Assembly (NCBI GenBank): GCA_902826775.1
Contig: CADEHE010000008.1
Coordinates: 1 to 64,000 of the forward strand
Origin: an uncultured Pseudomonadota bacterium
GTDB lineage: Bacteria > Pseudomonadota > Gammaproteobacteria > Burkholderiales > JALYOK01
DNA: 64,000 nucleotides
Direction of reading: 5' to 3'
Positions 1 to 64,000 of the stretch are shown piece after piece. Numbering within the stretch: the first letter of the stretch is position 1; each line of letters opens with the position of its first letter. A model generated the notes under the pieces. That model searched no databases and was not told the DNA's origin. It saw only the letters and a list, made by a program, of their open reading frames with translations. A program made the position numbers and the translations under genes.

Positions 1-358
1 AGACACAACGAACATTACGCTCGGTTGGGGAGCCGGCTAGATGAGTCTCAGGCACATATATTGTTTCTTGGACGGGTATGAGCATTGATCATGAGCGCCT
101 AACGAATATATACATACAGCAGGTCTCCAGTGAAAATACGGTTATATTTAGTTGATCGTCATACCCTACGCGGAGTATCCTTCTATAGGACACTAAAACG
201 AATAACCCACGCTTTTTCAGTTCAGCCATCGAACGAATTTAAGACCGAATATTAACCGGAATATCGTGCCTAGGAACTAAAGGTTCCAGGCTCGCATTTT
301 TGGCCGCCCCACATCCGACATTCCCCTGTGTCGCCTAAGGGTCCTCACCCGCCAATCA
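1..358. other. AT-rich gene-free stretch at window edge
   Basis: No convincing coding region is seen on either strand. Counting bases over the first 300 positions gives about 45% GC, clearly below the coding sequence that starts at 359. It lies downstream of the recG stop codon. No tRNA, attachment site or insertion-sequence end was recognised. It may be non-coding spacer or the edge of a foreign insertion that continues outside the window. Confidence 0.5.
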
Positions 359-2545
359 TCAAGCCTTCAACAGTTGCTCTCTCGCGTTCAGCCATCGCTC
401 GATATGCCGCTCCGCCACTTCGGGGCGCTGCTCAATCAACTGATCGGCAAGCTTGCGCGCGGCTTCGAGCAAATCGACGTCACGCTCTAAGTCGGCGAAG
501 CGCAGCAGCGGCACACCGCTTTGCCGGTTGCCGAGGAACTCGCCGGGGCCGCGCATGTGTAGATCTTGCCGGGCGATCTCGAAGCCGTCAGAGTTCTCAA
601 AAATAATGCGCAGCCGTTCCCGCGCCGTTTCAGATAGCGGGCTCTGGTACAGCAAGATGCATACACTCTGCGCCGCGCCGCGGCCGACGCGTCCGCGCAG
701 TTGGTGCAGTTGGGCGAGTCCCATGCGCTCGGCGTTCTCGATGACCATGAGGCTCGCGTTGGGTACGTCGACGCCGACTTCGATGACTGTCGTCGCAACC
801 AGCAACTGGATCGCGCCGCTCTGAAAACCTTGCATAACGTGCGCTTTTTCGGCGGCGGGCATTCGTCCGTGCACGAGCCCGACGCGCAAGTAGGGAAAAG
901 TTTTTTGAATCGTCGCGAAAGTATCCAGCGCCGTTTGCAGTTGCAGATCCGCCGCCTTTGCCGCGCGTGACGGTGATTCGGATTCTTCAATGAGCGGGCA
1001 CACCCAATAGGCTTGCGCGCCGACACCCACGGCGGTGTTGGCCGCGGGCGCCTGCCTTCCGGCGGGTTGAATCGCGAATTCATCCGCCGCTCCGCACGCT
1101 CGGCGCACGCGCTCGATCACTTCGGCGCGCCTCGCATCCGATACCAGCTTGGTGAGGATCGGTGTGCGCCCCGGCGGTAACTCGTCGATGACGGAGACAT
1201 CCAAGTCCGCGAAATAGCTCATCGACAGTGTGCGCGGAATCGGCGTCGCGCTCATCATGAGTTGATGCGGCTCAATGGTCTGCCCCTTGCGCTTGGCTGC
1301 GCCTTTGTCGTGCAGGGCCAAGCGCTGCGCGACGCCAAAGCGGTGTTGTTCGTCGATGACGGCGAGGCCGAGTTTTTTGAATTTGACTTCACCTTGAAAC
1401 AGCGCGTGGGTGCCGATGACAAGTTGCGCGCTGCCGCTAGCAACACGTTCGATGGCTTCGGTCTTCTCCTTGCGCCGCAACGCGCCGGTCAGCCAGGCGG
1501 TAGCGATGCCGAGCGGGGAGAGCAGGGCATCGATCTTGCGGAAGTGCTGCTCTGCGAGAATCTCGGTCGGCGCCATGAGCGCCGCTTGATAACCGGCGTC
1601 GATCGCTTGCGCGCAGGCCAGCGCTGCGACGATGGTCTTGCCGCTGCCGACATCGCCTTGCAGCAAGCGGCGCATCGGGTGCGGTTGCGCGAGATCGTGG
1701 CGAATCTCCGCCAGGCAGCGGTGCTGCGCGGCGGTGAGCTGAAACGGCAGCGAGCGCAGCAATTGCTGTGTGAGTTGGCGGCCGGCCGGCAAGCTCGGCG
1801 CGCGGCGCTGGGCGCGTGCGCGGCGGAATTTGCGCATGGAAAGTTGCTGCGCCAGCAATTCGTCGAACTTGAGCCGCCGCCACGCCGGATGCGTGCGTTG
1901 CTCGAGCGCTTGCAGCGGCGCGCCCGGCGGCGGCGCATGAAGAAAGCGCACGCACTCGGCGAAGGGCTTCAAGTGCAGATCCGCCAGAACTGTGGCGTCC
2001 AGGGTATCGCTAAGATCGAGTTTCTCGAGCGCGCGAGCGATGTTCTGGCGCAGCGCCGATTGCGCTAAACCCGCCGTCGTCGGATACACCGGCGTCAAGC
2101 GTTCCGGCAATGGCGTGCTATCGCCGCTACGAATGACTGAGTAGCGCGGGTGCACCATTTCATCGCCGAAGAAACCGCTGCGCAGCTCGCCGATCACGCG
2201 CACGCGCGTGCCGGGCTGCAGCTGTTTCTGCTGATTCGGATAGAAGTTGAAGAAGCGCAGGTACAGCACATGTTGGCCGTCGCCCACTTGCACCACGAGT
2301 TGCCGCCGGGGGCGGTATTGGATTTCGCTCGCTAGCACTGCGGCTTCGATCTGCGCGCTCTCCCCGGGCTTGAGCTCGCCAAGTTCAGTCAGCTTGGTTT
2401 CGTCCTCGTAGCGCAGCGGCAGATGCAGCACGAGATCGAATTCAGAGCGAATGCCGAGCTTGGCGAGTTTGTCTTGCAGCGATGCTTTCGGTTTTTCTTC
2501 GCTTTTACCCTTTTGGGTGGGGGCGCGCCGCTTAGTGCGAGTCAT
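359..2545 (-). CDS. recG: ATP-dependent DNA helicase RecG
   Basis: RecG remodels stalled replication forks and branch-migrates Holliday junctions. The 728-residue product starts with an OB-fold wedge domain (about residues 55-160), followed by a superfamily 2 helicase core with Walker A GDVGSGKT near residue 295, the DEQH box (VIDEQHRFG) near residue 398 and the late motif QLRGRVGRG. Usual length is about 680-695 residues. The excess is partly an insertion of roughly 25 residues just before the conserved AYWVCPLIEESE segment. It lies downstream of spoT on the same strand, as in the spoT-recG neighbourhood of many proteobacteria, but about 300 bp separates the two genes. The ATG start is followed by a basic N-terminus usual for the family. 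Identity is firm. Confidence 0.96.
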   Translation of the reverse strand: MTRTKRRAPTQKGKSEEKPKASLQDKLAKLGIRSEFDLVLHLPLRYEDETKLTELGELKPGESAQIEAAVLASEIQYRPRRQLVVQVGDGQHVLYLRFFNFYPNQQKQLQPGTRVRVIGELRSGFFGDEMVHPRYSVIRSGDSTPLPERLTPVYPTTAGLAQSALRQNIARALEKLDLSDTLDATVLADLHLKPFAECVRFLHAPPPGAPLQALEQRTHPAWRRLKFDELLAQQLSMRKFRRARAQRRAPSLPAGRQLTQQLLRSLPFQLTAAQHRCLAEIRHDLAQPHPMRRLLQGDVGSGKTIVAALACAQAIDAGYQAALMAPTEILAEQHFRKIDALLSPLGIATAWLTGALRRKEKTEAIERVASGSAQLVIGTHALFQGEVKFKKLGLAVIDEQHRFGVAQRLALHDKGAAKRKGQTIEPHQLMMSATPIPRTLSMSYFADLDVSVIDELPPGRTPILTKLVSDARRAEVIERVRRACGAADEFAIQPAGRQAPAANTAVGVGAQAYWVCPLIEESESPSRAAKAADLQLQTALDTFATIQKTFPYLRVGLVHGRMPAAEKAHVMQGFQSGAIQLLVATTVIEVGVDVPNASLMVIENAERMGLAQLHQLRGRVGRGAAQSVCILLYQSPLSETARERLRIIFENSDGFEIARQDLHMRGPGEFLGNRQSGVPLLRFADLERDVDLLEAARKLADQLIEQRPEVAERHIERWLNAREQLLKA

Positions 2546-2854
2546 GCTGGCATTGCGTCGAATGGTGAAACAACGCGCCGGGCCTGGGCGCTCTATGCGC
2601 TGAACCTACAAGCTTGGGCGCTTTCACGAGCGGAGTCGATGGAGTGGTGATGCGGACGCATTGTGCCAGATGCGGTGCGAGATACGCCTATGCGGCAGCG
2701 CGAAAATGAGCATACCGGCAATAGCATAGTCTTACGATTAAATACTATAGTCAGTCAAGCAGATATAGAGTCACAAGTATAGGTTTTCGGCTCGATCTCG
2801 CATCGGCCGCAGCGAGCGCCCGGCAAAGCCGCGCCACGTCCCAACCAAGTTCCG
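2546..2854. other. Intergenic region between spoT and recG
   Basis: No gene is supported here. Positions 2690-2790 are AT-rich and include, read on the minus strand, a TTGACT hexamer (plus positions 2753-2758) followed by TA-rich sequence. This could serve as a recG promoter, although no well-spaced -10 element stands out. Open frames in this stretch are continuations or shadows of spoT. Confidence 0.4.
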
Positions 2855-5053
2855 CTAGACCTTGAGCCGCGCGATGCGCACCACGTCGGGCAGCTCACGC
2901 AGATCGCGCATGACTTTGGCCAAGTGGGCGCGGTCGCGTACTTGCACGGTGAAGTTGATGGTGGTGTAGGGGCTGCCGTCTTTGTCGTCCATGCTGACGT
3001 GGTCGATATTCGAATCGGCATCGCCGATCGTCGCGGCAACTTTCGCCAGCACGCCGCGTCTGTTGTGCACCAGCAAGCGGATGGTGACGTCGAATAACTT
3101 GTCCGTTTCCGGATCCCATTCGACATCCACCCAGCGGTCGGGGTCGGAGCGGTACTGCCGGATGGCGCGGCAATCGTGGGTGTGAATCAGCAAGCCCTGA
3201 TCTTTGTTGATTAGTCCGATGATCGGGTCGCCAGGAATCGGCCGGCAACACTGCGCAAACTGAACCGCCATGCCCTCGCTGCCGCGAATGACGATGGCGC
3301 CTTTGAGTTTTTCGTCGCGCGGCGCTGTATCGGAGGCGGTGAGCAAATGGCGCGCGACGACGTAGCTCAGGCGCGTGCCGAGCCCGATATCGGCCAGCAC
3401 ATCGCGTTTGCTCTTGCCACCTCCGGCGCGCAGCATGCGTTCCCAGTCGGCGCGGCGGATGTCCTTGATATCGACTTTCAGCGCGCGCAATGCCTGATTG
3501 AGCAGGCGCTCGCCGAGCGCAACCGACTCGTCGAAGTGCATGGTGCGCAAGTAATGGCGAATGTGCGAGCGCGCTTTGCCGGTGGCGACAAAAGCGAGCC
3601 AACTGGGCTGCGGCGTCGCCTCTGGCGCGGTGATGATTTCCACGCGGTCGCCGTTGCGCAATTCGGTGCGCAGCGGCGCCGGCTCGGTGTTGATTCTGGC
3701 GGCGGTGCAGCGATTGCCGATGTCGGTGTGCACGGCATAAGCGAAGTCGATGACGGTCGCGCCTTTCGGCAGCGATTTAATGTCGCCGCGCGGGGTGAAG
3801 ACGTAAACGGCGTCTGGGAACAGATCAACCTTGATGTGTTCAAGAAATTCGGTCGAATCCGTGCTCGCCGTCTGGATTTCCAGCAGCGACTGCAGCCACT
3901 GGTGCGTCTTTTGTTGCACGTCGTTGAGCGATGCATCCGACGCCTTGTAGAGCCAATGCGACGCCACGCCGGCTTCCGCCACTTTGTGCATGTCGTGCGT
4001 GCGAATTTGCATCTCCAGCGGCGTGCCGAACGGCCCCATCAGCGTGCTCTGCAGCGTTTGGTAACCATTCGCCTTGGGAATGGCGATGTAGTCTTTGAAC
4101 TTGCCGGGGATCGGCTTATACAAAGTGTGCAGCGCGCCCAGCGCGATGTAACAAGATGCGACGTCGTCGACAATGATGCGGAAACCGTAGATATCCAGCA
4201 CCTCGGTGAACGATAAATGCTTTTCCAACATCTTGCGGTAGATGCTGTAGAGATGCTTCTCGCGCCCGGTTACCGTCGCTCTGACCTTGAATTGTTCCAA
4301 GCGCTGGCTGATGGTTTTTAGGATACGGTCGACGACTTCGCGCCGGTTGCCGCGCGCCGCCTTTACCGCTTTCGCCAACACCCGGTAGCGCGTGGGGTAC
4401 ATGTAGCGAAAGCCCAGCTCTTGCAGCTCGTGATAGATCTCGTTCAGCCCGAGGCGGTTGGCAATCGGCGCGTAGATCTCTAGCGTTTCGCGTGCGATGC
4501 GCTTCTGCTTCTCGCGCGCCATGGAACTCAAAGTGCGCATGTTGTGCAGGCGGTCGGCAAGCTTGATGAGGATCACGCGCACATCGCGCGCCATCGCCAG
4601 CAGCATCTTGCGGAAATTCTCCGCCTGCGCATGCGCTTGCGATTCGAACTCGATGCGATCGAGCTTGCTCACGCCATCGACTAGATCGCCAACGGACTTG
4701 CCGAAGATACGTGTGATTTCCTGCGCGGTCGTGGTGGTGTCCTCCACCGTATCGTGCAGCAGCGCCGCCATGATGGCTTGCGGGTCGAGGTGCAATTGCG
4801 CCAGCGTCTTCGCGACCGCGACGGGGTGGGTGATGTAGGGCTCGCCGCTCTTGCGGAACTGGCCTTCATGCGCCGCTTGCGCGACGCGGAAGGCGGACTC
4901 GATGTGCTGCAGATCCTCCGGCTTTAAATAGGCCGTAAGGCTCGTGTGCAGGTCTGCGAAATTACTGTCGGGCCGCGGCCCAGGCAGCTTCTCGGGCGTG
5001 CGTAACTGCGGGGGCGTGCGCGGGGTTTGGCGGACTGAGCCGGAAAGATCCAT
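2855..5053 (-). CDS. spoT: Bifunctional (p)ppGpp synthetase/hydrolase (SpoT/Rel)
   Basis: A stringent-response enzyme that makes and degrades (p)ppGpp. The 732-residue protein has the HD hydrolase domain with the intact HDTVEDT motif (H100-D101), the synthetase domain (GREKHLYSIYRKM, YGFRIIVDD), a TGS domain (VYVFTPRGDIKSLPKGAT) and a C-terminal ACT domain. The intact HD box argues for SpoT/Rel rather than a RelA with a dead hydrolase. In the synthetase motif usually written GYQSLH, the final His is Gln here (GYQTLQ, Q335), which may lower synthetase activity. It sits directly downstream of rpoZ with only 43 bases between them, the arrangement found in E. coli. Confidence 0.95.
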   Translation of the reverse strand: MDLSGSVRQTPRTPPQLRTPEKLPGPRPDSNFADLHTSLTAYLKPEDLQHIESAFRVAQAAHEGQFRKSGEPYITHPVAVAKTLAQLHLDPQAIMAALLHDTVEDTTTTAQEITRIFGKSVGDLVDGVSKLDRIEFESQAHAQAENFRKMLLAMARDVRVILIKLADRLHNMRTLSSMAREKQKRIARETLEIYAPIANRLGLNEIYHELQELGFRYMYPTRYRVLAKAVKAARGNRREVVDRILKTISQRLEQFKVRATVTGREKHLYSIYRKMLEKHLSFTEVLDIYGFRIIVDDVASCYIALGALHTLYKPIPGKFKDYIAIPKANGYQTLQSTLMGPFGTPLEMQIRTHDMHKVAEAGVASHWLYKASDASLNDVQQKTHQWLQSLLEIQTASTDSTEFLEHIKVDLFPDAVYVFTPRGDIKSLPKGATVIDFAYAVHTDIGNRCTAARINTEPAPLRTELRNGDRVEIITAPEATPQPSWLAFVATGKARSHIRHYLRTMHFDESVALGERLLNQALRALKVDIKDIRRADWERMLRAGGGKSKRDVLADIGLGTRLSYVVARHLLTASDTAPRDEKLKGAIVIRGSEGMAVQFAQCCRPIPGDPIIGLINKDQGLLIHTHDCRAIRQYRSDPDRWVDVEWDPETDKLFDVTIRLLVHNRRGVLAKVAATIGDADSNIDHVSMDDKDGSPYTTINFTVQVRDRAHLAKVMRDLRELPDVVRIARLKV

Positions 5054-5096
5054 GCTGCGCCACTCTCTCTACCGCGCCGCGGGTGCTGCGGGGCGG

Positions 5097-5321
5097 CTAC
5101 GTCGCCGCGGGCGGCGGCACAGGTTGTTTTTGCAGAATTTCCGCACCGACCAGGCCTTGAGCGACCTCGCGCAGCGCGATCACGGTGGGTTTGTCTTTGC
5201 GCGCGTCGATCATGGCGGCGGAACCGTTGGCGATTTGACGTGCGCGGAACGTTGCCGCGAGCGTCAGTTCAAAGCGATTCGGGATTTTGCGCAAGCAATC
5301 GTCAACAGTGATGCGGGCCAT
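5097..5321 (-). CDS. rpoZ: RNA polymerase omega subunit
   Basis: The small subunit that helps fold and stabilise the beta' subunit and contributes to ppGpp binding by RNA polymerase in proteobacteria. The 74-residue sequence begins [17 protein letters not shown], the hallmark omega N-terminus, and has the conserved [21 protein letters not shown] core. It is a little shorter than the 91 residues of E. coli. It lies between gmk (26 bases upstream) and spoT on the same strand, so it is very probably co-transcribed with both. Confidence 0.96.
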
Positions 5322-5347
5322 GTTGCAAATACCTCAGTTACGTTCGG

Positions 5348-5959
5348 TTAATGTTGCAGCTGCTGCATGAGTTCCCAATGGCGCTTGAGCTGCGGTTCGC
5401 GGCGCAAGCGTTCAGCGCGCACGATGCTGCTTAGATCGCGCACCGCCTCGGAAAACTCTTTGTTGATAATAACATAGTCAAATTCGCCGACGTGCTGGAT
5501 ATCTTCTTGTGCAGCCGAAAGGCGCCGCGCGATAACCTCGGGCGAGTCTTTGCCGCGCGTTTCCAGGCGCTGCTTCAGCACCGGCAGCGACGGCGGCAGG
5601 ATGAATATGCCGATGGCTTTGGGGAAAACGTGGCGCAATTGCCGCGCGCCTTGCCAATCGATCTCCAGCACCACGTCTTTGCCGCCCGCGAGGGTCTGCT
5701 CCATCCAGGTGCGCGATGTGCCGTAATGGTTGCCGTAAACCTGAGCGGACTCGAGGAAATCGCCTTGCTCGCGCATCGAGGCGAATTGTTCCTGCGACAC
5801 AAAGAAATAGTCTTTGCCGTGTTGCTCGCCCGGCCGCGGGGGGCGCGTCGTGTGCGAAACGGACAGCGCGATATTCTTTTCACCCGACAGCAGCGCTGCA
5901 ACCAAACTCGATTTGCCGGCGCCCGAGGGCGCGGACACGATGAAGACAGAGCCGGTCAT
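5348..5959 (-). CDS. gmk: Guanylate kinase
   Basis: Phosphorylates GMP to GDP with ATP in purine nucleotide metabolism. The 203-residue protein shows the P-loop SAPSGAGKSSL at residues 9-19, the GMP-binding segment SVSHTTRPPRPGEQHGKDYFFV, and the DWQGARQLR motif; length is standard for bacterial Gmk. The ATG at 5959 gives the usual short lead into the P-loop. It belongs to the yicC-gmk-rpoZ-spoT cluster, linking GMP supply with ppGpp metabolism. Confidence 0.97.
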   Translation of the reverse strand: MTGSVFIVSAPSGAGKSSLVAALLSGEKNIALSVSHTTRPPRPGEQHGKDYFFVSQEQFASMREQGDFLESAQVYGNHYGTSRTWMEQTLAGGKDVVLEIDWQGARQLRHVFPKAIGIFILPPSLPVLKQRLETRGKDSPEVIARRLSAAQEDIQHVGEFDYVIINKEFSEAVRDLSSIVRAERLRREPQLKRHWELMQQLQH

Positions 5960-6072
5960 GTTGCTGCAGTGGCGAATGCGCGGATGCGATGCTGCACGAA
6001 TACGGAAAACGAAGTAATGCCCTTGCCGCTGCCCTTCACTGCTCTTACTCCTTCACGCATTCGCTACGACTG

Positions 6073-6939
6073 TTACTCAATATTTTGCACTTGCTCGCGC
6101 ATTTGCTCAATGAGAATCTTGAGTTCGACAGAAGTGCGCGAGACGTCGAAGGCGGCCGATTTCGCGCCGATCGTGTTCGATTCTCTATTTAACTCTTGCA
6201 TCAAGAAATCGAGCCGCTTGCCCACCACGCCGCCTTGATCGAGCACGCGTTTTACCTCGGTCAAATGCGCAGTCAAGCGCGAAAGCTCTTCGTCGACGTC
6301 GATCTTGCTGGCGAACATGACTACTTCCTGGCGCATTCGATCGTCATCCGGGCTTGCCAGCGACTCCGCCAAGCGTGTGCTCAATTTCTCCTGAAAAGCG
6401 GCAACCAGCTCAGGTATCTTGGGCGTGATCTGCCGCACCAGTTCTTCCATGCTCGCGACGCGCTCCAGCAGGACCGCGCGCAGCTTTTCGCCCTCGCGCC
6501 GGCGCGAGGCGCTGAATTCCTGCAAAGCTTGTTGGACCAAAGCGAGCGTATCGGCGGTCATTTGCTCCAACGGTTGCGGGTCTTCGGCGAAAATACCGGG
6601 CCAGCGCAGCATGTCAGCAGTGGACAATGGCGCTGCGTGCGGGGCATCGCGCCGCACTTGTTGTTCAAGCTGCAGCAATTGCCGGAACAGCGCGCTGTTT
6701 AAGTTTGGCAAACGCTCACCGGGCTTGAGCGGCGTGAAGCTGACGCGGCAATCCAGCTTGCCACGGCCCACCCGCGCGGCGATGGCCTCGCGCACCGGGG
6801 CCTCCAGCGCGCGCAATTCTTCCGGCGCCTTGATCGCCAATTCCAAGTAGCGGTGGTTGACTGCGCGCAACTCGACACCCAGCGTGCCATAGCCTGCCTC
6901 GCGGCTGACGTTGGCGTACCCGGTCATGCTGTTGATCAT
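6073..6939 (-). CDS. yicC: YicC family endoribonuclease-like protein
   Basis: A YicC/YloC family protein; E. coli YicC is reported to be an endoribonuclease acting on small RNAs. The sequence has the characteristic start MINSMTGYA, the segment ELRAVNHRYLELAIKAP and the C-terminal FLMQELNRESNTIGAKS motif (DUF1732). I chose the ATG at 6939 rather than the in-frame ATG at 6972 because family members begin at the MxxSMTGY motif and a GTGAG stretch precedes it. The gene lies just upstream of gmk on the same strand, as in many beta- and gammaproteobacteria. Confidence 0.92.
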   Translation of the reverse strand: MINSMTGYANVSREAGYGTLGVELRAVNHRYLELAIKAPEELRALEAPVREAIAARVGRGKLDCRVSFTPLKPGERLPNLNSALFRQLLQLEQQVRRDAPHAAPLSTADMLRWPGIFAEDPQPLEQMTADTLALVQQALQEFSASRRREGEKLRAVLLERVASMEELVRQITPKIPELVAAFQEKLSTRLAESLASPDDDRMRQEVVMFASKIDVDEELSRLTAHLTEVKRVLDQGGVVGKRLDFLMQELNRESNTIGAKSAAFDVSRTSVELKILIEQMREQVQNIE

Positions 6940-7177
6940 CGCGTGCAACTCACTTTCATGGGCAGTCTGCAACGTTGCCAGAATTGGAATTTCCTTTACA
7001 TTCTGGATGTTAGCGGACAGAATTGACTATTTTCTCACATTCCTAGTGTGATGGGCGCAGCCACCTCTAAAGCGCGCAGTCGGGCGCGGCAACGAGAACA
7101 ACTTACGCGACTAATCTCGCAATACGCAGCGGCGCGCAGAGCTTGCGCGGCTCACGCCTTCGAGTAGGCTTCAGCTA

Positions 7178-8116
7178 ATGTCAGCGCCCACGAATACCCC
7201 CTTGCCCGAAGGCTATTCGCTGCAGAACTATCGCATCGAGCGTCTGCTTAGCCGCGGCGGTTTCAGTTTCGTATATTTGGGCCGCGACGAGAACGAAGAC
7301 GCGGTCGCCATAAAAGAGTACATGCCGAACGCGCTGGTTGTGCGGCGCGAAGGCGTGGCGGTGAAACTGGAGGGCGACGAGCAGCAGATTTCCACTTTCC
7401 GGCAGGGTTTGCGTTGCTTCTTCGAGGAGGGCCGCGCGCTGGCGAGAATCGATCATCCCAATGTGGTGCGCGTGGACAACTTCTTTCGCGCCAACGAAAC
7501 GGTCTACATGGTGATGAAGTACATGCGCGGGCGCACGCTGCAGTTTCATATTCAGAATCACCAGCAGCGCTTCAACGACGGGTTTCTGCGGCGTATCTTT
7601 TTGAACCTGCTGAATGGCCTGCGCGAAGTGCATGCGCACAAGATCGTGCATTTGGATATCAAGCCGGCCAACGTTTACATCAACATGGACGGCACGCCGG
7701 TTTTGTTGGATTTCGGCGCGGCGCGCCAGATCCTTGCCAGCGAAGGGCAGAACTTGCGCCCGTTGTACACTGCGGGTTTCGCCGCCCCGGAGCAATATCA
7801 CGGCATGCAAAACGTTGGGCCATGGACGGATATCTACAGCGTGGGCGCGACCATGTACGCTTGCATCACCGGCAAGCCGCCGCAACCGGCTGACGAACGC
7901 GAGCGCGAAGACAAGCTGCAACCGTTGCAGAAGGCTTGGATCAGCCGCTTCAGCCGTGATTTGCTGTCGATCATCGATTGGTGCTTGGCGCTGCGCAGCG
8001 ATGATCGCCCGCCGTCGGTGTTCGCGCTGCAGAAAGCGTTAAGTCAGGTGCAAGAAGACGCGCCGGTGCAAAATGTAATACGCAGCATTACCTCACGTTT
8101 CGAGCAGTCCAAGTAG
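7178..8116 (+). CDS. Serine/threonine protein kinase (Hanks type)
   Basis: A cytoplasmic eukaryotic-like kinase of 312 residues. The glycine-rich loop (LLSRGGFSFVYLGRD, about residues 23-37), the VAIKEYMP lysine, the catalytic loop HLDIKPANVYIN and the DFGAAR metal-binding motif are all present, so it should be active. It has no transmembrane helix and no PASTA repeats, so it is probably not a receptor kinase. The next gene, 9 bases downstream, is a PP2C phosphatase, giving a matched kinase/phosphatase pair. The substrate is unknown. It diverges from yicC across a 238-bp region that should contain both promoters. Confidence 0.92.
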   Translation: MSAPTNTPLPEGYSLQNYRIERLLSRGGFSFVYLGRDENEDAVAIKEYMPNALVVRREGVAVKLEGDEQQISTFRQGLRCFFEEGRALARIDHPNVVRVDNFFRANETVYMVMKYMRGRTLQFHIQNHQQRFNDGFLRRIFLNLLNGLREVHAHKIVHLDIKPANVYINMDGTPVLLDFGAARQILASEGQNLRPLYTAGFAAPEQYHGMQNVGPWTDIYSVGATMYACITGKPPQPADEREREDKLQPLQKAWISRFSRDLLSIIDWCLALRSDDRPPSVFALQKALSQVQEDAPVQNVIRSITSRFEQSK

Positions 8117-8125
8117 CCGCGACGC

Positions 8126-9037
8126 ATGCGTTTTCTGATCTTTCAAGATACCCAGCGCGGCGCGCGTGCCAACAACGAAGACCGCGTCGGCTATTTCTAC
8201 ACGCGCGATGCGCTGCTGATGGTGGTCGCCGACGGCATGGGGGGGCACAATCAAGGCGAAGTCGCCGCGGAGATCGCGATCGAAGTGCTATCCAAGCGCT
8301 TTCAAAACGAAGCCAAGCCGACGCTGCAGCATCCGCGTCAATTTCTGCGCGATGCTTTCTTCAACGCGCACGATGCGATCATGGAATACGGCACTGGCAG
8401 AAAGCTGCCGGAGTCACCGCGCACCACCTGCGTTGCTTGCGTGGTGCAGGACGGCAAAGCCTATTGGGCGCACGCGGGTGATTCGCGCCTGCTGTATTTT
8501 CGCGCCGGCAAACTGGCGCAGCGCACCAAAGATCATTCCTATGTCGGCAAGCTGCTGGCGATGGGTGCGTTGCGCGAAGACCAAATTGCCGGGCACCCGG
8601 CGCGCAACCGGATTTTTAGTTGCCTCGGCGGCAATGTGCTGCCGCAGATCGAACTCTCCGAGGAAGTCGTGCTTACGCGTGGCGACACCATCTTGCTTGC
8701 CACCGATGGGTTTTGGGAGCCGATCACCACCGGCCGCATCGAAATCGCCCTGGCGCAGAGCAGCATCGTCGACTGCCTGCCGAGTTTGGTCACGGCGGCG
8801 ATCGCACAATCGGGCGAGCGCGCCGATAACACTTCAGTCGTCGCCATGACCTGGGATCCCCCAGGCAACAATGACCCGCAGATGATTTCCACCATCGACA
8901 TGGATGCCAAAGGTTTTAGCAGCGCGGTGCTGTCAAATCTGCCTGAAACCATCGGCCAAGCTTCGCAGATATCCGACGCGGAAATCGACAAGGCAATCGC
9001 AGAGATTCAAACCGCCATCAAGAGGAAGCCGGTTTGA
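8126..9037 (+). CDS. PP2C-family protein serine/threonine phosphatase
   Basis: A Mn/Mg-dependent PPM-type phosphatase of 303 residues. Metal-binding motifs are visible: NNEDRVG near the N-terminus, [12 protein letters not shown], the AHAGDSRL strand and ATDGFWE. The C-terminal 45 residues after the catalytic core have no recognised domain. It probably dephosphorylates targets of the kinase encoded just upstream. Its stop codon overlaps the TTG start of rph, so the signalling pair is in one transcription unit with housekeeping genes. Confidence 0.92.
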
Positions 9038-9780
9038 GCGCCGCTGCAAGGAGCGCCAATGCCGCGCGGCGCCCTTCTGGGCGGGGGTCCGAGGAGCTTC
9101 GCGCGCTGAAGATCGAGCGCGCGTTTACGCGCTATGCCGAGGGTTCCGTGCTCATTACCATGGGCGAGACCAAAGTCATATGCACCGCCAGCGTCGAAGA
9201 GAAAGTGCCGCCCTTCTTAAAAGGGCAGGGCAAAGGCTGGCTCACTGCCGAGTACGGTATGTTGCCGCGCTCGACTCACACGCGCACGCAGCGCGAAGCC
9301 TCCAGCGGCAAACAATCGGGCCGCACGCAAGAAATCCAGCGCTTGATCGGACGCGCGCTGCGCGCCGTCGTCGATCTTTCCAAACTCGGCGAGCGCACGA
9401 TTCAGATCGACTGCGACGTCGTCCAAGCCGACGGTGGCACACGTTGCGCCAGTATTACCGGCGCTTTCGTCGCCGCCCACGATTGCATCACCAAACTGCG
9501 CGAGCGCGGCTTGCTTACCACCAATCCGGTGCGCGATTTCATCGCGGCAGTTTCGGTCGGCATCTATCAAGGCGAGCCCGTGCTCGACCTCGATTACGCG
9601 GAAGATTCTGCCTGTGATACCGATATGAACGTGGTAATGACCGGCGCCGGCGGATTGATCGAAGTGCAGGGCACTGCCGAAGGCGCGCCGTTCTCGCGCG
9701 CGGAACTCGATGCGTTGCTAATGCTCGCCGAGCGCGGCATTAGCGAGTTGGTGCAAGCGCAGCGCCGGGCGCTTGTGTAA
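9034..9780 (+). CDS. rph: Ribonuclease PH
   Basis: A 3'-5' phosphorolytic exoribonuclease that trims tRNA 3' ends. The sequence carries the family signature [30 protein letters not shown], the [12 protein letters not shown] phosphate-binding segment and [19 protein letters not shown]. Length (248) is typical. The start is a TTG whose last two bases are the first two of the upstream stop (TTGA overlap), preceded by an AGAGGAAG ribosome-binding site. Some 10-12 residues precede the conserved RPSGR, slightly longer than most homologues. Confidence 0.96.
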
Positions 9781-9916
9781 ATCCGCAAGCGCGGGCGGGC
9801 AACAGCGGCAAAGTGCGAGGCATCGCTGCTTTGCGATCTGCACTATTCTATACTGTTAGTCCTATACTTCAAAATATAGCGTCTTTATTGACTATCGACA
9901 GTATATACATGACAGT

Positions 9917-10519
9917 ATGGGTGATTTCCCGCGCATCGTGATCGCCAGCAACAACGCTGGCAAGCTACGCGAAATCCGCGCAATCCTTGCGCCGCTGCAA
10001 ATCGAAGTCATGCCGCAATCCGACTTCAACGTCGCCGAAGCCGACGAGCCGTACGATACTTTTGTCGAGAACGCGCTCGCCAAAGCCCGCCACGCCAGTC
10101 GCGCCACCGGACTGCCGGCGCTAGCGGACGATTCAGGGATCTGCGTGGCGGCACTCAACGGCGAACCCGGCGTGCATTCCGCGCGCTTTGCCGGCGAGCC
10201 GAAGTCCGACACGCGCAACAACGAAAAGCTGGTCGATCTCATGCGCGCACACCACGACCGCCGCGCGCACTACTACTGTGTCATCGTGCTGGTGCGTCAC
10301 GCAGATGACCCTGAGCCCATCATCGCTGATGCGGCGTGGCACGGCGAGATCGTGCTGGAGCCGCGCGGCAGTGGTGGGTTTGGTTACGATCCGTATTTTT
10401 ATCTGCCCGATCTCAAGTGCACCGCCGCGGAACTAGCCGCGGAGCAGAAGAATCGCTTGAGTCATCGCGGCAAGGCACTGGCGGTGCTGGTTCAGAAGTT
10501 GGCCGCCGTCGAGAGCTAG
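9917..10519 (+). CDS. rdgB: XTP/dITP diphosphatase (RdgB/HAM1)
   Basis: A house-cleaning enzyme that hydrolyses non-canonical purine triphosphates (XTP, ITP, dITP) to monophosphates. The motifs IVIASNNAGKLREI, FVENALAKARHA, LADDSGICVAALNG and GSGGFGYDPYF are diagnostic, and the C-terminal LSHRGKAL is present. No clear Shine-Dalgarno sequence precedes the ATG; the 60 bases upstream are unusually AT-rich and contain TTGACT at 9888, so a promoter very close to the start is possible. The order rph-rdgB-hemW is common in betaproteobacteria. Confidence 0.95.
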   Translation: MGDFPRIVIASNNAGKLREIRAILAPLQIEVMPQSDFNVAEADEPYDTFVENALAKARHASRATGLPALADDSGICVAALNGEPGVHSARFAGEPKSDTRNNEKLVDLMRAHHDRRAHYYCVIVLVRHADDPEPIIADAAWHGEIVLEPRGSGGFGYDPYFYLPDLKCTAAELAAEQKNRLSHRGKALAVLVQKLAAVES

Positions 10520-10848
10520 TGGCAGGCCAATGTATGGCTAGGCTAGCGCGTTCGCGCACGGGCTGAGATGTTGCGAAGCAATCAGTTCAGAAAACAGAGA
10601 TCCGGCGTATAGACCTTGACGCCTTGGCTTTGCACCAAACCACCGAAGTAGTGCGTGTTGCCGTCCGTCCTGCGCAACTCAACGCGTGAGTCGAGGATAG
10701 CGTTCATGCGAGCCCACATCGACTTGAGCCGCCGCGACAAGAGCGCTCCGTTAGAATCACCGGGCAGACCCAACGCACGGTTTGCCTGCCCAGCACCGCG
10801 AGCCGAGCGCAAGATGGCCTTCACGACATAGCAGAATCGGAGGAAAGC
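10520..10848. other. Intergenic region with a weak 45-codon minus-strand frame
   Basis: No gene is firmly supported. A minus-strand frame from an ATG at 10719 to a stop at 10582 would encode a 45-residue peptide starting MWARMNAILDSRVELRR. It has no recognised family and no good ribosome-binding site, so I treat it as a candidate small protein or gene remnant only. The last bases hold the GGAGGAAA ribosome-binding site of the next gene. Confidence 0.3.
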
Positions 10849-11877
10849 ATGTTGAAGCCGACACGCATTTGGACCGAAGTCGACTACGAAAAGAACGGCA
10901 AGCAGTCCGGCTGGCTTATGCTGCCGCACTCGGTGACACGCTCTGCCTATGGCATGATCGCCATCCCGATCGCGGTGATCAAAAACGGCAACGGGCCGAC
11001 GGCGTTCCTCATGGCGGGCAACCACGGCGACGAGTACGAAGGCCAGATCGCGTTGTGCAAGCTGATTCGTGCCATCGATCCTGCGCGCGTGCAAGGCCGG
11101 GCGATCGTCATGCCGGCGGCGAATTTTCCGGCGGCGATGGCCGGGGTGCGGGTCTCGCCCATCGACGGCGGCAACTTGAACCGCTGCTTTCCCGGCGATC
11201 CCGACCGCGGCGTTACGCAGGAAATCGCGCACTATATCGATAGTGTGTTGTTCCCCATGGTCGATTTATTCGCCGATCTGCACTCGGGCGGCGCCTCGCT
11301 CGCTTACCTGCCGTTTGCGCACATGCACGAGGGCAGCGACCCGGCCGTCAACCGTCGTTCGCTCGATGCGCTCACCGCCTTCGGAGCAGAATATTCGGTG
11401 GTGTGGAAACACGCCGACGAACGCTTTGCGCCTGGCGCAGCGGTGAAGCGCGGCATCGCCTGCATGGGCGGCGAGTTCGGCGGCGGCGGCAGCGTCAACC
11501 GCAGTATGCTGGCCAATGTCGAGCAAGGCTTATGGCGCATGCTCAAGCACATGGGTATCTGGGACGGCCCGACGCAAGCGGCCCCGGCCACGCGCTACAT
11601 GAGCATTCCCGGCATCGACTATCACGTGCATGCGCCGGATGCCGGCGTGTTTGAACCGGCTACGAATCTCGGCGATTGGGTCAAGGCGGGTGATTTGTGT
11701 GGGCATGTTCATTTCGTCGACGATCCGATGCGCACGCCGGTGCCGTGCTATTTCAAGCGCGACGGCATGGTGATCTGCCAGCGCCATCCGGCGCGCGTGG
11801 AGCGCGGCGACTGTGTGGCACATCAAGTGGTCGCTGGGGCTGACGGAGGCGCGCCGGCGGGAAGGACGGGGTTTTGA
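10849..11877 (+). CDS. Succinylglutamate desuccinylase/aspartoacylase family deacylase
   Basis: A zinc-dependent M14-like amidohydrolase of 342 residues that removes an acyl group from an N-acylated amino acid. Zinc ligands are visible in GNHGDEYEGQ (HxxE, about residues 60-65) and in the later DLHSGG motif. The closest described relatives are the DoeB/AGDA-type deacylases of ectoine degradation, but no other ectoine gene is nearby, so the substrate is open. A strong GGAGGAAA ribosome-binding site fixes the ATG. It sits between rdgB and hemW, an unusual insertion into an otherwise conserved neighbourhood. Confidence 0.85.
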   Translation: MLKPTRIWTEVDYEKNGKQSGWLMLPHSVTRSAYGMIAIPIAVIKNGNGPTAFLMAGNHGDEYEGQIALCKLIRAIDPARVQGRAIVMPAANFPAAMAGVRVSPIDGGNLNRCFPGDPDRGVTQEIAHYIDSVLFPMVDLFADLHSGGASLAYLPFAHMHEGSDPAVNRRSLDALTAFGAEYSVVWKHADERFAPGAAVKRGIACMGGEFGGGGSVNRSMLANVEQGLWRMLKHMGIWDGPTQAAPATRYMSIPGIDYHVHAPDAGVFEPATNLGDWVKAGDLCGHVHFVDDPMRTPVPCYFKRDGMVICQRHPARVERGDCVAHQVVAGADGGAPAGRTGF

Positions 11878-12035
11878 TAATAAAGGAGGCACCGGGACCC
11901 CTGGCCCCACGCTGGTTCTTGGAGGCGGGGTCGCCGAAACAAGGCGCGCTGCGCGCGACTTGAGGTAAGCAGCAACGGCGGCCGAGTTCTAACCAGGACT
12001 CTGTTTGCCTGTGGCGTTTACCGTAAACTGTTCGC

Positions 12036-13232
12036 GTGTCCAAGCTCATCACGCCACTCATCGAAGGCGGGCGAGGCATCTTGCTCGCGAATCTGCCGCC
12101 GCTCTCCCTCTACATCCACATTCCATGGTGCGTGCGCAAGTGCCCGTACTGCGACTTCAATTCGCACGAAAAGCGCGGCGAACTGCCCGAACGCGAATAT
12201 GTCAAGGCGCTGATCGTCGATCTGGAGTCCGCGCTGCCCTCGATCTGGGGGCGGCGCGTCAGGACGATTTTCTTCGGCGGCGGCACGCCGAGCTTGCTAT
12301 CAGCGCGGGCGCTGGACGACATCCTGAGTGCAGTGCGCGCGCGCTTACCGCTGGATCCGGATGCGGAAATCACACTGGAAGCCAATCCAGGCACATTTGA
12401 AGCGGAGAAATTTCGCGAGTTTCGCGCGCTCGGCATCAACCGGCTTTCGATCGGCATTCAAAGTTTCAACGGGCAGCATCTGCAAGCGCTCGGGCGCATT
12501 CACGATGATGCCCAAGCGCGCCGCGCCGTCGAGATAGCCCAGGCGAATTTCGACAATTTCAATCTCGATCTCATGTACGCGTTGCCGCGGCAAACGCTCG
12601 ATGAAGCGCTGCAGGACATCGAAGCCGCGCTCGCGTTCGACCCGCCGCATCTATCCGCTTATCACCTAACGCTGGAGCCGAACACGCTGTTCTACAAGCA
12701 GCCGCCGCCGCTGCCGGACGACGACGCGGCGGCCGATATGCAGCAGCGCATCGAAGAGCGGCTTGCCGCCGCCGGCTACGAGAACTACGAAACGTCCGCG
12801 TTCGCGCAGCCCGGGCGGCGCTGCAAGCATAATCTCAACTACTGGCAGTTCGGGGACTACCTCGGCATCGGTGCGGGCGCACACAGCAAGATCTCCTTCG
12901 CCGAGAGGATCGAGCGCGCGATGCGTTACAAACAACCTGCGGCATACTTTAGGCACGCGCAGGACGGATCGCCCGCGCAGGAACGGCACGAAGTGCGTGT
13001 TTGCGATCTACCGTTCGAGTTCATTATGAACGCGCTGCGTCTGCGCAGCGGTTTTCCGGTTACGCTATTTCAAGAACGTACCGGATTGCCGATCCACGCC
13101 ATCACCCGCGAACTCGATGCGGCGGAACAGCTTGGCTTGCTCGCGCGCGATCACGCAACGATCAAGCCGACGCCGCGCGGCCGGCGCTTCTTGAACGATT
13201 TGCTACAGATTTTCTTGCGAAGCGCGGATTAG
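12036..13232 (+). CDS. hemW: Radical SAM heme chaperone HemW
   Basis: An oxygen-independent coproporphyrinogen oxidase-like protein now regarded as a heme chaperone for respiratory enzymes. The 398-residue protein shows the radical SAM cluster motif CVRKCPYC, the FFGGGTPSLL segment, LEANPGT and the HemW C-terminal HemN domain (LRLRSGF). A GTG start at 12036 was chosen because it leads directly into the family N-terminus. HemW usually follows rph-rdgB in betaproteobacteria, which fits apart from the intervening deacylase gene. Confidence 0.93.
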   Translation: MSKLITPLIEGGRGILLANLPPLSLYIHIPWCVRKCPYCDFNSHEKRGELPEREYVKALIVDLESALPSIWGRRVRTIFFGGGTPSLLSARALDDILSAVRARLPLDPDAEITLEANPGTFEAEKFREFRALGINRLSIGIQSFNGQHLQALGRIHDDAQARRAVEIAQANFDNFNLDLMYALPRQTLDEALQDIEAALAFDPPHLSAYHLTLEPNTLFYKQPPPLPDDDAAADMQQRIEERLAAAGYENYETSAFAQPGRRCKHNLNYWQFGDYLGIGAGAHSKISFAERIERAMRYKQPAAYFRHAQDGSPAQERHEVRVCDLPFEFIMNALRLRSGFPVTLFQERTGLPIHAITRELDAAEQLGLLARDHATIKPTPRGRRFLNDLLQIFLRSAD

Positions 13233-13277
13233 CCGCGCCCGGTTGCGCCGCGAATTTGTCTGGAGCAACCGCTCATG

Positions 13278-13313
13278 CTGCCAGAGGACTCTGTACTGCC
13301 AGAGGACTCTGAA
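13278..13313. repeat. Two-copy tandem repeat, 18-bp period
   Basis: The 16-base unit CTGCCAGAGGACTCTG occurs at 13278-13293 and again at 13296-13311. Immediately downstream, GGTTGG (13315-13320) with ACGGAG can pair with the later CTCCGT and CCAACC to form an interrupted stem. The function is unknown; it may be a small slipped duplication. Confidence 0.7.
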
Positions 13314-13464
13314 AGGTTGGACCCATGCGGACGGAGACACGGGTTCACCTCCGTACCAACCTTCCCGCGCCGATGGAGAAGGAGGCGAAGGTGCTCGCCA
13401 CTGCGTGAGGTTGCGGTCGGTGCGACAATGACGTGTTCAATTTTCTAACTGTGAAGGAGGTCGC

Positions 13465-13947
13465 TTGAAACTAATGCATCGTTGGATGCTCGCTGTGGGC
13501 GCCGCCGTGCTGCTATCGGCGCAGGGCGCGTTGGCGCAAGACGCGAAGCACATGGAAGCTGCAGGCGAGCTGTTTAGCCTCGTCGGCGGGGCGAAGCTCG
13601 CGGAGCAGGGCGCACAGGGGATGATGTCGATGGTTCGCAATAATCCCGAGTTGGCGCCGTACGAGGACGTGTTTCGCGCGTGGCATACCAAGATCTTTGC
13701 TGAAGGCGAGTTTGAGCAGCAGATCCTGGAGTTATACGCGAAAGCCTTTAGCGAGCAAGAGCTGCGCGGCCTAATCGAGTTCTACAAATCCCCGCTCGGC
13801 GCCAAGGCTTTAGAGCAAATGCCGATCTTGACGCGTCAAGGCATGGGCATCGGCGAGCGCCTGGCAGAGAAGCACGCCGGCGTCCTGCAAGAAATGCTGG
13901 CGAAGGCCAAGAAGGAGCGCGAGGCGGCCAAACCGCAAAGCCAGTAA
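13465..13947 (+). CDS. DUF2059 domain-containing exported protein
   Basis: A 160-residue secreted protein with a cleavable signal peptide (cleavage probably after LSAQGALA, about residue 24). The remainder is a helical DUF2059 domain with the conserved stretch FSEQELRGLIEFYKSPLGAKAL and a Lys-rich C-terminus. Its molecular role is not established. The ribosome-binding site AGGAGG at 13455-13460 stands 4 bases from a TTG at 13465 and 13 bases from an ATG at 13474; either may be used. It has no obvious operon partner. Confidence 0.82.
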   Translation: MKLMHRWMLAVGAAVLLSAQGALAQDAKHMEAAGELFSLVGGAKLAEQGAQGMMSMVRNNPELAPYEDVFRAWHTKIFAEGEFEQQILELYAKAFSEQELRGLIEFYKSPLGAKALEQMPILTRQGMGIGERLAEKHAGVLQEMLAKAKKEREAAKPQSQ

Positions 13948-14042
13948 CGCCAGCCAGGAATTCGCGTTTGAATTTGATCCAAATCAAGCAGCGTTGGGCG
14001 TGCGCGCCCTGACAATCGGTATTTTCTGGGGAAGCGCCCGCC

Positions 14043-14822
14043 TTGCTGCAAAGCTTGTTCCGCTCGCACTCACAGGGTGCCCAACATGGCCACGGCCGGC
14101 GTATCGATGCCGCCCGCTTTGCTTTGCTTTTGTTGACCATCCCAGCTTTTTACCTGCATCTCGCGGCAACGGCGTCTTCATGGCGATGGATAGGTTCGGG
14201 TTTGTACTTGGTTGGCGCGCTCGGGTTGCTGTTGCTGATGGTGAGATCGTATCGATCCGGCCATCGCACGCATGGCGAAGGTCACCACGTCGCTCATCAG
14301 CGTCATCGCGCTCTTGACCTAACCATATTGGCGGGGGTGTTCGCCAGCGTATTCGGTAGCGGCGCGCCGTGGTCAAGTGCGCAATGGGTGCTGCGACTGG
14401 GCTTGGTTGCGCTCATTGCCGCGCGGTTGCTGCTGTGCTTGGCCCCCGTCTTGAACCGGCGTGATGCAGGTTTCGTGCTGCTGCTCGGTATTGCCACCTT
14501 GCTGCTCTCGGGATTGGGTTTCTATTGGTTGGAACCGACCGTCAAATCCTACGCGGATGGGCTTTGGCTGGCATTTGAGAGCGGTGCCACGGTGGGTTAC
14601 GGTGACATTGTGCCGACCACCCCGGCCTCTCGCGTGTTCGCCGTCTTTATGGTGCTGGTCGGGTACGCACTGCTATCTTTGGTGACCGCCAGTATCGCTG
14701 CTTTTTTCGTCGGCGAAGATGAAAACCAACTGCGCCGCGAACTACATCGAGACATGAAGGCCTTGCATGACGAGGTGCGGCAACTGCGCGATGCCTTGCA
14801 GCGCGATCGGCCGAAGCTCTGA
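14043..14822 (+). CDS. Potassium channel family protein
   Basis: An integral membrane ion channel of 259 residues. Several hydrophobic helices (roughly residues 23-66, 93-150) precede a pore loop with the canonical K+ selectivity filter TVGYGD and a final inner helix. After the last membrane segment comes a charged helix (ENQLRRELHRDMKALHDE) likely to form a coiled coil, which could hold subunits together or bind a partner. There is no RCK/TrkA nucleotide-binding domain. The TTG at 14043 is uncertain; the first 20 residues are polar and may not be translated. Confidence 0.85.
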   Translation: MLQSLFRSHSQGAQHGHGRRIDAARFALLLLTIPAFYLHLAATASSWRWIGSGLYLVGALGLLLLMVRSYRSGHRTHGEGHHVAHQRHRALDLTILAGVFASVFGSGAPWSSAQWVLRLGLVALIAARLLLCLAPVLNRRDAGFVLLLGIATLLLSGLGFYWLEPTVKSYADGLWLAFESGATVGYGDIVPTTPASRVFAVFMVLVGYALLSLVTASIAAFFVGEDENQLRRELHRDMKALHDEVRQLRDALQRDRPKL

Positions 14823-15054
14823 CGATCGACGCTTCCGTAAGTAGTGACTGCCGCTTGAAGCGGTTCGCCCTGATCTAGTCGAAGGGCTCAGGCGCCGTTC
14901 TGCCGGAACGAGGGCGTCGTGAGCTTTGAGAGTATCGGTAGCTAATTAAGAATAAGAAACCGTTGTTGTCGTTCGAGCAAGTTCTCACGGCAACAATTGT
15001 TCCCTGCCAAAGCTTCTGCTAGCCTGAAGCCAGAAAAACCTAGAAAGTCGCTCT

Positions 15055-18000
15055 ATGTCCGCTCATCTTCCGCGTGGCTGGATAGCCTGCGGCCTCGTGC
15101 CGTTGTTGATTTCTTGTGGTGGTGGCAAGCCGGATTCCGCCAGCTCTCAAACTCGCTCACTTGCGCGCGCGCAAGCTGCTGCGCCCTCGCAAGCACGCTG
15201 GTCGGCGTTGCGAACGCTACCGCTCGTGCCGGTATCGGCGGCGCTGATGCCCAACGGCAGAGTGCTCATGTGGTCGGCAGAGGAGAAGTTCAGTTTCGGT
15301 GCCGCCACCGGCCGCACCTACAGTTTGACGTACGACCCTGCCGCCAATTCGGTCAGCGAACGCACTGTGACCGAAACTGCGCACAACATGTTTTGTACCG
15401 GCACGACCAACCTCGCGGACGGGCGCTTGTTCATCAACGGCGGCATCAGTGCCGCGAATACCAGCATTTTCGATCCGGTCACCTCCGCGTGGACCACCGG
15501 CCCCGCCATGAATATTCCGCGCGGCTATCAAGCCAACACGCTGACGCAAGACGGCAGCGTCCTGACGCTCGGCGGGTCGTGGAGCGGCGGTGTCGGCAAT
15601 AAACACGGCGAAATTTGGACCGCAGGCGGCGGCTGGCGGCGCTTGACCGGCGTGCCGATCGATCCGTTTCTCTCGCCCGATCCTTCGCGCAACTTCGGCG
15701 GCGACAGTCACTTCTGGCTGATCCCTGCCGGCAACGGCAAAGTATTCCATCCGGGACCCGGTGTGAACATGCACTGGATCGATACCAACGGCAACGGCCG
15801 GGTGATCGATGCTGGTGTGCGCGGCGACGATCAGTTCAGCGTCAGCGGCAATACCGTAATGTACGACGCCGGCAAAATTCTCAAGACCGGGGGTGGGCCG
15901 GGTTACGACAGTGTCAATGCCAACGCCAATTCCTATGTGATCGATATCAGCGCCGGTGCGACGGTGCGCAAGTTGGCGCCGATGGCTTATCGCCGCGCCT
16001 TCCATAACAGTGTGGTGTTGCCCAACGGGCAAGTCGTCATCATCGGCGGGCAGACTTACGCAGTCGGCTTCTCCGACAACAATTCCGTGCTGGTGCCGGA
16101 ACTATGGGATCCGGCCAGCGAAACTTTCACCGCGCTCGCGCCGATTGCCGCGCCGCGCAACTATCACAGCGTCGCGCTGCTGCTACCGGACGCGCGGGTG
16201 CTCTCCGCGGGTGGGGGCTTATGCGGCGCCGGCTGCGCGGCCAACCATCCCGATCTGCAAATTCTTACGCCACATTACTTGCTGAATCCCGACGGCACGG
16301 CGGCGACGCGCCCTGTCATTACGAGTGCGCCGGCTGCGATGCAGTACGGTCAATCGGTTCAAGTGTTCACCAATACGCCGGTGGCGGCATTCTCGATTGT
16401 GCGTGTGTCGTCAACGACGCACACGGTCAACAACGATCAGCGTCGTTTGGCGCTGAGCTTCCGCGCGAATGGCGGCAACAGCTATCAAGTCGACATGCCG
16501 ACCAATCCCGGCTGGGCACTGCCCGGGGATTGGATGCTGTTCGCGATGAGTGCTGACGGTGTGCCCTCGGTCGCTAAGATCGTGCGCATCTCGCGCAGCG
16601 GCGCTGCCACTATCGCGCCGATCGACGATCAGAGCGCGACGGCCGGATCGCCAGTTGCGGCCGTGCAGCCCAGCGTTACGCTACCGGGCGGCGTGGTGGC
16701 GACGTACGCCGCGAGCGGTTTGCCGTCTGGCTTGTTTATCGACGCTGGCACGGGCCGCATCAGCGGCACGCCGACCCAAGCCGGGCGCTATCCGGTAAGT
16801 GTGCTTGCGGCCTCTGGCGGCGTAACAGTCTCGACCGATTTCGTCTGGAACGTCGAAAGTCCCGGTGCACTGATGCAGGGCTTAAAGGGCGAATATGTGC
16901 TCGGCAGAACCTTTGGCGTCGCGCCGGTGCGTACCGTGACCGAGGCGGTGGACTTCAATTGGGGCACGGGCGCGCCAGGGGCGGGCGTTAGCGTCGATAA
17001 TTTCGCTGTGCGCTGGAGCGGCTGGTTGTTGCCTACCGTGAGCGGTAACCATACCTTGCAAACACAATCGGACGATGGTGTGCGCGTCTGGGTCAATGAC
17101 GTGCTGGTGATCGACAATTGGACTGATCACGCCGCAACTTTGAACAATAGCGCTGCGTTGGCGCTGACGGCCGGTGTGCGTGTGCCGATCAAAGTGGAAT
17201 TCTACGAAGCCGGTGGCGAAGCAGTCATGAGCCTGCGCTGGGCGACGCCTGGCAATGCTAGTTTCACGCCGATCGGTTTAGCTAATTTGCGCAGCAGCAG
17301 CGCGTTGCCGAACCAGGTGCCGGTGATCTCGGCGCCCGCGGTGCCGGTTACGTATCAGGGCCAAGCTGTGAGCGTCGGTGTCAGCGCTTCGGACCCAGAC
17401 GGCGATACGCTGCGCTTCAGTGCGGCTGGCCTGCCAACCGGGCTTGCACTCAATGCGAACACTGGCGTAATTGGCGGCATACCAACTGCGCCTGGCGTGT
17501 TTGACGTTACCGTCGGCGTGGACGATGGCCGCGGCGGCAGTGCGGTGACACGCTTCAACTGGAGCGTAGCGGACGCGGTGCCGGTGATACAGCCGGTGGC
17601 AACGGCCGCAATCAGCGCCGGCGGCAGCATTACTTACACGGCGAGCACCGACACGATCGGCAGCTACTCCTACCACTGGGACTTCGGCGATGGCAGTTCG
17701 CAGGATTGGTCAACGGCGCCTTCCGCCACCCACAGCTACGCGGCCGCAGGCGTGTACTTTGTTACCGTTACCGTGCGCACCAGCGACGGCCGCACTTCAG
17801 CGCGCAGTTTCTGGCAGGCAGTGCAGGGCACTACTGGGCAAGGCGGGCGCTCGTCCTCGCCCATTTTGTTCGAGGCGCGCGCGAACGCTGCTGCGCGCGT
17901 ATGGGCGGTGAACCCCGACAACGACTCGGTGAGCGTATTTGACGCCGCGATGCGAACGCGCTTGGCTGAAATTGCCGTAGGTAGTGCGCCGCGCACGCTG

Positions 18001-20148
18001 GCGCAAGCGCCGGATGGGCGCGTGTGGGTCGTCAACAAGGGGGCGGCGACGATCAGCGTGATTTCGCCGTCGAGTCTTACCGTGGTGCAGACCATCGCAT
18101 TGTCGCGCGCCTCGCAGCCGTTCGGCATCGTCATGGCCGCGGACGGGAGCGCCTATGTTGCACAGGAGGCAACAGGCAATATCACGCGTATCGCGGCCAA
18201 CGGCACGCCAGGCGCCAGCGTTAATGTCGGTGCCAACGTGCGCCATCTCGCGCTCGACGCCGCCGGCACGCAACTGTACGCCGCGCGCTTCATCACGCCC
18301 ACGCTGCCCGGCGAAGCCACGGCGAGCGTGCAACCTAGCGCCACGCGCGGCGGCGAATTGCTGGTGCTCGATGCCGGTAGTTTGACGGTTCAGCGCATCA
18401 TCATTTTGCAGCACAGCGAAAAGGCCGATAACACGATTCAAGCGCGCGGTATTCCCAACTACTTGGGCGCGCCGGTGATTGCACCCGATGGTGCCAGCGC
18501 GTGGGTGCCGAGCAAGCAAGACAACATCAAGCGCGGCAAGTTGCGCGACGGGCTGGACCTTACTTTCGAAAGCACCGTGCGAGCGATTTCTTCGCGCATC
18601 GATCTAGATGCGCAAGCCGAAGATGCGACCGCGCGAATCGATCACGACAATTCCGGCGTGGCCAGCGCCGCGCTATTCCACCCGAGCGGCACTTACATGT
18701 TTGTCGCGCTGGAGGCGAGCCGGCACGTGGCGGTGGTCGATGCCATCGGCAAGCGGGAGTTGTTCCGCGTCGATGTCGGCCGCGCGCCGCAAGGGCTAGC
18801 GGTTTCCGCCGACGGCTTGACGCTGTATGTGCAGAACTTCATGGACCGCACTGTCAGCGTGCTTGATCTGACGCGCTTAATCGGCTTCGGCGAGTCGCTG
18901 TTGCCCGTGGTGGCCACCATGGCCAGCGTGGGCACCGAAAGACTTTCCGCACAAGTGCTGCGCGGCAAGCAATTCTTCTACGACGCACGCGATGTGCGCA
19001 TGTCGCGCGACGCTTACATTAGTTGCGCGAGCTGCCACAACGACGGCGGCCACGATGGCCGCACCTGGGACTTTACCGGATTCGGCGAAGGCTTGCGCAA
19101 CACCATCAGTCTACGCGGCCGCGCCGGCGCGCAAGGGCGCCTGCACTGGAGCGCGAACTTCGACGAAGTGCAGGACTTCGAAGGCCAGATCCGCAATTTG
19201 GCGCAAGGCACCGGCCTAATGACCAACGCTCAATTCAATACCGGCACGCGCAGTCAGCCGCTGGGTGACAGCAAGACTGGCGTCAGCGGCGATCTCGATG
19301 CGCTGGCAGCCTATGTCGCATCGTTATCTAGCTTCGATCTTTCTCCTTACCGCAACGCCGATGGTAGCTTGACCGCCACGGCAGCATCGGGCCGCACGGT
19401 GTTCGCGGCGCAGTGCGCAACATGCCACGGTGGCAACGATTTCACTGATAGCGCCAGTGGCGCGTTGCGTAACATCGGCACCGTAAAGCCGGCAAGCGGC
19501 AATCGCCTGGGCGCAGCGTTGACCGGTATCGATACGCCGACTTTGCGCGATGCTTGGGCGAGCGCGCCGTACTTGCACGACAGCTCGGCCGCAACGATCG
19601 AAGATGCAGTGCGGGCACACAACACGTTTTCCTTGAGCAGCGCCGATGTCACAAGCGTCAGTGAATTTGTGCGCCAAATCGGACGCGAAGAAGCGGCAGT
19701 TGCGCCGCCCAGCACGACCGGTTCCGGCTTGCGCGGGGAGTACTTTGGCAATGTTTCGTTGAGCGGGACACCGAGCCTTACGCGCATACAGGCGGTCGAC
19801 TTCGATTGGGGCACCGCTTCGCCGGGTGCACCAATCGCGGCTAACAACTTCTCCGTGCGTTGGAGCGGCACGGTGCGCGCTGCAACGACGGGCACGTATC
19901 GCTTTCAAACGCGTTCCGATGATGGCGTACGCCTGTATGTCAACGGCAATCTGGTCATCAACAACTGGACCGACCACGGGCCGACCAACAATAGCAGCAC
20001 GTCCATCAGTTTGACCGCTGGACAGCGCTACGCGATTCGCATGGAGTATTACGAACGCAGCGGCGGCGCAGTGGCGCGTCTGCGCTGGCTAACACCAGGC
20101 AGCTTGAGTTACGTGGCTATTCCGGCGAGCGCGCTGTACGCGCCTTGA
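15055..20148 (+). CDS. Multidomain lipoprotein: copper radical oxidase, PA14, PKD, YVTN propeller, diheme peroxidase-like
   Basis: A 1697-residue exported protein. A lipobox LIS-C21 suggests an outer-membrane lipoprotein. Residues about 45-515 match the galactose oxidase/glyoxal oxidase fold (Kelch propeller plus C-terminal DUF1929 domain). All catalytic residues align: C114 and Y158 for the Cys-Tyr cofactor, W176 in GGSWSGG, Y370-H371, and H456. Then follow an Ig-like domain (520-602), PA14 (609-745), a cadherin/Ig-like domain (757-842), PKD (845-910), a YVTN-type beta-propeller (about 945-1275), a cytochrome c peroxidase-like module with CASCH at 1324-1328 and CATCH at 1454-1458, and a second PA14 (1558-1690). 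The substrate is not predictable; PA14 domains suggest glycan binding. A cytochrome c gene and a Sco gene follow with overlapping codons. The fusion of oxidase and heme modules is unusual. Confidence 0.9.
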   Translation: MSAHLPRGWIACGLVPLLISCGGGKPDSASSQTRSLARAQAAAPSQARWSALRTLPLVPVSAALMPNGRVLMWSAEEKFSFGAATGRTYSLTYDPAANSVSERTVTETAHNMFCTGTTNLADGRLFINGGISAANTSIFDPVTSAWTTGPAMNIPRGYQANTLTQDGSVLTLGGSWSGGVGNKHGEIWTAGGGWRRLTGVPIDPFLSPDPSRNFGGDSHFWLIPAGNGKVFHPGPGVNMHWIDTNGNGRVIDAGVRGDDQFSVSGNTVMYDAGKILKTGGGPGYDSVNANANSYVIDISAGATVRKLAPMAYRRAFHNSVVLPNGQVVIIGGQTYAVGFSDNNSVLVPELWDPASETFTALAPIAAPRNYHSVALLLPDARVLSAGGGLCGAGCAANHPDLQILTPHYLLNPDGTAATRPVITSAPAAMQYGQSVQVFTNTPVAAFSIVRVSSTTHTVNNDQRRLALSFRANGGNSYQVDMPTNPGWALPGDWMLFAMSADGVPSVAKIVRISRSGAATIAPIDDQSATAGSPVAAVQPSVTLPGGVVATYAASGLPSGLFIDAGTGRISGTPTQAGRYPVSVLAASGGVTVSTDFVWNVESPGALMQGLKGEYVLGRTFGVAPVRTVTEAVDFNWGTGAPGAGVSVDNFAVRWSGWLLPTVSGNHTLQTQSDDGVRVWVNDVLVIDNWTDHAATLNNSAALALTAGVRVPIKVEFYEAGGEAVMSLRWATPGNASFTPIGLANLRSSSALPNQVPVISAPAVPVTYQGQAVSVGVSASDPDGDTLRFSAAGLPTGLALNANTGVIGGIPTAPGVFDVTVGVDDGRGGSAVTRFNWSVADAVPVIQPVATAAISAGGSITYTASTDTIGSYSYHWDFGDGSSQDWSTAPSATHSYAAAGVYFVTVTVRTSDGRTSARSFWQAVQGTTGQGGRSSSPILFEARANAAARVWAVNPDNDSVSVFDAAMRTRLAEIAVGSAPRTLAQAPDGRVWVVNKGAATISVISPSSLTVVQTIALSRASQPFGIVMAADGSAYVAQEATGNITRIAANGTPGASVNVGANVRHLALDAAGTQLYAARFITPTLPGEATASVQPSATRGGELLVLDAGSLTVQRIIILQHSEKADNTIQARGIPNYLGAPVIAPDGASAWVPSKQDNIKRGKLRDGLDLTFESTVRAISSRIDLDAQAEDATARIDHDNSGVASAALFHPSGTYMFVALEASRHVAVVDAIGKRELFRVDVGRAPQGLAVSADGLTLYVQNFMDRTVSVLDLTRLIGFGESLLPVVATMASVGTERLSAQVLRGKQFFYDARDVRMSRDAYISCASCHNDGGHDGRTWDFTGFGEGLRNTISLRGRAGAQGRLHWSANFDEVQDFEGQIRNLAQGTGLMTNAQFNTGTRSQPLGDSKTGVSGDLDALAAYVASLSSFDLSPYRNADGSLTATAASGRTVFAAQCATCHGGNDFTDSASGALRNIGTVKPASGNRLGAALTGIDTPTLRDAWASAPYLHDSSAATIEDAVRAHNTFSLSSADVTSVSEFVRQIGREEAAVAPPSTTGSGLRGEYFGNVSLSGTPSLTRIQAVDFDWGTASPGAPIAANNFSVRWSGTVRAATTGTYRFQTRSDDGVRLYVNGNLVINNWTDHGPTNNSSTSISLTAGQRYAIRMEYYERSGGAVARLRWLTPGSLSYVAIPASALYAP

Positions 20149-20642
20149 TCGAGCGCCTCAAGCGGTACGCGGTTGCTGGGTGGTACAAGCCGAGCCAGGT
20201 GCAAGACGTGAGGGTCCCCGCCGGTGGGCGCTGGATACTGTTGTTGCTGTCGCTGCTACTCGCGGCCGGCGCGGTGGTGCAGCAGTGGCGCGAGCACCAG
20301 CGCTTGCAGCGCGGGCAGCTGATTTACCAGCAAGGTTGGCCCGGCGCAAACCTGGCGGGTGATGATTCCAGTTTGCCGGAGCTGGCTACGCGTTGCGTAA
20401 ACTGTCACGATGCAGGCAGCAGCGCCCAAAGCGCGTTCGCGCCGGCGTTAAATGCCGCTGCGCTGAGGCAACTGCACCCGCGCCGCGGCGGACCGCCTTC
20501 GCGCTACGATGAATCTTCGTTGTGCAAGCTGCTGCGCGAAGGCGTCGATCCGGCTTGGGTGCAAATTCCGCGCGCGATGCCGCGCTATAACGTGAGCGAT
20601 GAGGATTGCGCCGCCTTGTGGCGTTACTTGGTGAGCCGATGA
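20145..20642 (+). CDS. Membrane-anchored monoheme cytochrome c
   Basis: A 165-residue protein with one N-terminal transmembrane helix (about residues 29-45) and a periplasmic domain carrying one heme-binding motif CVNCH. The distal Met ligand is probably in the PRAMPRY segment. The TTG start overlaps the TGA stop of the giant oxidase gene (TTGA), implying translational coupling. It is likely an electron carrier between the oxidase/peroxidase lipoprotein and the respiratory chain; this role is inferred from position only. Confidence 0.82.
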   Translation: MIERLKRYAVAGWYKPSQVQDVRVPAGGRWILLLLSLLLAAGAVVQQWREHQRLQRGQLIYQQGWPGANLAGDDSSLPELATRCVNCHDAGSSAQSAFAPALNAAALRQLHPRRGGPPSRYDESSLCKLLREGVDPAWVQIPRAMPRYNVSDEDCAALWRYLVSR

Positions 20643-21244
20643 GCGTTCCCGCTTCGGAATCGCAACGCAGCGCGTTTTCGCCGCAGTTAAAGCGGCGCGG
20701 CTTACTCGCGCTCGGTGCTGCGGCGCTGCTGCCGCGCGTTGTACACGCGCACGCGCCGCTCGGCCCGATCGAACCGCCGCTGGCAGCGCCTGCACTGCCA
20801 TTGACGCTGCATGACGGCAGCGCGACCGACTTGCCGCGCTTGCTCAAAGGCCGCTGGAGCGCGCTGCAATTGATGTTTACCGGGTGCAGCGCGACGTGTC
20901 CCATTCAAGGTGCGGTGTTCGCCGCGCTGCAAGGCAAGTTAGCCGCGACGTTACCGCAAGCGCAGCTTCTATCGGTGAGTATCGATCCGCTGAACGACAC
21001 CGCCGCTGCCCTTGCTGCGTGGCGCCAGCGCTTCAGTGCGCAGGCGATATGGTTGGCTGCCGCGCCACCGGTCAAACACGCGGATGTGCTGCTCGATTTT
21101 GTCGATAGCCGTGCCGTGGGCAGCGATCGCCATACCGCACAAACCTTGCTGTTCGACAACCACGGGCGCTTTGCCTATCGCTGCGCGGAATTCGCGAGCG
21201 CCCGCGATATCGCCCGCTTGATGCAGCAAATGGCGCGCCGCTAA
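20639..21244 (+). CDS. SCO1/SenC family copper chaperone
   Basis: A thioredoxin-fold copper-binding protein of 201 residues. It has an N-terminal hydrophobic signal preceded by KRR (possibly Tat-dependent), the metal-binding CSATCP motif (CxxxCP) and the downstream His in SDRHTAQTLLFD. The ATG at 20639 overlaps the stop codon of the cytochrome gene (ATGA). Sco proteins load copper into cytochrome oxidase, and in Streptomyces a Sco protein is needed to metallate the radical oxidase GlxA. Here, next to a galactose-oxidase-like gene and away from any cox genes, it most likely supplies copper to that oxidase. Confidence 0.86.
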   Translation: MSVPASESQRSAFSPQLKRRGLLALGAAALLPRVVHAHAPLGPIEPPLAAPALPLTLHDGSATDLPRLLKGRWSALQLMFTGCSATCPIQGAVFAALQGKLAATLPQAQLLSVSIDPLNDTAAALAAWRQRFSAQAIWLAAAPPVKHADVLLDFVDSRAVGSDRHTAQTLLFDNHGRFAYRCAEFASARDIARLMQQMARR

Positions 21245-21431
21245 CGTAGGAGGCGTTTGCGTATCAGGTCGGCTTTGTCTAGACACCCTCAAGCGAAAGC
21301 CCTTAGACTGTGTGAGCCTTGCCACATTCCTTCCAATACTCAAGCCAGAATAATCTGATGATGCAGATATATCCTGACTTCTGTTTGGATACGGTTGGTG
21401 GTATAGCCTTTTTGCAGCGAAGGGGGTGACC

Positions 21432-21872
21432 GTGAATGCAGCAAAGCAGTGGTTGATAGCAGTGTCATTTGTCGGGCTAGCTAGTTGCTCTGGCATGCAA
21501 CAGCCGTCGAGCGAAGCAAGCTTGTATCAACGCCTGGGCGGCAAGGCGGCGATCAGTGCCGTGGTGGACGACTTCATCGGCAATATTGCGGAGGATCGCC
21601 GCGTGAATCTTTTCTTCGCCCATGCCGATCCGGTGCGGCTGAAGCAAATGCTGGTCGATCAGATTTGCGCGGGAAGCGGCGGGCCGTGCAAGTACACCGG
21701 GCGCGACATGAAAACGGCGCACCAGGAAATGGCCATTACCGAGGCCCACTTCAATTGGGTCGCGGAAGATTTGGTCAAGAGCTTGAACAAGTTCAAGGTG
21801 CCGGCGAAGGAGCAGAACGAGTTGCTCGCCTTGCTTGGTGCGATGAAGAACGACATCGTTAATACCAAGTGA
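21432..21872 (+). CDS. Group 1 truncated haemoglobin, predicted lipoprotein
   Basis: A 2-on-2 globin of the TrHbN group. After a short signal with lipobox LAS-C19, the core reads LYQRLGGKAAISAVVDDFIGNI, then the proximal His in TEAHFNWV. It should bind heme and O2 or NO outside the cytoplasm, which is less usual than the cytosolic forms. I prefer the GTG at 21432, spaced about 6 bases from an AAGGGGG ribosome-binding site, over the GTG at 21426 that overlaps it. No partner gene is evident; the dehalogenase follows after 10 bases. Confidence 0.85.
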   Translation: MNAAKQWLIAVSFVGLASCSGMQQPSSEASLYQRLGGKAAISAVVDDFIGNIAEDRRVNLFFAHADPVRLKQMLVDQICAGSGGPCKYTGRDMKTAHQEMAITEAHFNWVAEDLVKSLNKFKVPAKEQNELLALLGAMKNDIVNTK

Positions 21873-21882
21873 GTCGCGCATC

Positions 21883-22791
21883 GTGAGCAGCACATCGGTG
21901 TTGCGCACGCCGCCGGATCGATTTGCTGGCCTGCCGGGCTTCCCCTTCGCCGAGCGCTATCTCGACGATCTGCGCGGTTTTGAAGGGCTGCGCGTGCACT
22001 ACGTCGACGAGGGCGCGCGCGACGCCGACGAAGTGTTTCTTTGCTTGCACGGCGAGCCGACTTGGAGTTTCCTCTACCGCAGGATGATTCCGGTATTCGC
22101 TGCCGCGGGCCAGCGCGCCGTGGCGCCGGATTTTCTCGGCTTCGGCAAGTCGGACAAGCCGGCGGACGATGCGTTGTACACGTTCGGTTTTCATCGTGAC
22201 TTTTTGCTTGCTTTTATCGAGCGGCTCGATTTGCGCAACATCACGCTCGTTTGTCAGGACTGGGGTGGTCTGCTCGGGCTCACGCTGCCGATGCAAATAC
22301 CCGAGCGCTTCACCGGGCTGCTCGTCATGAATACCACGCTCGGCACGGGCGATGCGCCGCTGACGCAAGGTTTCCTCGATTGGCGCGCCTGGGTCGCGAA
22401 GAATCCGGATATGGACTGCGGCAAGCTGTTAAAACGCACCTGTCCGCACTTGAGCGATGCCGAAGCGGCGGCTTATAACGCGCCATTTCCCGATGTTAGC
22501 TTCAAGGCCGGCGTGCGCCGTTTTCCGCAACTGGTGCCGGATCGGCCTGATGCGCCCGGCGCCGCCTTGTCGCGCCAAGCACGCGATTGGTGGCGCCGCT
22601 CGTGGCGCGGGCGCAGCTTCATGGCGGTCGGCATAAAAGACCCGGTGCTTGGGCCGAGCGTGATGCAGGCGCTGCGCGCGCAGATTCGCGCATGTCCAGC
22701 GCCGCTGGAAGTCGCCGAGGCTGGCCACTTCGTGCCCGAGTGGGGCGAAACGATTGCACGCGCCACGCTAAACGCGTGGCGCTCTCTGTAG
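21883..22791 (+). CDS. dhlA: Haloalkane dehalogenase (HLD-I, DhlA-like)
   Basis: An alpha/beta hydrolase of 302 residues that cleaves carbon-halogen bonds of haloalkanes to give alcohol and halide. It matches the Xanthobacter DhlA pattern: HGEPTW oxyanion region, nucleophile D126 in CQDWGG with halide-binding W127, a cap-domain Trp in FLDWRAW, D253 and H282 (AGHFVPE). The full catalytic triad is present. The start is GTG at 21883. The last ten residues (RATLNAWRSL) are encoded by one copy of a 24-bp palindromic repeat whose second copy follows the stop codon. The physiological substrate is unknown; some HLD-I homologues act on natural compounds. Confidence 0.88.
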   Translation: MSSTSVLRTPPDRFAGLPGFPFAERYLDDLRGFEGLRVHYVDEGARDADEVFLCLHGEPTWSFLYRRMIPVFAAAGQRAVAPDFLGFGKSDKPADDALYTFGFHRDFLLAFIERLDLRNITLVCQDWGGLLGLTLPMQIPERFTGLLVMNTTLGTGDAPLTQGFLDWRAWVAKNPDMDCGKLLKRTCPHLSDAEAAAYNAPFPDVSFKAGVRRFPQLVPDRPDAPGAALSRQARDWWRRSWRGRSFMAVGIKDPVLGPSVMQALRAQIRACPAPLEVAEAGHFVPEWGETIARATLNAWRSL

Positions 22792-22818
22792 TTCCCACGC
22801 TAAACGCGTGGCGCTCTC
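22763..22818. repeat. 24-bp direct repeat with internal palindrome, one copy inside a gene end
   Basis: Identical 24-bp copies lie at 22763-22786 and 22795-22818, period 32. Each contains CCACGC-TAAAC-GCGTGG, able to form a hairpin. The first copy encodes the C-terminal residues of the dehalogenase and the stop codon lies between the copies. It resembles a REP-like extragenic palindrome that has entered or been duplicated at the gene end. Confidence 0.75.
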
Positions 22819-22871
22819 CTGGGGTATTTCCTAGTTCCCTGCGCATGGCGCATTTGGTCGTTCCGCATATT

Positions 22872-22892
22872 TCAGGCGCAGGTCGCGCCTGA
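22872..22892. terminator. Hairpin between convergent genes
   Basis: TCAGGCGC-AGGTC-GCGCCTGA is a perfect 8-bp stem with a 5-base loop, located between the plus-strand dehalogenase and the minus-strand LysR gene. There is no T-run on the plus strand and only AAATAT on the minus strand, so terminator function is possible rather than certain. Confidence 0.4.
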
Positions 22893-22915
22893 CCTGTCAC
22901 GGCAAACTAAGCGAA

Positions 22916-23860
22916 CTAAAGATGTCTTGCACGCCGCTTGCGCGCGGGCGCGTGCTGCGCCGGCGCAGCAGTGCCGGGAAGTAAATCGCGCTGTAAGCGT
23001 TGCCACCACCACTTCAGCGCCTCGCCGCGCTCGGTAATTTTGCAGGCGAGCCAAAGCGTTTCTTCGGGGCGCGGTTCTTCGACGCGCAGTTCCAGCAGCG
23101 TGCCCGCGGCGAGATCACGCTCAATCCATGGACGCGGCAAAAAGCCGTAGCCGAGCCCGGCGCGCTGCAATGCGATCTTTGCGCTCATGTCCGGAACGGT
23201 AATGCGCTGTTGTCCCGAAAGCAGTCCCACCGTGCGGGGCGGCAGCAACCGTGCGCTGTCGGCGACGACAATGGCAGTGTGCGCTGCCAAGTCCTCGTTG
23301 CCTAGCGGGCGTCGCGATTTGCTTAACGGGTGGCTCGGGGCAACGCAAAAGACAAAACTGATGCGCCCAATCGGGACAGCGTGATAGCCGCCGCCGCTTG
23401 GCCCGTCGCCTGCCGCCACGATCAAGTCCGCGCGGTTCTCGCGCAGTGCTTCCCACGTGCCTGTCATGGTTTCGCTGCCGATGCGCACCCGCGTGCCGCA
23501 TTCCAGAGCTTGAAACGCCCGCAGGTCGGGGACAAAAGTTTCGCTGCGGATGAGCGATTCGTGCACCAGGCGCAACTCTGTTTCGTAGCCGGTGGCCACA
23601 CGGCGCAAGCGGTACTCGAGATCGCTCGCCGCGCGCAGCAGCCAGCGCCCCTCGCGCAACAATTCTTCCCCCGCGCGCGTCAACTGCACATGCGGGCCGT
23701 TGCGGTCGAACAGCGACACGCCCAGTTGCTGCTCGATCTTGGTCACGGTGTAAGACATCGTCGACGGCACCTTGTGCAGCAGTTCCCCCGCAGCGGAGAA
23801 CGAGCCTGCCTGCGCGATCGCCTCGATCACCTCGATGGCCTCTAAGCTGAGTTTCAGCAT
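22916..23860 (-). CDS. LysR family transcriptional regulator
   Basis: A 314-residue regulator with an N-terminal winged helix-turn-helix (about residues 1-62, AIAQAGSFSAAGELLHKVPS) and a periplasmic-binding-protein-like effector domain (about 92-290). The C-terminus is rich in Pro, Ala and Arg. It diverges from a pirin-family gene across about 210 bp; LysR regulators frequently control a divergently oriented pirin/quercetinase gene, so pirin is the likely target. The effector is unknown. Confidence 0.92.
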   Translation of the reverse strand: MLKLSLEAIEVIEAIAQAGSFSAAGELLHKVPSTMSYTVTKIEQQLGVSLFDRNGPHVQLTRAGEELLREGRWLLRAASDLEYRLRRVATGYETELRLVHESLIRSETFVPDLRAFQALECGTRVRIGSETMTGTWEALRENRADLIVAAGDGPSGGGYHAVPIGRISFVFCVAPSHPLSKSRRPLGNEDLAAHTAIVVADSARLLPPRTVGLLSGQQRITVPDMSAKIALQRAGLGYGFLPRPWIERDLAAGTLLELRVEEPRPEETLWLACKITERGEALKWWWQRLQRDLLPGTAAPAQHAPARKRRARHL

Positions 23861-24076
23861 GGCGCAGAAAAGAGGTTAGTTTCGAAGAATTCGATCATAA
23901 TGCGAGAAAATGCTCAAGACTAGGTCCGTCTGGAACGGGCACAATACCATTCCCCAGCAATTTGTGGAGATTACATTTTCAATGATTTCGACAAAGGGCT
24001 TGAGCGCAAGCGGCAGGGAACGGACGGCGAGCCGGCTTGTCCATCCCGAATGTGAGTGTGGAGACGGCAGATCATG

Positions 24077-24796
24077 ATGACGATACGCAAGGCGCAAGAG
24101 CGCGGTGTGGCGGATTTCGGTTGGTTGAAATCGCGCCACACGTTTTCCTTCGGGCACTATTACGATGAGCAGCAGGTCGGCTTTTCCGATCTGCTGGTGA
24201 TCAACGATGACCGCGTTTCGCCCGGCATGGGCTTCGGCGCGCATCCGCATCAAGATATGGAGATTTTTTCCTACGTGCTTGAAGGCGGGCTCGAGCACAA
24301 AGATTCGATGGGCACCGGCTCAGTCATCCGCCCGGGCGACGTGCAGATGATGAGCGCGGGCACCGGCATTCGACATAGCGAGTTCAATGCATCGAAAGAG
24401 CAACTGGTACACTTCCTGCAAATCTGGATCGTGCCGAATAAGAAGGGCGTTGCGCCGCGCTACCAGCAGGTGCATTTCGCCGACGAAGAAAAACGCGGCC
24501 GCTTGCGCTTGATCATCTCGCCCGACGGCGAGCACGGATCGCTTGGAGTGTATCAGGATGTGCGCGTGTACGCCGGTCTGTTCGACGGCACGGAAAGCGC
24601 GCAACTGCAGTTGGCGCCGCAGCGATACGCTTATGTTCATGTCGCTCGCGGGGCCGTAAAGCTGAATGGAATCGAACTGAACGCGGGCGATGGCGTGCGA
24701 CTAATGGAAGAGGGTTCGATCAAACTCACCGAGGGCAAACAAGCCGAAGTGCTGGTATTCGATCTAAGACCGCATCAACTGCCGCAGGGCCATTAG
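24077..24796 (+). CDS. Pirin family protein (YhhW-like bicupin)
   Basis: A cytosolic bicupin. The N-terminal cupin has the metal-binding pattern HPHQDMEIFSYVLEG with two His and one Glu, followed by a further His in GIRHSEFNA; the C-terminal cupin lacks obvious ligands. E. coli YhhW, of the same type, has quercetin 2,3-dioxygenase activity in vitro. Two adjacent ATG codons (24074 and 24077) are possible starts; the family begins MTIRKA, so I chose the second. It is probably controlled by the divergent LysR gene. Confidence 0.9.
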   Translation: MTIRKAQERGVADFGWLKSRHTFSFGHYYDEQQVGFSDLLVINDDRVSPGMGFGAHPHQDMEIFSYVLEGGLEHKDSMGTGSVIRPGDVQMMSAGTGIRHSEFNASKEQLVHFLQIWIVPNKKGVAPRYQQVHFADEEKRGRLRLIISPDGEHGSLGVYQDVRVYAGLFDGTESAQLQLAPQRYAYVHVARGAVKLNGIELNAGDGVRLMEEGSIKLTEGKQAEVLVFDLRPHQLPQGH

Positions 24797-24856
24797 CGCT
24801 TTCCTCAGCATCGTTCACTATGCGATTTCTATCGTTCTCTGACACGGGGCACTAGA

Positions 24857-25423
24857 GTGTGGCTGCGCAATGATGCGATGCAGTACGGCGCGCTCGCCAA
24901 GCTGCTGCATTGGGTTACTTTTCTGCTGCTCATCGGTTCATTCGCGCTCGGCTTCGCTATGGTGGATTTGCCGGTCAGCCCGAAGCGCTTGCAGTGGTAC
25001 TCGTATCACAAGTGGATCGGCGTCACGATGTTTCTGCTGGTTATCATCCGTTTCGGCTGGCGGCTGATCTCGCCGCCGCCGCCGCCGCTGCGCATGCCGC
25101 ACTGGCAACGTAGCCTGGCGCAAGCGGTGCACGCAGCCATCTATGTGCTGTTGCTTGTCATACCGCTAACAGGCTGGGTCACCAGTTCAGCCTATGGTTT
25201 CAAGACGGTTTATCTCAAGCTCATTACCCTGCCCGACCTGGTCGGACGGAACAAAGAGCTGGCCAAACAACTCTCAGAGGTGCACGAACTGTTGGGTTTT
25301 GCGTTGCTGGTGTTGGTCGCGTTGCACGTGGTTGGAGCGATCAAGCACCACTTGATCGACCGCGATGCCACCCTCAAACGCATGCTGCCCTTTGTCAAAG
25401 TAACGGAGCGCGATCTGCGATGA
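24857..25423 (+). CDS. Cytochrome b561
   Basis: A four-helix membrane di-heme b protein of 188 residues (prokaryotic b561/CybB type) that moves electrons between quinone and periplasmic partners. Heme-ligand histidines are visible in LLHWVTF, YSYHKWIGV, the third helix (AVHAAIYV) and LVALHVVGAIKHH. The GTG at 24857 is taken as the start. Its stop overlaps the ATG of the first YceI gene (ATGA), a frequent association, so the two are translationally coupled. Confidence 0.9.
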   Translation: MWLRNDAMQYGALAKLLHWVTFLLLIGSFALGFAMVDLPVSPKRLQWYSYHKWIGVTMFLLVIIRFGWRLISPPPPPLRMPHWQRSLAQAVHAAIYVLLLVIPLTGWVTSSAYGFKTVYLKLITLPDLVGRNKELAKQLSEVHELLGFALLVLVALHVVGAIKHHLIDRDATLKRMLPFVKVTERDLR

Positions 25424-25992
25424 AAAACACTGTACTTCGTGGGCTAGTGTGCGTACTAGCCCTAGGATATCCCATGACGCCGCTTTGGGCGCAACTCAGG
25501 GATGTAAACTATGGCAAGTCTCAGTTGCAGTTCACCGTAAAACAAATGGGTGTGCCGGTGGACGGCAGCCTCAAGAAATTTTCTGCAAAGCTGAATTTCG
25601 ATCCGAGCAATCTTGCGGCCGCCAGTGCGCAGATTGAAATCGACATGGCCAGCGTCGATACCGGCAGCGAAGAGGGCGACACCGAGGTTAAGCACAAGCC
25701 ATGGTTCAACATCAAGGATTATCCCAGCGCGAAGTTCGTCTCCAGTAGTTTGCGCAAGAAAGGAAACAATCAGTACGAGGCGCTAGGCAAACTCAGCATC
25801 AAGGGCGCGAGCCGCGACGTCGTTCTGCCTTTTTCTGTAACCGATGATGCCGCCGGCAGCACACTCACCGGTCAGTTCACCTTGAAGCGGCTGGATTTCT
25901 CGATCGGCGATGGGCCATGGAATGATCCCGACACCGTCGCAAACGAAGTCATCGTCAAGTACAAACTCGTACTGGCGCCTTTGAAGAAGTAA
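25420..25992 (+). CDS. YceI family periplasmic protein (first copy)
   Basis: A 190-residue lipocalin-like beta-barrel protein with a signal peptide cleaved after about residue 25 (TPLWA). The YceI pattern is clear: VNYGKSQLQFTVKQMGVPV, SASIEIDMASVD-like strand, KPWFNIKDYPSAKFVSSS, and GKLSIKGASRDVVLPF. Family members bind polyisoprenoids and often accompany cytochrome b561. This copy is only about 25-30% like the next one by eye. It is co-transcribed with the b561 gene. Confidence 0.9.
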   Translation: MKNTVLRGLVCVLALGYPMTPLWAQLRDVNYGKSQLQFTVKQMGVPVDGSLKKFSAKLNFDPSNLAAASAQIEIDMASVDTGSEEGDTEVKHKPWFNIKDYPSAKFVSSSLRKKGNNQYEALGKLSIKGASRDVVLPFSVTDDAAGSTLTGQFTLKRLDFSIGDGPWNDPDTVANEVIVKYKLVLAPLKK

Positions 25993-26077
25993 CCGTCTCG
26001 CAGCCTTGTAACCAAACAGAACCAGCTAACGAGCGCAGCAGGCGGGTTTTCGTAACGCAACTTAGAGAGGAGCATCA

Positions 26078-26644
26078 ATGAAATTTGTAGCAACAGTGTT
26101 GGGGGCCGGCGTGGCTTTGTGTGGCAGCCTCGTGTCGGCACAAAACTACAGCATCGACTCGCGCCACACCTATCCTGTGTTCGAAGTAAAGCATCTAGGG
26201 ATCTCGACCCAGCGCGGGCGTTTTAACAGTGCCGCGGGCAAGATCATGCTGGATCGCGCAGGCAAGAAGGGTTCGGTGGAATTAACCATCGACGTGAATT
26301 CCATCGACATGGGCATCGCCAAATGGGATGAGCACATGAAGAGCGAAGATTTCTTCAACGCCGCCAAGTTCCCGACCATAGCCTTCAAGTCCAGCAATCT
26401 CAAATTCGATGGCGACAAAGTGGTCGGCGCCGAGGGCGAATTGACTATGCACGGCGTTACCAAGCCGGTAAGTTTGAGTGTGGCCGGCTTCAACTGCACC
26501 ATGCATCCGATGGTGAAGAAAGAAGTATGCGGTGCGGACATCACGGCTTCGATCAAACGCTCGCAATTCGGCATGGAGTACGGACTGCCTGGCATCGGTG
26601 ACGAGATCAAGATTTCCGTGCCGGTCGAAGCATTCAAAGAGTAG
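26078..26644 (+). CDS. YceI family periplasmic protein (second copy)
   Basis: A 188-residue secreted protein with a signal peptide (cleavage after LVSAQ, about residue 22) and canonical YceI motifs: YSIDSRHTYPVFEVKHLGIS, DFFNAAKFPTIAFKSS and GELTMHGVTKPVSL. Two Cys residues in the second half may form a disulfide (NCTMHP ... EVCGAD). A GAGAGGAG ribosome-binding site precedes the ATG. It follows the first YceI gene by 85 bases, and a strong terminator lies directly downstream. Confidence 0.93.
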   Translation: MKFVATVLGAGVALCGSLVSAQNYSIDSRHTYPVFEVKHLGISTQRGRFNSAAGKIMLDRAGKKGSVELTIDVNSIDMGIAKWDEHMKSEDFFNAAKFPTIAFKSSNLKFDGDKVVGAEGELTMHGVTKPVSLSVAGFNCTMHPMVKKEVCGADITASIKRSQFGMEYGLPGIGDEIKISVPVEAFKE

Positions 26645-26661
26645 GCGCAGGCGCTATGTCG

Positions 26662-26690
26662 CGGGGAGCGCCGGGCTCCCCGTTTTGATT
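26662..26690 (+). terminator. Intrinsic terminator after the b561-YceI-YceI operon
   Basis: CGGGGAGC (26662-26669) and GCTCCCCG (26675-26682) form a perfect 8-bp GC-rich stem with a 5-base loop, followed by TTTTGATT. The position 18 bases after the second YceI stop codon fits rho-independent termination. Confidence 0.85.
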
Positions 26691-26836
26691 ATCTCGCGTG
26701 CTCGGAGAATTCGAGTCCGCGATCGCTCTTGTTCTGCTTAGTCTAGCGTGGCTTAGCCGTACAATAGCCTCCAGCGCGCGGGGCATTACATCTCTCCTTC
26801 CTCAACCCTCACCGCCGCGCCAGCAGAGGCAACCGT

Positions 26837-27550
26837 ATGAGTGAATCGCAGCGCAGTGCGCCCACTGTCATGGTGACCGGAGCGGCCGGCAGTCTCGGCA
26901 GCGCCGTGGCCGAAGCGTTCAACGGCTTCGGCGCAAACTTGGCGCTGATCGATCTTGATAAAGTGCAATTGCAGCGTGCCTACCCGCATCCAAGCGAGCG
27001 GCAACTGCTGCTGCCGGCAAATCTGCTGGAGCAAGCGCAAGTTCAGGGCGCGGTCGATCAAGCGCTCAAGCGCTTTCAGCGTATCGACGTGCTGTGCAAT
27101 GTCGCCGGTGGCTTCCGGATGGGTCCGGCGGTGCATGAGACCAGCGACGCTGACTGGCAGTTTCTGTTTGATATCAACGTGCGCACCATGCTTAACGCGG
27201 TGCGCGCCGTCGTTCCCAGGATGATTGCCCAAGGCGGCGGCAGCATTATTAACGTCGCCGCTTACTCGGGGCAAAAGGGTGTGGCGCAGATGGGCGCTTA
27301 CTGCGCCTCGAAAAGCGTGGTGATTCGGCTAACCGAAGCGATGTCGGCAGAATTGCGCGAGAAGAACATCAACGTCAATTGCGTGCTGCCGACTATCATC
27401 GACACCCCGCCCAACCGCGCGGCGATGCCGGGCGCTGACGCCAGCCGCTGGGTCGCACCGCAGGCACTTGCCAGCACGATTGTGTTCCTCGCCTCGGACG
27501 CGGCCCATGCGATGCATGGCGCAGCAGTGCCGGTGACTGGACTGAGTTAG
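26837..27550 (+). CDS. SDR family oxidoreductase
   Basis: A short-chain dehydrogenase/reductase of 237 residues. The NAD(P)-binding TGAAGSLGSAVAEA motif (about residues 13-26), the NVAGG motif, the catalytic Ser in NVAAYSG and the YCASK pair (Tyr-x3-Lys) are all present. The acidic residue ending the second strand (LIDLD) suggests a preference for NAD. The substrate is unknown. It is preceded by an AGAGG ribosome-binding site. It is followed 47 bases later by the KefF-like gene, though co-function is not implied. Confidence 0.88.
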   Translation: MSESQRSAPTVMVTGAAGSLGSAVAEAFNGFGANLALIDLDKVQLQRAYPHPSERQLLLPANLLEQAQVQGAVDQALKRFQRIDVLCNVAGGFRMGPAVHETSDADWQFLFDINVRTMLNAVRAVVPRMIAQGGGSIINVAAYSGQKGVAQMGAYCASKSVVIRLTEAMSAELREKNINVNCVLPTIIDTPPNRAAMPGADASRWVAPQALASTIVFLASDAAHAMHGAAVPVTGLS

Positions 27551-27597
27551 CGGCGCCCTAAACTTCAGCCGGGTTACCGTCACCTGCATTACAATCG

Positions 27598-28131
27598 ATG
27601 ATCCTGCTGATCTACGCTCACCCGCATCACTCGCGCTCAATCGCGCAGCGCGCACTGCTGGAGGCGGTGATTGATTTGCCGCGGCTTACCTTCCATCCGC
27701 TCTACGACCGTTATCCGGATTTCGCCATCGACGTAGCCGCCGAGCAAGCGCTGATGAGACGGGCGCAACTCGTCATTTGGCAGCATCCGCTGTATTGGTA
27801 TGCGCCGCCGGCGCTGCTGAAGCTTTGGTATGAGGACGTACTTACGCGCGGTTGGGCGTTCGGCGAGGGCGGCGACGCGCTGGCAGGCAAAGATTGTCTT
27901 TGGGTCACCTCGACCGGCGCGCTGCCGGAGGCCTACCAGGCCGGTGGCGCGCATCAACACGATTTTGCCGCGTTCGAACCCGTCGTCAAACAAACAGCGC
28001 GCTTCTGCAAGATGAACTGGCAAGAGCCAATCGTTGTGCATGGCGCGCATCGTATCGACGCTGCGATGCTCGCGCAGCATGCGGCGCAGTACCGCGCGCG
28101 GCTACAAGCTTGGAGCCAAGCGCATGGCTGA
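27598..28131 (+). CDS. kefF: NAD(P)H:quinone oxidoreductase/KefF-type ancillary protein
   Basis: A flavodoxin-fold flavoprotein of 177 residues with the family start ILLIYAHPHHSRS, the QHPLYWYAPPALLKLW segment and DVLTRGWAFGEGG. In E. coli, KefF-like proteins bind FMN, reduce quinones and activate the KefC potassium efflux system. Its stop codon overlaps the start of the KefC-type antiporter by 8 bases, strongly supporting a KefF/KefC pair. Confidence 0.9.
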   Translation: MILLIYAHPHHSRSIAQRALLEAVIDLPRLTFHPLYDRYPDFAIDVAAEQALMRRAQLVIWQHPLYWYAPPALLKLWYEDVLTRGWAFGEGGDALAGKDCLWVTSTGALPEAYQAGGAHQHDFAAFEPVVKQTARFCKMNWQEPIVVHGAHRIDAAMLAQHAAQYRARLQAWSQAHG

Positions 28132-29923
28132 GGGCTCACTGCTGCGCGATGCGCTGGTCTATCTCGGTGCCGCGGTGGTGTGTGTGCCGCTGGCGCAGCG
28201 CTTCGGTCTCGGTTCGGTGCTGGGCTATCTGATCGCCGGCTGCGTCATCGGGCCATGGGGTTTGGGCCTGGTGCAAGAGGCTGCATCGACGCTGCACTTC
28301 GGCGAGTTCGGTGTAGTGCTGATGCTGTTTCTCATCGGTTTGGAGCTTGACCTCAAGCGCCTGATGCAGATGCGCGGCAGCGTGTTTGGCGGTGGCAGCT
28401 TACAAATGGCGGCATGCGGCGCGCTGCTTGCAGCGGGCCTGCTGGCTGCCGGGCTGGCTTGGCATAGCGCGCTGGCAGCGGGACTTGCCATGGCGATGTC
28501 TTCGACCGCGGTCGCGGTGCAAAGTATGAACGAGCGCAATCTGCTCGGCGCGCCGGTGGGCAAATCGGCGTTCGCGATCCTCTTGTTCCAAGACATCGCC
28601 GCAATTCCGCTTATTGCTTTGGTGCCGCTGCTCGGCGTGCAAGCCGCCGGCGCCGATCCGGGTTGGCTGCAGGCAATCAAAGCGCTCGCGGCCATCGCCG
28701 GCGTCATTGTCATCGGCCGGTTCTTGACGCGTCCGGCGATGCGCTTGATCGCGCAGACTGATGTGCGCGAAATCTTCACCGCGTTCGCGCTGCTGCTGGT
28801 CATCGGCATCGCACAGCTCATGACGCTGGCGGGACTGTCGATGGCGCTCGGCGCATTCCTCGCGGGCGTGCTGCTGGCGAGCTCCGAGTACCGCCATGCC
28901 CTGGAGGCCGACATCGCGCCGTTCAAGGGCCTGTTGCTCGGCTTATTCTTCATCGCCGTCGGCATGTCGATCGATTTTGGTGTTGTGTTGCGCGAACCGG
29001 CACTGCTTGCTCTGCTATTGGCCGGCTTGCTCACGCTCAAAGGGATCGGCTTGTGGCTAATTGCGCCGCGCTTGGGTGTCGCCCCGCGCGAGCGCTGGCT
29101 GTTTGCAGCCTTGCTGGCGCAAGGCGGTGAATTCGCTTTTGTCGTGTTCGGCGTAGCGCGCGGCGCGCAACTGCTGCCGCAACGATGGGAGGCGCTGCTG
29201 ACGGCGGCGGTAGCGCTTTCAATGGCGGCCACGCCGCTGCTCATCATCTTGGCGTACCGCTACGCCGCGCGCCACGGCACCCTCGCGCGTGAGGACGATG
29301 TCATCGAGAACGAGCACGCCGAAGTGCTCATCGCCGGCTTCGGCCGCTACGGCCAGATTGTCGCGCGGCTGCTGCTGGCGCATGACGTGCGCATCACTGT
29401 GCTCGATCACGATCCCGATCAAATCGAACTCATCCGCAAATTCGGCTACAAAGTGTTTTATGGTGATGCCACGCGCATCGATCTACTCGAAGCGGCGGGT
29501 GCCGCGCAGGCGAAGCTCTTGGTGGTCGCAATCGATCAGGTTGAAGACAGCTTGGCGCTTGTGGACCTCGCACGCCAGGAATTTCCCAAACTCAAGATCA
29601 TCGCGCGCGCGCGCAACGTGCGGCACTGGATGGAGTTGACCGAACGCGGCGTGACCGCGATCGAGCGCGAAACTTTCGAGAGTTCGCTGCGCAGCGGCCG
29701 CGCCGCGCTGGAGGCACTCGGTATGCCGCCGTACGAGGCGCGCGAGTTTGCCGACGATTTCCGGCGCCGAAACATTGCGACTCTGCGGGCCATGCTGCCG
29801 CACTTCCGCGATGAATCGAAGTCGCTCGCGCTGGCGAAAAGCGGGCGCGCGGAACTGGAAGAGAACCTGCGCCGCGACCGCGAAGCGCGCAGTCATCGGG
29901 GAGGCGCGCAGGGGTGGCAGTGA
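28124..29923 (+). CDS. kefC: Glutathione-regulated K+/H+ antiporter, KefB/KefC type (CPA2)
   Basis: A 599-residue integral membrane antiporter. About 12 hydrophobic helices (residues 5-385) carry the CPA2 exchanger domain, with GLELDLKRL and the AMSSTAVAVQ segment. A cytosolic TrkA-N (KTN) domain follows, with the Rossmann motif VLIAGFGRYGQIVARLL and an acidic residue for NAD binding (VLDHDPDQIEL). In E. coli such systems expel K+ and acidify the cytoplasm during electrophile stress, gated by glutathione adducts. The ATG at 28124 inside the upstream gene is used; the longer open frame before it belongs to the KefF overlap. Confidence 0.92.
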   Translation: MAEGSLLRDALVYLGAAVVCVPLAQRFGLGSVLGYLIAGCVIGPWGLGLVQEAASTLHFGEFGVVLMLFLIGLELDLKRLMQMRGSVFGGGSLQMAACGALLAAGLLAAGLAWHSALAAGLAMAMSSTAVAVQSMNERNLLGAPVGKSAFAILLFQDIAAIPLIALVPLLGVQAAGADPGWLQAIKALAAIAGVIVIGRFLTRPAMRLIAQTDVREIFTAFALLLVIGIAQLMTLAGLSMALGAFLAGVLLASSEYRHALEADIAPFKGLLLGLFFIAVGMSIDFGVVLREPALLALLLAGLLTLKGIGLWLIAPRLGVAPRERWLFAALLAQGGEFAFVVFGVARGAQLLPQRWEALLTAAVALSMAATPLLIILAYRYAARHGTLAREDDVIENEHAEVLIAGFGRYGQIVARLLLAHDVRITVLDHDPDQIELIRKFGYKVFYGDATRIDLLEAAGAAQAKLLVVAIDQVEDSLALVDLARQEFPKLKIIARARNVRHWMELTERGVTAIERETFESSLRSGRAALEALGMPPYEAREFADDFRRRNIATLRAMLPHFRDESKSLALAKSGRAELEENLRRDREARSHRGGAQGWQ

Positions 29924-30068
29924 TGCCGAACTTGTGTCGCAGGCGTGCGGAGCAGCCCTATTGTCGCGGGCTGGTTACGCATGGGCAGCGAGCGAGCGCG
30001 CATTTGACAGCCGCTGCCCCGCCAGGCAACACTTGCTCCCTAAGCACTGAAGTTTGGAGGGTTTTCCC

Positions 30069-31544
30069 ATGATTTCCGGCACATGGCCAAGGCTTATGCG
30101 CGTGCTGGCGGCACTGTTGCTCGCGGCCGGGTTGACGCATTGCGCTTCGATCGAGCAGGCGAAGAAATTCGTGCAGGATCGCATCGCGGCCAGCAAGAAA
30201 AAGGACATGCTGTCCAAAGAGGGGCAGCAGATTACGATCGAGGAACTCAGCCAGCTGATGCAGGGCTACGCGGACCGTTACATGACCTTGATCCGTGGCG
30301 CTTGCGAGGAAATCGAGCGCGACAACCCGGATGATTTGCAGCGGCGCATCGCGCACGGCATCAAGCTGCACCAAGTCAGTTCCGTGTACGACATCGTCAC
30401 CAATGCGGATGCCTATACGCAGCTGCTTGACCTCACGCTTGTAGTGACGCTGCAGAGCATGAAGTGGATCGACGAAGATCAGGCCGATGAGTTGTTCGGC
30501 GCGCGCTCTGCACCGCTGATCGGCGCTTCGCGCAAAACGCGCGAAGACATTTGGAACATCGCTTCGCGCGTGCTCAAGCCTGAGCAGTTGGAGACGCTCG
30601 ACTATTTGATCTGGGATTGGCGCCGCCGCAATCAGGACGTGTCCTACGTTTCTTGGATCCGGTTCGACGATTTCGCCGGCTCGCGCGGCAAGTCGGCGAT
30701 CGCCGATGTGCCCAAGGGCTCGGGCTTGCTGGCGCCGGTCGGCGAGGCAAAGCAAGCAGTGGATGAAGTGCGCTTGCTGGGCGAGCGTGTTTTTTATCTC
30801 TCCAAGCGCATGCCGGTGATGCTCGATTGGCAAATCCAGTCGGCGATGGATAACGTGCTCTACGATCCGAAGATCGACAACATCACCGCCTCGGTCACCA
30901 ACGTGTCGAAAACCGTTGAGCAACTGCCGCAAACCATCGCCAAAGAGCGCGCCGCGCTGTTCGACGAGATCGAGGGCAAGCAGGGCATGATCAACAACGT
31001 GTTCGGCCAATATCGCGTGGCGCTGGCCGACACTAACAAGTTGACCGGTTCGGTAATGAACGTGGCCGATTCCGCCAACGAATTGATGCACACCTTGAAA
31101 GAGACGACGCTGACGCTCAACTCAACCATCGACGCCATCGATCGCGTGTTCATCGCGCCGGGCAAGAATCAGCCGAAAGATCCGAACGCGAAACCGTTCG
31201 ACATTCAACAATACACGCAAAGCTTGCTCGCGTTGACCACCGCGCTCAAGGAAGCAAATCAGCTGATTAACACCACGGGTGACTTGCTCGGCTCGACCAA
31301 GCTGCAGCAGCCGATTGCACAGATCAACGAAGTCACGACGAAACAGCTCGACAACGTGACCTCGCGCAGCGCACGCATACTCGATCAAGCATTCTGGCGC
31401 GGCGTGGCACTGATCATTGTGTTTTTCATCATGCTGACTATCTATCGCTTGTTAGTCTCGCGTGTGTTCGGCGCGCCAACCGTGACTGTGCAACCGGCGG
31501 AAGGCGGTACTGGATTTAGTTTCTTCAAGAGAAAGAAGTCCTGA
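30069..31544 (+). CDS. Uncharacterised exported protein with C-terminal membrane anchor
   Basis: A 491-residue protein that I do not recognise. A ribosome-binding site GGAGG 8 bases upstream fixes the ATG at 30069. The N-terminus is hydrophobic and ends LTHC, an imperfect lipobox with His before the Cys. The body is helical and charged; from about residue 260 it has long heptad-like stretches with many Asn/Thr/Asp (e.g. NVADSANELMHTLKETTLTLN), resembling the coiled-coil signalling regions of methyl-accepting proteins but with no clear signalling tip. A single transmembrane helix lies near residues 445-465. A PstS-like gene follows after about 65 bases, so the two may act together. Confidence 0.7.
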   Translation: MISGTWPRLMRVLAALLLAAGLTHCASIEQAKKFVQDRIAASKKKDMLSKEGQQITIEELSQLMQGYADRYMTLIRGACEEIERDNPDDLQRRIAHGIKLHQVSSVYDIVTNADAYTQLLDLTLVVTLQSMKWIDEDQADELFGARSAPLIGASRKTREDIWNIASRVLKPEQLETLDYLIWDWRRRNQDVSYVSWIRFDDFAGSRGKSAIADVPKGSGLLAPVGEAKQAVDEVRLLGERVFYLSKRMPVMLDWQIQSAMDNVLYDPKIDNITASVTNVSKTVEQLPQTIAKERAALFDEIEGKQGMINNVFGQYRVALADTNKLTGSVMNVADSANELMHTLKETTLTLNSTIDAIDRVFIAPGKNQPKDPNAKPFDIQQYTQSLLALTTALKEANQLINTTGDLLGSTKLQQPIAQINEVTTKQLDNVTSRSARILDQAFWRGVALIIVFFIMLTIYRLLVSRVFGAPTVTVQPAEGGTGFSFFKRKKS

Positions 31545-31608
31545 GCCATTGACCAGTTTATAGACCTGGCAGTACTATGCCCATGCCGCCTCTTTGCACA
31601 TTGTCTAC

Positions 31609-32730
31609 GTGAACTTGCTCAAGCTCCTGTTGCTTTCTCTGATGTGCGTGGTGCTGGGCGCGCGCGCAGCAGCCGAAGGGCAGAGCGCGACGCAGCGCTC
31701 GTCCGATCAAATCGCTGCTCCTGCCGCCGAAGCGGCTCCCGCCGCGCCGCTGCCCGGTGTGGATATGCCCGCGGCGCCCAAACAACGCACTCCCCTTACT
31801 ACTGATCGCCCCGTGCCGGGGAGTGCGCGGATCAAGGCAGATCCGCGCACGCCGGAGTACCGCAAAATCGACCGCTTGGCCGGAAAGATCCGGAGTGTAG
31901 GCTCTTCGACCCTGTCGAATCTGCTCAATCGCTGGGCGACCGATTTCAAGTTGATCTATCCAGAAGTGGAAATCGAAGTTTCCGGTGGCGGCTCGGGCAC
32001 AGCGTTGCCCGCTTTGATCGAAGGGCGCGCCGAGCTCGCGCCGATGAGCCGCGCCCTGAAGAAAGATGAGATCGCCAAGTTTCAAGCGAAGTTCGGTTAC
32101 GAGCCGACGCAGTTTATCGTCGGACTTGATGCGCTCGCGGTGTACGTCAACAAAAACAATCCGCTCAAGCAGATGACGCTCAAACAGCTCGATGCGATCT
32201 ACTCCATCACGCGCAAGCGCGGCGGGCAGCAGATCCGCTATTGGGGGCAGCTTGGATTGGAAGGAGATTGGCGCGAGCGCGAGATCGTGCTCAAAGGGCC
32301 TTCGCCGGCCATGGGCATGCACAGCGTGTTTCGCGAAATGGCGCTGGAAGGCGGCGACTTTCGCTACGATTTGCGCGGTGAACCGGTAGCAACTTCAATC
32401 GTGCAAGGCGTCGGCGCGACCGACGCAGCGATCGGCTTCGCTAGTTATTTCTACGGCTCGAAACGCGCGCGCGCCTTGGCGATCGCGGCCAACGACAGCG
32501 GGCCATTCTATGAGCCGACACACGCCAATTGCGTCAGCGGCGCCTACCCGATGTCACGCTTCTTGTATGTCTACGCCAACAAGCCACCGGGCAAGGCGCT
32601 CAATGCGCTGGCAGCACATTTCCTCGCGTTCGCATGCTCAAAGCAAGGCCAAGAAACGGCGGCGCGCGACGGTAACTATCCGCTAACGGCGGACATCCTG
32701 TACAAGGAATGCCTTAGTAAGCTGAAGTAG
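31609..32730 (+). CDS. PstS-like phosphate-type substrate-binding protein (orphan)
   Basis: A secreted protein of about 373 residues with a signal peptide (ending GARAAAEG), a Pro/Ala-rich linker of about 50 residues, and a PBP-like domain starting at IRSVGSSTLSNLL. It matches the phosphate-binding pattern: the GSST loop, SGGGSGTALPALIEGRAELAPMSR, and AIGFASYFYG. No pstC, pstA or pstB gene is nearby, so it may serve sensing or scavenging. The start is uncertain: GTG at 31609 gives a better signal peptide than TTG at 31594; neither has a good ribosome-binding site. Confidence 0.82.
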   Translation: MNLLKLLLLSLMCVVLGARAAAEGQSATQRSSDQIAAPAAEAAPAAPLPGVDMPAAPKQRTPLTTDRPVPGSARIKADPRTPEYRKIDRLAGKIRSVGSSTLSNLLNRWATDFKLIYPEVEIEVSGGGSGTALPALIEGRAELAPMSRALKKDEIAKFQAKFGYEPTQFIVGLDALAVYVNKNNPLKQMTLKQLDAIYSITRKRGGQQIRYWGQLGLEGDWREREIVLKGPSPAMGMHSVFREMALEGGDFRYDLRGEPVATSIVQGVGATDAAIGFASYFYGSKRARALAIAANDSGPFYEPTHANCVSGAYPMSRFLYVYANKPPGKALNALAAHFLAFACSKQGQETAARDGNYPLTADILYKECLSKLK

Positions 32731-32740
32731 TCTCCCCCAT

Positions 32741-32769
32741 AAAAAGAAACCCGCCGCAATTGCGGCGGG
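32741..32769 (-). terminator. 20-bp perfect palindrome with T-run on the minus strand
   Basis: Positions 32750-32769 form a perfect GC-rich palindrome, CCCGCC... to ...GGCGGG. On the minus strand it is followed by TTTCTTTTTAT, a typical intrinsic terminator tail, and it lies downstream of the PEP-CTERM gene. On the plus strand it also sits 20 bases after the PstS-like stop codon, so it may end transcription from both sides. Confidence 0.8.
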
Positions 32770-33065
32770 GGGGTAAACCTTCGCGGAGTCGGCGAAGGGG
32801 AGGAGGAGTCAACGAGCTAGGGAGGCTCGCTTTCCGATATTGGTATTGCAGAAGGCATGCCAACTCTTGGTTGGTGAGATATTGATGTTCTCTCAGAAAC
32901 TTACGGAATCAGAGCGCGAATGCGCCGCAGCGCGCTGCACTGTAGGGGCGCATCAGATTCGACGACGCACCGAAACGGCGCTATCGATGCCCGCTCGGGC
33001 AATGTGCCCGGCGCTCGTTGCGCCAGGTAACAATTTGCTCTGATCGAGCTGCGGACCGGACTCGG
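32770..33065. other. Intergenic region with a second hairpin
   Basis: No gene is supported. CCTTCGC (32778-32784) and GCGAAGG (32792-32798) form a 7-bp stem just right of the terminator palindrome, followed by a GGAGGAGGAG purine run. The rest, up to the PEP-CTERM stop codon, shows no recognisable element. Confidence 0.4.
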
Positions 33066-33734
33066 TTACTTCGCGCCGGTTTTTCGCACGACCCGCTGCA
33101 GGCCAAGCCCTAAAGCGATCAGCATGAGCGACGCAGGCTCCGGGATACGCTGCCAACTTTCTATGGTTCCGTCGGCGGAGTAGGCGCTGGGGATGCCTAT
33201 CTCTCTGCAGAAGCCGGACCCCGGTATTGGCCCTTCTATGGAACCAATATGGCACTCCCCGGCGACCACCGTTTGCTCGACACGCAACGACCAGGTTCCG
33301 TCGACATTCTGTTGAAAGCTTGAGTATGCCGTTCTGACCGAGAGATCGCCCAGGCCAGCGGTTTCGGGCAAGGTTCCACTGATGATACGGTCGAAGTTCG
33401 GGTCCGCGAGGAAATCAAGCGAATCGAGGTACACACCATCGAAGATCAAAAACGATTCGACGAAATGCTCGGCTGAATAGCATGTGCTGATTCGGCTTCC
33501 CCAACAGTCAAAAATGCTGCTGCCCGGCACGTAGTCGTGACGCATGGTGATTTCGATCACGACATCATCAGCGCACACCTTGGGCCCGACCACATAGTTA
33601 CCGGGTTCGGTGGTGCGGATCAAGCTGTGGTTGCTGTCGGTGCAGGTTGCCCCGATCGCTCGATAGATGGTGGATGCCGACGCCGAGCCGGCAAAAAACA
33701 AAAGCAACAAGAATAAGTTACGAACCGTTTTCAT
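33066..33734 (-). CDS. PEP-CTERM sorting domain-containing protein
   Basis: A 222-residue exported protein. A signal peptide (MKTVRNLFLLLLFFAGSASAS) is followed by a Cys-containing beta-rich domain of unknown function and a C-terminal sorting signal: IPEPASLMLIALGLGL, then a basic tail RRxxRK-like (RVVRKTGAK). Such proteins are processed by exosortase (EpsH/XrtA) and go to the cell surface or exopolysaccharide in biofilm-forming proteobacteria. I set the start at 33734; the longer open frame upstream lacks coding character. No exosortase gene is in the window. Confidence 0.85.
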   Translation of the reverse strand: MKTVRNLFLLLLFFAGSASASTIYRAIGATCTDSNHSLIRTTEPGNYVVGPKVCADDVVIEITMRHDYVPGSSIFDCWGSRISTCYSAEHFVESFLIFDGVYLDSLDFLADPNFDRIISGTLPETAGLGDLSVRTAYSSFQQNVDGTWSLRVEQTVVAGECHIGSIEGPIPGSGFCREIGIPSAYSADGTIESWQRIPEPASLMLIALGLGLQRVVRKTGAK

Positions 33735-33919
33735 GCGCGCTTTCTGATTAGGATTTATATGCCTGAAAAAGATTACTCGTACACTCAAACGACTGCAAGC
33801 GTTGCCACGGTGATGCAACACCGTTGGGCTGGGTAGCGCGAGCGCCGACGCGGAGCTGCGCATGCTTGCGCTAACGACCCTTTGCCGAAATCGATTTGTG
33901 CGCCGCATGAGAACAGACC

Positions 33920-34114
33920 CGCGGCAAAGTGTACCCGTGCACCGCACAACCGGTCGTCGGCATCACTCTCAAAGCGGCCGTTTGCGAAGATCAATTCCTA
34001 ACGCGAACAACGCGCGGCGTTTGAAGACAAGAATGCCGACCTTCACGGTTGTCGGCAATCGAGCGTCGATCAGATTCTCCCTCTTTCGGACCTCGACAAC
34101 CTCACTGGCGGCCA
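33920..34114 (+). repeat. 195-bp inverted repeat, left copy
   Basis: This segment matches the reverse complement of 37666-37860 over its whole length with only a few mismatches, beginning at CGCGGCAAAGTGTACCCG and ending near GGCGGCCA. Outside these limits the two flanks differ. The pair brackets the cassette array. Short frames inside are interrupted in both copies, and no known insertion sequence was recognised. Confidence 0.9.
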
Positions 34115-34199
34115 CAAGCGTTCGTTCATGCTTGCGGCGTACAACTCACACAATCCGCTCCTAAGGTGACATGCCGGAAAAGTCGATACCTCGGATGTG

Positions 34200-34278
34200 C
34201 CCTAACTCAACATTCAGCGGCAGCAAGCAAGCGGGCGCGCACCCGCTTGCGAAGGTCCGCTGCAACGGTGGGTTAGTG
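34200..34278 (-). other. Integron attC site (third in the array)
   Basis: Read on the minus strand: R'' CACTAAC, an L'' stretch CCACCGTTGCAGCGG, a central stem-loop with GCAAGCGGG...CCCGCTTGC, an L' stretch CCGCTGAATGTTGA and R' GTTAGGG. The two arms pair with one extrahelical base, as expected for attC. The stop codon of the cassette gene lies inside R''. Length is 79 bp. Confidence 0.82.
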
Positions 34279-34896
34279 TGCAACAACGCGGATAACAGCC
34301 AAGAGGTTTTGGACAAGTACGCTGACGATCAGACCCAAGCCTAACGCATAGAGAATATTTGCGATCCAGAGCGGAAGGCGACGAGAGTGCTCGGCAAACT
34401 CATGAATCGCGAAAAATAGGGCGTTGTATTGACCCTCTGTCTGCTTCATGGGAAAGAAGCGGCGTTGCGGGTTCAATTTTTTCTCGTCCTCCTCCGAAAG
34501 CGCTTCGCCTTTCACAAGAAGTCTATGAATTTTGAAAAAATCCTTTTCGTCGAAACCCGCCTCCGCTCGATAGTCGAGCAGCTGCCCCCACCCCTTCCCT
34601 GCGGATCTAAAGTGTGCGGCGGTTCTGTGATCCTTAATTATCTTCGGACACTTAAGTACGAAGACCAAGTTTGCGACCGTAAACGAAAGTGCGGCGAAGA
34701 AAAACGCTTCCCATGAAAAGGGCAGGCGAAGATCAATGGTCATCGGTTGTCCGAGGACATTAAAGGAGGCGCTATCAGGGGCGCTCGCCATGAGTTTCGA
34801 GATGATTGGGACTACAAGTAACCAGATATAGGTGGAGGATACGGGCCGAGTAGAAGCTAAGCGTTCGAGACTTGACCACCCAACTGGGAGATTCAC
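34273..34896 (-). CDS. Cassette gene: membrane protein of unknown function
   Basis: A 207-residue protein that I do not recognise. It has three predicted membrane segments: near residues 22-38 (TYIWLLVVPIISKLM), 63-82 (AFFFAALSFTVANLVFVL) and 173-200 (LPLWIANILYALGLGLI). Between the second and third lies a charged cytosolic-type region with the motif AGFDEKDFFKIHRLLVKGE. The GTG start at 34896 has a GAGAGGG ribosome-binding site. It is the last cassette in the array, with its stop codon inside the attC site. Confidence 0.75.
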   Translation of the reverse strand: MNLPVGWSSLERLASTRPVSSTYIWLLVVPIISKLMASAPDSASFNVLGQPMTIDLRLPFSWEAFFFAALSFTVANLVFVLKCPKIIKDHRTAAHFRSAGKGWGQLLDYRAEAGFDEKDFFKIHRLLVKGEALSEEDEKKLNPQRRFFPMKQTEGQYNALFFAIHEFAEHSRRLPLWIANILYALGLGLIVSVLVQNLLAVIRVVAH

Positions 34897-35312
34897 GTCA
34901 CCCTCTCATTCAACATGTGAAAGGACCATCGCACACTAACAATTAATCAAGAAACCCACCGTTTCGAACATTTATCATCGTGGAGACAGCATTCATGACT
35001 CTATCCTGTTGATCTCTTGAGAGCTTGGCCAATGTCGGTCTCTATATTACACAATGCAAAAGGGGGCCGCGCCCACTCCATTGTGCGTCCGCCTTTCCTC
35101 GATGAGGGGACACAGCGAGCATTCCACTGATTGAGGCACTCGGTTGGCAGCACCGGTCGCCGGTTTCGAAGCGAATGTCGGCAGTGCTACAGGTTCTGTG
35201 AGTTGAGACGATATGTCTCGAAGGAACGCTTTGGGTCGTCGTCGCTAGGTGGGGCGCTGCCCGTTACCGCAATCCAACGACGACGGCTTTCGGGAAGTTC
35301 AATTTGGCACTC
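34897..35312. other. Cassette leader region without a gene
   Basis: A 416-bp gap between the second attC site and the start of the last cassette gene, longer than usual for cassettes. No coding frame with a plausible start was found. The part from 34920 to 35060 is AT-rich and could contain a cassette-borne promoter. It may be the remains of a lost cassette; ATCCAAC at 35272-35278 matches the attC core consensus but lacks a clear partner. Confidence 0.4.
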
Positions 35313-35403
35313 TACGAACGCCTCGGCTCAGCGGCGCGCGGAGACCATGCTAGCAAAGCACGACTCCGCTGTTCCGCGCGTCCGCTGCAGCCGATGGTTG
35401 GGC
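35313..35403 (-). other. Probable integron attC site (second in the array), degenerate
   Basis: Read on the minus strand: R'' GCCCAAC, the arm CATCGGCTGCAGCGG, a variable centre, the arm CCGCTGAGCCGAGGC and a degenerate R' GTTCGTA. The inner arms pair well with one extra base. The length of 91 bp and the position 18 bases behind a cassette stop codon match the neighbouring sites, but the terminal core is mutated from GTTRRRY. Confidence 0.62.
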
Positions 35404-35421
35404 GACCAGTCCAAAGCATGT

Positions 35422-36501
35422 CTACGTAGCTTCGTTCTGTGGGATCGCTTCGTGAGCTATGAAGGCATGCCAAGCAAGGAGTCCTGCAAACGCAGCGAGA
35501 AGTATGTATATCGTTGCAACAACGTAATCGGGGAGGCCATAGAGTACGTCGGCGAACCATGCTAGCCACGCAGGGGCGAGATGCGACAGGAAGCCGACGA
35601 AAGCTGACACGCCTATAACTGCGACCTGCAAGATGTGCGGTATCCCTTTGCGCGTTAGATAGTGGAATATCCAACCCGCCAGAGCGACAGCAGCCGCAAG
35701 GAAGCCCAAAAGAATTGGAGGGTAGCTAAGCATGCTCACTGTTCCGAAATTGAGGAACCACTCGGACAGAGGCCTCAGGACCAGCCAAAGACCGATGAGA
35801 GCAAGGATGGCAAGGTACACCTCCCAGAATCGTTTCGTGTCCTGACCAGGGGCGAGCAAAGGCCAGAATGCCAAGAACAACAGAAATCCAGCGAAAGCCG
35901 CTGCGATAGAGGAGCCGATACTGCCGAACACAGCATACCGGCTTGAGTCAACCCAGTAGTGGCATTCCTTCCCCCGCGCGGCGGCAAGCTTGTTTGAGTA
36001 GGCGTCTTTCAAGGCGGACCAGCGCGCCTGAGGTGACTCTGCCAGCAGCACGGAATGTGTCGGGGTCGGGCATTCCGCGGGTGGTTGGCCTGGATCATCA
36101 ACTAACTGGCTCCTTCGAAGGAACGCGAGACAGTTACGTAGCGTTGGTTTGGCGAAGACTTCCGGAGGCGAAAGACGCACGCACACGGCGTCCCTTGCGT
36201 CCCTCACAGCAACATAGATGGGCCACCCCACCAGTAAAGTTCCCAGCAACATAAAAGGAATAGGTCGGCGGCTCCAAGCCGCTGAGAAAAGGGCGGTCGG
36301 AAACTGCCACAACAGCAGACATGCAGCGATGGGGAGCAGCAGCACATGGAATGCTAAGAACCCTGGGTCGAGGGCAGCAGCGGTCATCCCATTCCAGAAG
36401 CCGCCTAGTTCGCGGCCCCTCATGAAAATATCGGCAATTCCGTATGCAGCTAGTAGAGTCGCAACTCCAAGTGCGAGGACGTGTCTCTTCGCGGTCCACA
36501 C
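35422..36501 (-). CDS. Cassette gene: polytopic membrane protein of unknown function
   Basis: A 359-residue protein that I do not recognise. About eight or nine hydrophobic helices are visible, two near the N-terminus (HVLALGVATLLAAYGIA; FHVLLLPIAACLLLW), a soluble loop of roughly 100 residues with several Cys, then a helix-rich C-terminal half. The GTG at 36501 was chosen because a GGAGGAG ribosome-binding site stands 6 bases upstream; the longer frame would begin inside the attC site. It is the second cassette in the array. Function unknown. Confidence 0.72.
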   Translation of the reverse strand: MWTAKRHVLALGVATLLAAYGIADIFMRGRELGGFWNGMTAAALDPGFLAFHVLLLPIAACLLLWQFPTALFSAAWSRRPIPFMLLGTLLVGWPIYVAVRDARDAVCVRLSPPEVFAKPTLRNCLAFLRRSQLVDDPGQPPAECPTPTHSVLLAESPQARWSALKDAYSNKLAAARGKECHYWVDSSRYAVFGSIGSSIAAAFAGFLLFLAFWPLLAPGQDTKRFWEVYLAILALIGLWLVLRPLSEWFLNFGTVSMLSYPPILLGFLAAAVALAGWIFHYLTRKGIPHILQVAVIGVSAFVGFLSHLAPAWLAWFADVLYGLPDYVVATIYILLAAFAGLLAWHAFIAHEAIPQNEAT

Positions 36502-36540
36502 AGCACTCTCCTCCACTACGCAGTACACATCCAGCAGGTC

Positions 36541-36630
36541 GCCCAACGCCCGCGTTGAGCCGCGCCGCGATGACCTAGCCCGCGAACGCGGCTGCTGAGC
36601 AAGAGCGTCGGCTCGAACGCGTGGTTAGGT
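36541..36630 (-). other. Integron attC site (first in the array)
   Basis: Read on the minus strand: R'' ACCTAAC, L'' arm CGCGTTCGAGCCGAC, a variable centre, L' arm GCGGCTCAACGCG and R' GTTGGGC. Both 7-base cores fit RYYYAAC and GTTRRRY exactly, and the arms pair with an unpaired base in the expected place. Length is 90 bp; it begins 7 bases after the cassette stop codon. Confidence 0.88.
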
Positions 36631-36637
36631 GCGATAC

Positions 36638-37107
36638 TCATTTGACACCAAGATCATTCTTTGCCGCGACTATAAGTGCGTCCAAGCACGTTGTGCTTGC
36701 GGCGAGGTCCGCCTCCATCCACTCGTAAGGGTTCTCATTTTTAGCCCGCGCCTTCTCGAGCTCGTATGTATTCAAGACGGCCACCGCATCCTGGCTCAGA
36801 TGAAGAGAGGCAAGGTTCCGTGCCTTTCGATACCGCTTTCCGAAGTCACGCCATTCAACTTCCCAACGCTCCCTCTCTTCCTTTGGGGTATCGCTCGGGT
36901 TCGAGTTCGTGTTCCAGATGTTTATCCGTGTAATCCTTGAAGCTGTAAATGATCTCAATGAGGTTTGAATAGGCTGCTTCTTTCTTTTCCCACCATTTCT
37001 CGGTGCGAAACCGCCGGATCGCTAGTCGGACGGTGATCACAGACCGCAACAACGATGCCCGGTGCGACCACCTTGACTACGTCCGTTACAAGGCTCGGTA
37101 CGTCCAT
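36638..37107 (-). pseudogene. Frameshifted cassette gene, helical protein of unknown function
   Basis: Three minus-strand frames read as one broken protein. It starts MDVPSLVTDVVKVVAPGI at 37107 (ATG, directly after the GTTAGGT core). It continues in a second frame with RRFRTEKWWEKKEAAYSNLI and a third with EERERWEVEWRDFGKRYRKA to the stop at 36638. One apparent frameshift lies near 37055, the other near 36870. The composite, about 155 residues, looks like the small proteins with an N-terminal membrane helix and FRTEKWWEKK motif often found in integron cassettes. Sequencing errors could also explain the breaks. Confidence 0.65.
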
Positions 37108-37110
37108 CAA

Positions 37111-37117
37111 ACCTAAC
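37111..37117 (-). other. Integron core recombination site in front of the first cassette
   Basis: GTTAGGT on the minus strand, matching GTTRRRY, lies three bases before the ATG of the first cassette gene. No attC-type arms are seen on its other side, so it may be the cassette junction of an attI site or of an attC whose other half was lost. Confidence 0.5.
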
Positions 37118-37157
37118 GTGAAATCATGCTCCGAAAAACCAACTAATCTAGGGACCG

Positions 37158-37187
37158 AGTATACACTTTCCAAGGATTGGTTTGCAA
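37158..37187 (-). promoter_or_regulatory. Promoter-like sequence directed into the cassettes
   Basis: On the minus strand TTGCAA (37182-37187) is followed after 18 bases by TATACT (37158-37163), a reasonable sigma-70 pair, ending about 40 bases before the core site. Its position and direction resemble the Pc promoter of integrons. Confidence 0.45.
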
Positions 37188-37194
37188 AATCATG

Positions 37195-37284
37195 GTCATG
37201 TGTAATACGGTAGCAATGCTGCGTGTTGAGCGAGAGGTTACGCAGGCGCATGTCGTCGATCTTTCGTTGGCGAAGCGGTGTCAT
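37195..37284 (-). pseudogene. N-terminal fragment of a tyrosine recombinase gene
   Basis: From an ATG at 37284 with a good AAGGAG ribosome-binding site (37292-37297), the frame reads MTPLRQRKIDDMRLRNLSLN then TQHCY, matching the first 25-30 residues of phage-integrase-family recombinases. After that the similarity ends and the frame runs into unrelated sequence. The catalytic domain is missing. Confidence 0.7.
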
Positions 37285-37430
37285 GGCAAAACTCCTTTGC
37301 GAGTGGACGATGAGTGCTGCAACAGCAGCACTATCGTTTCGCAAAGCAGTCAACACCGCTACCATCCAGGCAGCGCTCGCAGAAGGGCTCCCGCGTCAGC
37401 GGGTTAGTACAGTGGCGCCTATCTCGTTAG

Positions 37431-37598
37431 AGACATCAGCGGCATGCGTTTGCCACCCATCTGCTGGCGGCGGGCACCGATATTCAAACGATCCAATTGT
37501 TGCTCGGGCATCGTAGCCTGCAGAGCGCAATGATTTATACGCACATCGAGCAGGCCACGCGCGCGATCACGAGCCCGTTCGATACGCTTGAAACTTGA
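37431..37598 (+). pseudogene. C-terminal fragment of a tyrosine recombinase gene
   Basis: About 55 codons in the plus direction encode the end of a phage-integrase-family recombinase: [18 protein letters not shown], then LLLGHRSLQ and the nucleophile segment MIYTHI, ending SPFDTLET before the stop. Box II Arg-His, the later His and the catalytic Tyr are retained, but the upstream frame is closed by a stop codon. Its orientation is opposite to the N-terminal fragment at 37195-37284. Confidence 0.75.
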
Positions 37599-37665
37599 GC
37601 GCACTTCATCGGGGCGCCTACGACCGCTTTCCGGCGATGAGTTTTCGGGGCGCCGCGTCGGCTTT

Positions 37666-37860
37666 TGGCCGCCAGTGAGGTCGTCGAGGTCCGAAAGAGG
37701 GAGAATCTAATCGACGCTTGATTGCCGACAACCGTGAAGGTCGGCATTTTTGTCTTCAAACGCCGCGCGTTGTTCGCGTTCGAAATCGATCATCGCAAAC
37801 GGCCGCTTTGAGAGTGATGCCGACGACCGGTTGTGCGGTGCACGGGTACACTTTGCCGCG
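37666..37860 (-). repeat. 195-bp inverted repeat, right copy
   Basis: The reverse complement of this segment matches 33920-34114 with a few mismatches. It lies between the recombinase fragment and the end of namZ. Together the two copies enclose about 3.5 kb holding the cassette array and recombinase fragments. Confidence 0.9.
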
Positions 37861-37957
37861 TATGCGTTTGCGACGTTGTGCGCTGCGCCAGTCGGCAACT
37901 GGCCGCTTGCGTCCAGCTTGCACTCCAGCCGACCCAACACCGCGCCGTCGCAGGAAT

Positions 37958-39166
37958 CTATCGGTAGAGCAAAAATTCCCCTCGCTCTTGCACCCAAGCC
38001 CGCTCGTCGGGCAGAGTGACATCGTCCAAATCGGCGACTTGTGCGGCGGGATCATCCACCCAGCGCCGCAGTACTTCACTGCCATTAATGACATCTATCG
38101 CGAGCCGGTCACGCTCGTATTCATAGGGGAAATCGCGCCAAATTGGATAGTCCGGCCACAGAGTGCGCAATGCCTTGAAGGCGAGCGCCTGCAAACGCCA
38201 CGGGCGAAACGCATCGTGATCGTAAGCAGCATCCTCGACGTGGATCTGCACGCCCGCGCATAGCTTGCCGACATGTTTGTGGAAGGTGGGTTCGAACCAG
38301 CATTCGCGCAAGCGGCAGCCGTGTAACCATTGTGGCGCGAGCGCGTGCATTTTTGCGATGAGCGCGCGCGCATCGATGTCCGGTGCGCCGAACAATTCTA
38401 GCGGGCGCGTGGTGCCGCGGCCCTCGGAGAGCGTCGTACCTTCCAGCATCACCGTGCCAGCGTAGGCGCGTGCCATCCACAAGTTTGGCGCGTTGGGGCT
38501 GGGGTTGATCCAGGTGCGCTCACCGAGCGGCCAGCCGAACCCCGGCGCGCTGGCCGGCTCCCAACCCTGCATCGCGACGACTTGATAGTCCACATCCAGC
38601 CGCAGTGTGCTCACGAACCAATGCGCGAGTTCGCCCATCGTCAAACCATGACGCATCGGCAGCGGCCCCGCGCCGACGAAACTTTCCCAACCGGCGCGCA
38701 GTCGCAATCCTTCGACGGGACGCCCAACCGGGTTCGGGCGATCCAGCACCCACACCGATTTGCCGTGCTGCGCCGCCGCCTCGAGCACGTAGCGCAGAGT
38801 GGTGACGAAGGTATAGATGCGGCAGCCGAGATCTTGCAGATCGATCAGCAACACGTCGAAGCTGTCCATCATGGCCGCAGTCGGCCGGCGAACTTCGCCG
38901 TACAAGCTGAACACGGGAATGCCGAGCAAAGGATCGCTGAAGTCCGGCGATTCCACCATGTTGTCTTGCTTGTCCCCGCGCAAGCCATGCTGAGGGCCGA
39001 ACGCGGCGCTGAGTTTGATGTCGGCACATGCAGCGAGCGCATCGAGCGAGTGCGTCAGATCGGTAGTAACGGAGGCAGGATGTGCGAGCAACGCCACGCG
39101 GCGGCCGCGCAGGGGTTTGCGCAAACTGGCGTCTTGCAACAAACGATCGATGCCGAAATTGATCAT
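37958..39166 (-). CDS. namZ: DUF1343 protein, exo-beta-N-acetylmuramidase NamZ-like
   Basis: A 402-residue DUF1343 protein. The Bacillus subtilis member NamZ (YbbC) removes N-acetylmuramic acid from peptidoglycan fragments, so a role in cell-wall recycling is likely. Visible features are the family start FGIDRLL, LLAHPASV, FGPQHGLRGDKQDNM, DLQDLGCRIYTF and EGTTLSEGRGTTRP. The usual signal peptide is absent with this start, so the location is uncertain. ATG at 39166 overlaps the stop of the DOMON-like gene (ATGA). The island with the cassette array begins just after its stop codon. Confidence 0.9.
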   Translation of the reverse strand: MINFGIDRLLQDASLRKPLRGRRVALLAHPASVTTDLTHSLDALAACADIKLSAAFGPQHGLRGDKQDNMVESPDFSDPLLGIPVFSLYGEVRRPTAAMMDSFDVLLIDLQDLGCRIYTFVTTLRYVLEAAAQHGKSVWVLDRPNPVGRPVEGLRLRAGWESFVGAGPLPMRHGLTMGELAHWFVSTLRLDVDYQVVAMQGWEPASAPGFGWPLGERTWINPSPNAPNLWMARAYAGTVMLEGTTLSEGRGTTRPLELFGAPDIDARALIAKMHALAPQWLHGCRLRECWFEPTFHKHVGKLCAGVQIHVEDAAYDHDAFRPWRLQALAFKALRTLWPDYPIWRDFPYEYERDRLAIDVINGSEVLRRWVDDPAAQVADLDDVTLPDERAWVQERGEFLLYR

Positions 39167-39720
39167 GCCAACTCCACCGTAAAAGCCGTGCGCTGATGGA
39201 AATCCGGTTTCTCGGCCGCGTGCCGTAGCGCCCAATACGACAGACCGCCCGCCGCCTCTTCGATCACGGCGCAAAGGCCCACGCGCAGTGCCCCTGCCGT
39301 TGGGGGGAGCAGATTGTTGATGGCCGTCGCTGTCAGTTCCAAGCGAGCGACATCGACCTGTACGGCAATGCCGGGATCGAGTTGCGGCAAATCTCCGGCG
39401 CGCTCACGGTAACGGTGAAATGCGTACGCTGCCCATTCGCCTGAAGGCGAAAAATTAAACTCGTGATACGCAGTGCCGTCGGCCGCTGCGATGAAGGCTT
39501 CGAAGCAGGTATGCCGCCACAACTCGTCGGCAGCACGCGGCACCGCCGCCGCCGCAATGCGCAGGCGCGAGGTATCGCCTTCGAGAACGTAGCGTAGTGC
39601 AAGGCCGGCCGCAACGCGGTGCACGCTTGCGTGCAGTGTGCGCACAGCCGTCTGCGGCGATTGCACGTGGCACGTCAGAGGGAAGAATGCTGGCGTTGGG
39701 CGTAGCAAGTTCGAGATCAT
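39163..39720 (-). CDS. DOMON-like domain-containing protein
   Basis: A protein of about 185 residues matching the DOMON-like family found next to DUF1343 genes. Recognisable stretches are DELWRHTCFEAFIAA, YHEFNFSPSGEWAAYAFHRYRE and SYWALRHAAEKPDFHQR. DOMON folds commonly bind heme or sugars; the function of this subgroup is not known. ATG at 39720 was chosen over the upstream frame, which overlaps trmB. It is translationally coupled to namZ. Confidence 0.8.
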   Translation of the reverse strand: MISNLLRPTPAFFPLTCHVQSPQTAVRTLHASVHRVAAGLALRYVLEGDTSRLRIAAAAVPRAADELWRHTCFEAFIAAADGTAYHEFNFSPSGEWAAYAFHRYRERAGDLPQLDPGIAVQVDVARLELTATAINNLLPPTAGALRVGLCAVIEEAAGGLSYWALRHAAEKPDFHQRTAFTVELA

Positions 39721-39832
39721 CAGCCTGTATGAACGCCGGATTGTAGAGCCTATCGCGCGGTGCCGCGAGCACACGCGCCATTGCGCCTGCCCTACCTCGA
39801 CAGCGAAACTAGCAGTGGTTTGATGTGAAGCG

Positions 39833-40516
39833 CTAGGGACGCCGCTCGAATAGCAGATCCCACACGCCGTGGCCGAGTTTGCTGCCGCGCGCTTCGAATT
39901 TCGTGACTGGCCGCCACGCCGGGCGTGGCGCAAAATCGGCGTGCTGATTCTGCAACTTGCTTTCTGCGCGCAGCACCTCGAGCATTTGCAGGGCGTAATC
40001 TTCCCAATCGGTCGCCAGGTGCAAGTAGCCGCCGGGTGCTAGGCGTTGCGCGAGCAAGTCCACGAGCACCGGCTGGATCAAGCGGCGCTTATGATGGCGT
40101 TTCTTCGGCCAAGGGTCGGGAAAGTAGATATGGATACCAGCGAGGCTGCCGGCGCCGATCATTTCGCGCAAGACCTCGACGGCGTCGTGCTGCACGATGC
40201 GCACGTTGCTCAGCCCGCGCGCGTCGAGTTCTTTGAGCAAACTGCCGACGCCGGGCGTATGGACCTCGATGCCGAGAAAGTCGTGCTCCGGTTGCGCTGC
40301 CGCGATCTGCGCGGTGGCTTGGCCCATGCCGAAACCGATTTCGACGATCTTCGGTGCTCTGCGCCCAAAAGCTCGATTTAGATCGATTGCTTCAGGACGA
40401 TAAGCAATGCCAAACTTCGGCATCAAGTTCGTGTAAGCGCGTTGCTGGGCGCTCGACACACGTCCTTCGCGCAAGACAAAGCTTCGGATCGGGCGGTGAA
40501 CAGCGATATCGTTCAA
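39833..40516 (-). CDS. trmB: tRNA (guanine-N7)-methyltransferase TrmB
   Basis: Methylates G46 in the variable loop of tRNAs with S-adenosylmethionine. The 227-residue protein has the SAM-binding [11 protein letters not shown] motif, the HDAVEVL segment and the signature [16 protein letters not shown]. The N-terminal [18 protein letters not shown] is typical of proteobacterial TrmB. It lies in a minus-strand run thiS-thiG-small membrane protein-trmB-DOMON-namZ. Confidence 0.96.
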
Positions 40517-40554
40517 GGATGATTTACTCGGGCAGATTGTGCTGAAACTATCGA

Positions 40555-40785
40555 TTACTCACTACGGAAAATGGCGACGCCGAACCAGACGATGACACCC
40601 AGCAAAGCAATGAACCATGCGAGGCAGTACAGTCCGATAAACGTCGCCGCTTTGCCGGTGACTACTTCTTCCGCCCAAGAGACTCGGCCTTTGATGAGGC
40701 CGGCTTGAACACCTCGCCAACTCCAACGCAATCCGAGAAATAGTGCTGGCGCTCCAAAAATAAGCAAAAGCGCCAACTTCCACAT
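40555..40785 (-). CDS. Small membrane protein of unknown function
   Basis: A 76-residue protein with two hydrophobic helices (residues 3-20 and about 48-70) separated by a polar stretch [17 protein letters not shown]. No known family was recognised. It starts 8 bases after thiG ends and is followed by trmB, so it is probably co-transcribed with them. Codon use looks like the neighbours. Homologues might exist as short unannotated frames in related species. Confidence 0.65.
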
Positions 40786-40793
40786 AGAGACAC

Positions 40794-41603
40794 CTAGGAG
40801 CCGATCACGCCCGCCGTTGGCGAACTCGGCGTTGCGCCGTAAAACTTCTTCGGCATGCGTCCGGCCAAATAGGCTTCGCGGCCCGCTTCCACCGCCTTCT
40901 TCATTGCCGAGGCCATGAGCACCGGATTTTTCGCGGCGGCGATAGCGGTATTCATCAGCACACCATCGCAGCCGAGTTCCATGGCGATGGCCGCATCCGA
41001 TGCGGTGCCGACGCCCGCGTCCACCAGCACCGGCACTTTGGCGTGCTCGATGATGAGTGACAAATTCCAGGGATTTAAAATCCCCATGCCCGAACCGATG
41101 AGCGAAGCGAGCGGCATCACCGCGACGCAGCCGATTTCCTCCAACTGCTTGGCGAGGATCGGATCGTCGCTGCAGTAAACCATCACGTCGAAACCTTCCT
41201 TCACCAGCGTCTGCGCCGCCTTCAACGTTTCCGGCATGTTGGGAAAGAGGCTCTTCGAATCGCCCAACACCTCGAGCTTCACCAAGTTGTGCTGCTTGCT
41301 TTCGGTGGACAACAACTCACGTGCCAGGCGCAGCGTGCGCACGGCATCTTCCGCGCTATAGCAGCCGGCAGTGTTCGGCAGCATGGTGAAGCGCGTCGGA
41401 GGTAGCGCATCGAGAATGTTCGGTTCGTTGGGATTTTGGCCGATGTTGGTGCGGCGGATGGCGACGGTAACGATCTGCGCGCCGCTGGCTTCGATCGCGC
41501 GGCGCGTTTCGTCGAAATCTTTGTATTTGCCGGTGCCTACCAGCAGGCGCGAGCGGTAAGCGGTGCCGGCGATGATCAGGCTTTCAAGCGGTTCGGGTTT
41601 CAT
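40794..41603 (-). CDS. thiG: Thiazole synthase ThiG
   Basis: Forms the thiazole phosphate ring of thiamine from 1-deoxyxylulose 5-phosphate, dehydroglycine and ThiS thiocarboxylate. The 269-residue TIM-barrel protein shows [11 protein letters not shown], the Lys-containing [10 protein letters not shown] segment that forms the Schiff base, and the phosphate-binding [18 protein letters not shown]. It follows thiS after 14 bases. No thiC, thiE or thiO gene is in the window, and no TPP riboswitch was seen upstream of thiS. Confidence 0.96.
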
Positions 41604-41617
41604 AGGGTTCGCTGCAT

Positions 41618-41827
41618 TTAACCGCCGCCGACCGCAACCACGATCTCCAGTTTGTCGCCGTCGCTGAGCGTTTCGTCGCGGTAACGGCTACGCGGTACGA
41701 TGGCGCCGTTGCGTTCCACTGCGATGCGTTTTCCGGTCAATTGCATTGCATTGACCAGTTCGGCGATGTTGAGCTGATGCGGCAGTGCTCGCGGCGCGCC
41801 GTTCACGGTGATTGAGATGGCACTCAT
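41618..41827 (-). CDS. thiS: Sulfur carrier protein ThiS
   Basis: A 69-residue ubiquitin-like protein ending in Gly-Gly-Gly (VVAVGGG), whose C-terminus is thiocarboxylated to donate sulfur to ThiG. The beta-grasp sequence begins [19 protein letters not shown] at 41827 was chosen over a longer frame because family members start immediately before the first strand. It heads the thiS-thiG run. Confidence 0.93.
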
Positions 41828-41921
41828 GTGTGGGTTGATACGTTCCGGCAAATTTTATCATGCGTCGCGGCGCGCCGAGCCTGTGCAGAGGGCGCGTGTT
41901 GATCGCATGTTTTGATATTCT

Positions 41922-43703
41922 ATGATGAGTATATCGGTAAATATGTCTTTAAATATTGGCGATGCAGGTGTACTGCTATTTGTATGCTTGTCTTGCTGCC
42001 CGCAATTTGCCCTGGCGCAGCATACGCCGGCGCAAGCCGCGGCGTTACGCGAGACTGCGGCCCAGCGCCTTGAGTGGCGCGCGCAGGACACACCGGAGGG
42101 CCCCATGCGACGCGTGCAACTACTCGCCATCAACGATTTTCACGGCGCGCTCGCCGAGGGTATGCGCGTCGGCGCGCGCCCGGTCGGCGGCGCGGCGGTG
42201 CTGGCGGCTTATTTGCGTGCCGAGCAGCGCGGCTGGGAAACCGCCACCCTCATTGCGCACGCCGGCGATCACGTGGGCGCGTCGCCCGCGGTTTCCGCGC
42301 TGCTGCAGGACGAGCCCGCCATCACTTTCTTTAACCAACTTGGCAACGCGCACTGCTCTCAGCGCGAAGCTTGGCATCGGCGCTGCAATGTCGTCGGCAC
42401 GCTCGGCAATCATGAATTCGACGAAGGCCGCGTCGAGTTACTGCGGCTGATTCACGGCGGCACGCATGATCGCGGTCCCTATCTTGAACAACCCTACGCA
42501 GGGGCGAATTTCGCGCACATCAGCGCCAATGTGATTGACGCCGCAACGGGCGAGCATTTGGTGCCGCCTTACACGGTCAAGGAAATCGCGGGCACGCGCA
42601 TCGGCTTCATCGGTGCGCTGCTGCGCCAGACGCCGTCTATCGTCCCGGCACCGGCGATCGCGGGCTTGAAGTTCTTGAACGAAGCGCACGCCATCAACGC
42701 GCAAGTTAGCGCCCTCAAACAGCAGGGCGTGCGCGCAATCGTGGTGTTGCTGCACCAAGGCGGCTATCAAAAGCTCGCGCCTGATGCAGACACGGCGGGC
42801 GCGCCGCTGGTCGAAGGGGCGGACATCAACGAAATCATCCGACAGTTGGACGACGAAGTTGATGTGATTGTTTCCGGCCATAGCCATGGTTACACCAACG
42901 CGCGCGTGGCCAACGCCAACGGCAAGCGCATGTTGGTGACGCAGGCGTTTTTCTCCGGCTCTGCTTACGGCGATATTGAGTTGGAGATCGATGAACGTAG
43001 CGGCGACGTGGTGGCGACATCTTCCGCGATCATCACTACTTACGCCGACGCCGGGCCCGGCTTGCAGCCGGATGCAGGGGCTGCCGCGCTGGTGGCGCGC
43101 GCGCAGCGCCATGTCGATGCCATCGTCAAGCAAGTCATCGCCGAGGCTGCGGAAGACATTCCCAACACGGTTGGCGAGAACGGCGAGTCGCCGATGGGCC
43201 AACTGATTGCCGACGCGCAACGCGCCGCGCTTGGTGCAGACATTGCATTGATGAACCCGGGCGGCGTTCGCTGGGGATTGAGCGCGGGCAAGATCACTTG
43301 GGGCGATGTTTTCGCGGTTCACCCGTTTGGCAACCGCGTCATGCGCGTGGAACTGAGCGGCGCTGCCTTGCTCGCACTGCTCAATCAGCAATGGTTCGGT
43401 GCCTTCCCGGGGCGGCTGCTCGCCGTTTCTGGGCTAACCTACGCCTGGGACGCAAATCGCGCGGCTGGTCAGCGCGTGGTCGAGGTTGAGGTCGGCGGCG
43501 ATGGGCTCGACTTATCGCGCACTTACACCGTTGCTGTGAACGATTTTATGTTGAGCGGTGGGGATGGCTTCGTTCAACTGAAGCAAGCGGCGAATCCGGT
43601 TGCCGGTCCGCTCGATCGTGACGCCTTGATCGCCTACTTGCGCGCATTGCCGCAGCCGGTTCGCCTGATCCGCCAGAGCCGAGTCCAGAAGTTCAACCAA
43701 TAG
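41922..43703 (+). CDS. Bifunctional metallophosphatase/5'-nucleotidase
   Basis: A periplasmic UshA/YfkN-type 5'-nucleotidase of 593 residues. After a signal segment (LLFVCLSCCPQFALAQ) come metallophosphoesterase motifs AINDFHG, HAGDHVGASP, GNHEFDEG and SGHSHGYTN, then the C-terminal nucleotide-binding domain with MNPGGVRWGL and the substrate-stacking region NDFMLSGGDGF. It releases phosphate from extracellular nucleotides. The first 35 bases are AT-rich and three nearby ATG codons (41922, 41925, 41943) could serve as start. Confidence 0.92.
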   Translation: MMSISVNMSLNIGDAGVLLFVCLSCCPQFALAQHTPAQAAALRETAAQRLEWRAQDTPEGPMRRVQLLAINDFHGALAEGMRVGARPVGGAAVLAAYLRAEQRGWETATLIAHAGDHVGASPAVSALLQDEPAITFFNQLGNAHCSQREAWHRRCNVVGTLGNHEFDEGRVELLRLIHGGTHDRGPYLEQPYAGANFAHISANVIDAATGEHLVPPYTVKEIAGTRIGFIGALLRQTPSIVPAPAIAGLKFLNEAHAINAQVSALKQQGVRAIVVLLHQGGYQKLAPDADTAGAPLVEGADINEIIRQLDDEVDVIVSGHSHGYTNARVANANGKRMLVTQAFFSGSAYGDIELEIDERSGDVVATSSAIITTYADAGPGLQPDAGAAALVARAQRHVDAIVKQVIAEAAEDIPNTVGENGESPMGQLIADAQRAALGADIALMNPGGVRWGLSAGKITWGDVFAVHPFGNRVMRVELSGAALLALLNQQWFGAFPGRLLAVSGLTYAWDANRAAGQRVVEVEVGGDGLDLSRTYTVAVNDFMLSGGDGFVQLKQAANPVAGPLDRDALIAYLRALPQPVRLIRQSRVQKFNQ

Positions 43704-43780
43704 GTTGACTTATTGTGGTTGTGGATGACGGGAGTTGAAGACTCGCGGATTGCTAGCCGCTCGACGCGTGGCGATACCCG

Positions 43781-45256
43781 CTATCGAAAGAAGATCTTCC
43801 ACAACAGCACTTTGCCGTCGTGGCCGCCTGAGGCGATAAAAGTGCCGTCATCGTCGAAAGTTACAGCTTCGATATAGTCATCGTGACGTGTCAGTGCGTC
43901 GCCGATTTGTTTGCGTCGCGCGATGTCCCACAATGTCACCGTGCGATCGTGGCCGGCAACGGCCAGCAACAAACCGTTCGGACTAAAGGCGATGGCATTG
44001 ACTTGCTCGCCCGGCAGAATCGGGCTAAGCGCTTGCCTCGTTGCTGCGTCCCAGAATCGCACGCCGTCCTGGCCGGCGCTGGCGAGCAGTTTGCCGTCGG
44101 GACTATAGGCGAGGTCATAGACGACGGCCGAGTCGGCTTCGAACGGCGCAGTCAGCGCCTGGCCATCGGCGGCATTCCACAACGCGATGGATTTTCCACT
44201 GCCGGAGGCGAGCGTGTTTCCATCCGGGCTGAACGCCACGCAATATGCTGCGCCTTGTCCGCCTTCCAGAATATGGAGAAGGCGCAAATCGGCGGCGCTC
44301 CATAGTTTGACTTTGCCGCCGTCGCGGCTGCTGGCCGTCGCAAGAAGTTTGCTGCCGGCATCGAACGCGATGTCGTTGATCGCGGCGTCATGGCCCTCGG
44401 CTTCGTGCAGCGGTTCACGCTTGGACGCATCCCAAAGCAGCAAGCGCCCATCGAAGCTGCCGGACGCAAACATCTTACCGTCCGGCGCGTACGCGAATGC
44501 CATCACCGATTCGCCTTGCTGCGGCAGCGTCGCGGCCGGGGAGCGTGTTGCAAGATTCCACAGCACGATGTTCCCGTCCAGTCCGGCGGATGCCATCAAA
44601 GCGCCTTCGGGTCGCGCTCCCACCGGATCGAAGGCGACCTTGCTCACGCCCCCCGCGTGGGTAGCCAGTGCCTCGACAAAGCGCGCACCCGCATACGCAG
44701 TTTGGCTTGCTGCATCTTTATCCGTACCCGGATGTCGAGCGAACCACAGTATTCCAGCACCGAGCGCGACGACCGCCAGCGCGGCGGCTACCCATTGCCA
44801 GCGCGCCCGCTTGCGCTCGGAACCCGCTTGAGATTGTGGCTGGGGCGGCGCAGGCGGCTGCGCTTTGCCCGCCAAGACATCGGCAATGCGTGCTGCGAGT
44901 TGCTCAAAACCGGTGTGGGGTGTGTTCGGCTGCCAGTCGGTCAGATCGGCTGCCTGCAGCAGACCGAAACCCAGCGGAATTTCGGTTGCCTCGATCATAG
45001 CGGGAACCAGGAGGCCGCGATCGCGCTCTTTCACCGCTTCTTCGTACACCCAGTTCGATTTTGCCGATTGCGGCGACCACAGCACTAAGACGCACTTGGC
45101 GCGAGTGATTTCCGCCGTGATAGCTTGGTTGTATGGCTCACCAACTTCGATGTCGCGATCCCACCAGATATCCCAGCCGCGCTGTTCGAACGCATCGGCA
45201 ATCGGTCTGACGCGCTCGCGGTCGTGGCTAGAGTAGCTGATGAATATGTCGGCCAT
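43781..45256 (-). CDS. TIR domain, transmembrane helix and WD40 propeller protein
   Basis: A 491-residue protein in three parts. Residues 1-130 form a TIR domain starting DIFISYSSHDRE with the WVYEEAV motif; E73 aligns with the catalytic Glu of SARM1-type NAD hydrolases. A Pro-rich linker leads to one transmembrane helix (about 153-172). Residues about 195-490 contain seven WD40 repeats (units ending in LLLWD, VKLWS, IALWN, VTLWD and similar), enough for a full propeller. The TIR would face the cytoplasm and the propeller the periplasm if it is a simple type III or II protein; topology is inferred. It may be a defence or signalling NADase. No partner gene is adjacent. Confidence 0.87.
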   Translation of the reverse strand: MADIFISYSSHDRERVRPIADAFEQRGWDIWWDRDIEVGEPYNQAITAEITRAKCVLVLWSPQSAKSNWVYEEAVKERDRGLLVPAMIEATEIPLGFGLLQAADLTDWQPNTPHTGFEQLAARIADVLAGKAQPPAPPQPQSQAGSERKRARWQWVAAALAVVALGAGILWFARHPGTDKDAASQTAYAGARFVEALATHAGGVSKVAFDPVGARPEGALMASAGLDGNIVLWNLATRSPAATLPQQGESVMAFAYAPDGKMFASGSFDGRLLLWDASKREPLHEAEGHDAAINDIAFDAGSKLLATASSRDGGKVKLWSAADLRLLHILEGGQGAAYCVAFSPDGNTLASGSGKSIALWNAADGQALTAPFEADSAVVYDLAYSPDGKLLASAGQDGVRFWDAATRQALSPILPGEQVNAIAFSPNGLLLAVAGHDRTVTLWDIARRKQIGDALTRHDDYIEAVTFDDDGTFIASGGHDGKVLLWKIFFR

Positions 45257-45309
45257 CGGTCAGAGCTGTGCTGCCTTCGGACTGGTGAACTAACTCTATT
45301 TCAAAAACA

Positions 45310-46215
45310 TCACGCTTTGTTCGCATCTGCGCGATCGACAAACGCGCTGATCAAGCCCTCCGGCGCTTCGATGATGTGCTCCGGCCCGGGGAAACCTCCG
45401 GACTGAACATCCCCGATGAAGTCCTTGAATCCGGCGATTCGCTCCGCTTGCATCGCTTCGCGCATCTTGTACAAACTGCGATACTGCTTCGAATGGCGCG
45501 GATAGGGCGGCCGGTTATTACCGAGAATATCCTCGGCGAACAAGAACTGAATATCGCCGCCGCTTCCTGCGCCGATAGAAGAGGTGAGCAGCGTGGTACG
45601 TTTGGTAATCTCCGCCAACAGCGCTGCAGGAATGACTTCGACTTCGACCGCCCAGGCGCCCGCTTGCTCCAGGCGCTTGATCTCCTGGTAGATCCAAAGC
45701 GCTTCGTCGAGCGTCTTGCCCACCGCGCGCAAGCCCCCGGTCCAAGTGCTCTTTCTGGGAATCAAACCGGCGTGGCCTTGCACCGGCACGCCCGCTTCGG
45801 CGGCTGCGCTGATAAAGCGCGGCGACCACTGGCACATAACCGCATCAGCGCCGAGTTCCATCGCGGTGTAAGCCAGGCGCACCGCCTCGGCCTCCGTCGC
45901 CGCAGCAACGAGGGGCACCGAGAATGACATGAACGTGTGCGGCGCAGCTTTGCGAATCTCCGCAGCAAGCTCAGGGCGCTTCGGATCGAAGCGGACCTTC
46001 ATGGTGTCGATGCCGGCTTCTTCAGCGGCCGCGGCTTCTTCCGGCGAGAACGGCAGCGTCTCCACCAGGACTCGCTTGCCTTTGAGCTCGCGCAAATCCT
46101 TCACCGTGTGGTTGCGCGTGCCGTATGCACCGCCGAGCGTCATGATGCGTTTTAGTCCGCGCTTGCCTGCGTCGCGCGGCGGAATACCGCCGTCTCCAGT
46201 TGCGTGGCTTGCCAT
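45310..46215 (-). CDS. Divergent PanB-family (ketopantoate hydroxymethyltransferase-like) protein
   Basis: A 301-residue TIM-barrel protein resembling 3-methyl-2-oxobutanoate hydroxymethyltransferase: VPVQGHAGLIPR matches the PanB VxGHxGLTPQ segment, and LTSSIGAGSGGDIQFLFAEDILG matches IGIGAGxxxDGQILV. The metal-binding VGDS motif of true PanB is replaced by MKVRF here, so the classical reaction is doubtful. The ATG at 46215 has an AGGAGA ribosome-binding site. A PPOX-family gene lies upstream on the same strand, separated by about 115 bases. No panC is nearby. Confidence 0.72.
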   Translation of the reverse strand: MASHATGDGGIPPRDAGKRGLKRIMTLGGAYGTRNHTVKDLRELKGKRVLVETLPFSPEEAAAAEEAGIDTMKVRFDPKRPELAAEIRKAAPHTFMSFSVPLVAAATEAEAVRLAYTAMELGADAVMCQWSPRFISAAAEAGVPVQGHAGLIPRKSTWTGGLRAVGKTLDEALWIYQEIKRLEQAGAWAVEVEVIPAALLAEITKRTTLLTSSIGAGSGGDIQFLFAEDILGNNRPPYPRHSKQYRSLYKMREAMQAERIAGFKDFIGDVQSGGFPGPEHIIEAPEGLISAFVDRADANKA

Positions 46216-46331
46216 GGGCAGAATTCTCCTAGAGAAGTCCAGGTGCAAACGGACGTGTGGGTCAGTACGCGGAAAGGCGTCGAGGCTTGCGCAGCGCCCG
46301 GCCGCGTGCGGGGCGCTGCGTTGCCTACGAT

Positions 46332-46994
46332 TTAAGCTTCGGGATCGCCGGCGATGACTTTTCCGAACCACTCCTCGATGGTCACCACGCCACCTGCCTT
46401 GGCTGCTTTGCCTTGATCTTGCTTGGGCAAATCGTCTTGGATGATGTCAATGCGCTTCCAGCCGGCGAGCGGCGTTTCGCATTGCGCGCGCGGCACGTAG
46501 TGCGAGGCTTTGACCTTTTGCATGCGGTGCACGTAACGCGGGCAGTTTGGGAAGATCGCGCTTACCGTTACGCGCGCGATCATCTGCGCTTCGACGTAGT
46601 CTTTCATGAGCGGATCGGTGGCGCTGAGTTTCGCCACGCCTTGCACACGCACGCGATGCGGCTTTTCGAAGTCCATGAACAGCATGCCGACCTTGCCGTT
46701 GCCGTTGATGTTGCCGGCCGAATAGAACATGCCGTTGCCGTCGTAGAGCGGGAAGGCAATCGTCTTGTTGTCGATTACTTTGACGAAGCCCGGATCGCCG
46801 CCTTTGTACGAAACGGTCGGCTGTCCCTGCTCGTCGATACTGGTCAACCAGAACATGTCGCGGCTTTCGATGAAGCCTTTGTCCATGTCGCTGACTTCAG
46901 ACTGAATGACGATGGCCTCAATCTTGTCGGCCAAGCGCCGCGTGTCGTAGCGATCTTGCAAGGCGCGCTGTTGCGCGCCGTAGAGCTTGCTCAT
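46332..46994 (-). CDS. Pyridoxamine 5'-phosphate oxidase family (PPOX) flavoprotein
   Basis: A 220-residue split-barrel flavin-binding protein. Motifs include RDMFWLTSIDEQGQPTVSYKGG, the strand VGMLFMDF and HRVRVQGVAKL. It belongs to the broad PPOX-like group that uses FMN or F420 in diverse reductions; it is not PdxH, which has other conserved residues. The ATG at 46994 is preceded by AGGAGGAGC. It may be co-transcribed with the PanB-like gene. Confidence 0.83.
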   Translation of the reverse strand: MSKLYGAQQRALQDRYDTRRLADKIEAIVIQSEVSDMDKGFIESRDMFWLTSIDEQGQPTVSYKGGDPGFVKVIDNKTIAFPLYDGNGMFYSAGNINGNGKVGMLFMDFEKPHRVRVQGVAKLSATDPLMKDYVEAQMIARVTVSAIFPNCPRYVHRMQKVKASHYVPRAQCETPLAGWKRIDIIQDDLPKQDQGKAAKAGGVVTIEEWFGKVIAGDPEA

Positions 46995-47088
46995 GGGAAT
47001 GCTCCTCCTGGAATGGTTATGTGTACGGCAGATACGGCGAGCTATGCTACCAAACTCGCGGGCAGGGCGTTCCCAGAGGAGAAGACGG

Positions 47089-47118
47089 TTGCTGGCCTGG
47101 CGGTTCGGGCCGTACAAT
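47089..47118 (+). promoter_or_regulatory. Promoter of tRNA-Gly
   Basis: TTGCTG (47089-47094), an 18-base spacer and TACAAT (47113-47118) fit a sigma-70 promoter; the tRNA begins 10 bases after the -10 hexamer, which suits a short leader. Confidence 0.55.
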
Positions 47119-47127
47119 TGCACGCAT

Positions 47128-47201
47128 GCGGGTGTAGTTCAATGGTAGAACGAAAGCTTCCCAAGCTTTAGACATGGGTTCGATTCCCATTACCCGCTCC
47201 A
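47128..47201 (+). tRNA. tRNA-Gly (anticodon CCC)
   Basis: A full cloverleaf can be drawn. The acceptor stem GCGGGTG pairs with TACCCGC (one G-T). The D arm is GTTC-AATGGTA-GAAC. The anticodon arm is AAAGC-TTCCCAA-GCTTT with CCC in the loop centre. The T arm is ATGGG-TTCGATT-CCCAT. The discriminator base is T and the CCA end is encoded. It reads GGG glycine codons. Confidence 0.96.
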
Positions 47202-47322
47202 CGGCCGACTGCCTGCTGGCGTGATCAGTGGTGTCGGACCGCTCTCCAGTAAGATTTCACAACCCTAGATTTTCGTCGCGAATCTCAGTGAGTTCCAAGA
47301 ACGCATCCAGTAGGCACGTCCC

Positions 47323-49470
47323 GTGGCGCTAACGTTGCGCGGCAAGCGCTGGCGAGGCGTTTGGCGATCTGCGGTTTGGGTTGCGCTGGTATTGCTGTTG
47401 TTGGTGGTAGTTGCGGTGGCCTACGTGAGATGGGTGTTCGATCCAAACAGTCTGAAACCGCAGATCGCACGATGGGTGCAAGCAAACTACCAACGGCAAT
47501 TAACCGTCACCGGCGACGTTGAGTTGAAGTGGTGGCCGCGCGCCCACCTGGCGCTGAGCGGTGTGGCGCTATCGGAGCCAAACAGCACTGTGGCATTCGC
47601 ATCGTTGCGGCGCGGCTTGTTGACGCTGCGGCTGGCGCCTTTGCTGCGCAAGCAAGTCGTCGTGGAGGCATTGACTTTGGAAGGTTTGTCGCTGCAGGTG
47701 CAACGCGCGGCCGACGGGCGCTGGAGCATCGAAGATCTGTTGCGCAGCGAAGGCGAGTCAAGTCTGCAGATTGATATCGCCGCGCTGGTGCTGCGCGAGG
47801 CCAAGGTGACAGTGCGCGATGTGGTGAGCGGTAGGCGTTGGCATGCCGGCAATGTGCAGTTGACCGCCGGCCCGCTTGCGCTCGCTAAGCCGGGCGAGTT
47901 AAGCGCAGGGTTTGAACTGGCTGAAGAGGCTGCGAGCGTGCGCGGCAAAGTCTCGCTTGCGGCCAGGTTTTTGGTGCGTGCGCAACCCTTCGCGCTTGAG
48001 GTGAACCGAATCGATGCGCGTGTCAGCGGGCAAGCGGCTGATATCGCGATTGAGCACGCTCAGATCGGCATGGATGCCGCGCAGTTGACTGGCGGGCGTT
48101 GGGTGTTGCGCGAGGTGAGTGTGAGCGCGCGCGGGACACGCGCAGCCGAACGCCTAGCGTTGGACTTGGCGTCGCCGCAAGCAACCTATGCGGCAGAGCG
48201 TTGGGGTGCGACTGGCGTGCGCGCGCATCTGACACGCGAGCTCGCGCAGGTGAAGGGGCAGATTCTAACCAAGCAAGATCTCGATTTGAGCTTGGCTACG
48301 CTGCAGGGCAGCGCCGAGGAAGTCACCGCACCGGCGAGCAAGCTCAAGTTCGCGCTGCAGGACGCAATTGGCCACTGGAGCGGACATCTGCTCGGTGCAG
48401 CGACCTATCGAGTGCAAGAAAGGGATTGGCGCTTGACCAAGGCGGAACTCGACGCCACTTGGCGGCGCGACGCACAGATGCGGCTGCGGTTGTCCGGCAG
48501 CGGCGAGATCAGCGCGCTGCCGATACAAGGCGTCTGGCGTGCGGAAGATTTTGCGGTCAACTTGACCGGCGCGCTGCCGGTCGGGCAAATCGAAGCGCGC
48601 GCGCGCGCTTCCGCCCATGCCGATGTGCCCGCGCAAAGTTTCTCGGTGTCACTGGCGGGGCTGCAGCTAGCGTTGCGCAAGCAAACTTTGTTGTTGGAGG
48701 CTAAGAGTAGCGCCCCGGTTAGCGTGAGACTGGTGAACGACTCTCTGGTCGGCACGGTGACCGCGTTGCCGCTACGTTTGAGCGACACAGACTTGGATGT
48801 GAGCGGTACGCTGGAAGCCGCCGTCAGCGGGACGCCTTCACGCGCAAATTTCGCGCTGCAGCCGCTTACACTGAATCTTGCCGGCAAATTTGCTGGCGAT
48901 CGCGTCAAGGCGGGCCTGCGTGGTGACGCCAGCATAGAGGCTGACGCCCAACAGCTGAGTATTTCAAAGCTACAGGTTCACGCGCAAATCGATCGCGCTT
49001 CTTCCAGCCAAACGCACGTACAAAACCTGGACTCGCACGGCACATTGTCGGCGCATTGGGGTAGGCAGCATATGCGCTATGAAACCACAGGTACTGCCGT
49101 AAGCATAAGATCCTTAGTTAGATCTAATCAAAGCAACAAAGGTTACCTCAGTGGAGTAGTTGATTTGGCTTGGGACAAGCAAACGGCAAGCTTCGCCGGC
49201 CGCGGAAAGTTTGATGCTAGTAACATCAAAGGCCGCGTGGCCTGGACGGGAGGCGCGGCGCAAGCCGCGTACGATTTCGATCTCGACGTCGATGCGCTTG
49301 ATTGGGATCGCTATGCGCCGAGCCCAGCGCGCGCTGGCGCCGCGCCCAAGCAGGCGCAGCAGCTCGATCTCGACCAATTGCGCAAGCTGCGCATCAAAGG
49401 CGTGGCACGCATCGGCATATTGAAAGCGCGCGGTGTGAGCGCGAGGAATGTAACGCTCGACCTGCAATGA
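47323..49470 (+). CDS. AsmA family protein
   Basis: A 715-residue envelope protein with one N-terminal transmembrane helix (about residues 17-36) and a long periplasmic beta-rich region typical of AsmA/TamB-like lipid-transfer or assembly proteins: FDPNSLKPQIARWVQANY at the start, followed by repeating strands. It is probably involved in outer-membrane phospholipid or protein homeostasis. The GTG at 47323 was chosen because it directly precedes the basic segment before the helix. It stands alone between the tRNA and a convergent sensor gene. Confidence 0.86.
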   Translation: MALTLRGKRWRGVWRSAVWVALVLLLLVVVAVAYVRWVFDPNSLKPQIARWVQANYQRQLTVTGDVELKWWPRAHLALSGVALSEPNSTVAFASLRRGLLTLRLAPLLRKQVVVEALTLEGLSLQVQRAADGRWSIEDLLRSEGESSLQIDIAALVLREAKVTVRDVVSGRRWHAGNVQLTAGPLALAKPGELSAGFELAEEAASVRGKVSLAARFLVRAQPFALEVNRIDARVSGQAADIAIEHAQIGMDAAQLTGGRWVLREVSVSARGTRAAERLALDLASPQATYAAERWGATGVRAHLTRELAQVKGQILTKQDLDLSLATLQGSAEEVTAPASKLKFALQDAIGHWSGHLLGAATYRVQERDWRLTKAELDATWRRDAQMRLRLSGSGEISALPIQGVWRAEDFAVNLTGALPVGQIEARARASAHADVPAQSFSVSLAGLQLALRKQTLLLEAKSSAPVSVRLVNDSLVGTVTALPLRLSDTDLDVSGTLEAAVSGTPSRANFALQPLTLNLAGKFAGDRVKAGLRGDASIEADAQQLSISKLQVHAQIDRASSSQTHVQNLDSHGTLSAHWGRQHMRYETTGTAVSIRSLVRSNQSNKGYLSGVVDLAWDKQTASFAGRGKFDASNIKGRVAWTGGAAQAAYDFDLDVDALDWDRYAPSPARAGAAPKQAQQLDLDQLRKLRIKGVARIGILKARGVSARNVTLDLQ

Positions 49471-49478
49471 GATGGTGT

Positions 49479-50636
49479 TTAAGCTGCTCGAGCGTGAGCG
49501 CCCAGCAATGCACGCCGCTCCAGTTCCACACTGGCGCGCTCGGCGAATAGCCTGAAGATGGCCAGGTGCGGTGTGCGCTCCGGCATCGGTTTGTTGTCCG
49601 TGCAGGCGATATGGCCGATCACGGTGCCGGCGCTGTCGCGGACCGGAATGCCGAGGTATGCAGTGCGATCGAACGGTTTCTCTAGCGGCCACTGCTCCTC
49701 CAAGCCTTTTGAGCAGTAGCAAGTGCGCCCTTCCACTTGCGGGTTTTTGCACGGCGTGCCTTCGAGTTCGTACTCGACGTTCGGCAGAAAATTGCCGTCG
49801 CACCACCACGCCAGCATGCGTGCCTTGGTGGGCGGTTGATCGCACGGTTCGCATACGAACGCTTCGCGCACGCCCATCACTTGCGCAAAGCTGCGCGCGA
49901 TGATGCGGAAGCACGCTTCCCCGCGCGCCGTGGCAAGTGCATCGGCCACTTCCAAGAGCATCTGCTCCGCGGCGCGGCGCGCCGTTACGTCGCTATGCAA
50001 ACCGACCACGCGGTACGGTTTGCCCGTGGCGTGCCGAATAGCGGCACCGCGCGCGTGCACCCAATGCCAACTTTGGTCCTTGTGCAGCATGCGATGCTCG
50101 TTCTCGAAGCGTGGCGTGTGACCGGCCAAGTGATCTTCAATTTCCTGCAGCACACGCGCTTTGTCCTCCGGGTGGATACGGCTGCGCCACTCCTCGATTT
50201 CGCTGCCGATTTCGTCGTCGGCGTAGCCTAACAGGCTTTTCCACAACGGCGAAAAATAAGCTTTGCCGGTGGGCAGATCCCACTCCCACAAGCCATCGCT
50301 GGCGCCGCGCACCGCCAGACTGTAGCGTTCGTCGGCTTCGTGCAGCGCTTGTTCCGCCGCACGGCGTGCGCTGACCTCGTGTGCCAGCTTCACTTGCGTC
50401 GCGTCAAGCTCGCTTCGAAGTTGTTGGACGCCGGGCTGAACGCTGGTGCTCGCGGCTGTTGCGCCGGGTTCCTGCGCACGCTGCCGCTGCCGGAGGGCTT
50501 GGAACAGGGCAATGGCCACCATCGCGAGCGCGCTCCAAACCAGGGCGGCATCGATGTGCGGCTGCCCTAAATACAGAGCATGAAGCAGCAGCAGTGCAGC
50601 GGCGAGGATAAGCGGGACTTTCAGTCGTAGTAGCAT
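49479..50636 (-). CDS. PAS and GAF domain sensor protein without output domain
   Basis: A 385-residue membrane protein. Two N-terminal hydrophobic helices (residues 5-20 and 29-45) are followed by a coiled-coil linker, a PAS fold (about 95-215, ending GLHSDVTARRAAEQ, a PAC motif) and a GAF domain (about 220-380) with three to four Cys (CEPCDQPP, TPCKNP, RTCYC). No kinase, GGDEF or phosphatase domain follows. The ATG at 50636 has a GGAG ribosome-binding site. It may signal through a partner, or it may be a truncated sensor. Confidence 0.82.
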   Translation of the reverse strand: MLLRLKVPLILAAALLLLHALYLGQPHIDAALVWSALAMVAIALFQALRQRQRAQEPGATAASTSVQPGVQQLRSELDATQVKLAHEVSARRAAEQALHEADERYSLAVRGASDGLWEWDLPTGKAYFSPLWKSLLGYADDEIGSEIEEWRSRIHPEDKARVLQEIEDHLAGHTPRFENEHRMLHKDQSWHWVHARGAAIRHATGKPYRVVGLHSDVTARRAAEQMLLEVADALATARGEACFRIIARSFAQVMGVREAFVCEPCDQPPTKARMLAWWCDGNFLPNVEYELEGTPCKNPQVEGRTCYCSKGLEEQWPLEKPFDRTAYLGIPVRDSAGTVIGHIACTDNKPMPERTPHLAIFRLFAERASVELERRALLGAHARAA

Positions 50637-50699
50637 GGCATTGCACTCCAACTGGTGGGTTTGTGCCGTTAGTTTACCCTTCGGCACCGCGCCTATAGG

Positions 50700-51779
50700 A
50701 TGCACCCTCCTAAAATCGAGACTCAAGGGAAAGTGACCACGAATTTCGCGGCGCGCCTAGTGCGCTGGCAGAAACAGCATGGCCGCCACGATCTGCCGTG
50801 GCAGAACACGCGCGACGCCTATCGCGTGTGGCTCTCCGAAATCATGCTGCAACAGACGCAAGTCGGCACCGTGCTTGGCTACTACGCGCGCTTCCTCGAA
50901 CGCTTTCCCGACCTGCGCTCATTGGCCGCGGCGCACGAAGATGAAGTGCTGCGATTGTGGAGCGGCCTGGGTTACTACTCGCGCGCGCGCAATCTGCATC
51001 GCGCGGCGCGCATCGTCATCGCTCAGCATGCGGGTCAGTTCCCGTGCGAGCTCAACGCCATCCTTGCGTTGCCTGGCATTGGCCGATCGACCGCCGCCGC
51101 CATTGCCGTGTTCGCATTTGGTCAGCGGCAAGCGATTCTCGACGGCAACGTCAAGCGCGTGCTGTGCCGCTTTTTGGGCGTGGCGGGGTTTCCCGGTGAA
51201 AAGGTGATCGAGACGCTGCTTTGGCGCCATGCGGAAAGTCTTTTGCCGGAACGGGACCCAGAGACTTACACGCAAGCACTCATGGATCTCGGGGCGGGCA
51301 TCTGCGTGCGCGCGCAGCCGCGCTGCGCGCAATGCCCGGTGCGCACGGATTGCGTAGCTCACAGGGAAGGGCGCACCGCTGAACTGCCGCTGCCGCGGCC
51401 AAAAAAGGCTTACCCGGAAAAGGCTACCGTCATGCTCATCGCCATCGACGGTGGATCGGTGCTGCTGGAAAAGCGTCCAACCACTGGTATCTGGGGCGGC
51501 TTGTGGAGTTTGCCGGAGATCGACTTAGGCGAGGACCTTGCCGCAGTATGCCAGGCCCGCTTCGGGATCAATGTGCGCAAGCTAGCGACGTGGGCGGACT
51601 TGCTGCACAGTTTCACGCACTTTCGCTTGCGCATTACCCCGCAGCCCCTGCAAGTCATCGATCTAACGCCGCGTGTGGAACATCCGGGCCAGCTGTGGCT
51701 GCCGGTGGCCGACGCTCTAGGTGCAGCGGTGCCTCAGCCGGTGCGTTTACTGCTCACTCGGCTAGACGCAATCGTCTAA
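50700..51779 (+). CDS. mutY: A/G-specific adenine DNA glycosylase MutY
   Basis: Removes adenine mispaired with 8-oxoguanine. The 359-residue protein has the helix-hairpin-helix LPGIGRSTAAAI, the catalytic Asp in ILDGNVKRV, four Cys of the 4Fe-4S cluster (CVRAQPRC-AQC-PVRTDC) and a C-terminal NUDIX-like 8-oxoG recognition domain. The ATG at 50700 diverges from the sensor gene with a short gap. Length is standard. Confidence 0.96.
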   Translation: MHPPKIETQGKVTTNFAARLVRWQKQHGRHDLPWQNTRDAYRVWLSEIMLQQTQVGTVLGYYARFLERFPDLRSLAAAHEDEVLRLWSGLGYYSRARNLHRAARIVIAQHAGQFPCELNAILALPGIGRSTAAAIAVFAFGQRQAILDGNVKRVLCRFLGVAGFPGEKVIETLLWRHAESLLPERDPETYTQALMDLGAGICVRAQPRCAQCPVRTDCVAHREGRTAELPLPRPKKAYPEKATVMLIAIDGGSVLLEKRPTTGIWGGLWSLPEIDLGEDLAAVCQARFGINVRKLATWADLLHSFTHFRLRITPQPLQVIDLTPRVEHPGQLWLPVADALGAAVPQPVRLLLTRLDAIV

Positions 51780-51820
51780 AGGCCCCCCTGCAGTGCATTG
51801 ATCACGAATCGTCGCAGGGC

Positions 51821-51850
51821 TTGACATTAAAATAAGAATCATTATCATTT
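51821..51850 (+). promoter_or_regulatory. Promoter with Fur box upstream of the porin operon
   Basis: TTGACA at 51821-51826 and TATCAT at 51843-51848 are spaced as a sigma-70 promoter. Read on the minus strand, GATAATGATTCTTATT (about 51831-51846) matches the first nine positions of the Fur consensus GATAATGATAATCATTATC and overlaps the -10 region, which fits iron repression. Confidence 0.75.
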
Positions 51851-51901
51851 GCATTTACATTAATAAGGACGCATGTTTGCGCAACAACAAGGACGACCGC
51901 T

Positions 51902-53203
51902 ATGCATAAATTTATTCATGGGGCGGTGCTGCTTGCCGCGCTAACGGCGCTGACACCCGCTCTGCCCGCTAGCTTGGACGAGAAACTCGAGATTCTGCAA
52001 AAAGAGTTGGATGAGTTGAAAGCCGAAATCGCGCGCCTCAAAAGCCAGAAAGCAGGCGACCGGGCAAGTGGGGGCGCGGCGAGTTCAAACGTCAGCAGCG
52101 GCACCGCGGAGACGGCCAGTGCTGGCGCGACCACGATTGGTGGCTACGGTGAGTTGCACTACAACAACTTTAGCGACAGCGCGGTCAAGGACGAGATCGA
52201 CTTGCACCGCTTTGTGCTCTATTTCGGGCACCGATTCAATGATCGCTTGCGCTTCCATTCGGAAGTCGAGTACGAGCATTCGGTCACCGGCCCAAACAAT
52301 AGCGGCGAAGTTGAACTGGAACAGGCTTACATAGATTACCGATTCAACGACTTCGCCAATCTGCGCGCGGGCGTGATGCTGATGCCACTTGGCATACTCA
52401 ACGAGACTCACGAGCCTCCGACCTTCTTCGGCGTTGAGCGCAATCAAGTCGAGACCAGAATCATTCCGACAACTTGGTGGGAAGGCGGCTTCGCATTGCA
52501 CGGCAATCTGAGTGAAAAATTCAGCTATGACGCCGGCATTACCAGCGGCTTCGATATCAGTCGTTTCAACAATGGCAGCAACAGCGCGCCGCTGCGCCGC
52601 TCGCGGCAGAAGGTGAACGAAGCCGCCGCAAACGATCTTGGTCTGTTTGGGGCGCTGCGCTTCCGCCAGCCCGGCTTGCAGATCGGGGCGGGAGTTTTCA
52701 GTGGCGGGGCTGCACAAAGTGGAACGCGCGGCTCGAGTGCGGTGCGCGCAGCGCTCAAGAGCACCGATGCGACAGTAACGCTGTTCGACGTGCATACGCT
52801 CGTCAACATCGGCCGGCTGGATCTGCGCGCCCTTTATGCGCGCGGTAGCATCAGCGACGCTGGTCAGGTTACGGCGGCGCTGCGCTTGGACAGCGCCAAC
52901 ACAAATGTGAAAGTGCCGAAGAGCTTCGACGGCTGGTACGCTGAAGCGGGATATCACGTTTGGCAAAAGGGTGATTTCGATTTGGCGCCCTTTGTCCGCT
53001 ACGAACAGTTTGACACGCAAAAGTCGCTTCCCAGCTTAGGCGGAACAGCGTTAGCGCGAGATGCGAATACCAAGGATAACATCACCACGTTTGGAATTAA
53101 TTTCAAACTGAACCCGCAGGTGGTATTAAAGGCCGACTACGCTGATTGGGATAAGGATGACGCGCGAGATGCATTCAACGTTGGGGTTGGTTACCAATTC
53201 TGA
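51902..53203 (+). CDS. Outer-membrane beta-barrel porin, iron-regulated
   Basis: A 433-residue outer-membrane protein with a signal peptide (cleavage after LPALPA, about residue 23), a coiled-coil segment (LDEKLEILQKELDELKAEIARLK) and a beta-barrel of alternating strands ending in the aromatic C-terminus YQF expected for BAM recognition. It resembles the phosphate-selective porin O/P-like or DcaP-type barrels. The Fur-type promoter upstream suggests a role in uptake of an iron compound or another substrate under iron limitation. It heads a four-gene operon. Confidence 0.82.
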   Translation: MHKFIHGAVLLAALTALTPALPASLDEKLEILQKELDELKAEIARLKSQKAGDRASGGAASSNVSSGTAETASAGATTIGGYGELHYNNFSDSAVKDEIDLHRFVLYFGHRFNDRLRFHSEVEYEHSVTGPNNSGEVELEQAYIDYRFNDFANLRAGVMLMPLGILNETHEPPTFFGVERNQVETRIIPTTWWEGGFALHGNLSEKFSYDAGITSGFDISRFNNGSNSAPLRRSRQKVNEAAANDLGLFGALRFRQPGLQIGAGVFSGGAAQSGTRGSSAVRAALKSTDATVTLFDVHTLVNIGRLDLRALYARGSISDAGQVTAALRLDSANTNVKVPKSFDGWYAEAGYHVWQKGDFDLAPFVRYEQFDTQKSLPSLGGTALARDANTKDNITTFGINFKLNPQVVLKADYADWDKDDARDAFNVGVGYQF

Positions 53204-53208
53204 CCGCC

Positions 53209-53541
53209 ATGAATGCTTTCGTGGTCGGCGCCGACCGTCTCGGCAACATTCCGGATGCATTGCAGAGCTTTGGCATTAGGATTACGCATCACGTCAGCGG
53301 GCGTGATGCCACGCATCAGCGTCACACGGCGGATTTGCCTCGAGGCACGCAGATGTTGATCCTGTTTACCGATTTTGTCGGGCACAACGTAATGCGCCGC
53401 TTTCGCGCACTTGCGCGCGAGCGCGGCATTCCAATGGTGGCGTGCAGGCGTTCAGCCACTTGCTTGGTACAATCGCTAAGTGCGCTGTTAAACAAAAGTA
53501 AAAATAGTCAATGCGCTTCTTGTCCACTCAAGTCTGCTTGA
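53209..53541 (+). CDS. DUF2325 domain-containing protein
   Basis: A 110-residue protein beginning MNAFVVGADRLGNIP with the DUF2325 pattern HHVSGRDATHQRH, TDFVGHNVMRRFRALARERG and a Ser/Cys-rich end. The function is unknown; members often sit near redox or dinitrogenase-related genes. It starts 6 bases after the porin stop codon and overlaps the next gene by 31 bases, so it belongs to the same operon. The Cys residues at the C-terminus (CASCPLKS) may bind metal. Confidence 0.82.
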   Translation: MNAFVVGADRLGNIPDALQSFGIRITHHVSGRDATHQRHTADLPRGTQMLILFTDFVGHNVMRRFRALARERGIPMVACRRSATCLVQSLSALLNKSKNSQCASCPLKSA

Positions 53542-54074
53542 TCGCGTCTTTGCTCAGTTCATTTCTAAGCGTGCCGGCGGCGCGAGCAGAGGATGTCTAC
53601 TTAGCTCCGGAAGCGTTTCTCACCGCTGCTTTTGACGGGAGTGCGCCGAAGCCCAGCACGCTTTGGCTAACCGCTGCCGTGCAAGCGGAGGTGACGCGGA
53701 TCCTTGGCCATCCACCGCGGCAACTGCGGCAGCGCTATTGGTTGAGCGGAGACAAATCGGCGTGGATTTTGGAAGAGATCGGTAAGGAAGAATCCATTAC
53801 CGCTGGTTTCGTAGTCCAAGGCGGGCGCATGGACCACGCTCGCGTGTTGGTGTATCGCGAGTCGCGCGGCGGGGAAGTTCGCTACCCGTCGTTTCTTAAA
53901 CAGCTGGTGGGCGTCGCGCTTGTCGGAGAGCAGCAGTTGAGTGCACGTGTTGACAACATTGCCGGCGCGACGTTGTCGGTGAACGCGATGAGCCGCATGG
54001 CGCGGCTTGCGCTTTACTTCGATTCCACTGCGCGCCAATCTGCGAAACCAGCCGAAGGCGCGAACGCGAACTGA
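53511..54074 (+). CDS. Periplasmic FMN-binding domain protein
   Basis: A 187-residue exported protein with a signal peptide (ending PAARAED) and an FMN_bind domain: GGRMDHARVLVYRESRGGEVRYPSF-like strands and the flavinylation-type motif GATLSVNA near residue 155. The Thr in this motif is the usual covalent FMN attachment site when an ApbE transferase is present; none is in the window. Together with the PepSY protein it resembles a membrane ferric or quinone reductase couple. Confidence 0.82.
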   Translation: MRFLSTQVCLIASLLSSFLSVPAARAEDVYLAPEAFLTAAFDGSAPKPSTLWLTAAVQAEVTRILGHPPRQLRQRYWLSGDKSAWILEEIGKEESITAGFVVQGGRMDHARVLVYRESRGGEVRYPSFLKQLVGVALVGEQQLSARVDNIAGATLSVNAMSRMARLALYFDSTARQSAKPAEGANAN

Positions 54075-54161
54075 TCGCACCGAGCGCGAGGCCGTACAAT
54101 CGCGATTTGCTCGCGTAAACGCTGCCGTGCGGATGAGCGCGGCTGACTGACAAGATCAAGC

Positions 54162-54920
54162 TTGAGCTACCGCGCTTCACTATTCCGCTGGTTACGCCGC
54201 TGGCATGCCCGCATCGGGCTAGCGGCGGCGCTGTTTTTCGTTTTCCTAGTCGTTTCCGGCATCGCGCTCAATCACACCGAATCGCTGCGGCTGGATGAGC
54301 GCAAGCTGAGCGCGCAATGGCTGGGGCGTTGGTATGGGCTGCACGCAGAGGTGCCAGCGCGCGGTTTTAAGCTGGGTGATCGGTATTTGACCTGGGACGC
54401 GCAGCAGTGGGTGCTGGATACAACGCCGGTAGCGCGCGATCTGCCGCCGCCGCTTGGCGCTGTGCGCGTTGGCGAAGTTTGCTATGTCGCTACCCGCGAT
54501 ACATTGTTCTTATTCGCTGCCGACGGCAGACTGATCGACAAAGTGACGGGCGAAGCGCTACCGGCGCTGCCTTTGACTCGTTTGGGCGCTGTTGATAACC
54601 GTGTCGTCATCGCTTCGGCTCAAGGCATTTTTGCCAGCAGCGACGGCATCGATTGGCAGCGCGCCGCTGGCGAGCTGAGTTGGAGTCTGGTGGAGACGCT
54701 ACCGGCGGACCGATCCAGCGCGTTGCAGGAACTTTACGCACCGGCGATCAGCAGTGAGCGATTGCTGCTGGACTTGCACAGTGGCCGCATCTTTGGCCGC
54801 TTCGGTCCCCTGGTTATCGACGCTGCCGCGTTGGGTTTGCTGGCGTTGGCCATCAGCGGTGTATGGATGTATTTGCGCGCGGCGCGCGCGCAGCGCCAGC
54901 GCGATCGCGCGAAAAGCTGA
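54162..54920 (+). CDS. PepSY-associated membrane protein, possible reductase subunit
   Basis: A 252-residue protein with an N-terminal membrane helix (about residues 17-38, preceded by LRRWHARIG), a large extracytoplasmic domain and a C-terminal helix (LGLLALAISGVWMYL). The WHxRIGL and SGIALNHTE pattern is that of PepSY_TM iron-regulated membrane proteins. The TTG at 54162 is the only suitable start. It lies last in the Fur-box operon and is likely to pass electrons to or from the FMN-binding protein. Confidence 0.8.
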   Translation: MSYRASLFRWLRRWHARIGLAAALFFVFLVVSGIALNHTESLRLDERKLSAQWLGRWYGLHAEVPARGFKLGDRYLTWDAQQWVLDTTPVARDLPPPLGAVRVGEVCYVATRDTLFLFAADGRLIDKVTGEALPALPLTRLGAVDNRVVIASAQGIFASSDGIDWQRAAGELSWSLVETLPADRSSALQELYAPAISSERLLLDLHSGRIFGRFGPLVIDAAALGLLALAISGVWMYLRAARAQRQRDRAKS

Positions 54921-54922
54921 GA

Positions 54923-55501
54923 CTAATCCTGGGCGCGCGGCGCGATCAGTCCGTGCAGCACGCGCAGGCGCTCGTGCGGATCAGTAAGTTCGAGCAGCTC
55001 TTGCTTAAGCTCTAGCGGCAGCGGTAAGAGTTCGGATAAGCGATAGCCCAACCAAACAGCGTCCGCGAGTTGCGCCGGTGTCGGGCTATACTGTCCATTA
55101 GTATAGTCTTGTAGTTTAGATCCAATCTTAATCAAGGCGGTAAACTGCGCGGAGATTACGCTAATCGGTTCATTTTCTATGAGTTTGACCGTAGCGATGA
55201 GCAGACCCGTGCCATTGTCGCGGTAGCTGCGTACACTGAAGCGTTGTGTTCCGCGGGCGAGGATGTGTAGCACGCCGAGCTGTGGCATGTCCCATTCCGC
55301 GATCGTCGCCATGCAACCGACACGGGCCGGCACTGCCGGGGCACCGACTTCCCGTCCCTCGCTTATGGCGCAGACGCCGAAAGCGCTGGCGTCGCGCAGG
55401 CAAATCTTGGCCATTTCCATGTAGCGCTGCTCGAAGATTTTGAGCGGCAATAGGCCGCCAGGAAACAACACTGTGTGCAGGGGAAACAGCGGCAGTTCCA
55501 A
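54923..55501 (-). CDS. LON peptidase substrate-binding domain protein
   Basis: A stand-alone Lon N-domain protein (PUA-like) of about 192 residues, starting LELPLFPLHTVLFPGGLLPL, the family signature, with KIFEQRYMEM and GRxxxVLHGLI near the end. It lacks ATPase and protease domains. The start is uncertain: the TTG at 55501 gives the usual N-terminus, whereas an ATG at 55606 would add 35 Arg-rich residues and overlap the next gene. Function unknown; it may bind misfolded proteins. Confidence 0.82.
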   Translation of the reverse strand: MELPLFPLHTVLFPGGLLPLKIFEQRYMEMAKICLRDASAFGVCAISEGREVGAPAVPARVGCMATIAEWDMPQLGVLHILARGTQRFSVRSYRDNGTGLLIATVKLIENEPISVISAQFTALIKIGSKLQDYTNGQYSPTPAQLADAVWLGYRLSELLPLPLELKQELLELTDPHERLRVLHGLIAPRAQD

Positions 55502-55541
55502 GGCGCGAACCGGAAGAACTACACGTAACCGGCGGGCAGGC

Positions 55542-56153
55542 TCACGCCGATTGCGCCGATAGTTGCATGCCTGCCTCAGCCGCGTGTCCGCGCAGCAATC
55601 GCGCACAAATGAGCCCGTTCACGGTTCCAAACAGCAAAGCCGCGCCGGCAAGGATTGGGATGAAATAGGCCAGGCCGGGGTGTGGAATGAGCCAGACGTA
55701 AGCCAGTGCAATCTGCCCGGCGGTGTGTGCGAGAGCGGCAAAAATACTCTGCGTGACTGGACCAAACCAAGCTTCAGGCAGCAGCCGGCTCAAGCCGAGT
55801 GCGGCGAGGCTGCAGCTAGCGCCGGCTAGACTCAGGGCAAAGCCGGGCGACATGAAGCTGCCGATCAAGAGGCTGCTGACGAGCACGCGGAGCAGCGAGA
55901 TCCAGATCGCGGTGCGCCAGCCGTATCGATGCAACACGAGCAACACCACAATGTTTGCGACGCCCGGCTTCACCCCTGGCAGGGGCGAGGGAAACGCTGC
56001 TTCGGCAGCCGATAGCGCCACTGCGGCTGCGGCCAAACGAGCGATCTGGCGGTCTTCTGAGGTTGCGGTAAACCGCAGCACGGAGCGAGCCGCGGTCGCG
56101 TTAGTGGCTTGCAGCGCGCAATCGTGTGGGCTGGGCTGGGGTGCGGCTGCCAT
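55542..56153 (-). CDS. Gx transporter family protein (Hpre_diP_synt_I)
   Basis: A 203-residue integral membrane protein with about five or six helices and the family stretch FPSPLPGVKPGVANIVVLL, annotated as Gx transporter or heptaprenyl diphosphate synthase component I; the latter name is historical. The ATG at 56153 follows the stop of the NusG-domain gene by one base. In other bacteria this pair often accompanies flavin-transfer or electron-transport genes, which fits the FMN-binding gene nearby, although that lies on the other strand. Confidence 0.8.
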   Translation of the reverse strand: MAAAPQPSPHDCALQATNATAARSVLRFTATSEDRQIARLAAAAVALSAAEAAFPSPLPGVKPGVANIVVLLVLHRYGWRTAIWISLLRVLVSSLLIGSFMSPGFALSLAGASCSLAALGLSRLLPEAWFGPVTQSIFAALAHTAGQIALAYVWLIPHPGLAYFIPILAGAALLFGTVNGLICARLLRGHAAEAGMQLSAQSA

Positions 56154-56154
56154 G

Positions 56155-56526
56155 TCAGAAGTTGAGCGAGTCAAAGCTGCGGCCGCCGGCGATCTGAATA
56201 CTGATTCGATTGGGCAAGCATAGGGCTGCTTCACCGGGTCGCGCCAGCCAACCTTGTTTCACGCAGTACTGCTTTGGGCTGGGGTCCTTGGCGATGCGCA
56301 CCCGCCCGTCGCGCACCTCTACTTCGCTTAGACCGAGCGGGCCAACGAAAGTGTAGATGGCGTTGGTGGCGAGAGAATACTCTTGTGCATGTTGCCCGCC
56401 GCTACGAACAACCACGCTCTGCGGCTTGCCGCTCGCCAGCCAAAGCCGATCCGTTAGCGCCAACAGCGCGCACGCTGCTACGGTTAATACCAGCCAATCT
56501 CCCGGGCGCATGAGTTGGCAGGTCAT
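56155..56526 (-). CDS. NusG domain II-containing membrane protein
   Basis: A 123-residue protein with one N-terminal transmembrane helix (about residues 11-30) and an extracytoplasmic NusG domain II: VEVRDGRVRIAKDPSPKQYCVKQ and IXAGGRSFDS at the end. It has two Cys that could form a disulfide. The function is unknown. It overlaps nothing but is tightly packed between rapZ and the Gx gene, so it is probably in one operon with the latter. Confidence 0.8.
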   Translation of the reverse strand: MTCQLMRPGDWLVLTVAACALLALTDRLWLASGKPQSVVVRSGGQHAQEYSLATNAIYTFVGPLGLSEVEVRDGRVRIAKDPSPKQYCVKQGWLARPGEAALCLPNRISIQIAGGRSFDSLNF

Positions 56527-57366
56527 TCACGTTACCAGTTCACGGTGGCGGAGAACGACTTGGTAATCCGTGGCGAACCAGCTTGCGAGTTTGTTGGCAA
56601 AGTAGACCGAGCGGTGCTGCCCGCCGGTGCAGCCCAGCGCGATAGTAAGTGAGCGGCGGTTGTCGCGCGCGAACTCGGGCACCCAAGCGCCGATAAAACG
56701 CTCGATATCGGCGAGCATTTTTTGTGCTTTCAGGTCCGCATCCAAAAAAGCGATGACTGGGCCATCATTGCCGGTCAGAGGCCGCATGGCCGGGTCGTAA
56801 AACGGGTTCGGCAGGCAGCGCACGTCGAACACAAAATCAGCGTCCGACGGGATGCCATTCTTGAAACCGAAGGATTGGAAAAACAGCGCCAGGCGCGTTT
56901 GATCCAAGCCGATGAAATCCTTCACCCAGCCGCGCAGCGTGTTTGGCCGAAGATCACTCGTGTCCATGCGGTGGCCAAGCTCGCCGATGGTTTCCAGCAA
57001 CTGCCGTTCCAGTTCGATGCACTCGGTCAACGTGCGCTGCTCATTGGCCAGTGGGTGGGGGCGTCGCGTCTCGGAAAAACGCTTCACGAGACTGTCGGTC
57101 TTCGCTTCGAGAAAGAGCAAGCGCGCGTCGATACCGGTTGCCCGCAAGTCCCGAACTACTTTGGGCAAATTCTCGAGTTCGTTGCCGCCGCGCGCGTCGA
57201 TGGCAAGCGAGACGCGGGAGTGCCCGTGCTCGGTGAGAAAAGTCACGACCTGGGACATGAAACCCACAGGCAAATTGTCGACGCAATAGTAGCCTGTATC
57301 TTCAAGCACCTTTAACGCGACGCTCTTGCCAGAGCCTGAAAGTCCGCTGATGATCACGACTTGCAT
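56527..57366 (-). CDS. rapZ: RNase adapter protein RapZ
   Basis: A nucleotide-binding protein that in E. coli directs RNase E to the small RNA GlmZ and so controls glucosamine-6-phosphate synthesis. The 279-residue protein has the P-loop GLSGSGKS (residues 8-15), the DARGG motif, LRPNTLRGWVKD-like segment and the C-terminal IALGCTGGQHRSVYFA signature. The ATG at 57366 is preferred over the frame at 57387 because it directly precedes the P-loop strand. Located after hprK as in other betaproteobacteria. Confidence 0.95.
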   Translation of the reverse strand: MQVVIISGLSGSGKSVALKVLEDTGYYCVDNLPVGFMSQVVTFLTEHGHSRVSLAIDARGGNELENLPKVVRDLRATGIDARLLFLEAKTDSLVKRFSETRRPHPLANEQRTLTECIELERQLLETIGELGHRMDTSDLRPNTLRGWVKDFIGLDQTRLALFFQSFGFKNGIPSDADFVFDVRCLPNPFYDPAMRPLTGNDGPVIAFLDADLKAQKMLADIERFIGAWVPEFARDNRRSLTIALGCTGGQHRSVYFANKLASWFATDYQVVLRHRELVT

Positions 57367-57392
57367 GGCTGCGGTGCGTCCGGTCAAATACC

Positions 57393-57527
57393 CTAGTGTT
57401 GCGACCCAGAGGTTTCGCTAAGTGAGAGCGCCTCTTCGCCTGGATAGCGGTGCTGCAAATCCTCGAAATACCAAAGGGTGTCACTGTGGCTTGCGCTTTG
57501 CTGTCGGAGCGAATCCATCGCTTTCAT
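57393..57527 (-). CDS. Candidate small protein between hprK and rapZ
   Basis: A 44-residue open frame from ATG 57527 to TAG 57393 fits exactly in the gap between hprK and rapZ. The peptide begins MKAMDSLRQQSASHSDTLWY and continues FEDLQHRYPGEEALS. It is acidic, with no membrane segment and no known family. The ribosome-binding site is weak (GACGAG). Its placement inside a tight operon makes translation plausible but unproved. Confidence 0.35.
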   Translation of the reverse strand: MKAMDSLRQQSASHSDTLWYFEDLQHRYPGEEALSLSETSGSQH

Positions 57528-57555
57528 CTCGTCTCGAAACGGCTGGGTCGCAGTA

Positions 57556-58527
57556 CTAGTCGGTAATCTCTAGTGCTTCTTCGAGTTCGCTGGAGGCGCG
57601 CATTTCTTGTTCGTGCCGCTCGATAAACTGATGCGTGCTATCGATGCCGCGCTGCTTGAGTATGTAGTTGCGCGTCGCGGCTTCGACCAGCACGGCCAGG
57701 TTGCGCCCGACCGCCACGGGCAACACTACTTTAGGGAATTCGATACCGAGGATGTGGACGGTTGTCGCATTCATCGGCAAGCGCTCCAGTGAGGAGAGAT
57801 CGCCTCCCGCGGGTTTTTCCAGATGCACGATGAGCTTTAGATTCTTCTTTGGCCGTACCGCCGTTTCGCCGAAGATTGCCCGTATGTTGAGCACCCCTAG
57901 TCCGCGCACCTCTAGAAAATCCTTCAGCAGCGGCGGGCAGCGTCCTTGCAGTGTTTCGGGCGAGACGCGGTAGAACTCAGTGACATCGTCCGCTACCAGG
58001 CCATGACCGCGGCTGATGAGTTCCAGCCCCAGTTCGCTCTTGCCCACCGCGGAATCGCCTGTTATCAGCACGCCGGTTTCCAGAATTGCCATGAAGACGC
58101 CGTGCATGGTGATGTGATCGGCAAGCTCCAGCGACAGCCAGTAGCGCAGAATATTGATGAGCTTGGGACTGGCTTGCGGTGAGGTAAAGAGAGCGGCGCC
58201 GTGTTCCTCGGCTGCCGCTACTAAAGCGGGCGGTGGTGGTTCCGCATTTCCCACGATCACTGCGGCCAAGTGCTCGTTAAAAAGGCGCTGCAGCGCTTCG
58301 CGCAAACTTGCATCGCTGAGCGTGCGCAAGAACGCCACTTCTGCCACACCCAGGACTTGAAACCGCTGCGGGTGAATCAAGTTTAGATGCGCGATGATGC
58401 CGACGTTTGAGTTGTCGAGGCTGCCTTCCGGAACGGAACGGGCCCCTCCTTGCTTGCCTGCGAGCCAGGTCAAGTCAAGTTTGTCGCGGTGCTCGTTATA
58501 AAGCCGCTGGACGCTTACTTGGGGCAT
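57556..58527 (-). CDS. hprK: HPr(Ser) kinase/phosphorylase
   Basis: Phosphorylates and dephosphorylates HPr at a serine. The 323-residue protein has an N-terminal MurF-like domain, the P-loop GDSAVGKS near residue 155, the LVADDVTEFYR segment and the C-terminal EVRGLGVLNIRAIFG and EKPAGGDLSSLERL motifs. The start overlaps ptsN by 32 bases, which indicates co-translation. In proteobacteria HprK occurs with incomplete PTS systems that act in regulation rather than sugar uptake; HPr and enzyme I are not in this window. Confidence 0.95.
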   Translation of the reverse strand: MPQVSVQRLYNEHRDKLDLTWLAGKQGGARSVPEGSLDNSNVGIIAHLNLIHPQRFQVLGVAEVAFLRTLSDASLREALQRLFNEHLAAVIVGNAEPPPPALVAAAEEHGAALFTSPQASPKLINILRYWLSLELADHITMHGVFMAILETGVLITGDSAVGKSELGLELISRGHGLVADDVTEFYRVSPETLQGRCPPLLKDFLEVRGLGVLNIRAIFGETAVRPKKNLKLIVHLEKPAGGDLSSLERLPMNATTVHILGIEFPKVVLPVAVGRNLAVLVEAATRNYILKQRGIDSTHQFIERHEQEMRASSELEEALEITD

Positions 58528-58984
58528 GCGGTGACCACTCAGTGAGCAGTTTGTGAATCAGTAACGCATCGTTACTCGTTCTAAGCTGCTCGCGCATTGT
58601 AACGTCGCCGAACATCTGCGCAAGCTCTCCTAGTATTTGTAGATGATGCTCGTTGGCATGCTCTGGCACAAGCAATGTGAACGTGATGTCCACGGGCAAG
58701 CCGTCGGGAGCCCCGAAGGCAATCGGCTTTGCCGTTCGCACAAATGCGCACAGTGTTTCGTGCAGGTGTCTTACGCGCCAATGTGGTATCGCCAAGCCAT
58801 AACCGATTGCGGTTGAGCCGAGTTGTTCACGGTCGGTTAAACTATCGACGACCACCTTGCGCTTGAGTTGATTGTGGTTCTCAAAAAGTCTGCCGATCTG
58901 CTCGAATAATTCTTGCTTGCTGCCGGCTTCTAGTCCCAACACAACATGGGACGGTTTTAGCAGCTTGGAAATGAGGTTCATCAA
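58496..58984 (-). CDS. ptsN: Nitrogen-PTS EIIA component PtsN
   Basis: A 162-residue EIIA-Ntr protein that receives phosphate from NPr at a His and regulates K+ transport, nitrogen and envelope functions. The active-site segment reads LGSTAIGYGLAIPHWRV with the His in IPHW. LVPEHANEHHLQILGELAQMF follows the family pattern. It lies between hpf and hprK in the rpoN cluster. Two ATG codons (58984 and 58981) could be the start. Confidence 0.94.
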   Translation of the reverse strand: MMNLISKLLKPSHVVLGLEAGSKQELFEQIGRLFENHNQLKRKVVVDSLTDREQLGSTAIGYGLAIPHWRVRHLHETLCAFVRTAKPIAFGAPDGLPVDITFTLLVPEHANEHHLQILGELAQMFGDVTMREQLRTSNDALLIHKLLTEWSPHAPSKRPAAL

Positions 58985-59029
58985 CCGGATTGGCGCAGCG
59001 GGAATGGTAGTGCTGCGACGCTTGGTAAG

Positions 59030-59356
59030 CTATTGTCCGGCTCGGTGCTTGATCGGTGTATCGCTGTGGCGCGGCTCGGTGAGCTTTTCCTTGTGGCGCA
59101 ACACTTGGCGATCTAGTTTGTCTACCAGCGAATCGACAACAGCATACATGTCGCTACCCTCGACGGCGACGAAGATATCTTTTCCGCGCGTGTGCAACTC
59201 CGCTTCGGCCTTTTGCACGTTCTTTTCTACCGACAGAATGACATGCAAATCGATGACGTGATCGAAGTGCCGCTTGATTTTCTCCATTTTCTGTTTCACG
59301 TGGGCGAGAATTGGAGGCGTGATGTCGAAATGCCTTCCGCTGACCGTGATATTCAT
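59030..59356 (-). CDS. hpf: Ribosome hibernation-promoting factor
   Basis: A 108-residue short-type HPF/RaiA protein that binds the 30S decoding region and helps form inactive 100S ribosomes in stationary phase. It starts MNITVSGRHFDITPPI, with KMEKIKRHFDHVIDLHVIL and DMYAVVDSLVDKLDRQV following. It directly follows rpoN with 9 bases between them, as in E. coli and most betaproteobacteria. Confidence 0.95.
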   Translation of the reverse strand: MNITVSGRHFDITPPILAHVKQKMEKIKRHFDHVIDLHVILSVEKNVQKAEAELHTRGKDIFVAVEGSDMYAVVDSLVDKLDRQVLRHKEKLTEPRHSDTPIKHRAGQ

Positions 59357-59365
59357 GGCGCCTCC

Positions 59366-60784
59366 TTAGATCGACTTGCGCAAATTGGCAGGTTGGATTT
59401 GCATCGATTCCCGGTATTTCGCGACTGTGCGCCGCGCCACGACGATGCCTTGCTGCCCCAAGATATCAGCAATCTTACTATCAGACAGAGGTTTCTTCGA
59501 ATCCTCCGCGCCCACCAACTGTTTGATTAGGGCACGAATAGCGGTAGATGATGCCGCGCCTCCGGTGTCCGTCGCAACGTGACTGCCGAAGAAGTACTTC
59601 AACTCAAAAATGCCACGCGGTGTGAGCATGAATTTCTGCGTTGTCACGCGCGATACAGTCGATTCGTGCAGCCCTACCGTTTCGGCGATTTCGCGCAGCA
59701 CAAGCGGGCGCATTGCGACATCACCGTGATCAAAAAAATGCTTCTGCCGCTCCACAATCGCCTGGGAAACTTTGAGAATGGTCTCGAATCGCTGCTGCAC
59801 GTTCTTGATGAGCCATCGAGCTTCCTGAAGTTGGCTGGACAACTGCTGATTGCTGCTGTCGCGGTTACGCTGCAAGATGTCAGCGTACATTTGGTTGATG
59901 CGCAGTCGCGGCATGGCATCGCGATTTAACGTCGCTACCCAACGCGAACGCACTTTGCGAACGAATATGTCGGGCACGACGTATCGCGTATCAATCGGTT
60001 CGAAATCAGCCCCCGGACGCGGGTTCAGGCTGGTAATTAGCTTTTGCGCGCCGCGCAACTCGTCGTCACCGATGCCGACAACGCGCTTCAACTTGGCAAA
60101 ATCACGCGCGCCCAGCAGATCAAGGTATTGTTGGGCAATCACTTTCGCTTCAACTAGGAAAGGCGTATCCGCCGATAACGCGTTTAGCTGCAGCGATAAG
60201 CATTCCGCCAAATTTCTTGCGCCAATGCCCGTTGGGTCGAAGTTCTGCAAAAGTTTGCGGGCAGCGCCGAGTTCTTCGAGTTCGACTTCTAGCTCGGGCG
60301 GTAGCATAGCCAGCAGTTCTTCCAGCGGCTGGGTCAGATAACCGTCTTCGTCGAGATTGGCGATGAGAACAGTGATCAATTGTTTGTCGCGCTGCGAGAC
60401 GTGCGTGAGATTTAGCTGCGTGAACAAGTGATCCTGCAGGCTGGGCGGCACGGCCGGTTGCTGCGGCGCGTGCTCATCATCGCCATCGTCACGCCAGCCG
60501 GGACCTTGCCCGTCTTCCAGACTCCACGAGTCGCTCGCGGCCGGGGGGTCGGCGGATTTCAAATCGTTGCTTGCCACCGGCGCCTCTGAGGTTGCCGGTC
60601 CGCTCTCGCTGGAGGCGTATGCTGGTGGGCCATCGTCGCGTTCGAGCAACGGGTTCTCCATCAAGAAGCGCTCTAGTTCCTGATTGAGATCCAGCGTGGA
60701 CAACTGCAACAATCGAATTGACTGCTGGAGTTGCGGTGTTAGCGTGAGATGTTGGGAGAGTTTGAGCTGAAGGCTGTTTTTCAT
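59366..60784 (-). CDS. rpoN: RNA polymerase sigma-54 factor RpoN
   Basis: Sigma factor for promoters with -24/-12 elements, dependent on enhancer-binding ATPases. The 472-residue protein has the Gln-rich activator-interacting region (LTLTPQLQQSIRLLQLS), an acidic linker (about residues 50-115), the core-binding domain, the helix-turn-helix and the RpoN box VARRTVAKYRE near the C-terminus. It is flanked by lptB and hpf on the same strand, the standard order. Confidence 0.97.
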   Translation of the reverse strand: MKNSLQLKLSQHLTLTPQLQQSIRLLQLSTLDLNQELERFLMENPLLERDDGPPAYASSESGPATSEAPVASNDLKSADPPAASDSWSLEDGQGPGWRDDGDDEHAPQQPAVPPSLQDHLFTQLNLTHVSQRDKQLITVLIANLDEDGYLTQPLEELLAMLPPELEVELEELGAARKLLQNFDPTGIGARNLAECLSLQLNALSADTPFLVEAKVIAQQYLDLLGARDFAKLKRVVGIGDDELRGAQKLITSLNPRPGADFEPIDTRYVVPDIFVRKVRSRWVATLNRDAMPRLRINQMYADILQRNRDSSNQQLSSQLQEARWLIKNVQQRFETILKVSQAIVERQKHFFDHGDVAMRPLVLREIAETVGLHESTVSRVTTQKFMLTPRGIFELKYFFGSHVATDTGGAASSTAIRALIKQLVGAEDSKKPLSDSKIADILGQQGIVVARRTVAKYRESMQIQPANLRKSI

Positions 60785-60813
60785 GCTAAGCCGATACCGC
60801 CGCGGGGGACCCT

Positions 60814-61536
60814 TTACAGGCGGAAATGCTGACCCAAGTAGACTTGCCTCACGCTTTCATTATAAATGATTTCGTCGGGCTTGCCGAAAGCGAGCACGCT
60901 GCCTTGATTGATGATGTACGCTCGGTCACAGATGCCAAGCGTTTCGCGCACGTTATGGTCCGTAATGAGTACCCCTATGCCGCGATCTTTCAAAAAACGA
61001 ACGATCTGCTGAATATCCAAGACCGCGATCGGATCGACGCCTGCAAACGGCTCGTCCAGCAAGATGAAGCGCGGGTTACTGGCAAGAGCACGCGCAATTT
61101 CAACGCGGCGGCGTTCTCCGCCCGACAAGCTCGCGGCGGGATTGCTTCGAAGATGCTCGATATGCAGATCTTTCAGCAGCTCTTCCAATCGCGCGTCAAT
61201 TTCTTCATCAGACATTGACTGGAGTTGCAGTACCGCGCGAATGTTTTCTCCCGCAGTCAACTTTCGAAAGATGGAAGCTTCTTGCGGCAAATAGCCGAGG
61301 CCAAGCTGGGCACGCCGATGAATCGGCATATGAGTTAGATCTTGCTGGTCCAAGTAGAGCTTGCCGCCGTCCATAGCGACAAGGCCGACGATCATGTAAA
61401 AGCACGTGGTTTTACCAGCACCGTTGGGTCCCAGAAGGCCGACGATTTCTCCTGCGGACAGTTCTAAAGAGACGTCTTGGACGACCGTGCGCGCGCGGTA
61501 GCGCTTGAACAGATGTTCGGCGCGGAGATTCGCCAT
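60814..61536 (-). CDS. lptB: LPS export ABC transporter ATP-binding protein LptB
   Basis: The cytoplasmic ATPase of the LptB2FGC complex that extracts lipopolysaccharide from the inner membrane. The 240-residue protein has Walker [10 protein letters not shown], the ABC signature LSGGERRR, Walker [14 protein letters not shown] and the H-loop His in ITDHNVRET. It lies between lptA and rpoN. LptF, LptG and LptD are not in the window. Confidence 0.97.
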
Positions 61537-61563
61537 TTCGGCTGCTGGCGTGTCAGCTAAGAG

Positions 61564-62169
61564 CTAAGGCTTGTTTGCATTCGGTGCGCCGGCCGAATCT
61601 TTCTTCGGTTTCGGTTGTATAACTGCAGTGACGCGGCCGCCGGGTTTGCTTGAGCTTGTGCTCTGCGGTGTGTTGCCGAAAACTTGCATGAACTCCGAGT
61701 TCACTTCATATGTGATGTAGTTTCCGCGCACTTCGTCTTGGCCGCGCTTGAGCACGGCGTTATGAAAAAGCTCAAGCTTCTCTGTGCGTCCGTCATACTC
61801 CGCTTGCTCTGCGAAACCCTCCACGTATTCGTCCAAGCCGTCCCGTTTTTGCTTGAACGTTGCTGGTTTCCCGTAAGCGGTTGCGGTCTGAATACCATTC
61901 TTGTCTTGACGGACAAGAATGCGATCGGCCGTAATGCGCAACGTTCCCTGCGTAAGGACGACGCTGCCTTCGAAAGTGCTGGTTTGTTTTTTGTCGTCGA
62001 CAGTGACTTTGTCCGCTTCCAAATTGATGGGCTTATCTCGATCCGCGCGTTCCGCTCGCGCGCCTGAGCAAACGAGCGCTGCGCATAGCGAAACCCAAAC
62101 TGCCAATGCCAGTTTGAATCCGGCGTGGTCAGCGTTGCTTCGGCGGGGTATTGTAGGTAGCTTTAACAT
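61564..62169 (-). CDS. lptA: LPS transport periplasmic protein LptA
   Basis: A periplasmic bridge protein that carries LPS between inner and outer membranes. The 201-residue protein has a signal peptide (ending CSGARAE, about residue 40) and the OstA-type beta-jellyroll with DKPINLEADKVTVDD, TFEGSVVLTQGTLRI and EYDGRTEKLELF, followed by a Pro/Lys-rich tail. It overlaps the end of lptC by 41 bases if the ATG at 62169 is used; a later start would be possible but would remove the N-region of the signal peptide. Confidence 0.93.
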   Translation of the reverse strand: MLKLPTIPRRSNADHAGFKLALAVWVSLCAALVCSGARAERADRDKPINLEADKVTVDDKKQTSTFEGSVVLTQGTLRITADRILVRQDKNGIQTATAYGKPATFKQKRDGLDEYVEGFAEQAEYDGRTEKLELFHNAVLKRGQDEVRGNYITYEVNSEFMQVFGNTPQSTSSSKPGGRVTAVIQPKPKKDSAGAPNANKP

Positions 62170-62704
62170 GAGTCAGCCTTGCGGTTCGTGTTCTGTTATT
62201 GACCTCGAGACTTGCGGCGATGGTGGAGCTGGTTCCTTGCTCGATAAGCACGGCCTGGTCGGTACTCGCAATGCCCTCATCGGGGCGCACATGCAACTTC
62301 TCCGTCGTCACTACTAACGGCGCTTGTCCCGAGACGCTTTCTTGAACGGCACGAACGTTTCCGTAAAAGAACACATCTTTGCGATCCTTGCTGACGGATG
62401 CTTCTTTGGAACGCACGCTGAAAGGCGCTTGGTCCGGTTCGCGTCCGTCAAACTGCACGCTGAGCAAGCGCGAGGACCCATCGTCCGGATAATGTAGCAT
62501 CTTTTCCGCGCGCAAGACAGAACGCACCTGCCCGGTCGGATCGAATTGCGTCGCGCTGAATGACTCCACTACGGCATCTGGCTCGTGTCTAATCGGGCTT
62601 GGTAGCGGAGCGGGGCGAATCTGCATCGCTTGGTTCAACCAAAGCGTCATCGCTGCAAGTGCGATCAGCAATAGAACTGGTAACCAAGATTCTGAGCGCG
62701 GCAT
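62129..62704 (-). CDS. lptC: LPS export system protein LptC
   Basis: A single-pass inner-membrane protein that hands LPS from LptB2FG to LptA. The 191-residue protein has one N-terminal transmembrane helix (about residues 7-24) and a periplasmic domain with the typical pattern VESFSATQFDPTGQVRSVL. The ATG at 62704 was chosen; the longer frame upstream overlaps kdsC. It lies between kdsC and lptA. Confidence 0.92.
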   Translation of the reverse strand: MPRSESWLPVLLLIALAAMTLWLNQAMQIRPAPLPSPIRHEPDAVVESFSATQFDPTGQVRSVLRAEKMLHYPDDGSSRLLSVQFDGREPDQAPFSVRSKEASVSKDRKDVFFYGNVRAVQESVSGQAPLVVTTEKLHVRPDEGIASTDQAVLIEQGTSSTIAASLEVNNRTRTARLTHVKATYNTPPKQR

Positions 62705-62708
62705 CGAG

Positions 62709-63242
62709 TCAATGAAAGCTGGATGTGTGCCGGCGCGCGCGCAGCAGCAGCTCACAAAACTCGCGTACGGCACCGCCTCCTCCATTGCGGCGGGTGACAT
62801 AGTGAGCCCACTGCCGTACAACCAATGGCGCATGGGGGACAGAGCAAGCGAAGCCGCACGCTTTCATTGCGTGCAGATCGGCTAGGTCATCTCCCATAAA
62901 CGCGCATTGCGCCATTTCCAAGTTCAAGCTCCGCGCCAATGCGGTAAGCGCAGCCAGTTTGTCCGAGCACGCTTGCACCAGGTGCGCGATGCCTAGCTCA
63001 TTGGTTCGCCGCAAGACCACCTCGCTGTGCCTTGCGGAGATGACGGCCAAGATGGTCCCCGCGGAGGCGAGCGACTTCAGTCCTTGGCCATCAGCCGTAT
63101 GAAATACCTTGGTTTCACTTCCGCTATCCGCGTACGCCAAGGTACCATCGGACATCACGCCATCCACGTCAAGAGCCGCTAGGCGTACGTTTTTGGCTAG
63201 GGTCAGGGTGGTGGGTGTGATGTAGTTCCGAAATATTGGCAT
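62709..63242 (-). CDS. kdsC: 3-deoxy-D-manno-octulosonate 8-phosphate phosphatase KdsC
   Basis: A C0-type HAD phosphatase that releases Kdo from Kdo-8-phosphate for LPS inner-core synthesis. The 177-residue protein has the nucleophile motif LDVDGVMSDG, the Ser/Thr motif ILAVISAR, the Lys in ACSDKLAAL and the late acidic motif MGDDLADL. It starts the LPS block; kdsD, often found directly upstream, is not present before the divergent antiporter gene. Confidence 0.95.
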   Translation of the reverse strand: MPIFRNYITPTTLTLAKNVRLAALDVDGVMSDGTLAYADSGSETKVFHTADGQGLKSLASAGTILAVISARHSEVVLRRTNELGIAHLVQACSDKLAALTALARSLNLEMAQCAFMGDDLADLHAMKACGFACSVPHAPLVVRQWAHYVTRRNGGGGAVREFCELLLRARRHTSSFH

Positions 63243-63324
63243 AGTGGTTCGAGCCAGCAGGCGTTAGCGCGAGCAGCGGCAAATTATAGGCGCGGAATCC
63301 CGGCGGTTGCTGAGAACATTCCAG

Positions 63325-64000
63325 ATGATGACAGAAACCCTGATCAATACAACGACGTTACTGCTAGTGACAGTACTGCTCGTGGTTTCGTTCAGGCGTT
63401 TGAAGCTACCCTCGGTGCTCGCCTACTTGGGGGTGGGTATCGCGCTTGGTCCGCACGCACTGGGTCTCGTTACAAACGCCGAGCAGATTCAGCACCTATC
63501 TGAGATAGGTATCGTTTTCTTGATGTTCGCGGTTGGTTTGGAGTTTAGCTTGCCACAGCTTTTCGCGATGCGCACGGTGGTGTTTGGGCTTGGAGGTACG
63601 CAAGTGGTTGTGACCACGGTGATAGTACTGGTCGCGTGCATATTCGCCGGTGCTTCGTGGCAGAGCGGTTTAGCGCTAGGCGCGATCGTGGCGATGTCGT
63701 CCACCGCAATTGTGGCCAAACTCATGGGGGAACGGTTGGAACTACAGACCGCGCACGGGCGGCAGATCATGGGTGTCTTGCTGCTCCAGGATTTAGCCGT
63801 GGTGCCGCTGTTCATAATTTTGCCGGCTCTCGATTTGGGCACGGATACCCTCGGATCTGACTTGCTGTTGGCTGTGGCGAAGGCGGCTGTCGCCCTTGCT
63901 GTGTTGCTCTGGTTTGGCCGCGGTCCGCTTCGTGATTGGTTTCACCTAGTTGCCGGGAGCAAATCCTCGGAGCTGTTCGTACTTAACGTTTTGCTGGTAG
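63325..64000 (+). CDS. CPA2-family cation/proton antiporter (KefB-like), truncated by window end
   Basis: The N-terminal 225 codons of a monovalent cation:proton antiporter. Visible parts are a series of hydrophobic helices with the family segments LPSVLAYLGVGIALGPHALG, VFLMFAVGLEFSLPQL and AIVAMSSTAIVAKLM, plus LLLQDLAVVPLF. The C-terminal half, which may carry a TrkA-N domain, lies outside the window. Two adjacent ATG codons (63325 and 63328) could be the start. It diverges from kdsC over 82 bases. It is distinct from the KefC at 28124. Confidence 0.9.
   Translation, partial: MMTETLINTTTLLLVTVLLVVSFRRLKLPSVLAYLGVGIALGPHALGLVTNAEQIQHLSEIGIVFLMFAVGLEFSLPQLFAMRTVVFGLGGTQVVVTTVIVLVACIFAGASWQSGLALGAIVAMSSTAIVAKLMGERLELQTAHGRQIMGVLLLQDLAVVPLFIILPALDLGTDTLGSDLLLAVAKAAVALAVLLWFGRGPLRDWFHLVAGSKSSELFVLNVLLV

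Follow-up and report, generated by a model that had tools for sequence, protein, structure and literature searches.

Copper radical oxidases produce H2O2, and both the natural activator of these enzymes and the fate of their peroxide form a standing question; in laboratory work, horseradish peroxidase is added. A gene from an uncultured Pseudomonadota bacterium raises the question whether such an oxidase can carry its own heme partner. The gene lies in a stretch of 64,000 nucleotides (contig CADEHE010000008.1, positions 1 to 64,000; hereafter the window), and a first, sequence-only reading proposed that it encodes a self-contained exported oxidase, in which a heme module in the same chain either removes the H2O2 or passes electrons to the respiratory chain, and which draws on a copper supply of its own.

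Architecture of the fusion protein and its operon

The oxidase and the diheme unit are indeed encoded in one open frame (Table 1), with the domains in the order lipobox signal, AA5 oxidase, Ig-like domain (He_PIG), PA14, He_PIG, PKD, YVTN propeller, diheme domain and PA14. The same join is found in at least 80 loci, and these single frames rule out an artefact of assembly or gene calling as well as a chance join. The signal peptide includes the lipobox LISC, in agreement with the predicted export as a lipoprotein. In 27 full-length members of the family, the accessory modules comprise PA14 (13), F5/8-type C (10), jacalin (3) and AbfB (2) domains, and their recurrence suggests that they may bind carbohydrate.

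Table 1. Features of the fusion gene and of the two genes that follow it (window positions).
Feature	Position	Strand	Basis
Fusion lipoprotein, 1697 aa	15055..20148	+	Single ORF; homologous single-frame ORFs in at least 80 loci
Signal peptide with lipobox L18-I19-S20-C21	15055..15117	+	Sequence; lipobox-like motif in 53/80 homologues
AA5 galactose-oxidase domain, residues 45-513	15187..16593	+	phmmer, residue table, homologue fold match
First PA14, about residues 607-742	16873..17280	+	Domain search; discoidin-type domain instead in L007
He_PIG and PKD linker domains, residues 756-918	17320..17808	+	Domain search
YVTN seven-bladed propeller, about residues 940-1280	17872..18894	+	AF2 model; like hydrazine synthase beta subunit
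Diheme CCP/MauG/HZS-gamma-type domain, about residues 1295-1550	18937..19704	+	Pfam, profile search, alignment
Second PA14, residues 1557-1695	19723..20139	+	Domain search
Membrane-anchored monoheme cytochrome c, CVNCH, N-terminal hydrophobic stretch	20145..20642	+	TTG start within the stop codon of the fusion gene
Sco copper chaperone, C-SAT-CP	20639..21244	+	ATG at 20639 in ATGA overlap; Pfam SCO1-SenC 8.6e-12

The overlaps of stop and start codons which had been described among the genes for the fusion, the cytochrome c and a CxxxCP Sco protein are seen at both junctions. The CxxCH motif and M145 of the cytochrome c are invariant in 30/30 sequences (the window protein and 29 homologues), as are two further cysteines outside the heme motif, C127 and C155; a PDB search with this cytochrome c alone gave no match. 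The Sco protein carries the CxxxC motif and distal histidine of its family, and the ligands C94, C98 and H176 (numbered from the TTG at 20606) are invariant in all 46 sequences compared. The genome holds five Sco-like genes including that of the operon, which is therefore an extra copy, and the adjoining position and invariant ligands support the dedicated copper supply that had been postulated. A scan for promoters and terminators around the operon performed no better than on shuffled sequences, and a search of the window against Rfam returned one tRNA and nothing else. Directly downstream of the operon lies a gene for a lipoprotein-like bacterial (truncated) globin (21426-21872; Pfam Bac_globin 1.4e-14), which is not a recurrent neighbour, and elsewhere in the window (7178-9037) genes for a Ser/Thr protein kinase and a PP2C phosphatase are adjacent to each other.

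A complete copper radical oxidase active site

The oxidase half is matched by the bacterial galactose oxidase 9g8h (residues 45-513, 1e-150) and by the Fusarium enzyme 1gof (about 1e-116), both in phmmer searches, and the galactose-oxidase fold with its E-set domain is recognized in the window protein by Pfam (GO-like_E_set, 5.4e-23). For a homologue of another subgroup (group II, L079), the fold match to 9g8h reaches a Z score of 50.5 over 450 residues. All six active-site residues named in the sequence-only reading, C114, Y158, W176, Y370, H371 and H456, are present and align with C228, Y272, W290, Y495, H496 and H581 of the fungal galactose oxidase, so that both the Cys-Tyr cofactor pair (C114, Y158) and the Tyr/His/His copper ligands (Y370, H371, H456) are kept. 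By alignment, the window protein belongs to the AA5 copper radical oxidases, and its predicted active site is complete. An assignment to GlxA was rejected, the score against NF052501 being 143.9 bits for a cut-off of 800.

Galactose activity is marked by Arg330 together with Trp290 (PMC11267884). Only the tryptophan of this pair (W176) is present in the window protein, Gly215 taking the position of Arg330, and for this reason galactose itself is doubtful as the substrate, which is probably another primary alcohol or aldehyde.

Two further observations concern the oxidases. In two Leucothrix mucor MAGs (L056, L059), Ala replaces the cofactor Cys of the fused oxidase, and the Tyr, both His and both hemes are kept; these proteins would be natural variants without the thioether. 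Moreover, the genome of the window encodes a second copper radical oxidase, a stand-alone, group II-type protein of 35% identity (L045, G000:C2:127992-129467), near which there is no Sco or cytochrome c of the operon's families, while the opposite strand, some 1.3 kb upstream, has a gene for a heme-free YVTN propeller.

Likeness of the heme half to hydrazine synthase beta-gamma

The two heme motifs described earlier, CASCH at 1324 (C1324/C1327/H1328) and CATCH at 1454 (C1454/C1457/H1458), are both present, and both lie inside the diheme domain, which is identified by Pfam as CCP_MauG (6.6e-8; 33.8 bits for a cut-off of 25.6). They are invariant in 72/72 members of the family, together with H1364, W1365 and E1376, the residues of a distal pocket like that of peroxidases; in two loci outside this pattern (L069, L071), the second motif reads CxxxCH (CGTSCH, CGTNCH) rather than CxxCH.

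A profile of 54 family members finds the gamma subunit of hydrazine synthase as its best match (5e-22), followed by diheme peroxidases and MauG. The AlphaFold2 model of residues 940-1552 is of high confidence (pLDDT 90.3, pTM 0.91), and its propeller matches the beta subunit of hydrazine synthase (5c2v_B) with a Z score of 34.0 over 297 residues, in a search whose list was filled by propellers and is silent on the diheme fold.

In MauG, a Tyr is the distal ligand of the second heme. At the corresponding position, H1522 of the window protein, the family has His in 69/72 members, which differs from MauG and, in this one defining ligand, also from the classical bacterial diheme CCP. Since the diheme peroxidase of the window's own genome has Met at the position of H1522, the second heme of the fusion is likely bis-His, with H1522 as the predicted distal ligand. 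A bis-His second heme is known from hydrazine synthase gamma (PMC12607021), and homologues of the beta-gamma unit of this enzyme are widespread in environmental bacteria (PMC12758564). The fusion agrees with the hydrazine synthase beta-gamma type in the succession of YVTN propeller and diheme domain and in the bis-His second heme, as predicted from the alignment of its ligand; it scores 64.4 bits against the curated beta-gamma model (cut-off 1250), and no invariant Cys in the family alignment corresponds to the third heme-linking Cys of hydrazine synthase. On these comparisons, the heme half is similar both to the fused beta-gamma unit and to diheme peroxidases, and its closest solved relative is the former, not a classical peroxidase. 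In four loci (L041-L044), a related YVTN-diheme unit is fused not to an oxidase but to an LVIVD propeller with Big_5/PKD domains, which precede it.

Distribution of the fusion and exchange of oxidase domains

Other chains that join a galactose oxidase to a diheme peroxidase-like domain had been suggested as the first thing to look for. A scan of 84,980 species genomes gave at least 80 loci, which rank highest by their match over the entire protein and are hence biased toward fusions; besides the window, at least 79 of them and one plasmid have the oxidase, propeller and diheme domains in one frame. The single-frame set (n = 80) consists of L007 and L046-L125 without L091, which begins at a contig end, and it includes one locus (L062) whose diheme domain is itself interrupted by a stop. 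Among the matches listed, fusion loci occur in several Pseudomonadota families, in Verrucomicrobiota and in one Planctomycetota MAG. The plasmid CP099607 of a Comamonadaceae bacterium shows the same three-gene order, with discoidin domains replacing both PA14 domains. Evenly drawn genome samples show the fusion to be rare, at about 1% of genomes; in the sample of the class, for example, the profile matched 12 of 369 genomes, of which three (G000, G804 and G942, the window's genome included) encode the full fusion. No published description was found in the open-licence literature, and the oxidase-diheme fusion is apparently undescribed so far.

The oxidase domains fall into three groups, namely group I (the window type, in which the Trp is kept), group II (with Gly, Ser, Val or Asp at this position) and group III (Leucothrix and Verrucomicrobiota). 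Identity between group I and group II is 31% for the oxidases and 58% for the YVTN-diheme units, compared with 60% and 61% within group I. The groups had been defined on the oxidase tree before the tree of the diheme domains was built. In the latter, eight members of group II (IIb) are placed with group I (support 98/95), and the AU test rejects group II as one clade (p 0.017). This conflicting branching is more than faster divergence of the oxidase alone can explain, and the two trees are most simply read as an exchange of oxidase domains on a single diheme lineage. Because the pairing survives exchange of the oxidase, it points to a functional partnership between the two units.

Copper-handling and cytochrome genes beside the fusion

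Group I fusions are accompanied by the cytochrome c and Sco genes in all 22 loci with at least 1.5 kb of flank on each side, a count from which three loci without these genes were left out as they end at contig edges; in some loci, the two genes lie upstream or are divergent. The operon partners, whose variability would have argued against a functional unit, are thus conserved in the window's subgroup. Group IIb fusions have the Sco and not this cytochrome c (5/5 loci with flanks), and in the remaining group II, six of 18 loci with flanks have a Sco gene and 12 have neither gene nearby. Four Verrucomicrobiota loci (L057, L067, L106, L113) have an MbnP-MbnH gene directly upstream of the fusion. 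MbnP is a copper-binding family in NCBIfam, so that a copper-handling gene recurs beside the fusion, and this suggests MbnP-MbnH as a possible alternative copper partner in Verrucomicrobiota. Elsewhere, a separate MauG/MbnH-like diheme gene adjoins the fusion (L053, L164, L167), for which no MbnP match was found, and in L079, L080 and L122 the second gene upstream of the fusion, which precedes Sco, was judged by eye to encode a putative membrane-anchored Bcp-type peroxiredoxin.

Five stand-alone oxidases on plasmids of Burkholderiaceae (two of Cupriavidus and one each of Caballeronia, Burkholderia arboris and Paraburkholderia) have these Sco and cytochrome c genes as neighbours, and within 8-15 kb of them there is no diheme gene belonging to the fusion's family; as the Cupriavidus and B. 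arboris records are unannotated, their genes were called with profiles built here. Since stand-alone oxidases keep the pair, it is the oxidase which the Sco/cytochrome c pair appears to serve, and the diheme module is the added part. A role for the cytochrome c as electron partner to the heme module is not supported: the same pair flanks these five oxidases, which excludes an obligatory partnership with the heme unit, and the diheme unit of the IIb fusions is of the same lineage as that of group I, yet no such cytochrome c adjoins it. The cytochrome c may additionally feed the heme module, though this is not what retains it there. In L158, a Paraburkholderia sprentiae plasmid, the stand-alone oxidase with Sco adjoins an exopolysaccharide cluster with genes for glycosyltransferases, a polysaccharide deacetylase and a tyrosine autokinase, a setting that recalls GlxA and glycan synthesis.

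Relation to known systems

Each part of the fusion comes from a known family. AA5 galactose oxidases (Pseudoarthrobacter siccitolerans 9g43/9g8h; Fusarium 1gof) share the fold and the copper and thioether residues; unlike the fusion, no heme domain is seen in the matched chains, and the position of their R330 is Gly in the window protein. Streptomyces lividans likewise has a set of copper radical oxidase, Sco and heme peroxidase, in which maturation of GlxA at low copper requires Sco and DtpA, and DtpA uses the H2O2 made by GlxA (PMC4736821); these are, however, three separate proteins, with a peroxidase of the DyP type and an oxidase of another AA5 branch. In Colletotrichum, a tandem heme peroxidase activates its partner, a copper radical alcohol oxidase of family AA5, by one-electron oxidation (PMC9770985), but from separate genes, with a class II monoheme peroxidase and without a Sco reported there. 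The beta-gamma unit of hydrazine synthase and its environmental homologues share the propeller-diheme fusion and the bis-His second heme (PMC12758564), whereas the fusion described here has a copper oxidase attached, no alpha subunit and no invariant Cys that could form a third bond to heme. MbnP-MbnH also combines a diheme enzyme with a copper protein; in the four Verrucomicrobiota loci it is a neighbour gene rather than fused, and it is absent beside the window gene. The fusion is apparently a variant of the oxidase-plus-heme-peroxidase partnership of GlxA/DtpA and AlcOx/Perox.

How the two halves may work together

Our best explanation, to which we assign a probability of roughly 0.55, is a lipid-anchored AA5 oxidase with its own peroxide-reacting heme unit, whose copper would be loaded by Sco. 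The chemical steps are those which we infer from the architecture, the residues and their conservation, the gene linkage and the domain exchange. Delivery of copper by Sco would lead to formation of the Cys114-Tyr158 cofactor; a carbohydrate-like substrate would be held by the exchangeable PA14, discoidin, jacalin or AbfB modules, and oxidation of its alcohol or aldehyde group would yield H2O2. This peroxide would react at the His-ligated heme I (distal H1364/W1365/E1376), with electrons entering through the bis-His heme II, and would so be removed by the tethered diheme unit, whose heme, once oxidised, may also return inactive copper-tyrosine sites to the oxidised state. The cytochrome c of the operon would belong with the oxidase and Sco, in activation or in the redox state of the copper, and may also feed heme II.

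This reading is preferred because the residues for copper and the radical cofactor are kept and the hemes and distal residues are invariant, because the fusion is kept in about 80 loci among the matches listed and survives oxidase exchange, because a copper-handling gene (Sco; MbnP-MbnH) recurs beside it, and because GlxA/Sco/DtpA and the fungal tandem peroxidase are precedents. Against it count the kinship of the heme half with hydrazine synthase beta-gamma, whose heme gamma-I has NO and not H2O2 as its proposed substrate, and the replacement by H1522 of the Met of classical peroxidases, from which a low-potential heme II is expected; the 12 group II loci without Sco or cytochrome c and the two Leucothrix mucor proteins without the cofactor Cys weigh in the same direction.

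The term self-contained, in turn, was too strong. The linkers between oxidase and heme domains range from 119 to 684 residues in the family, and the whole-chain model of a compact homologue (pTM 0.61) gives no sign of a fixed copper-heme geometry. We therefore favour a heme unit that would be tethered to the oxidase, at high local concentration, over one wired to it at a fixed distance, and linkers of such varying length speak against a fixed route for electrons from copper to heme.

A more far-reaching version of the tethered, peroxide-reacting unit, which we hold only tentatively, is that the copper radical would be made and maintained in cis by the attached diheme unit, which would consume the enzyme's own H2O2, so that no external activator would be needed and little peroxide would be released. 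Rather doubtful is the alternative that the diheme unit is mainly a built-in activator, whose peroxide-oxidised heme would oxidise the resting Cu(II)-Tyr site by one electron to give the active radical. Full activity of copper radical oxidases in vitro does require a peroxidase, and the two units stay joined through oxidase exchange; the fungal pair, moreover, works in trans via one-electron oxidation, as seen by EPR (PMC9770985). The variable linkers, with no predicted fixed contact, and the existence of stand-alone oxidases which have cytochrome c and Sco without a diheme unit speak against this alternative.

It is improbable that the heme unit is an electron outlet, from the copper site through the hemes and the cytochrome c to the respiratory chain, in an enzyme that would act as a dehydrogenase and make little H2O2: in the window, the genes for the fusion and the cytochrome c overlap, and the latter adjoins all group I fusions with flanks, but it also accompanies oxidases without the heme unit and is absent beside IIb fusions, and the variable linkers count against this reading as well. 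Just as improbable is a separate substrate of the heme unit (NO or another small molecule, for example), with a tether that serves localisation alone, for which the nearest solved relatives (hydrazine synthase gamma and beta) and the related units fused to LVIVD propellers speak, and against which stand the missing invariant counterpart of the third-cysteine heme link and the repeated pairing with different oxidase domains, which it would leave unexplained.

Significance

With a heme unit built into the oxidase in at least about 80 species, activation and H2O2 handling become addressable with variants of a single protein. The gene linkage, furthermore, associates the AA5 oxidases of Betaproteobacteria with a Sco and cytochrome c pair of their own, whether or not the heme unit is present. 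A practical use would be a self-activating, low-peroxide alcohol oxidase, and if the cis-activated reading is true, the pairing of these modules would have been retained in two or more phyla while domains were exchanged.
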